Below the pieces are notes generated by a model. That model made no database searches. It was given only the letters and a program-made list of their open reading frames with translations, and was not told where the DNA came from. A DNA stretch of 24,654 nt from a virus, in IMG/VR virus record IMGVR_UViG_3300042302_000282, positions 1-24,654 of that record. One strand, given 5' to 3'. A program made the position numbers and the translations under genes. Numbering within the stretch: position 1 is the first letter of the stretch; every line of letters begins with the position of its first letter. Shown piece after piece: positions 1-24,654 of this stretch.

Positions 1-691
1 AAACACGGCGTAGGTTGCCTTCCAACTTTGGGGCAAGGGTCTTGTACAGTTTCCACGTCACGTCTGAGTCAATCCCGGAGTAGGTGGCTACATCCATAAA
101 CGCGTGCTCGGCTACGTTATTTCCAATGCCCTTTTCTACGTCAATGCCTAGTTCTCGTTTGGCGCAGGCGGCAAGGTTCAAGTTGTTCTTATTTAAGTTG
201 TTGGTGATGAATGATGCCATCATTGTGTCAAAGTAGGGCTTGCTAGGAATCGTTCCGCCAAAGTACTTGGCAACAGATTTCAAGTCAAACTTAAGGTTAT
301 GCCCGACCTTCAGTTTGTCGGAGAACATGATGGGGCGAATAGCCCGAAAGACTTCCGCAGGGCTCAACTGTGCTGGGGGGTCACCAAATACTGGGTTCCA
401 CTTACGTTGGTCTTTTGAGTAACTGGTATCCAAAAGGGGCTTACCCTCGGTCAGACGACGTTGTCCAGCCAAGAGTAAGGGCTTGTCCCAATGGGCAAAG
501 TCACCGTTGGGGTGACCCATTGGGATAACGTCTACTCGACTATCGGTAGCAAAAGAAATCCAGCACACATCATTGATGACGGGGTAAAGCCGGTCTTCGC
601 CGATGGTTTCGACGTCAAAAGCAAATGCCTCGACGGAATCATACGCGGCTACAAACTCGGCAAGCTGTTCCTGTGTAGTGATGATGTTCAT
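1..691 (-). CDS. Family A DNA polymerase, N-terminal exonuclease part (partial)
   Basis: This is the 5' part of a replicative DNA polymerase; its 3' end lies beyond base 1. The 230 visible residues form a DnaQ-like 3'-5' proofreading exonuclease. Exo I is FAFDVET (D26, E28), Exo II is GHNLKFD (D136) and Exo III is YSGIDSDVTWKLY (Y204, D208), the Y-x3-D form. All four acidic residues are present, so the exonuclease should be active. GHNLKFD followed by YxxxD with 'SDVT' is the pattern of Pol I and phage family A enzymes, so I expect a polymerase domain to the left; a stand-alone exonuclease is the alternative. The ATG start at 691 has a clear ribosome-binding site (GAGGGAAAC directly before ATG), the same leader as the DnaB-type helicase gene. 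It is the last visible gene of the replication module and lies behind a strong hairpin. Confidence 0.85.
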   Translation of the reverse strand, partial: MNIITTQEQLAEFVAAYDSVEAFAFDVETIGEDRLYPVINDVCWISFATDSRVDVIPMGHPNGDFAHWDKPLLLAGQRRLTEGKPLLDTSYSKDQRKWNPVFGDPPAQLSPAEVFRAIRPIMFSDKLKVGHNLKFDLKSVAKYFGGTIPSKPYFDTMMASFITNNLNKNNLNLAACAKRELGIDVEKGIGNNVAEHAFMDVATYSGIDSDVTWKLYKTLAPKLEGNLRRV

Positions 692-713
692 GTTTCCCTC
701 AAAACACTAGATG

Positions 714-749
714 GGGGCTAGGACGACCAACCATAATCGTCCTAGCCCC
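714..749 (-). terminator. Perfect 13-bp hairpin between ssDNA-binding protein and polymerase genes
   Basis: The arms GGGGCTAGGACGA (714-726) and TCGTCCTAGCCCC (737-749) are perfect reverse complements around a 10-base loop. In the minus-strand transcript the stem falls in the 75-base gap after the stop at 767 and before the polymerase ribosome-binding site. Downstream there is only a short TGTTTTG, not a clean U-run, so it may be a leaky terminator, an attenuator or an RNA-stability element. The stem is seen directly; the role is inferred. Confidence 0.6.
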
Positions 750-766
750 ATGGGGGGTGGAGTGGG

Positions 767-1432
767 TTACGCCGAAATGAGCGTACGGGCTACTGAGTGC
801 AGTTCTTCACGGGGGGTGATGTAGACCGACTCAGGTCCGTACAGGACAGCGGAGGCTGCCATTTCGTCGACCTTTACGGGGTCGATGTCCCACTCCTCGG
901 CAAGGTCGGTGGCACGGACACGTTCGAGGGAATACGTGGTCTGTGGTCCGGAACCCTGCCGAGAAATTGCCCAGTAGTGCTTGGTCAACGGACCACGCTT
1001 CTCATCGTCGTTCGCAGCGCGGAGCTGGCGAGCAAACGTGGGAGGCGCAGTCAGAATCTGCACAGTGGGCGCCTCGTCCGTAAGGACAAGGACGTTGAAA
1101 GCAAACTTACTACGGGGGCTATCCCCGAGCTGAACACACAAGGGGCAGTCGTCTCCAATGCAGACGAAAGACTTCTTTCCCTCGCGCTCAATCCAGTGCT
1201 GCTGGTAAACCGAAAACGGTTCGTTCTCAAGGAACTTAACCAACTGCATCTGCTCAACGAAGCGGAAATCATTGGGGTAGTCGCCCGAAGCCTTCGGCTT
1301 CAAAAGAGCGTCTGCGGCACCCCAACCCGCCTGAACGGAGGTGCCGTGCTTGGGCGTTGCTTCGGGAGCATCCGCCACAAGGTCGTTTGTGTCGAGGGCA
1401 TAGTCCTCGGCATTTACTGCTGGTGTTTGCAT
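767..1432 (-). CDS. Zinc-binding single-stranded DNA-binding protein (gp32-like), probable
   Basis: This is a 221-residue protein, probably the phage ssDNA-binding protein that coats template strands at the fork. A His followed by three Cys (H79, C91, C96, C99; core FVCIGDDCPLC) matches the zinc-binding arrangement of T4 gp32 (one His and three Cys) in order and rough spacing. A beta-rich stretch with FAFNVLVLTD follows, consistent with an OB-like core. The N-terminal 40 residues look disordered and acidic. Unlike many such proteins the C-terminus is not strongly acidic. I chose ATG 1432 because a GAAAG motif lies six bases upstream; an in-frame GTG at 1462 would add ten residues but lacks a good ribosome-binding site. 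The position between a MerR-like gene and the polymerase fits a replication role. Another zinc protein is possible. Confidence 0.6.
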   Translation of the reverse strand: MQTPAVNAEDYALDTNDLVADAPEATPKHGTSVQAGWGAADALLKPKASGDYPNDFRFVEQMQLVKFLENEPFSVYQQHWIEREGKKSFVCIGDDCPLCVQLGDSPRSKFAFNVLVLTDEAPTVQILTAPPTFARQLRAANDDEKRGPLTKHYWAISRQGSGPQTTYSLERVRATDLAEEWDIDPVKVDEMAASAVLYGPESVYITPREELHSVARTLISA

Positions 1433-1480
1433 GTGTATCTTTCGGTAGTGAGGCTTTCGCACTCTATTGGATGTGAGGTC

Positions 1481-1963
1481 TTACGACTCTCGGTTCATAG
1501 CTTCTCGCCATCTACGCACTAGCGTATCAGTCAAGTCACTAAGTTGGTTCCACTCGACACGCGAAGAACCAAGCAGCCCCCGCTTACCAAACTCTTCAAT
1601 AGTAATTTCAATGAGGTCACGCGTGTAAACGCGGTTTCCATTCACTTTTTTACCATTGATGGTTTTGGAGCGCAGACGGTAAGGGGCAATAGGAATGTAA
1701 CCCTTTTTTTCCCAAAGGCGAATGGTGACTACCTTCTTTTCCAAAGCATCTGCAATGGCGCTGATGGTAAACACTTCTACCTCTTTTCCCTGAAGCGTCT
1801 TTAAGATGGGGTTTGCGTCCCACCCGTTAGACTCTCCAAGAATTCTAGAGCGGCGTTTTTCGGAAGCGTCGGTCGTATCACGGCGTTGTTTCTTTGAACC
1901 GGGGACCTTGTCGAGACCCTCAAAAGCTCTGAGGATATCTTCGTCACTGCGCAATCCGGGCAC
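1481..1963 (-). CDS. MerR-like winged-helix DNA-binding protein
   Basis: This 160-residue protein has an HTH of the MerR/excisionase type at about residues 64-110: VFTISAIADALEKKVVTIR for the helices, then LWEKKGYIPIAPYRLRS and NRVYTRDLIE, the usual 'recognise, wing, arm' order. The N-terminal 50 residues are polar and probably disordered. There is no C-terminal ligand-binding domain with the Cys of metal sensors, so this is likely a simple DNA-binding protein rather than a metal sensor. The start is GTG at 1963, one base after the stop of the upstream gene, with an AAGAAG-type site inside that gene's end, implying coupled translation. It could regulate phage transcription or help replication or recombination; nothing here identifies the operator. 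Confidence 0.7.
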   Translation of the reverse strand: MPGLRSDEDILRAFEGLDKVPGSKKQRRDTTDASEKRRSRILGESNGWDANPILKTLQGKEVEVFTISAIADALEKKVVTIRLWEKKGYIPIAPYRLRSKTINGKKVNGNRVYTRDLIEITIEEFGKRGLLGSSRVEWNQLSDLTDTLVRRWREAMNRES

Positions 1964-1964
1964 G

Positions 1965-2408
1965 TTACTTCTTTCGGACGTTCAATGCCCAAGTTACTTT
2001 TACGGGAAACATTAGTTCAAGTTCTTCCTCAGTAATCTTGTCTTGATAAACCATTGCCATAAGGGCGTCTTCGTCAATGACGCGCACTGTTTTGTACGCC
2101 TCATCCTCGAGACCCTTTTCGGCGATAATGGCGTCAGCAGCTTGCTCGTCCAACTTGCGTGAGTTTCGGCGGGACTTTTCTACGCGAGAAACCCCGTCAA
2201 TTGGAGAGTCAAAATCTACCAAAAAATTGCCGTCTGAGTCCTCGAACCCAGCCTGCTCAATGTGAGCAAAAATCTTCTTACGAAGCTCTTCGCGGCGAGA
2301 GTCCATGAAATCAAGCGTTGATTTTACTTTGACGTACTCACGTACTTGCGACTCAAAACTGTCTGGGTCCTCGAACCGGGCTACTTCTTCCGGAATTAAG
2401 TTTGCCAT
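1965..2408 (-). CDS. Conserved-looking phage protein of unknown function
   Basis: I do not recognise this 147-residue protein. It is highly charged and mostly helical. Residues 20-55 (VREYVKVKSTLDFMDSRREE) could form a coiled coil. The middle has a short SPIDGVSRVEKSRRNSRK segment and the C-terminal third is acidic before a basic NVRKK tail. There is no signal peptide or membrane segment. ATG 2408 has an excellent ribosome-binding site, GGAGGGAAA, overlapping the TAG stop of the helicase gene just upstream, so the two are almost certainly co-translated. Its place between an SNF2-type helicase and a DNA-binding protein suggests a part in DNA metabolism, but that is inferred from position only. 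Confidence 0.75.
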   Translation of the reverse strand: MANLIPEEVARFEDPDSFESQVREYVKVKSTLDFMDSRREELRKKIFAHIEQAGFEDSDGNFLVDFDSPIDGVSRVEKSRRNSRKLDEQAADAIIAEKGLEDEAYKTVRVIDEDALMAMVYQDKITEEELELMFPVKVTWALNVRKK

Positions 2409-2416
2409 TTTCCCTC

Positions 2417-3988
2417 CTAGATGGTTGACGTAAGAAACGTTAGCAGACTGCCGACCGTCAGGTCAACCCCGCCACGCTCGTTAATGCCTAGCCCGTCTAT
2501 AACAGCGTTTGCTACTGCAGTCTTCTGTTGGAGCGCGTCGTATTGACGCTGTTCAATAGAGCCCTGAACAAGAATGTCTTGAATGGTTATGGTGCTCCAC
2601 GTAGAGGACGTTCGGTTTATTCTTCCATTTCGTTGTACAGATAGCCCTGCCGACCACGGCTGGTCGTAATTAACAAGAAGGTTGGCTTGGGGCAAGTCGA
2701 CGCCATATCCCCCTGCGTCCGAAGATACAAGAACGCGTACTTCGGCTTCAGTTTGGAACTTGACTTTAGCTTTCTCTTTTTCTTTAGCATTCATTTTCCC
2801 TGTGTAGGGTACAGCCGTAAGGTGTTTAGCGGCTAAACGGTTAATGATGTGGTCCACAGACCCGAGATACGAAGAGAAGACAACGGCTTTGTAAGTGGGG
2901 TCAATATCAAGGTGGTCAGAAAGGTAAGTAATAGTGGCGTCTAACTTGGGGGTCTTATTAAGCCCCTCTAAGAGTCCATCGGAATCCAACGCGTTTATGT
3001 ACGCGCTTCCTTTGCCTTCTTGTTTACTGAAGTTTTCCGAACTGCTGGTGAGCAATCCGGGATGGGAGCAGAGCATCCTGAGCGCAGTAATTCGAGACAT
3101 GATTTGTCCACGAAGCTCATTTGCCGGGTCATTGGGGTCGTATGACTGCCCGTAATGCGCAGCAATAGAAAACCCACTACCAAACATCTGGCTTACTTCT
3201 AAGAGGAGCTCGTATAAGTCTTTTGCAATGTGGTTATACACTTTGCGCGATTTGGTGTCGAGGGGAATGAGCAGGGGCTCTCGATATACCGCGTCGGGTA
3301 GGTAGGGCTTAACGTCCTCGTCTTTTTGTGATTTACGGACCGTGTGGTCAATAAGCGCTTTGTTTAAGACAGGTAAATTTCGATAGCGCTGCACACCGCC
3401 AAAATGATTACGCACAATAAAAGTCTTATCAAAGATATCGAATCTTCCCAGAATTTCTTTATTGACGAATTGCATGATGGAGTAAATTTCTTCGGGACGC
3501 CCGTTCTCGATAGGCGTTCCCGTGAGCGCAAACCGTACTGGGATGTTTTTGGCAAGTTCTTTTACCTTCTTTGCTCTCTTTGCTCGAAAGCCTTTGATAG
3601 CGGTTGCTTCGTCACAGATGATGGCGTCAAACCCCATCTTGCTAATCGTGTCCCAATCATTGACTACCTGCTCGTAGTTCATGATGATGTAGTCATATTC
3701 GTAATACGAAAGGTAAAACGCGGCTCGTTGCTTTGGGGTGCCGTCAATGACAAGGGCTGTAGAGTCGCTGAACTTAGCAATTTCTTTCTGCCATTGGTAT
3801 TTGAGGCTGGCAAGACAAAGCACAAGAGTAGTGCGGTTTACTTCGCCCGCATCTCGAAGCATCTCTGTAGCGGCGATGGTCATCGGGGTTTTTCCCAAAC
3901 CCATTTCGTATGCAACTAAAATCTTTTTTTGCGCCACCATCTTGTCGACTGCTTCGACTTGGTAGGGCTTTAGTGTTCCGTTAAACAT
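2417..3988 (-). CDS. SNF2-type superfamily 2 DNA helicase/translocase
   Basis: This is a 523-residue ATP-dependent DNA translocase or helicase of the SF2/SNF2 type. Visible motifs, numbered from ATG 3988, are Q10 in LKPYQVEAV, Walker A YEMGLGKT (27-34), motif II ICDEATAIKG (DEAT at 126-129), motif III ALTGTPIENG (near 150), motif V around SSDAGGYGVDLPQA and motif VI VQRNGRINR near the C-terminus. Both RecA-like lobes are therefore complete. A longer reading frame begins at 4087 but would overlap the primase gene by 107 bases. ATG 3988 overlaps it by 8 bases and leaves the helicase starting just before its Q-motif, as is usual for small phage SNF2 proteins. In phages such enzymes act in replication restart, recombination or displacement of bound proteins; the exact role is not shown here. 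Confidence 0.88.
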   Translation of the reverse strand: MFNGTLKPYQVEAVDKMVAQKKILVAYEMGLGKTPMTIAATEMLRDAGEVNRTTLVLCLASLKYQWQKEIAKFSDSTALVIDGTPKQRAAFYLSYYEYDYIIMNYEQVVNDWDTISKMGFDAIICDEATAIKGFRAKRAKKVKELAKNIPVRFALTGTPIENGRPEEIYSIMQFVNKEILGRFDIFDKTFIVRNHFGGVQRYRNLPVLNKALIDHTVRKSQKDEDVKPYLPDAVYREPLLIPLDTKSRKVYNHIAKDLYELLLEVSQMFGSGFSIAAHYGQSYDPNDPANELRGQIMSRITALRMLCSHPGLLTSSSENFSKQEGKGSAYINALDSDGLLEGLNKTPKLDATITYLSDHLDIDPTYKAVVFSSYLGSVDHIINRLAAKHLTAVPYTGKMNAKEKEKAKVKFQTEAEVRVLVSSDAGGYGVDLPQANLLVNYDQPWSAGLSVQRNGRINRTSSTWSTITIQDILVQGSIEQRQYDALQQKTAVANAVIDGLGINERGGVDLTVGSLLTFLTSTI

Positions 3989-4955
3989 ATGAGCGTTCAC
4001 CGTAAAGAGCTGATTGGGCGTGTTCGATACCCCAACCAATCTCTTCATCGGTGAGGTCGCCGGGGTCTTTCTTACCCGTATCACCATAGTTGAAAAACAG
4101 AAGATTTATGCCGTATTTGACAGATAAGTTTCGGATGCTGTCGGATGCCCGTTTTCCAGCGGGGTCTAGCTTGGGGTTATCAAACGCAGCAATCACTCGA
4201 CCGGCATTGCGCAAAAACTTAATTTGGGGTTCGCTAATCGTTGAACCGCAAATAGCAACGGCTCCCGGGTATCCAGCGCTGTGTATTCTGGCGCAATCTA
4301 GCGGGGACTCTACAACGTAGACGACGGTGTCTTTCATTTGAGCCAGCCCAAATAGTGTTTTGGATTTGGCGAGACCGCCGGGGCGATTCATAAAGGTTCG
4401 GTTTACAGTTCCCTTTTCCTGCCAGCCCATCAGTTTTCCATCGGCGTCCCTAAGGGGGAGTATCCATGCGGAGGTCTTTGTGTCCCAAAGGATTCCGTAG
4501 TACTTAGCGGCACCGGGCGATATGTTGCGGGCGATAAGCGCACTTGCGGGGGGTTGGTCAAAAACAGCCAGTCGGGCTTCCGACATAGGAACGGGTCGGG
4601 GCAACTCTGTTACTCGTGAGGGAATCCTACGGAGTCTTTCAGCCAAAGACTCTGGGGTAACTTCCGCAATAGTTGCAAGCCACAGTTTGGCTGCGCTGTA
4701 ATCTGGCTCGTAAATATCTCCCCAAGATTTTGTGTAAAAATGCTTGACATCACAGACAAGGTGTAGTAAGCCGCCTTTGTAGTGGCAAGAGAAGCAGGTG
4801 TGCTGACCAGTAGTGAGGTTTACCCACCATGAGGGTGACCGGTCTTTTTTTCCGGTACGTTCCTTGTGCATGGGGCACAGTCCGTTTGCTTCATTGCCTT
4901 TGATATCAAAGTCAATATCAAGAGCCTCAAGTACCTCTTGGATTTCAATATTCAT
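3981..4955 (-). CDS. DnaG-type DNA primase (zinc-binding plus TOPRIM domains)
   Basis: This 324-residue primase makes RNA primers at the phage fork. The N-terminal zinc-binding domain has C27-P-M-H30 and C54-F-S-C57, the CHC2 pattern. The TOPRIM domain begins near VVYVVESPLD with the catalytic Glu at 216. Its acidic loop reads AFDNPKLDPAGKRA (D259, D264), where most primases have D-x-D; here three extra residues separate the Asp residues. There is no C-terminal helicase-binding domain and no helicase fusion, because the helicase is the separate gene just upstream. The start overlaps the helicase stop as TAATG, so the two are translationally coupled. The 3' end overlaps the SNF2 gene start by 8 bases. 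Family assignment is firm; whether the spaced acidic loop changes metal binding is unknown. Confidence 0.87.
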   Translation of the reverse strand: MNIEIQEVLEALDIDFDIKGNEANGLCPMHKERTGKKDRSPSWWVNLTTGQHTCFSCHYKGGLLHLVCDVKHFYTKSWGDIYEPDYSAAKLWLATIAEVTPESLAERLRRIPSRVTELPRPVPMSEARLAVFDQPPASALIARNISPGAAKYYGILWDTKTSAWILPLRDADGKLMGWQEKGTVNRTFMNRPGGLAKSKTLFGLAQMKDTVVYVVESPLDCARIHSAGYPGAVAICGSTISEPQIKFLRNAGRVIAAFDNPKLDPAGKRASDSIRNLSVKYGINLLFFNYGDTGKKDPGDLTDEEIGWGIEHAQSALYGERSYV

Positions 4956-6202
4956 TATGACATGAACGGGATGCAGTACTTACAGGTGGCTTGTTCAATC
5001 TCCTCGTGGAAACACCCGCGTTCCCACTGCCACGTAATAGAGGTGTGGGCGGGGGGACAGTTACGCGACTGGACAATGCTGAGGATGCGCAAGTTTTCTT
5101 CGTCTTCAATAGACTCAAGTCCAAGGATGACGTCTGAGTCTTGGAAGAATGATGACGAGTATCCAATGGAATCTGCGGTCACTTTTCCGCCCTTCATCTT
5201 CCACAGCAGGGTCTGTGTTGTGATTACCACAGGGATATCAAGAGCCTGCGCCACTCGTTTCAAGCCGCGGGTAATGTTGGTCAAGGCTTGTGGGGTATTG
5301 GCATCACCGGTTACTTGGTCAAGCATCAAGTAAACGCCGTCTACAAAAATGATGTCGGGATTAAGCTGGTCAGCCTTTGCCATCAAGGCGTCAATAGTCA
5401 ACCCGTTCACCGCGTCAACGAGATGGAAGGGGTGGGAAGCCTTCATTGCATCAAGCATGTCGGCGTATTGGTCTTCTTCTTGTGTGCTCAGTTGACCTCG
5501 GCGGAGTTTGTTGTGCGAAATGTGTGCACGCATAGCGTCATGTCGTTGCGCCTGTTCGTGGTTGTTCATCTCAAAGGACTGGAACATTGGGACCTTGCCT
5601 GCGGCGTGCACATTGATGGCTACCTTGAGGGCAATCTGTGACTTACCGGTCTTGGGGGGAGCAATGATTGTAATCAACTGACCGCCCTGCAAACCTGCGG
5701 TGGCATTGTCAATTGTCTTAAACCCAGTAGTAATTCCAAGAAGAACAGAGTTCTGGACATTCTCGTAATCTTTGAACCGGGAGTCCGGGTCCTTTGTCAG
5801 GTCAACGTGATGTGTCCCAACCTGACCCTGCTCATTGACCAAGGTAACCGTTTTTGACATCTCGGAAAGAGCGGCTTCATGGTCATTAGAACTCAGCTCA
5901 TCGATAGCGGTGTTGAGCCCCGCTTGGGTGATGGTACGCCTACGGAACGCCACCATCTGGTCGATGAGGTAATCGATGGTGTCCTGAACATCAAGGACCT
6001 TGAAGTTAGGGAAGTTATCCTTCACAGTTGTGTAGGTTGGGACCTCACGGTACTTGGAGTAGTGGTCGGTAACAAACCGCCAGACACGACGAAGGTCATC
6101 GTCTATTACCCACTCGTCTCGAATACCGACCTCAAGTACGGGAATGAGGTTGCGCTCAGTGATTATCTTGCTGAGTAAGCGGTATTCGTTATCGTGTGCC
6201 AT
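4955..6202 (-). CDS. Replicative DNA helicase, DnaB type
   Basis: This 415-residue helicase would unwind DNA ahead of the polymerase as a hexamer. The N-terminal helical domain covers about residues 1-110, then a linker, then a RecA-like core. It starts with ITTGFKTIDNATAGLQGGQL, typical of DnaB/RepA cores, followed by Walker A APPKTGKS (181-188) and Walker B IIFVDGVYLM (near 290). SFEMNNHE resembles the DnaB H1a region with its conserved Glu. TTQTLL and IGYSSSFFQDSDVILGLE match later core motifs. The C-terminus carries an unusual HEEIEQATCKYCIPFMS with a CxxC. ATG 6202 follows a strong site, TTCGAGGGAAAC, 18 bases after the upstream stop. A loader gene and a primase gene on either side of it support the role. 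Confidence 0.88.
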   Translation of the reverse strand: MAHDNEYRLLSKIITERNLIPVLEVGIRDEWVIDDDLRRVWRFVTDHYSKYREVPTYTTVKDNFPNFKVLDVQDTIDYLIDQMVAFRRRTITQAGLNTAIDELSSNDHEAALSEMSKTVTLVNEQGQVGTHHVDLTKDPDSRFKDYENVQNSVLLGITTGFKTIDNATAGLQGGQLITIIAPPKTGKSQIALKVAINVHAAGKVPMFQSFEMNNHEQAQRHDAMRAHISHNKLRRGQLSTQEEDQYADMLDAMKASHPFHLVDAVNGLTIDALMAKADQLNPDIIFVDGVYLMLDQVTGDANTPQALTNITRGLKRVAQALDIPVVITTQTLLWKMKGGKVTADSIGYSSSFFQDSDVILGLESIEDEENLRILSIVQSRNCPPAHTSITWQWERGCFHEEIEQATCKYCIPFMS

Positions 6203-6220
6203 GTTTCCCTCGAATTGTCT

Positions 6221-6640
6221 TTATAGGTTGTTTAGTTCAAGTCCCCAAGAGCCGTATCGGGCTACGCGTTCTGGTATGTCAATAACGCCCTTTAGGTTTC
6301 CGCGATATGGGAGTTCCCCAATAAAGTCGTCAATGCTGTCGTAAAGGTTTGCGTAATTAAAAGGATTTGCTCCCCGGTTTTCTAGCCGCGCCATGAGCTT
6401 ATCCAAATGCTCTTGCGTCCACAACTCGTCGGAAAAAGCGGAGAGTTCTACCGATAATCCAAATCGAAAAGACTTGTTCCACAACAGGGATAGGGACGAG
6501 TTCTCAAGCCCCAATACTTTTCTTGAGCGCTTTGTTCCGACAATTAGTCGGCGTTCTTCTTCAATATCTGACCGAACGACTACATCAACGTTCACGATAA
6601 TACGTGGTGGTGTCTCATTAGAGATGTCCCCACCAATCAA
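6221..6640 (-). CDS. Unknown protein in the replication operon
   Basis: I do not recognise this 139-residue protein. The N-terminal half has alternating beta-type segments (RIIVNVDVVV, RRLIVGTKRSRKVL) and the C-terminal half is helical, ending in GVIDIPERVARYGSWGLELN, which looks conserved and might be a functional core. There is no membrane segment or cysteine pair. The start is a TTG at 6640 that overlaps the upstream TGA as TTGA. It is supported by GAGGTG five bases before it, and no ATG lies in this frame near the 5' end. It lies between the SWIM-type zinc protein and the DnaB-type helicase, so a helper role in replication or nucleotide metabolism is possible but unproven. Confidence 0.7.
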   Translation of the reverse strand: MIGGDISNETPPRIIVNVDVVVRSDIEEERRLIVGTKRSRKVLGLENSSLSLLWNKSFRFGLSVELSAFSDELWTQEHLDKLMARLENRGANPFNYANLYDSIDDFIGELPYRGNLKGVIDIPERVARYGSWGLELNNL

Positions 6641-6945
6641 TCGAGCACCTCAATTTTGGCGTACCTCAAAACAAACTCGCGGAAAGATGCTGCCGTTTTC
6701 ATAGCATCCACAATGTCTTCATCATCAATATCTGCTGATATTTTGATGGAGTACTTTCCGCCATTTCTTACAATCTCGCGCCTGACATACCGGAGGTGTT
6801 TGCACTTGCGGGATATTGCAAACGCGCCGCATGAACACTTCATAATTTCGTAGTCTTCATAGTCCGCTTCAACTTCGCATACTCCGTCGTTGTCAAGGAA
6901 GAGTTGAAGAGTTCGCCATTCAGCCGACATGTTCATCCCTTTCAT
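6637..6945 (-). CDS. Small SWIM-type zinc-finger protein
   Basis: This is a 102-residue protein with one clear motif: KCSCGAFAISRKCKHL, giving C37-x-C39-x8-C48-x-H50. This is the CxCx(n)CxH signature of SWIM zinc fingers, which bind DNA or protein partners and often occur with SF2 helicases, MuDR-type transposases and recombination factors. The rest is a compact alpha/beta domain with an acidic loop (ISADIDDEDIVDAM) and no catalytic motif I can name. ATG 6945 overlaps the loader stop as ATGA. A start at ATG 6930 is the alternative, since AAAGGG lies just upstream of it and would shorten the protein by five residues. Context suggests an accessory replication factor; the partner is unknown. Confidence 0.72.
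   Translation of the reverse strand: MKGMNMSAEWRTLQLFLDNDGVCEVEADYEDYEIMKCSCGAFAISRKCKHLRYVRREIVRNGGKYSIKISADIDDEDIVDAMKTAASFREFVLRYAKIEVLD
6646..6651 (-). promoter_or_regulatory. Ribosome-binding site that fixes a TTG start
   Basis: GAGGTG on the minus strand lies five bases before the TTG at 6640-6638. It sits within the last codons of the SWIM-type gene and is the main reason for accepting a TTG start for the following 139-residue protein. Confidence 0.6.
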
Positions 6946-7664
6946 GATTTACGCAAATCCTCCCCACCCAGTTTAACTCTTCTGAACGCTTCGTACGCGA
7001 ATGAAGACATCGCTTCTGAGTAGTTTGTGTTCCACGTATCCCGGTCTCGGTTTGTTGTAAGTATCGTTGGAAGCCCGTTGTCATAGCGGGCTCGCAAGAT
7101 GTCGTCAAAAGAAAAGTCGTCGTATTTTGAACCGTACTCTTTGCCAAGGTCATCGAGAACTAGCACCCGTACGTTGAGGTGGTCATCACGACTTCTTCCG
7201 TGGAACCCCTCCATCTCTTCATGAAGTTTGCGGCGTTCCTCGGAGTCCACATCAAACATTGCTTTTTTTCTAGAAAGGAGGTCAGTAAAGGTCATATAGT
7301 AAACAACCCGAGCCTTGAGGTCATAGCTCTCGGGTTTCATGTGCAGTATTTTTTGCGCCTCTGTGTCGTCATCGGGGAGCCGGTAAATGAATTCGCTGAG
7401 GGTACTTACCGCATGGGTAGTCTTTCCGACTCCCGGCTTTCCGTCAAACAAAACACCAACGCCTGTGGTGTTGAGGTTTCCGGGCTTTTTGATGATGTCC
7501 CCCGCCAAAAGTTCTCCAAGCCAATCAGTAAGGTCCGGCTTAATTGGGCTTCCCATGTGGTCAACAATGTCTGCGTAATCACGACCGTGATACCGGACAG
7601 GGATGTTTGAGTTGCGGAGTAACCAGTGGCGCTTAAGCGGTGCCAGCGTCTGTAGTGAGTGCAT
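6942..7664 (-). CDS. DnaC/IstB-type helicase loader (AAA+ ATPase)
   Basis: This 240-residue ATPase is expected to load the phage DnaB-type helicase onto origin DNA. It has Walker A GKPGVGKT (75-82), Walker B VLVLDDLGKE (D171, D172), a sensor-1-like PTILTTNRD stretch and a C-terminal AYEAFRRVK carrying a sensor-2-type Arg. The NIPVRY segment before the core is typical of the DnaC/IstB family. The frame stays open to 7790, but that would overlap the initiator gene by 158 bases. ATG 7664 limits the overlap to 32 bases and gives a normal family length; ATG 7682 is also possible. The gene directly follows the initiator-like gene and the helicase is two genes on, an O/P-like arrangement. IstB transposition helpers share the fold, but no transposase is near. 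Confidence 0.85.
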   Translation of the reverse strand: MHSLQTLAPLKRHWLLRNSNIPVRYHGRDYADIVDHMGSPIKPDLTDWLGELLAGDIIKKPGNLNTTGVGVLFDGKPGVGKTTHAVSTLSEFIYRLPDDDTEAQKILHMKPESYDLKARVVYYMTFTDLLSRKKAMFDVDSEERRKLHEEMEGFHGRSRDDHLNVRVLVLDDLGKEYGSKYDDFSFDDILRARYDNGLPTILTTNRDRDTWNTNYSEAMSSFAYEAFRRVKLGGEDLRKS

Positions 7665-8664
7665 TTTCCAATTTCTGCTCATAGCGCTTGAGTGCGCTTC
7701 GTCCCGCGATTGACTTGTCAAACTTTCGTCCGTCAGAAGCATAAACATACTCGTCCAGAGGGGATGCTGTTGGTGACACGCCGGAGGCAAGACCTGTGAG
7801 CCGTTGGTTGGGCTCGAGACCGAGCATCTCGTACGCCTTGCTGAGGTGGGTTTTAAACATGTTGAGGTACCGACCGTGGATGCGGTGCGCCTCGGAGTCA
7901 GCGTTCTTCAGGTTACGGTCGTCGTCGAAGAAGAGGCGCATGAGCTGGAGCTCAACTTCGGGGGACGTCCCGTACTGGCGACGGTAGTTCGATAGCGCAC
8001 CACGAATGGCGGTGGTGTTTACTAGCCCCGGCGTATACGGGAAGCGCTTGCCGAGTTGCTGTGAGAACTCTGCTGCAACGTCATTGGTTGTCCACTCCGA
8101 CTCCGGTCGAAGATTGCGAGTACTCGATTTACGCTTATCGACCTTGGGCTTGGGCTGACCGCCATCCATCTCATCTTCAAACAGACCGACTCCGGCAATA
8201 CCGTCGTCGTCCTCATTCCAGCGTGAAACCACAATCTCCTCTCCGGACGCGCCAGCGGCGCGTACCAAGAAATACGAAGTATTTCTTGTATTACTTACCT
8301 GACTACCAGTAGTCATAGTAGTCATAGTATCACTAGGCATATAGTCAGCTGTTGACCCCACAACCCTGTGGGATGGCTCCGGCTCCGATTCCACAAGGCT
8401 GTGGGATGGTAAAACGAGTTGATAGACGTTCTTGGACCACTTCCCAAGGTTGCGTTTTGTCCGTATGGTCTCGAGCAGACCCGCCTCTTCAAGACCGCGG
8501 AATGCGCGACGAAGGCTCTCCGTACTGTACCCGGTGAGCACCGACAGCTCGTCTGTGGTGACCTTAACTTGGGCTTGGGCGTCCGCAAGATGGTACAACG
8601 AAACGACCGTCTTAAACTCTGCGGGAGATAGCTCGGTTGAAAAAAACTCAGGTGGAAGGCTCAT
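7633..8664 (-). CDS. Winged-helix replication initiator-like protein
   Basis: This is a 343-residue protein, probably the phage replication initiator (functional equivalent of lambda O or DnaD-type proteins). Residues about 10-75 form a winged helix: LSPAEFKTVVSLYHLA, then VTTDELSVLTGYSTESLRRA as the HTH and FRGLEEAGLLETIR. Residues 85-185 are low-complexity and charged, with an 11-residue repeat (PSHSLVE then PSHRVVG), MTTMTTG and acidic runs. The C-terminal part (about 190-300) is helical and may contact the loader. ATG 8664 lies 21 bases after the membrane-protein stop with only a weak AGG-type site. The low-complexity middle coincides with DNA repeats and an AT-rich dip that look like an origin. 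Function rests on the HTH and on adjacency to the loader, helicase and primase. Confidence 0.7.
   Translation of the reverse strand: MSLPPEFFSTELSPAEFKTVVSLYHLADAQAQVKVTTDELSVLTGYSTESLRRAFRGLEEAGLLETIRTKRNLGKWSKNVYQLVLPSHSLVESEPEPSHRVVGSTADYMPSDTMTTMTTGSQVSNTRNTSYFLVRAAGASGEEIVVSRWNEDDDGIAGVGLFEDEMDGGQPKPKVDKRKSSTRNLRPESEWTTNDVAAEFSQQLGKRFPYTPGLVNTTAIRGALSNYRRQYGTSPEVELQLMRLFFDDDRNLKNADSEAHRIHGRYLNMFKTHLSKAYEMLGLEPNQRLTGLASGVSPTASPLDEYVYASDGRKFDKSIAGRSALKRYEQKLENALTTDAGTA
8266..8288. repeat. Perfect 10-bp palindrome inside the initiator gene
   Basis: CAAGAAATAC (8266-8275) and GTATTTCTTG (8279-8288) are exact reverse complements with GAA between them. The element marks the edge of an AT-rich stretch within the initiator gene and may be part of a replication origin. 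Confidence 0.75.
8308..8334. repeat. 9-bp tandem repeat in AT-rich stretch
   Basis: AGTAGTCAT occurs at 8308-8316 and 8317-8325, followed by a degenerate copy AGTATCACT (8326-8334). It encodes MTTMTT of the initiator. Bases 8281-8340 are 35% GC by hand count (21/60), against 58% in the 60 bases on either side. Confidence 0.7.
8358..8409. repeat. Two 19-bp palindromic iteron-like repeats
   Basis: CCACAACCCTGTGGGATGG (8358-8376) and CCACAAGGCTGTGGGATGG (8391-8409) match at 17 of 19 bases. Each holds an inverted repeat, CCACA-4-TGTGG, and their starts are 33 bp apart, about three helical turns. They lie in coding sequence, but third codon positions are also conserved, so selection on the DNA is possible. 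With the neighbouring AT-rich repeats they resemble initiator-binding iterons of a lambda-type origin. The repeats are seen directly; the origin function is inferred. Confidence 0.6.
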
Positions 8665-8685
8665 AGCGTGCAGAGCCTATCACGA

Positions 8686-8964
8686 CTATGTCAGTCTGCG
8701 TGACATGACCTGCTGAATTTGAACCGGACGATTTATCCAACGCATAATAATAAGCGAAATAAATCCGGCAGCCAATGACGCGACAAGCAACGACCAATCG
8801 GATACGCCAAGAATCCAACAGAATAGGGCGGCAAGAGGTGCCGATAAAATACCCTTTATAGTAGGCGAAGGAAACGCAGTAAATCTCTCGAGCAAAGTTC
8901 CGATAGCTTCTGTTGTAAATCCAACAGCCATTCCAGAGATGATGATGTTCAGTAATAGTTCCAT
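8686..8964 (-). CDS. Small membrane protein, possible holin
   Basis: This is a 92-residue protein with three likely membrane segments: about 4-23 (LLNIIISGMAVGFTTEAI), 37-53 (KGILSAPLAALFCWILG) and 58-77 (SLLVASLAAGFISLIIMRW), then a basic tail ending SRRLT. The size, three segments and basic tail fit class I holins, which permeabilise the inner membrane at lysis. It follows the last tail gene by 9 bases. However, no separate endolysin gene is visible in the window, so the holin call is tentative and another membrane protein is possible. ATG 8964 has no clear ribosome-binding site; translation may depend on coupling to the upstream gene. Confidence 0.55.
   Translation of the reverse strand: MELLLNIIISGMAVGFTTEAIGTLLERFTAFPSPTIKGILSAPLAALFCWILGVSDWSLLVASLAAGFISLIIMRWINRPVQIQQVMSRRLT
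8855..8883 (-). promoter_or_regulatory. Weak sigma-70-like promoter candidate before the replication genes
   Basis: On the minus strand TTTACT (-35, 4 of 6 matches to consensus) and TATAAA (-10, 5 of 6) are separated by 17 bases, inside the membrane-protein gene and about 190 bases before the initiator start. It was sought because no intergenic gap separates tail from replication genes. One such match in this length of DNA could easily be chance. Confidence 0.2.
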
Positions 8965-8973
8965 AGGACTATT

Positions 8974-11900
8974 CTACGAGGTAAACCCTTTTAGTTTTTG
9001 TCCGCTTAGGAGTTCCGCGATACCCGATACAAGCTCTACTTGGTACGCCGTATTTGACGGAAGGACACTTTCTATGTTGGTGATTACTTGGGGAAGTTTC
9101 TTTTGTTCATTTTGGTACAGGTGCGAAGGCGAGTTGTTTGCAGTCCCGTACTTCCAGTTGGCGTCTGCATAGGAGCCGTCAAAGTAATCGCTAGCGGAGA
9201 ACCGCGGCTCAAGCTGGGCAAGGTCGACACTAACAAGTTCTGTGTTGTCAAACGTAAAGACAGGAGTCAGCGTAAGGTTGGTAAAGTTTGTTGGCAAGTA
9301 CAGGCTGACCTGAAAACGATACCACTCCGAGGTTAGTCGCGGAGCGGCTGCCCACGTAACGGTTCCTCCGCTCACGTAAGTTCCTGTAGCAGTTGCAAGA
9401 ACACTAAAGCTGTTGCCTGTTGTCGATAGTACCGGCGTAGCTACTCCGTCTAAGTTGTACCCACTGGGCGTAACCGAAGAGACTACAACAGAAGCGCCAA
9501 TGGGAGGTACGCCAAAAGGAGCGGGGTCAATGGTGTACGTCACTACTCCACCAGCTGCCTGTACGTTTGAGATAGTCGTGCTGTTCCGGTACTGGCGGTC
9601 TGCCTGCGCACGAAGCGTGTAGGCACCCCCCGAGCTAAATGCTCCCGTGTGACTGCCTGCAATAGTAAACGTGGTTGCCGTTGCGGCTATAACGGTAGTT
9701 TCAGCGGAGTTGTAGCCTGAAGGCGTCATCCCCGAGACAGTCACCTTGTCGCCTACGTACACCCTTCCGCTAGAGGTATAGGTAACAGAAGTGCCGTTGC
9801 CGACAGCGCCTGAGATACTACCCGTAGAGGTGGCTGTAAGGCTCATTGCGACGTTTGCCGCTTCGGCAGAATAAACAGTGTGTACTCCGGATTGAGTTCC
9901 CGCGGTCGTAATAGCTGTTCCCGCGGTCGCGTTTGCTGCCGAAGTTGCTAACCTGAAGGTGCTGCTAGTAACAACAATCGCATAGTAACGTCCGGCTGTA
10001 GTTACGCCCGTCGGTAGTGCCCCTGTGGTCGTAAAGTAAACAACATCTCCTGTGGTTAGCCCATGTGCTGCACAGGTCACAACTCCCGGTGCGGCAATCG
10101 TCATTGTTGCCGTACCAAGTCCGGAGGACTTTGCATACATGGAAAACGTGTAAAACTGTCCAATAGAAACGTCTTTTTCGTCAATCTCCGCGGTTAGGGT
10201 GTTGTCACCCACGTAACGCCCCATGGTGACGTAAGCAAGACCAGCGTCCGTAGCGCTCGGTCCGGGGGTGTTAGCGCCAATAGTCACTTTAGTTTTAGTG
10301 ACGCTTTGCCCAACAGTCCACGAGGTAAGGGCAGCTACGGCATCTGCGCCTTCAAAGGAGGGGTTGTAGATAAGGTTCTCTTTAGTTGGGGCTAGTCGAG
10401 CAATAGCACCGCGGGCTTCGTAGTAGTTGTGGTTTACAGCACCCGTACCAGAGGCAACTCCTACCGTGGTGTTTCTAACGGTAAATTGAGACGTAGTTGC
10501 CGAGGTTACTATTACATCTGCAAGATTTAGCGAAGTTCCGGACCCGGTCCCCAAGCCCGTAACGCTTACACGGTCTCCCACCGACAAGGCGGGAGTAACA
10601 ACGCTGCCGTTGGAAGTTACCGTTGTTACGGAGTTACTGCAAGTGTAAGTGACGGTAGCCCCATCCCCGGTAGCCGCTGTAATTGCAAACTGACGAGACA
10701 CTTGGAATAGGTCAAGGTAGTACGTTCCGGCAGCACTGAACGAAAGAGTAATGCCAAGATAAACAGCTCCGGCTGGAGCGGTGGCTGACATGGACTGCTT
10801 AGTCCACGTTGAGCTAGCGGAAAAAGTACCGGTTCCTGTAGAGATAAATACACCTGAACGGTCGTACCATTTAAGGCTGTAAGTTACCGTCGAGGTCGCA
10901 GCCGTTTTGTGGTAAAAACTGAGCGTGTAAGGATTTCCCGTTATTACGGGGATGCCTTGAGTTACGGGGTTTTCGTTGCCAATGTTTAGGCTTACATCGG
11001 CGGATGAAGTAACAAGTTTGCCAACAAACTGAGTGTCAACACTGTTTGGTTCTGAGGTCGTGGGGAGCGTAGTGTTGTCTGCGGTCAGGGTTCCCGCACC
11101 CAGTACTCTCCAGAAACTATGAGTACTATTCTCAAAGACTTGTGCGGTACCCCCAGACGACCATGCGGTACCGTTAGGGACTGTTGTCTCAAGAGTAAAT
11201 TGCGAGTTAGTACGCCGCACAATTACCGCCGAGGAACTGTTGTATGAACTTGGGGTAACACCCGTGACAGTTACCACCTGCCCTAACAGAAACTGGTTAG
11301 GAGCCGTGTAAGTTGCATACGTACCGTTGCTAGACGCCCCCGTTATGTTTGCCGTGTTTGACGCTACTGACTGGCTATACGATGACCAGTCTCGAAAAGT
11401 ACTGTCTTGATTGGACAGGAAAAGGTTGGGAGAAGTAGCTACGGTTGCGTTGTACCCTGTCAATGCTTCTAGGTAAGTTGACAGACCGGAGGCGGTCCCT
11501 TTGTGGCTATAGATGTACTGAGCTTCACGAACTAATCGGCGAAGATACCGCGTCGAAGGTCGGTTCTGAACTAAGGCGTCTAGTTCGTACGCCTTAACAG
11601 ACAGAAGCTCGGGAGAATAGTTTGACGCATCATGCCTAGGTTGCAACAGGTCAATGTAAGTCAAAACCTCATCTATCGTGTATGAAAATCCATAAAGAAA
11701 GTTTGACAGGTCAGAGTTTGGGTCTACCTCATCTAAAGTTCCGTTGGAGTCAGAAGTAAATACACGGGGCAAAAGGTCCATGAGCTTTTCGTGCGTGTTT
11801 CTGGTGCGCCCCAGCATTACGCCAGAACCTTCTACGGCAGAAAGCTGAGTTTCATGTTTTCCGGCAATAAGGACCGTAACATCCCCAACCTGAAACCACT

Positions 11901-12264
11901 CTTGGTCGCTAATTAAAAACAGCCAAATAGAGTAGTAAGTAAATTTTCCCGGGGTTAGGGGCACGTAGGTTGTAGGGTCTGTTGCGGTACTTACGGAATC
12001 GGTAAAGTATCTTGGCGCACGGGTTGTCTGAGCTACTTGCTCATCTATAAGAATAACGCCGTCTTCAGAAGTGTCTGGAACGCCAATCTGGTTGCGCACA
12101 AGCCTCATACGGCTGTATGCGCCAACAGGGCTCAACCAAGAAAGGTCAACCTCAGTGTAGTCAACTGCTGTTGCTGTAAACGGAGCAACGTTAAGTGACG
12201 CAAGACCACCAGCTCCGTATATAAATGTTGCGTCGGCATATAACCGCGTTCCATATCTTGGCAC
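8974..12264 (-). CDS. Large baseplate-fibre protein with P2 gpI-like domain
   Basis: This is a 1096-residue virion protein. Residues about 1-135 form a beta-rich, fibronectin-like start. Residues about 160-275 resemble the P2 gpI baseplate domain: LMDLLPRVF, then LSNFLYGFSYTIDEVLTYID, LRRLVREAQYIYSHKGT and ASGLSTYLEALTGYNATV. A long beta-rich shaft follows with at least four copies of a phage repeat built on 'VTVTGVTPSSYN' (variants VTVSGMTPSGYN and VVVSSVTPSGYN). A NLIYNPSFEGAD stretch starts a carbohydrate-binding-like jelly-roll. The C-terminal ASDYFDGSYADANWKYG is a common fibre motif. The start is GTG 12264 with AGGAG nine bases before it. It probably anchors to the baseplate by the gpI part and reaches to the cell surface by the rest. 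Such fusions make exact homologs hard to assign. Confidence 0.82.
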   Translation of the reverse strand: MPRYGTRLYADATFIYGAGGLASLNVAPFTATAVDYTEVDLSWLSPVGAYSRMRLVRNQIGVPDTSEDGVILIDEQVAQTTRAPRYFTDSVSTATDPTTYVPLTPGKFTYYSIWLFLISDQEWFQVGDVTVLIAGKHETQLSAVEGSGVMLGRTRNTHEKLMDLLPRVFTSDSNGTLDEVDPNSDLSNFLYGFSYTIDEVLTYIDLLQPRHDASNYSPELLSVKAYELDALVQNRPSTRYLRRLVREAQYIYSHKGTASGLSTYLEALTGYNATVATSPNLFLSNQDSTFRDWSSYSQSVASNTANITGASSNGTYATYTAPNQFLLGQVVTVTGVTPSSYNSSSAVIVRRTNSQFTLETTVPNGTAWSSGGTAQVFENSTHSFWRVLGAGTLTADNTTLPTTSEPNSVDTQFVGKLVTSSADVSLNIGNENPVTQGIPVITGNPYTLSFYHKTAATSTVTYSLKWYDRSGVFISTGTGTFSASSTWTKQSMSATAPAGAVYLGITLSFSAAGTYYLDLFQVSRQFAITAATGDGATVTYTCSNSVTTVTSNGSVVTPALSVGDRVSVTGLGTGSGTSLNLADVIVTSATTSQFTVRNTTVGVASGTGAVNHNYYEARGAIARLAPTKENLIYNPSFEGADAVAALTSWTVGQSVTKTKVTIGANTPGPSATDAGLAYVTMGRYVGDNTLTAEIDEKDVSIGQFYTFSMYAKSSGLGTATMTIAAPGVVTCAAHGLTTGDVVYFTTTGALPTGVTTAGRYYAIVVTSSTFRLATSAANATAGTAITTAGTQSGVHTVYSAEAANVAMSLTATSTGSISGAVGNGTSVTYTSSGRVYVGDKVTVSGMTPSGYNSAETTVIAATATTFTIAGSHTGAFSSGGAYTLRAQADRQYRNSTTISNVQAAGGVVTYTIDPAPFGVPPIGASVVVSSVTPSGYNLDGVATPVLSTTGNSFSVLATATGTYVSGGTVTWAAAPRLTSEWYRFQVSLYLPTNFTNLTLTPVFTFDNTELVSVDLAQLEPRFSASDYFDGSYADANWKYGTANNSPSHLYQNEQKKLPQVITNIESVLPSNTAYQVELVSGIAELLSGQKLKGFTS

Positions 12265-12277
12265 GGTAAGTTACTCC

Positions 12278-12733
12278 TTAGGCGGTTCCGCCATCAATAG
12301 TTGTAGTGCGAAGTCTTCCTACGGAGTCTACAGAAGTCTTAACAACTCCGCCTACCTTTACTTCAAGAAGGTTTGCCGTTTGAGATGACTGTGCGGTGAG
12401 TGTAAGGTTTACCACGTTTGTGGCGGGAGAGCCCCCAACAGTAGGGAGGATAATGGTGCCACCGCTTTTTTTAACGTAGTCGCTGTAGACAATATACGTT
12501 CCGTTTTCAACGTTAGTAATACGCTCGCGAACGGTGGTCTTATTAGTTGTTGTATCAAAAGTGTCGGACAGGGACCACGCGGATGCGCGTGTCTGTGGGT
12601 TAGTGTCCAAAGTAGAAGCGATTTGCACTACTTCGTCATACAAAGCGTTGACGTCGACGGCAACAACTACGCTGGTGCCGTCAATTCGAGGGGCTCCAAA
12701 AGTAGGAATCGCACCCGGATAGTAAACGACCAC
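12278..12733 (-). CDS. Short tail-fibre or spike protein
   Basis: This is a 151-residue protein. The N-terminal half is helical (DVNALYDEVVQIASTLD) and could trimerise. The C-terminal half holds VVNLTLTAQSSQTANLLEV followed by SVDSVGRLRTTTIDGG, a stretch I know from phage tail fibres and spikes, where it lies just before a tip or cleavage domain. Here nothing follows, so this may be a shortened fibre or an adaptor for the 1096-residue protein. The start is GTG 12733 with a strong AGGAG five bases upstream; no ATG competes. The gap to the next gene downstream is 13 bases. No enzymatic motif is seen. Confidence 0.7.
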   Translation of the reverse strand: MVVYYPGAIPTFGAPRIDGTSVVVAVDVNALYDEVVQIASTLDTNPQTRASAWSLSDTFDTTTNKTTVRERITNVENGTYIVYSDYVKKSGGTIILPTVGGSPATNVVNLTLTAQSSQTANLLEVKVGGVVKTSVDSVGRLRTTTIDGGTA

Positions 12734-12820
12734 AGTATCTCCTAAAAGTCTTTACTTCTATTTTGCCTGTTTATAGGGGGACTTATTGCCTATAACCTAA
12801 TCACAGCTCGTGCTGGGGTG
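12734..12820 (-). other. 87-base intergenic gap with weak hairpin and RBS
   Basis: This and the 75-base gap at 692-766 are the two widest in the window. It holds AGGAG (12739-12743) for the GTG start at 12733 and a 7-bp stem, TTATAGG (12771-12777) with CCTATAA (12789-12795), around an 11-base loop. No U-run follows the stem on either strand, so it is not a convincing terminator. A CTGACA on the minus strand has no good -10 partner. I found no small gene in it. Confidence 0.5.
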
Positions 12821-13528
12821 TCAGTACTTAATGATGTAGTTCATGGTGATGTAAGGCTGAAGATTGTTGTGCCCCTCTGAAGCATTTGCTGCAGTCGTGT
12901 TGATGGTTGAAATTCCAGTAGTAGCCGCAATGTTTGTTGCAGTCTGGTTTTGGATTGCCGGTGTTGCAGCACTAGTTATATGTGTGCGCCCGCCTGTGCC
13001 GCCGCCCCAAGACTCAAAAACGGCTCCGCCACCACCGGCTGGGTTTGCAACGTTTGGGACGCTGTGGTCGTGAGCAGACTGGGTGTGGTTGTGAGGGTTC
13101 TGCGTGTGGTTGTGACCGGGGTCAGTAATGCCGTGATTATGGACAGGAAGACCAGACTGAGCACCTGTCAGGACTACGGATTCTGCACCACCAGTTGAGC
13201 CAAGAGTGGCAAAGGTGCCAGTAGTGTTCTTTCCAACTGGGATTCGAGTTTGCAGGTCGGGGACATTAAACGTTGTGCCAGACGGCAACCCATAAGGGGA
13301 ACTAGCTCCACCAAGAACTTCAAATAGTGCTGGGTAGTCTGCTCTAAGTTTGCTTGAGCCGTCACAAATTAGAAAACCTTCTGGAGCAGTTGCACCAGCA
13401 AACGCCATTGTTACGCCTGTTGGGACACCGATTCTTTTCTCACTAAGCCAAGCCCCAGTTGCGCTGTCGTAGTAATAGCCGTTTGACTTCTGCCCGTTAG
13501 TGGGGCTACTGGGAAAATCGTATGCCAT
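12821..13528 (-). CDS. Tail-collar fibre protein with four HxH motifs
   Basis: This 235-residue protein begins with DFPSSPTNGQKSNGYYYD, a module shared with the 15507-16022 gene, then a phage tail-collar domain (about 35-110): GVTMAFAGATAPEGFLICDG, YPALFEVLG, NVPDLQTRIPVG. Next come four HxH pairs, H130/132, H139/141, H146/148 and H153/155, in HNHGITDPGHNHTQNPHNHT then HDH. The C-terminus NNLQPYITMNYIIKY is the usual end of collar-domain fibres. In T4 gp37, stacked HxH motifs bind iron ions along the fibre needle, so a metal-stabilised trimeric tip is likely here. The start overlaps the stop of the upstream gene as TAATG. The family assignment is good; the receptor is unknown. Confidence 0.88.
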   Translation of the reverse strand: MAYDFPSSPTNGQKSNGYYYDSATGAWLSEKRIGVPTGVTMAFAGATAPEGFLICDGSSKLRADYPALFEVLGGASSPYGLPSGTTFNVPDLQTRIPVGKNTTGTFATLGSTGGAESVVLTGAQSGLPVHNHGITDPGHNHTQNPHNHTQSAHDHSVPNVANPAGGGGAVFESWGGGTGGRTHITSAATPAIQNQTATNIAATTGISTINTTAANASEGHNNLQPYITMNYIIKY

Positions 13529-13857
13529 TACTCAGTCTCCGCAGGTTTGGGATACTTCTCTTTTACCGCTAGACAAGTGGCAATGTAGTCATCAACCTGT
13601 TGCTGGTCGCCCTTTACAATGCCGTCCAGATAGTCAGCCATCGGCGGGTACTCTGGTGCACGGAGTCGTTGATAGTCAAGTGCATCGTAGGCAGCCTGTA
13701 GTCGGGCTACCTCTTCAATAAGGGCTTCTTCCGTAGGTTTTTCAATCTCTTCACTAAGCCACTCAAGACCAGAGTAATCCTCGCCAGTAAGCACCCATTG
13801 CGCTCCCGGAACCAGTGTCTGAATTGCGTCTGGTAGTCCATATGTTCTATTCATCAT
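13528..13857 (-). CDS. Small tail-fibre-associated, chaperone-like protein
   Basis: This 109-residue acidic, helical protein has an N-terminal QTLVPGAQWVLTGEDYSGLE and a helix LIEEVARLQAAYDALDYQR ending RAPEYPPMADYLDGIV. The 'YQRxRAxEYP' core is common in small phage proteins next to tail fibres, often named tail assembly chaperones. It lies between fibre-tip and collar genes, which fits a role in fibre folding or attachment. No signal peptide or membrane segment is seen. There are two adjacent ATG codons, 13857 and 13854; AAGGA lies at better spacing for the second, so the protein may be one residue shorter. Its function is inferred from neighbours and that motif. Confidence 0.72.
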   Translation of the reverse strand: MMNRTYGLPDAIQTLVPGAQWVLTGEDYSGLEWLSEEIEKPTEEALIEEVARLQAAYDALDYQRLRAPEYPPMADYLDGIVKGDQQQVDDYIATCLAVKEKYPKPAETE

Positions 13858-13862
13858 TTTCC

Positions 13863-14402
13863 TTACTGTGCGATTTCCATAATTGTAAAAGTTGATACGG
13901 CTGTACCGTTGTAAATAGACGTATTATCTGCGTAACCTGACGACCTATTCCACAACAAACTTGCAGACTCCGTTACTCCCTGAATGTTGTAAACAATTGG
14001 AGAAGTAGTTGCGGGGCTGTCTAAGAAAGTTGCAGAAACTGTTCTTGAAACGTGGTTAGGGTCTACTGCGTTAGACCAGCCGCTAAAAGCAGTAACCCTA
14101 GCCCGTGAACCAACAGCATTACCAACACCTATTGGGTTCCCGTCTTTTATGAACCTAAATGCTGCGTTGTTTGAACCTGTTCCCCCCAAAGTAACGTTTG
14201 CCATTAACAATACCTTGCTGTTTGAAAACTTTGGAGTAATAGAAATTTGCAAACCATTATCCGGAAAAGTAGACCATCCAGTATGTGCGGTGATTGCAAC
14301 CGCGTATGACGTAGAGCTCGTTTGGCTAACGACTTGTAATACCGTGCCATAAGCTTGCCCTATGCTGTTTTGCCAGCGGTCAAATCTCATTGTTGATGTC
14401 AT
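13863..14402 (-). CDS. Fibre-tip paralog 3 of 3
   Basis: This 179-residue beta-rich protein is the third of three tandem paralogs. Shared features are GTVLQVVSQT near the start, LQISITPKFSNSKVLLMANV, RFIKDGNPIG, a 'FLDSPATTSPIVYNIQG' strand and the end TIMEIAQ. It differs from the other two in its N-terminus (MTSTMRFDRWQNSIG). Its last codons use GAA ATC GCA CAG TAA, not the CAATGA junction of the other two. ATG 14402 overlaps the upstream stop, with GGAG eight bases before it in the upstream coding sequence. The fold looks like a small jelly-roll, probably a trimeric receptor-binding tip, but that is inferred. There are no catalytic residues I can point to. Confidence 0.75.
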   Translation of the reverse strand: MTSTMRFDRWQNSIGQAYGTVLQVVSQTSSTSYAVAITAHTGWSTFPDNGLQISITPKFSNSKVLLMANVTLGGTGSNNAAFRFIKDGNPIGVGNAVGSRARVTAFSGWSNAVDPNHVSRTVSATFLDSPATTSPIVYNIQGVTESASLLWNRSSGYADNTSIYNGTAVSTFTIMEIAQ

Positions 14403-14953
14403 TGTGCAATCTCCATAAGCATAATAGAAGAGGTCCCCAGCTCAAATCCTGATGCTTGGTTAGCCCAGCCCACCACTCTATTTGTAAAAATAGTTCCAGC
14501 AGCACTAGCCGCAAATGTAATTCTGTACGTTAATGCTGAAGTAGAGTTTGGAGAATCAGAAATAAAAAGGCTCATGGTTTCTGGTGTACTGTTTCCGTCT
14601 GACAAAAAGTAGCTAAGTGCCGCCGAGGTTATTCCGCTGCTAACAGTTGCGCCGGGGTCGGGCTGTCTTCCAATTTGGGTTCCGTTCCTGCTAACACCAA
14701 AAATTGAATTCCAAGTCAGGTCCGACACGCTAAATTCCCCAAACCATCTTGCCTGAATAATTATTTTACTAGTATTGCTTTTGGGTGTGATGGTGGCTTC
14801 TAGTCCTGAAATATTTAAAAGTGTGTTAACAACAACGCCTTGTGAAGTTCTTGTTACGTAGTCAACGTTTACTACTTGAATAACGTGACCCTTAGCGTAG
14901 GTTGGACCACTACCACTAACGTCAGTTAGGCTGTTCACTCTTAGCTCACTCAT
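14399..14953 (-). CDS. Fibre-tip paralog 2 of 3
   Basis: This 184-residue paralog has GHVIQVVNVDYVTRTS, LEATITPKSNTSKIIIQARW, GVSRNGTQIG, LFISDSPNSTSALTYRI, NRVVGWANQ and the end SIMLMEIAQ, aligning with its two neighbours over the full length. The N-terminal MSELRVNSLTDVSGSGPTYA is like the SELSVGEL start of paralog 1 and is probably the attachment peptide. The start overlaps the upstream stop as ATGA, with GGAGG seven bases before it. The three copies differ enough in their loops to suggest different binding targets. I infer a receptor-binding or decoration role; no structure-based proof is available. Confidence 0.75.
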   Translation of the reverse strand: MSELRVNSLTDVSGSGPTYAKGHVIQVVNVDYVTRTSQGVVVNTLLNISGLEATITPKSNTSKIIIQARWFGEFSVSDLTWNSIFGVSRNGTQIGRQPDPGATVSSGITSAALSYFLSDGNSTPETMSLFISDSPNSTSALTYRITFAASAAGTIFTNRVVGWANQASGFELGTSSIMLMEIAQ

Positions 14954-15510
14954 TGTGCAACCTCCGTTACTTTTATGTAGCTAGAGCCAAGCATGTCTAA
15001 GGTACCCCGGTTGTTTAAGTAAAAAGCCTCCGAGCCACCACTGTAACCAGAGTTGGCTCTAAAGTCGTATGTTAGAGCACCAGTTGTACCGGGAAAGTCA
15101 CGATACAAAACTGAAAAAGGAAAAACTTGGTTGCTTCTAGCGGCTTCTTGTGCTGATATGTAATGCGTCCAAAGTGCTGTTGTTCCACCAGTTTGAGTGT
15201 TTCCACCATGGCTAGGAATTAAGTCAGTACCATTTTTAAAAATATGAACACTACTTACATAAGACCAACTGGCGGAGATAACACCTTCAATTAAAACTGC
15301 ACTACTAGCAAACCTTGGGGTAATCACTACAGAGAGTCCAGAAAGTGGTTGTGGGGCTGTCGAGTTAATGGTCTGATTCACAAATCCACTTGTTGCGTAT
15401 TGAACCTGCACTACGCTACCGGGAGCATAAAGTTTATGTCCAGAAGGCACAGTAATCGTATTGTTGTTGACCGCTAGTCCTTTTAGTTCACCAACGCTAA
15501 GCTCGCTCAT
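14950..15510 (-). CDS. Fibre-tip paralog 1 of 3
   Basis: This 186-residue first paralog runs MSELSVGELKGLAVNNNTIT, then GSVVQVQYATSGFVNQ, LSGLSVVITPRFASSAVLIE, VHIFKNGTDLIP, VLYRDFPGTTGALTYDFRA and the end YIKVTEVAQ. I start it at ATG 15510, which overlaps the upstream TGA as ATGA and has GGAG seven bases upstream; an in-frame ATG four codons earlier (15522) lacks that support. Bases 15181-15300 are about 37% GC by hand count, well below the replication genes, so the block may be of different origin. A role in receptor binding is inferred from the position in the fibre cluster. Confidence 0.75.
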   Translation of the reverse strand: MSELSVGELKGLAVNNNTITVPSGHKLYAPGSVVQVQYATSGFVNQTINSTAPQPLSGLSVVITPRFASSAVLIEGVISASWSYVSSVHIFKNGTDLIPSHGGNTQTGGTTALWTHYISAQEAARSNQVFPFSVLYRDFPGTTGALTYDFRANSGYSGGSEAFYLNNRGTLDMLGSSYIKVTEVAQ

Positions 15511-16022
15511 ACTATGCTCCAAGAAGACCCAGTTGGAATAGTGACCGTAACGCCAGCGGCAATAGTTATGGGACCAGCACTCATTCCGTTGTACCCCGCT
15601 GGGATAGTGTAGTTTGCCGAGATGGTCTGTGCGTTCATCTTAATAACGTCCGTATCTTTACTAGGTACCCAGTTAGCTGTAGTGGCATCAAAAACTAAAG
15701 CATTTCCAGTAGCAACTCCAATTACATTTACATCTGAAATGTCATCTAGGCTGTCAATTGGTGTACTAGGTGAATCTTGAACAGCTGATGCAAGAATCTC
15801 AACCCATTGGCTAGATGTACCATCATTGTAGTATACAAAAGTAAATCCCGTGTCGGAGTCATACCACAAATCTCCCGGAAGAGGAGTTGACGGGGCACTG
15901 GCTGACGTTGACATGCTTGCAATCATGGAAGAGTCAATTACCCAAACGCCCTTAGTAGAGTTATAGGTATACCCGTTGTACGTTTGCCCGTTGGTTGGGG
16001 ATGAGGGAAAGTCTAATGGCAT
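15507..16022 (-). CDS. Modular fibre linker protein
   Basis: This is a 171-residue protein built of three modules seen elsewhere in the cluster. Residues 4-28 (DFPSSPTNGQTYNGYTYN) match the start of the collar protein. Residues about 45-77 (GDLWYDSDTGFTFVYYNDG) match a segment of the 924-residue spike-fibre. Residues about 90-117 (LDDISDVNVIGVATGNALVF) match its repeated LNDLTDV module. The C-terminus SAGPITIAAGVTVTIPTGSS then WSIV is a fibre end I have seen in aquatic phages. ATG 16022 has AGGA eight bases upstream. It probably bridges the spike-fibre and the tip paralogs that follow at once. There is no enzymatic motif. Confidence 0.72.
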   Translation of the reverse strand: MPLDFPSSPTNGQTYNGYTYNSTKGVWVIDSSMIASMSTSASAPSTPLPGDLWYDSDTGFTFVYYNDGTSSQWVEILASAVQDSPSTPIDSLDDISDVNVIGVATGNALVFDATTANWVPSKDTDVIKMNAQTISANYTIPAGYNGMSAGPITIAAGVTVTIPTGSSWSIV

Positions 16023-16035
16023 AGTTATATCCTAC

Positions 16036-18810
16036 CTAGAGTTCCGCAGACCATGCTAAATACGGAGTATTAGCATTAGCGAATAAAGTTGTTGCGCTGT
16101 TTGCAGACGGGTATGTTGATGTTGCTAAAAACGTCGTAGTATCTACCGTGGCATAGGCAAATGTAGGAATACCTGAAAGAGCAACGCCACTACCACTGCT
16201 TACTATTCCAAAATCTGCTGCTACTCCTGAAGTTTCAATTGCGGTTGGAGCAGTTCGCATTCTGACGGGGAACTGAACATGAAATTGACCTGAAGTCACA
16301 CTTGACGCTTGCCCCATACAAAAACGAGTAGGAACAGCGTAAGGACCCAGTCTAAAGTAATACCGTTGACACGCAGCTAGCTCTGCTTGAATACTTGGGG
16401 CATTGCGGCGGAAGGAAGTAGCAACAGAACCAACTTCCAACTGCACACCAGTTACTTCAAAGTAGTCAGCAGCACCTGCCGTACCAACTGGCGTGTAAGT
16501 AAACACCGTACCTACTTGAGTAGCTGAAGTTGCAATTGTTCCGCTATAACTAAATCTTTGCCATGAAGTAGTCAGTGTAGCTGTTTGAGAAATAGGGGCG
16601 GCTGCACCTGTCGCAAAAACACCAATAGGAGTTGCAGCCCCAAGTGGCTGGTCCGTCCCAGTTCCTGTTTGAACTGATACAGAAAGCGCAGATGATGCAG
16701 AAGAGTAGTTTGCACCAGCACGGGCATAAAACGACAAGGTAACTGGTTTACCCGCCAAAGGAACAGCGTTAATCGTATCTAACGCTTGCGCCGCAGAAAT
16801 AACGCCGGTTGCAGCGTTAGCCGCAGTTCTTTGCACACGCATACAGTACTGAATGTTGGGAAGTAAACTTACGTCGGTTGCAACTTGTCGAGAAACAGTT
16901 AGACCAGCTGCATAAGCAGCCCTATAGGTTTCCCACCTATCCGCGACATAACGAGTAGCCGCTGTTGTTGGCGTACCCGTTGTTCCGCGTTGCCAAATAT
17001 CAAAACTAGAATTGATAATGTAGTTAAGGTTTTGTTGTGTATACCCCTCAAGTGAAGTTAAACGACCATCTTGAGTAGTGTTTACACCTTCAACAGCTGT
17101 TAACCTGCTGTCTTGAGTAGTGTTTAACGACTCGACAGCTGTCAGCCGACCATTTTGGGTAGTGTTTAGCGTCTCAACGTCGGTAGTTCGAGATTCAAGC
17201 GACCCTACTCGACCACGAATGTCTGTTCCGCCAGATAATCCAGAAGATGTTTGAACCCACTGGTTAGAGGTTCCATCATCGTAATAAACAAACAGGTTTC
17301 CCGTGTCGGGGTCAAGCCAGTGGTCTCCAGCTTTTACGCCCACTGTTGGAGCAACTGTGCTGGTGTAAATAGCCCCCGTAATAGTTCCCGGAAAACCTAC
17401 CAAACTGTCAGTCAAGTATGTGGAGGTATCTAATGACCACGTGTTTGCGGCGGTTTTCTTAAGGAGACCGGATGTGCCCGCTAATGCCCCAATAGCCCCA
17501 AGGTCCGCATCATACGCTTGAACCGTTGAGCCTATATCCGAGCTAATAAGCAGAGTTGCGCTCGATGGGATTGTGGTTGAGTTGATGGTCACACCAGCAA
17601 TGTTGCTGATAGTGCTGCCCAAAGCCTGCGCCGTAGCGCCAAAGGTAATGCCGGAGTTTGCCAGCATTGTGTTGGTTACAGTGCCAGTGTCCGACAGTGT
17701 GACTAAGTTTGCTTGAGAACCTGTTTGGTTTTTCCACAAGCTGCTTGCCGAGTCGTATGCCAAAAGATTGTTATCAGCAGGTGTTGAGCTATAGCCCGAC
17801 CCAATAAGGACGTTGTGAAGCTCTTGTAGCTCAAACCCGTTTTGCGGTTTAATAAAAACTTCACCAGAGCCCGAAGACTTTTTGGTGACAACACCTATGT
17901 ATACAAGGTGCGCGGGAGCAATAGGTTTGTTTGTAAGCCCATAAATAAGAGCGCCAGAAACACCCAACCAAACAGGGTCACCCACAGTTGCCGCGTTGGT
18001 ATCAAGTCCTCCGAGAAGACCTTCGGTGATTACATAACCAAATTTATTGTCAGTGGTGTTGAGGTCTTGAGCAATAAGCCCAATTGTCTTTGATGACAAC
18101 GCTTCTGTTGCATTCGATGCTTTGGATACCAAAATGTTGGTTCCATCAGCAGACGAAACATAAACAGCCTGTCCTTTAGTAAGGATTTCGCCAGCGCGGA
18201 CATACTGCTTAACTTGCGAGGTCCAATCGGCGTAGTTGTCTGACCACCCCGCGTCATAATCAGTACTTGTGTTTTTTGTAAGAATCTGACCAGCAGTACC
18301 TCCAGCCGGAAGACCGCTTACTGTTCCGTTTACCCACGCGCTTGTGGCGGCGTCGTATTTGATTGTCTGCCCCGTTGCCGGGGAGGTAATAGTGACGTCT
18401 GTTAAGTCGTTAAGGGTACCGCCACCGCCGGTAGCTGTCCCCGGAATCCAAGAGCTGGTTGAAGACTGATAGACGATGGTCTGCCCGTTAGTAACTCCGG
18501 CGGTGTTGACGTCTGTCAGGTCATTGAGCGCAAGGTTTACGGTATTACCGTTAACGCCAAACGTCCCTGTCCAAACAGGAAAGGACGGGTCGCCGCCTTC
18601 GAACTGTACCCAAACTCCCTGACCAACATTTGGGGGGCTAACACGCACACCGTTGGTGTCCTGAGACCACGCCCAGTCGGTGGTGGCAACACCAAGTATC
18701 TGCGGAATTTGCAAACGGACACGGCTTTTACCGAGAGGGTCTTTGTTGTCTTTTACAACCCCTCGGTAAATGCCGTAAAAACGGCGGTTGCCGTATCCGT
18801 CTACTTGCAT
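16036..18810 (-). CDS. Baseplate spike OB-fold protein fused to a long tail fibre
   Basis: This is a 924-residue protein. Residues 1-85 are a gp5/gpV/VgrG-type OB-fold: FYGIYRGVVKDNKDPLGKSR, VRLQIPQILG, VGQGVWVQFEGGDPSFPVW. In T4 this domain sits on the hub under the tube. Here no lysozyme and no needle helix follow. Instead there are two LNDLTDV modules, a long beta-rich shaft, a GDHWLDPDTGNLFVYYDDG module, a three-fold 14-residue coiled-coil repeat, and a C-terminal region starting YIINSSFDIWQRGT that resembles carbohydrate-binding fibre heads and ends TPYLAWSAEL. ATG 18810 has AGGGG at good spacing. It lies between baseplate J and the fibre genes and may work as spike, fibre or both; the N-terminal assignment is firm. 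Confidence 0.8.
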   Translation of the reverse strand: MQVDGYGNRRFYGIYRGVVKDNKDPLGKSRVRLQIPQILGVATTDWAWSQDTNGVRVSPPNVGQGVWVQFEGGDPSFPVWTGTFGVNGNTVNLALNDLTDVNTAGVTNGQTIVYQSSTSSWIPGTATGGGGTLNDLTDVTITSPATGQTIKYDAATSAWVNGTVSGLPAGGTAGQILTKNTSTDYDAGWSDNYADWTSQVKQYVRAGEILTKGQAVYVSSADGTNILVSKASNATEALSSKTIGLIAQDLNTTDNKFGYVITEGLLGGLDTNAATVGDPVWLGVSGALIYGLTNKPIAPAHLVYIGVVTKKSSGSGEVFIKPQNGFELQELHNVLIGSGYSSTPADNNLLAYDSASSLWKNQTGSQANLVTLSDTGTVTNTMLANSGITFGATAQALGSTISNIAGVTINSTTIPSSATLLISSDIGSTVQAYDADLGAIGALAGTSGLLKKTAANTWSLDTSTYLTDSLVGFPGTITGAIYTSTVAPTVGVKAGDHWLDPDTGNLFVYYDDGTSNQWVQTSSGLSGGTDIRGRVGSLESRTTDVETLNTTQNGRLTAVESLNTTQDSRLTAVEGVNTTQDGRLTSLEGYTQQNLNYIINSSFDIWQRGTTGTPTTAATRYVADRWETYRAAYAAGLTVSRQVATDVSLLPNIQYCMRVQRTAANAATGVISAAQALDTINAVPLAGKPVTLSFYARAGANYSSASSALSVSVQTGTGTDQPLGAATPIGVFATGAAAPISQTATLTTSWQRFSYSGTIATSATQVGTVFTYTPVGTAGAADYFEVTGVQLEVGSVATSFRRNAPSIQAELAACQRYYFRLGPYAVPTRFCMGQASSVTSGQFHVQFPVRMRTAPTAIETSGVAADFGIVSSGSGVALSGIPTFAYATVDTTTFLATSTYPSANSATTLFANANTPYLAWSAEL
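17050..17175 (-). repeat. Three 42-bp tandem repeats encoding a coiled coil
   Basis: Three tandem units encode ETLNTTQNGRLTAV, ESLNTTQDSRLTAV and EGVNTTQDGRLTSL, 14 residues each, that is two heptads. They lie before the C-terminal head of the spike-fibre and probably form a trimeric coiled-coil neck whose length could change by repeat gain or loss. Confidence 0.8.
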
Positions 18811-18818
18811 ACCTGCCC

Positions 18819-20699
18819 CTACGACGTACGTGTAATGGTAAGTCGGTATGTGCTTGAAGTGACCTTGTTTTCAGCGGTAGGTGTAACAACTATTGTTGTT
18901 ACGTTTCCAATGCTCCCCAAAGAAATGGAGCCGCTGGCTACACCGGTTGCAACAGCCGTGCCGTTTACGGTCACTGTGCCGTTAGGGTCGGTAAGCGTTG
19001 GCGTGATAGTCACAGTGCTTGCACCAACCGACAGGGAGTAGTTGAACAGGGCGGAGTTAAACCCGCTTACCCCTGTTCCGCTGACAGACAGGGCGTTCAG
19101 CGCGGAGCTGGTGCCGTAGGCAACAATAGCTGTGCGGGAAGTTCCGGACTCTACGGTATTAAACATGAAGATTTCGCTAGGAGAACCTACCAAAACTTTA
19201 CGGCTGGCACTTTCGCCTTCACGGTATAGTTCCTCTACGCGAACGTTTGTCAACCCCGAGGTGTACCACAAGATGGTTTCTATATCCTCAGGATGAATTA
19301 CTTCTTCAAACACACGTCCGGAGTACGCCCAGTAAAACTCCATGGAAGCTCTAAGGTCAGCTTCTACTCGAGCCGCCACAGCTCCCGGGGCAAGGGAGTA
19401 TCTAATCTTCACATTTACGGGAACGTAATTTGGTGGGGCAACCGTAACGGTTACACCAATTTGTGTTTTTTGAGAAAGTGAGGCTTCTACAAGAGGTCTA
19501 AAAGCATTCCAATAGGTGCTGTTTAGAGTTGCATTTGTGTCATCAAACAAAGGGAAGGGGTCTGTCGAGGTGTCTTCAAGTAGCGGTGCCGCGTATACCG
19601 TTACTGAACTCCAGATATCCGCTACAGCATTTGCTTTTCCCACCCCCGTAGATAAGACGGCAAGGTTGCTGTAGTCGCGTAAGGTAACAGCGCGGTTGAG
19701 GGCGCTAAAAGCCCTAGGTGCTGACGCCCTAATGGAGTCAATGCTTTCAGGCTCAGACCCGCCAACGCCTTCCGTTGTTGTTATGGCACTGATATCGGCA
19801 ACCACCGCATTAACTACTGAAGTCAGTGTTCCATTAGGAAGTTTGTAAATAGACAAGGGGGTGGCGCTGGGGATGTTTCCAATAATGCCTCCGCCTACAA
19901 CGTACTTTGCGCGAACTTCAAAGTGCAAGGGAGGAATAGCTCCAGAGACGCCGTCACCAAAAATAACTGAAACGTAGTTATCCTCATCGGAGCGTGTTGT
20001 AAACACAGCGTCATACGGTCCATAATCCGTCAAATGTTGCACATACGTCCACGGCTCATAGGTGTTTCCACTTTTTACAAAGACCTCAACACTGCTGTCT
20101 ACAACTTGGTTTTCTTTAAGAAGGTAGCTCTGTGTGGGGGTTCCGTTCGAGTATCCCAGTAGCTCTCCATCAGAAGAGTACCCAGAAGCAGTGCGTAAGG
20201 CAACCTGTTCTCCATGGGTAGCGGTCACCGTTGTTGGGGGAGCAACACCTGCTGTTGTTCTGAGCACGGACGCGTCGGTGGCTGTTGTAAATATAACTTG
20301 GTATACGGAATCGCCCACGGATACCGAACCACGAACTTGAGTTCCTGCGGGTACTACTAGGTCGGCGGTAGTTGATGCGTTAGTAAACCGAACGCTCAAA
20401 GAAGCCGCCCGGTATCCCGACGGAGAATACCCGTAGCTATTTGCAAGCGCAAGAATGCTTGACCTTTGTGTAGCGGTTAGTAGAAAGTTCTCATTAGCAA
20501 CCCGGTCCGCGTAGTAATTGACCACATCACCCATGTACGAAAATGCCTCGATAAGGGCAACGCCAAAATCGTTGACGTCATTTCCGTACCACTCGGGAAC
20601 CCGGTTTTGGACACGGGCAATCAAAGCTTCACGTAAAGAGTAAAAGTCTCTACTCGTATAATCAACTGAAAACGGAGTTGCGTTTACCGGCGTTGTCAT
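18819..20699 (-). CDS. Baseplate J-like (gp6-type) wedge protein with C-terminal beta-sandwich
   Basis: This 626-residue baseplate wedge protein has an N-terminus VDYTSRDFYSLREALIARVQ, then WYGNDVNDFGVALIEAFSYM and YYADRVANENFLLTATQRSS, the classic baseplate J pattern. The core has GDGVSGAIPP and TTTEGVGGSEPESIDSIR, then RAVTLRDYSNLA. Residues about 525-626 add a domain not usual in gp6/J: LNALSVSGTGVSGF, YSLSVGASTVTITPTLTD, TVTVNGTAVATG, YRLTITRTS, which fits the cadherin-like beta-sandwich family (PF12733). The start overlaps the gp25-like stop as ATGA. It should form the ring around the hub that triggers sheath contraction; the added domain may hold fibres. Confidence 0.88.
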   Translation of the reverse strand: MTTPVNATPFSVDYTSRDFYSLREALIARVQNRVPEWYGNDVNDFGVALIEAFSYMGDVVNYYADRVANENFLLTATQRSSILALANSYGYSPSGYRAASLSVRFTNASTTADLVVPAGTQVRGSVSVGDSVYQVIFTTATDASVLRTTAGVAPPTTVTATHGEQVALRTASGYSSDGELLGYSNGTPTQSYLLKENQVVDSSVEVFVKSGNTYEPWTYVQHLTDYGPYDAVFTTRSDEDNYVSVIFGDGVSGAIPPLHFEVRAKYVVGGGIIGNIPSATPLSIYKLPNGTLTSVVNAVVADISAITTTEGVGGSEPESIDSIRASAPRAFSALNRAVTLRDYSNLAVLSTGVGKANAVADIWSSVTVYAAPLLEDTSTDPFPLFDDTNATLNSTYWNAFRPLVEASLSQKTQIGVTVTVAPPNYVPVNVKIRYSLAPGAVAARVEADLRASMEFYWAYSGRVFEEVIHPEDIETILWYTSGLTNVRVEELYREGESASRKVLVGSPSEIFMFNTVESGTSRTAIVAYGTSSALNALSVSGTGVSGFNSALFNYSLSVGASTVTITPTLTDPNGTVTVNGTAVATGVASGSISLGSIGNVTTIVVTPTAENKVTSSTYRLTITRTS

Positions 20700-21112
20700 A
20701 GGTTAACCTCTTGAATAATGTCGTTTTTGTTGATGTAAGCCAGACCAACCTTGGTTTGCGTTGATTGCTGGTTTGGAAGTTGATACTGAATGTCTACGTC
20801 CAAAATGTTTGCCTCTTCTTTAAATTCTACCCGTACAGTGTCTAGTGTGAGGGTGGGAAACTCAGCGGTAAATACGCGGATAATTTCTTCCTCAATTGCC
20901 GTTGCCATTTCATTGATAGTGTCCATATAGGCGGCAGAAATTCCAGTTCCATAGGTGCTCCTGAAAAGCCGCTGCCCCCTGATAGTTCCCACGGCACCTT
21001 TTACGCGGTCCGACCAAATAAGCTCTTGGCTAGTGGTTTTTGCCACATTTCCTTGACCGTCAATTCTAAAGGGAAAAGAAATAGCAGCCTCGGATACTTT
21101 TGCAGAAAACAT
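20696..21112 (-). CDS. gp25-like baseplate wedge protein
   Basis: This is a 138-residue protein of the gp25/W family that links wedges to the sheath. It shows FSAKVSEAAISFPFRIDGQG, then LIWSDRVKGAVGTIRGQRLF and RSTYGTGISA, which match the conserved 'I..v..T..GeR..r..fG' core. The C-terminus is a beta-rich domain with LDVDIQYQL, the usual family end. The length is normal. The start overlaps the hub stop as TAATG and the stop overlaps the baseplate J start as ATGA, so all three are co-translated. The hub - gp25 - J order is the standard order in contractile tails and strengthens each call. Confidence 0.88.
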   Translation of the reverse strand: MFSAKVSEAAISFPFRIDGQGNVAKTTSQELIWSDRVKGAVGTIRGQRLFRSTYGTGISAAYMDTINEMATAIEEEIIRVFTAEFPTLTLDTVRVEFKEEANILDVDIQYQLPNQQSTQTKVGLAYINKNDIIQEVNL

Positions 21113-22407
21113 TATTTACCTTTCGATGACCATCGTGCTGGGGTTTTCGCAAACCCTTGATTTCCCAAAAAAACTTCTTGTGAAAACCGGTTTAGTCGGG
21201 TGGGCTTTTTCCCTGTAACCCGACCGCCCCGCTCGGAACGGCTCAACGCCTCTTGTAGGTTGACGGTGCTCATCCCGCCATTCTTAGACGACCTAAGGTT
21301 AGTATCTACGTTTTTACCAAGACCGTCTGTGACAACGGTCATAGTTACTTCGTACTGACCAATTTTTTGCCAGAGATGTGTTGCTTCCCGGACTATCCAA
21401 TACCCGTCCGTAAGAGTCCCCGTGCCCGCTACGAGGATTGGGGCATACGGCTTTACTCTCGGGTCCCCCTGACCAACAATTCGTGCCGGGATGTTAAACC
21501 TTGCCATCTTAGCGGTGCCGCGAGCCGCGCTCTCGTTGTGTTGGAGGCTGTTGGAAACTTGGTCTGCTCGGAACTCTTTAAATAAAACGTCCCCAACTTT
21601 TGTGCGTAAATCATCTTTTAATTCTCCCGGCGACTGTTCCGAGGTAAAGGGGAGCATAGTAATGGGGTCTACTCCTCCTGAGTTCTTATTAGTGCGGGTG
21701 TTTTCCGTAGACTCAATGTAGTCACCTTTAAGTACCTTAAAAGAGTCCAATGTACGGTCGTTAAACTCTGTTCCAGTCAAAGAGACGGGGTTTCCAGTAG
21801 AAAACTTAGGAATAGAAGTTATTTGTTGATTGATAATAGAATCGATTTCTCGAAAGTACATGTTTGTTCCGTCAATAACGAGACTAAAGCCAATGCGCTT
21901 AGCCTGCTCTTGCAACCATTCCCAGTAAGAGTGTCCTGCCATTACTAGTTGAGGAAACCGTCGGGAATCCGGGTCCCCAATAAAGTTAAATCCAAATTCT
22001 CCGGCAACGACTCGAGCAGCCTCGGGAACGGTCATGTTTTCAAAAACTCGAGTTGCACGCTCTTTCAGGGGGTACGATGCGCCCACACACTGTACCTCCA
22101 TTTCTTGCACGCGCTGTTTTCCGGCGTTACGAGAAACGTGAGATACGTAGCCAAACCACTCCGCAGATGCGCCGTCCTGCTTCCACTCAAACTTAACGGG
22201 GACACCCGTGGCTAAGTTATTGAACCACAAAAACCCTGTTGTTGAAAACGTCAAAATTAAGATGTCGTGATGGTACTGCTTTTGAATAAGCTTTACCGAA
22301 CGTGGAACCACATTTAACGAAGGCACTGTGGGGAACGAAACTCGAGAATAGTTTTTCCAACGCCTTTTAGCGCTGGAATCCCGATGCCCATCCAGACTAC
22401 TGACCAC
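21112..22407 (-). CDS. gp27/late-control-D-like baseplate hub protein
   Basis: This 431-residue protein is likely the trimeric baseplate hub that caps the tail tube. Visible features are WFGYVSHVSRN near residue 85, YPLKERATRVFENMTVPEAA with VVAGEFGFNF (a domain common to XkdQ/gpD-type hubs), SYWEWLQEQAKRIGFSLVID, then MYFREI and the later LVAGTGTLTDGYWIVREATH. These match the order seen in hub proteins of the late-control-D family. The basic C-terminal 60 residues look disordered. The start is GTG 22407, which overlaps the upstream stop by 11 bases and has GAGGT seven bases before it. It should receive the OB-fold of the spike protein encoded three genes on. No peptidase motif is seen. Confidence 0.82.
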   Translation of the reverse strand: MVSSLDGHRDSSAKRRWKNYSRVSFPTVPSLNVVPRSVKLIQKQYHHDILILTFSTTGFLWFNNLATGVPVKFEWKQDGASAEWFGYVSHVSRNAGKQRVQEMEVQCVGASYPLKERATRVFENMTVPEAARVVAGEFGFNFIGDPDSRRFPQLVMAGHSYWEWLQEQAKRIGFSLVIDGTNMYFREIDSIINQQITSIPKFSTGNPVSLTGTEFNDRTLDSFKVLKGDYIESTENTRTNKNSGGVDPITMLPFTSEQSPGELKDDLRTKVGDVLFKEFRADQVSNSLQHNESAARGTAKMARFNIPARIVGQGDPRVKPYAPILVAGTGTLTDGYWIVREATHLWQKIGQYEVTMTVVTDGLGKNVDTNLRSSKNGGMSTVNLQEALSRSERGGRVTGKKPTRLNRFSQEVFLGNQGFAKTPARWSSKGK

Positions 22408-22675
22408 CGGGCAACCTCACAATTGTTCCTACTGGGATGTCCATGGGGTTAAGTATTTCCGGATTAAAATCCATAATGTGCCACCACCGACTTGCGTCCC
22501 CATAAAAAGTTGCAGAGACAAGGTCGATGCGGTCTTGCTCTCGCCAAACGTACAAGGTATACCGAGAACTTTCTTCTGGAAAATTACGAAGAATAGTTAA
22601 GTGGTATGAAGAGTCTTTATTGGCGTATTTTGACGAGACGTTGCCGTCTGCATATCGGCTATCCGTGTAAATCAT
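22397..22675 (-). CDS. Small gp53/LysM-like baseplate protein
   Basis: This 92-residue protein has a C-terminal core SRYTLYVWREQDRIDLVSAT, then FYGDASRWWHIMDFNPEI and NPMDIPVGTIVRLP. This is the pattern of T4 gp53 wedge proteins and LysM-like tail proteins (gpX), where the WW-x-I-x-D-x-N-P motif is typical. I start at ATG 22675, eight bases after the upstream stop; the open frame continues to 22792, but that would overlap the preceding gene by 110 bases and add a hydrophobic, unrelated segment. The ribosome-binding site is weak, so re-initiation after the upstream stop is likely. It would act in the baseplate at the tube-hub junction. Confidence 0.78.
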   Translation of the reverse strand: MIYTDSRYADGNVSSKYANKDSSYHLTILRNFPEESSRYTLYVWREQDRIDLVSATFYGDASRWWHIMDFNPEILNPMDIPVGTIVRLPGGQ

Positions 22676-22682
22676 TCGGGCA

Positions 22683-23723
22683 CTATCCGTTCGGGTAATC
22701 GGGTAGACGACTGAAGGTAAGGTCAAGCGTTGTAAAGATAGGGACCATGCGTTCGTCAAAATGGCTGTGGTAAAGGCTAAAGTTATTAACAAAACCTAAA
22801 TATCGCAAGCCCTGTCCAAGATGCAGCTGGGTACGCCGCGCTGAAATATACCCAATATCGGAGGTAATTGGACCGCGAAGTTGTGATTTTAACTTAAACC
22901 CAAGCAAAGCTCCGAGCAAAAACTCTACGTCGTACATAGTGCCCTTTTTGTATATCTCGCTTTGTTCGGTAGGGCTGGGTTGGCGAGGTGCGTACAGGTT
23001 TTTAGGAGCCGACGCCTTAAGCTTTCCCGTGTCATCGTAGTACTTAAAGTCAAACTTACGGTTAAGGACCACCTTTATTGCAATGGTGCTCTGCGTAGTG
23101 TTGGCTCCGGTAAGGTTAAACTTCTCCATGCCTAGAGTCTCAAGGTTTGAGTCTACGTTAGGCACACCACCATACGCCATTGAGATAGCCTCTGGGTTGT
23201 AGTGAAACTGAAACCCATAACGCTTTGCCGCTTGAGGTCCCGCCGCGGGGAAAGTGCCGTCAAACACGGTTTCCTGTCCCGGCTCAACATGTATAAGCAG
23301 CATTCCCTTATGTCCACCAGCTTTTGTCCAAAGTTGATTTGGGTTGTTGACTGTGGTGGGCTCGTTGCTTGATTTCATGTTCATCGTAGTTTGGAACGTG
23401 TTTTTGGTTCCTTGGTAAAGCGCATAATACGCGTCTTTGGGCATACCGATGTTGTATTCGATAACGTTGGGGTCACCCGCGGGGATTGTGTACGACGGAG
23501 AGGCGGGAGGGACATAGGGCTGTACCACGGTTCCGTAGTTTGGGTTGCTGGAACTAAGAGCTGCCGCCTGTGCTTGAGCGCCTGCAATAATGCTTGCTTG
23601 ATACCTTGCTGCCGCCGGGGGCTGGGGGCGAAGCCGTGGTTTCGCCGCCACGGGGGTGGGGGGTCTATAAAACGACCGCCCCACCGTTGACCTAGCGGGT
23701 GTTGGTGGTCTATAAAAGCTCAC
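22683..23723 (-). CDS. Tail tube/tube-initiator-like protein with proline-rich N-terminus
   Basis: This is a 346-residue protein. Residues 1-80 are proline- and alanine-rich with a direct repeat SFYRPPTP (residues 2-9 and 17-24) and look disordered. The folded part has GHKGMLLIHVEPGQETVFDG, YGFQFHYNPEAISMAYGGVP and TIAIKVVLNRKFDF, then SARRTQLHLGQGLRYLG and DLTFSRLPDYPN. 'FxYNPxxI' followed by long beta strands is typical of contractile tube-initiator proteins (the Afp7 type, which in other systems carries its own LysM; here that is the next gene). GTG 23723 has AGGAG six bases upstream, inside the end of the tape measure gene. I infer it starts tube growth on the hub. Confidence 0.7.
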   Translation of the reverse strand: MSFYRPPTPARSTVGRSFYRPPTPVAAKPRLRPQPPAAARYQASIIAGAQAQAAALSSSNPNYGTVVQPYVPPASPSYTIPAGDPNVIEYNIGMPKDAYYALYQGTKNTFQTTMNMKSSNEPTTVNNPNQLWTKAGGHKGMLLIHVEPGQETVFDGTFPAAGPQAAKRYGFQFHYNPEAISMAYGGVPNVDSNLETLGMEKFNLTGANTTQSTIAIKVVLNRKFDFKYYDDTGKLKASAPKNLYAPRQPSPTEQSEIYKKGTMYDVEFLLGALLGFKLKSQLRGPITSDIGYISARRTQLHLGQGLRYLGFVNNFSLYHSHFDERMVPIFTTLDLTFSRLPDYPNG

Positions 23724-23725
23724 AG

Positions 23726-24654
23726 TTAACTCCTAGCCATGTTGTTAAGTAGGTTGTCGTCTTCTAAATACCGCTTCACTGTTTCGGCAAATTTTTGCGC
23801 CTCCGCCTGTGACGCTTCACCAATAGTGAGGTTAATTGTCACGTTGTTTCCTCCGCGACCCCTACCGCCGTAGCCCTGCTTAATAGCGTCGCGCCAAACG
23901 TCAGCCTGAGCGGAGGTCAGAATTGCTTCACCTGTGTGAACGTTTACCGGACCATCCTGTGCCACATACGAGTCGCCTGTCTTAGCGGACTTGGCATCTG
24001 GAAGGTACATTGCGTTCTGTCGTCCCGAAGGGGCTGAGCCCGAGGAGCCCATGTAGCCCCGTTTACCGGAGCTTGAAGAGTTGGACCTGCTTGTCGAAGA
24101 CATTCCTCGAGAGCTATTTCCAGAGGAAGTAAGACCTGAGGCTTTGGCAAAGTCTGGGGTTTTAGCAGAGACGCCGCTTAGTATCTGGTCTTGGGACATT
24201 ACCATTGCCGAAGCTGTCTGCGCTGGTGACGACGTTTCGGGCGTTCCCGTGGAGACTACCGCACCGCCACTTAAAACGGTCATCGGGTCGATAGCTCTAC
24301 CGTTTAGGTAGACACTAAAGTGCAGGTGAGGACCGGTTGAGTTTCCGGTGCTGCCCACCTTACCAATTTGCTGCCCCTGCGTTACTTTTGCGCCGTTTGA
24401 AGCACCCAACTGAGACATGTGTGCATACAGGGTTACGTAGCCGTTTCCGTGGTCAATCTTAACGGTGTTACCATACCCGCCGTTCCAACCCGAGTGAATG
24501 ACCGTACCGGAAGCGGAGGCGACAATGGTAGCCCCCATCCCCGCATCAATGTCAATACCATCGTGGTTAGATGAGGACATCTGACCACTATCCGTCATGA
24601 AGGGTTTGCGGGGACCAAACCCATCAACAATCTTGCCGTTAGCGGGCATGATAA
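23726..24654 (-). CDS. Tape measure protein C-terminal part with M23 peptidase domain (partial)
   Basis: Residues about 1-125 from the first visible Met form an M23 (LytM) zinc peptidase: FGPRKPF, NHDGIDID (H29, D33), LYAHMSQLG (H77) and GNSTGPHLHF (H108, H110). All metal and catalytic residues are there, so it should cut peptide bridges of peptidoglycan. A Ser/Gly-rich linker follows, then GEAILTSAQADVWRDAIKQG and NVTINLTIGEASQAEAQKF ending NNMARS, which resembles tape measure C-termini. The ATG at 24649 has no visible ribosome-binding site and the frame is open to the window edge (ATC before ATG), so I treat the protein as continuing upstream. The C-terminal location would place the peptidase near the tip for entry through the cell wall. 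Confidence 0.75.
   Translation of the reverse strand, partial: IMPANGKIVDGFGPRKPFMTDSGQMSSSNHDGIDIDAGMGATIVASASGTVIHSGWNGGYGNTVKIDHGNGYVTLYAHMSQLGASNGAKVTQGQQIGKVGSTGNSTGPHLHFSVYLNGRAIDPMTVLSGGAVVSTGTPETSSPAQTASAMVMSQDQILSGVSAKTPDFAKASGLTSSGNSSRGMSSTSRSNSSSSGKRGYMGSSGSAPSGRQNAMYLPDAKSAKTGDSYVAQDGPVNVHTGEAILTSAQADVWRDAIKQGYGGRGRGGNNVTINLTIGEASQAEAQKFAETVKRYLEDDNLLNNMARS

Follow-up and report, generated by a model that had tools for sequence, protein, structure and literature searches.

A candidate replication origin between the two domains of an initiator gene in uncultivated phages

Origins within initiator genes and the window locus

In several described replicons, the origin of replication lies within the gene of its own initiator. 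Phage lambda carries its origin in the middle of gene O, between the DNA-binding and C-terminal parts of the protein. Iteron number in lambda-type origins varies between phages, two iterons and the AT tract suffice for unwinding, and the origins of Stx phages have six iterons (PMC7466680). In the RepA_N plasmid pSK41, the N domain of the initiator binds boxes in the middle of rep, and the linker encoded by the origin is dispensable; in its relative pPR9, a hybrid, the N domain and the origin were swapped together for an HTH_36 domain (PMC5703833). The Bacillus phage SPP1 uses host DnaG and has one origin, oriL, within gene 38 and a second, oriR (PMC6316719). Finally, pIGRK makes two in-frame products, RepR and RepR', the short one arising from an internal start and acting as a DNA-binding inhibitor (PMC6854812).

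The window, by which we mean the whole linear stretch of DNA analyzed here, is IMG/VR record IMGVR_UViG_3300042302_000282, 24,654 bases long and probably a fragment. Its initiator gene (7633-8664, minus strand) encodes 343 amino acids and was assigned from its open reading frame and translation, O-like PHROG matches and an AlphaFold2 model. The O-like matches are weak though consistent (E 2e-7 and 1e-4); PHROG 678, which accounts for the second, matches 21 of 23 members, its best stretch (12-143) indicating that it matches through the winged-helix half. Pfam HTH_Crp_2 and HTH_36 both match the N-terminal region, a winged helix of the CAP/MarR type. AlphaFold2 models the winged helix (residues 1-83) and a helical C-terminal domain (180-343) with confidence, and the origin-coded linker between them (about 89-162, pLDDT < 50) is predicted to be disordered. 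The C-terminal domain matched no PDB sequence, solved fold, Pfam or PHROG family, its single strong fold match being a helix-turn-helix protein of an uncultured phage.

Past the initiator come a DnaC-like helicase loader, two small genes, a DnaB helicase, a primase and an SNF2-type helicase. The loader (6942-7682, minus strand, start codon inferred; PHROG 50, E 9e-25) directly follows the initiator and was found in 16/16 related records compared. The original prediction had likened this arrangement to P following O in lambda, which is right for position and wrong for homology. The DnaB-like replicative helicase (4955-6202, minus strand; Pfam DnaB_C, E 4e-30) was found in 16 of 17 related records and the DnaG-like primase, with a CHC2 zinc ribbon and Toprim (3981-4955, minus strand), in 15 of 17. 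The initiator, loader, two small genes, DnaB and primase recur jointly in the related records searched, the misses being short fragments. The small genes (6221-6640 and 6637-6945, minus strand) lie between loader and DnaB in all 16 records compared and match nothing in Pfam or PHROG; the first shows 50-77% identity across related records. Their products are putative replisome proteins. The nearest cultured DnaB helicases are those of Streptomyces phages, at about 33-34% identity, a hint that the hosts are actinobacteria.

Immediately before the initiator is a 92-amino-acid open reading frame (8686-8964, minus strand), probably a membrane protein, and similar small genes precede the initiator in L004, L014 and L017; in the Streptomyces phage LuckySocke, a 'membrane protein' comes after the tail gene. 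Further upstream lies a 1096-residue open reading frame (8974-12264, minus strand), and a structural-looking gene occupies this place in L004 and L017.

The segment of the initiator gene that encodes the linker is most likely a replication origin working like lambda ori, SPP1 oriL or pSK41 ori, a reading that we base on comparison of sequences. As in lambda, it lies mid-gene between the DNA-binding and C-terminal parts, carries palindromic 19-bp iterons in variable number (two in the window, up to four in relatives), has an AT-rich tract on one side and is followed by the loader gene. Unlike the closely packed iterons of lambda, those of the window family are spaced at 33 bp, and the family differs further in its constant box, two covarying hairpins, internal start and split-gene lineage, in its DnaC-like loader and phage-encoded DnaB and primase, and in iteron classes that change together with the recognition helix. 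With pSK41 it shares an N-terminal winged helix, here predicted to bind mid-gene boxes, and an origin-coded linker before the C-terminal domain; the N domain and origin also appear to move as a module, as in pSK41 and pPR9. The full initiator model has its top PDB matches, all weak (E from 0.003), in 4pql, 4pt7 and 5kbj, which we take to be RepA_N-type initiator N-domains, 5kbj being a Rep-DNA complex. However, no RepA_N Pfam domain is found in the window initiator, its C-terminal domain has no solved-fold counterpart, and the family has hairpins, a box and a phage-encoded loader, helicase and primase. In RepA_N replicons, the C-terminal domain binds host DnaG.

SPP1 likewise has repeats and an AT-rich element inside the initiator gene and the order initiator, loader, DnaB-type helicase, but a second copy of the hairpin-1 element was not found in six contigs of 90-95 kb; sites with iterons only were searched for in the window. 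Like pIGRK, the window gene is predicted to give two in-frame products, with an internal start yielding the shorter; unlike that of pIGRK, this short form would lack the winged helix and consist of the C-terminal domain. We file the window origin under no known system, since its loader is not lambda P, there is no RepA_N domain and no second origin was seen. What is new in the family with respect to all of these is the box, the pair of covarying hairpins, the series of matched helices and iterons, and the split or fused gene.

An ordered set of DNA elements

The two repeats on which the original prediction was built are exactly as it described them. CCACAACCCTGTGGGATGG (8358-8376) and CCACAAGGCTGTGGGATGG (8391-8409) agree at 17 of 19 bases, start 33 bp apart and both contain CCACA-N4-TGTGG, of which they are the only exact matches in the 24.6-kb window. 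On the minus strand, 8391-8409 is iteron 1, the palindromic 19-bp CCATCCCACAGCCTTGTGG, with counterparts in L004, L009, L014, L015 and others, and 8358-8376 is iteron 2, CCATCCCACAGGGTTGTGG, 33 bp from iteron 1. The last half-site adjoins a constant box, TCAACAGCTGA (8345-8355, minus strand), at which 42 of 48 representatives have TCAACA. The box is the first part of an AT-rich segment of 67 nt and 37% GC (8289-8355, minus strand), a candidate unwinding element that contains a 9-bp tandem (8309-8328) and an inverted repeat with 6-bp arms (8300-8315). GC content is 33% over 8262-8330 and 49% over the whole window. Within the gene, the 60-mer with the lowest GC content begins at 8267, and only 0.7% of the window's 60-mers are equally low.

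The AT-rich stretch, its 9-bp tandem and the perfect 10-bp palindrome at its end had all been placed correctly. The palindrome is more than an end marker: it is a hairpin-type element that covaries, and another hairpin lies next to it. This hairpin 1 (8266-8288, minus strand) reads CAAGAAATAC-TTC-GTATTTCTTG, with perfect 10-bp arms, and on the plus strand CAAGAAATAC-GAA-GTATTTCTTG, with a C-GAA-G triloop. Hairpin 2 (8247-8263, minus strand), which abuts it, was absent from the original list; it has the form ACGCGCC-N3-GGCGCGT, with GCT as its loop. Beyond the hairpins lie a predicted internal ribosome-binding site, AGAGGAG (8236-8242), and a GTG start (8230-8232), together spanning 8230-8242 on the minus strand, which would give a C-terminal form of residues 145-343.

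As a null for the iterons and the stem, we made 20,000 synonymous-codon shuffles of the initiator gene. Two copies of CCACAN4TGTGG appeared in 0/20,000 shuffles, the 10-bp stem was kept in 0/20,000, and both sites were alike at 17 or more of 19 bases in 3/20,000. Since synonymous shuffles almost never produce them, protein coding does not explain the repeats and the stem. The repeats are in frame, 33 bp being 11 codons, and could be imagined as a coding feature only, a repeated PSHxxVE linker peptide. We give this notion practically no credence, in view not only of the shuffles but also of relatives whose iteron class has switched to the unrelated linker peptides PCLxPEAS and PCFxxET with the palindromes kept, of split genes in which box, AT segment and hairpins are non-coding, and of the predicted disorder of the linker.

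Scanning by protein first brought up L004 and L005, two relatives at 44-47% identity, and wider scans gave 73 loci by protein and 31 by DNA pattern (box and hairpin). Removal of near copies left 48 representatives below 90% DNA identity, which are related to each other. All relatives are uncultivated phages: the initiator was unmatched in the cultured-phage collection, by DNA or protein, and no prophage carrying it was found in 84,980 prokaryote genomes. Eight of the 48 (L095, L097, L102, L107, L108, L111, L114 and L118) were fetched by a pattern that covers the box and some of hairpin 1; the frequency of hairpin 1 is therefore also given without them. In L004 and L005, four repeats resembling ACCATCACACAATTCTGTGG follow one another every 33 bp (34 bp at one step in L005, from a one-base insertion), and after them come an AT-rich stretch and a hairpin, GTAAATAC-TTC-GTATTTAC. 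The insertion in L005 (2066-2200) lies ahead of the third iteron and puts the initiator out of frame with the DNA elements intact; it may be an assembly error.

A common order runs through the 48 representatives: winged-helix domain, iterons, the box TCAACAGCTG, AT-rich segment, hairpin 1, hairpin 2, ribosome-binding site with in-frame start, and C-terminal domain. The motif RTKRNLGK precedes the iterons. These number from 0 to 4, mostly 33 bp apart, with four in L004 and L009, and in several relatives what remains is a half-site adjoining the constant box (L075, L095, L108, L118 and the split genes). The original description of a compact, two-iteron version thus fits the window member and not the relatives. 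The AT-rich segment including the box measures 40-104 nt, and its mean GC content of 33.5%, compared with 50.9% downstream, is the lower of the two in all 40 representatives that bear hairpin 1. The persistence of repeats and AT dip in relatives while the encoded linker varies, which the original prediction had made its main check, therefore came out in its favor, and the DNA-level selection that it suggested is borne out by relatives and shuffle null alike. Comparison shows iterons, box, AT-rich segment, hairpin 1 and hairpin 2 to be an ordered set under DNA-level selection, and it supports the reading of an origin embedded in the initiator gene.

Relatives that keep the initiator without the full repeats, which the original prediction had counted against itself, do exist; they retain the box, the AT segment and mostly hairpin 1. 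With hairpin 1 missing from 8 of 48 representatives and full iterons from several, neither is strictly needed, and what is essential probably comes down to the box, the AT segment and one half-site or more. Cumulative GC skew, another check proposed, neither helped nor clearly refuted the reading: in six contigs of 90-95 kb it follows gene direction, with no extreme at the origin. In the same six contigs, hairpin 1 with 10-bp arms occurs exactly once per contig, always at this place, one of them having one further 7-bp stem.

The palindromic repeats might instead be operators through which the winged-helix protein represses or tunes its own operon, the AT-rich and hairpin elements being unrelated to replication. 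Autoregulation by initiators is common, and the winged helix, of CAP/MarR type with a CAP-like recognition helix, would suit such a role. pIGRK offers an example (PMC6854812). However, the sites are some 250 bp into the coding region, they invariably keep to one side of the AT-rich segment and two hairpins, and they adjoin the loader-helicase-primase cassette. Autoregulation could also coexist with origin function. We regard an operator role in place of an origin as quite improbable.

Hairpins 1 and 2

Hairpin 1, with arms of at least 8 bp around T[T/A]C, is present in 40/48 representatives, or in 32/40 when those found by protein are taken by themselves; arms this long arose in 105/22,500 synonymous shuffles. 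Across the 40 representatives, the first eight base pairs are Watson-Crick without exception (320/320, with no G-T) even though six of these eight positions vary, and at least 39 paired, compensating changes map to the C-terminal domain tree. Hairpin 2 lies within a few bases of hairpin 1 and likewise keeps its pairing while its sequence is free (229 Watson-Crick and 2 G-T of 231 pairs, with G-T allowed); many of its stems are short, and in single members the excess over synonymous shuffles is modest.

RNA stems tolerate G-U. The lack of G-T pairs in hairpin 1 thus points to DNA, and not RNA, as the selected form. This bears on the idea that the hairpins act in mRNA, for example by timing translation from the internal start, with iterons and AT segment still forming an origin. 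In keeping with that idea, the hairpins mostly lie 28-57 nt ahead of a conserved ribosome-binding site and start codon. Against it stand the G-T counts (0/320 and 2/231), the lack of any Rfam match for the origin hairpins, and the constant T[T/A]C center of hairpin 1, whose complement on the opposite DNA strand is a GNA triloop; we hold an mRNA role to be unlikely, if less so than the other alternatives. On the plus strand, the loop is C-GAA-G in the window and C-GTA-G in relatives with TAC. GNA triloops closed by G-C pairs form unusually stable single-strand DNA hairpins (PMC4686876), and by analogy the same stability may hold with the AT-rich stem of hairpin 1. DNA folding energies, with the parameters at hand, did not separate GNA from other triloops.

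As a 23-bp perfect palindrome found once per genome, hairpin 1 could also be taken for a site of site-specific recombination, resolution or telomere formation that is no part of an origin. Its arms change freely with pairing kept, unlike sequence-specific recombinase sites, and it always lies 40-104 nt from the start of the box, so that we consider such a function very improbable. The idea of a site tied to the primase found no support either: initiators of the same family without hairpin 1 (L073, L056, L060, L071, L037 and L078-L080) occur, and members without it keep the same primase family, with a zinc-ribbon part that is not distinctly different.

Recognition helices, split genes and a proposed mechanism

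Each class of iteron half-site pairs with one residue pattern at initiator positions 48, 49, 52 and 53 (window numbering). GTGG goes with [T/S/A/E]E..RR, GAGGCA with RE..RR, GAGGG with [P/A]E..R[R/K] and YTGGCA with RE..R[L/V/I/K], while GAAACA is matched by RT..[W/F/Y]R, GRACA by RT..SK, TGTCAC by DS..RR and GGTAAA by DK..RT. The iteron class has changed at least 14 times on the C-domain tree, a count that is the one way in which the association takes relatedness into account. In a profile alignment, the initiator recognition helix is set against that of CAP, SRETVGR. CAP residues 180, 181 and 185 read the TGTGA half-site, and the GTGG class retains the Glu and last Arg of the CAP helix. L079 and L080 are nearly the same in the C-terminal domain and AT region and differ in both wing and iterons; in six pairs of different iteron class whose C domains are at least 60% alike, the N domains average 26%. 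Differing wings and iterons on like C domains are what joint exchange of a DNA-binding domain and its sites would be expected to give.

In L085, L087 and L097/L104, the winged-helix gene ends just before the box and the C-terminal gene begins beyond hairpin 2, which leaves the origin DNA of these phages non-coding. The split is one event on the C-domain tree. A Shine-Dalgarno match of at least 4 bases with an in-frame start (ATG, GTG or TTG) is present in 44 of the 46 representatives scored, two split ones included, compared with 15.6 expected from synonymous shuffles. The C-terminal domain is thus probably also made alone, from the internal start; the GTG of the window, with its short spacing to the ribosome-binding site, is among the weaker cases.

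The DnaB-primase-helicase order is also present in two Streptomyces phages, BRock and LuckySocke, but their large gene close to where the initiator would be expected does not encode one of this kind. At or next to their DnaC-like loader genes are small genes, BRock gp115 (L159:2712-3173) and LuckySocke gp109 (L160:2883-3356), that match part of the C-terminal domain in a single hhalign comparison (E 0.003, 63 columns, low probability score). These may be a stand-alone form of the domain in phages that can be grown.

Conserved order, covarying hairpin, matched iterons and the non-coding split form together indicate DNA under selection, and we find it highly probable that the origin sits within the initiator gene, in the stretch between the two domains, and works broadly as follows. 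Two winged-helix domains would read the two halves of each palindromic iteron through residues 48, 49, 52 and 53, aligned with the part of the CAP recognition helix that reads bases. Once assembled, the initiator complex would melt the adjoining AT-rich segment. Tethered by the disordered linker that the origin encodes, the C-terminal domain would recruit the DnaC-like loader, a contact that we infer from gene order, and the loader would place the phage DnaB helicase, with the phage primase following. Hairpins 1 and 2 would bound the melted stretch, where they probably extrude as a cruciform or as single-strand hairpins; that they help first priming or halt unwinding is the least certain part of the scheme. 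The C-terminal domain would probably also be produced by itself, as a second product from the internal start just past the hairpins, and it has a gene of its own in one lineage.

More tentatively, we can picture the locus as a swappable replicator cassette. A CAP-like helix and its matching iterons would be exchanged together, whereas a melting module would stay fixed between the halves of a bipartite initiator; it would comprise the box, the AT segment and the pair of DNA hairpins, of which hairpin 1 has a GNA triloop on one strand. The C-terminal half would also be made separately, the initiator being two genes in one lineage, and the hairpins would serve as DNA structures for starting the first primers. 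This fuller picture is possible, though we would not yet favor it.

Skew and homology often fail as guides to the origins of uncultivated phages, which makes these difficult to find. In this family, the combination of box, AT segment and covarying hairpin in an initiator gene served as a sequence rule that found further members by DNA alone and located one copy of hairpin 1 per genome, giving phages that cannot be grown a testable origin candidate. The natural series of recognition helices and iterons, set beside CAP, is a data set on how winged helices choose their DNA, and it also informs how a replicon changes its identity. The split and fused forms, in turn, show how an origin can sit between two halves of a protein.
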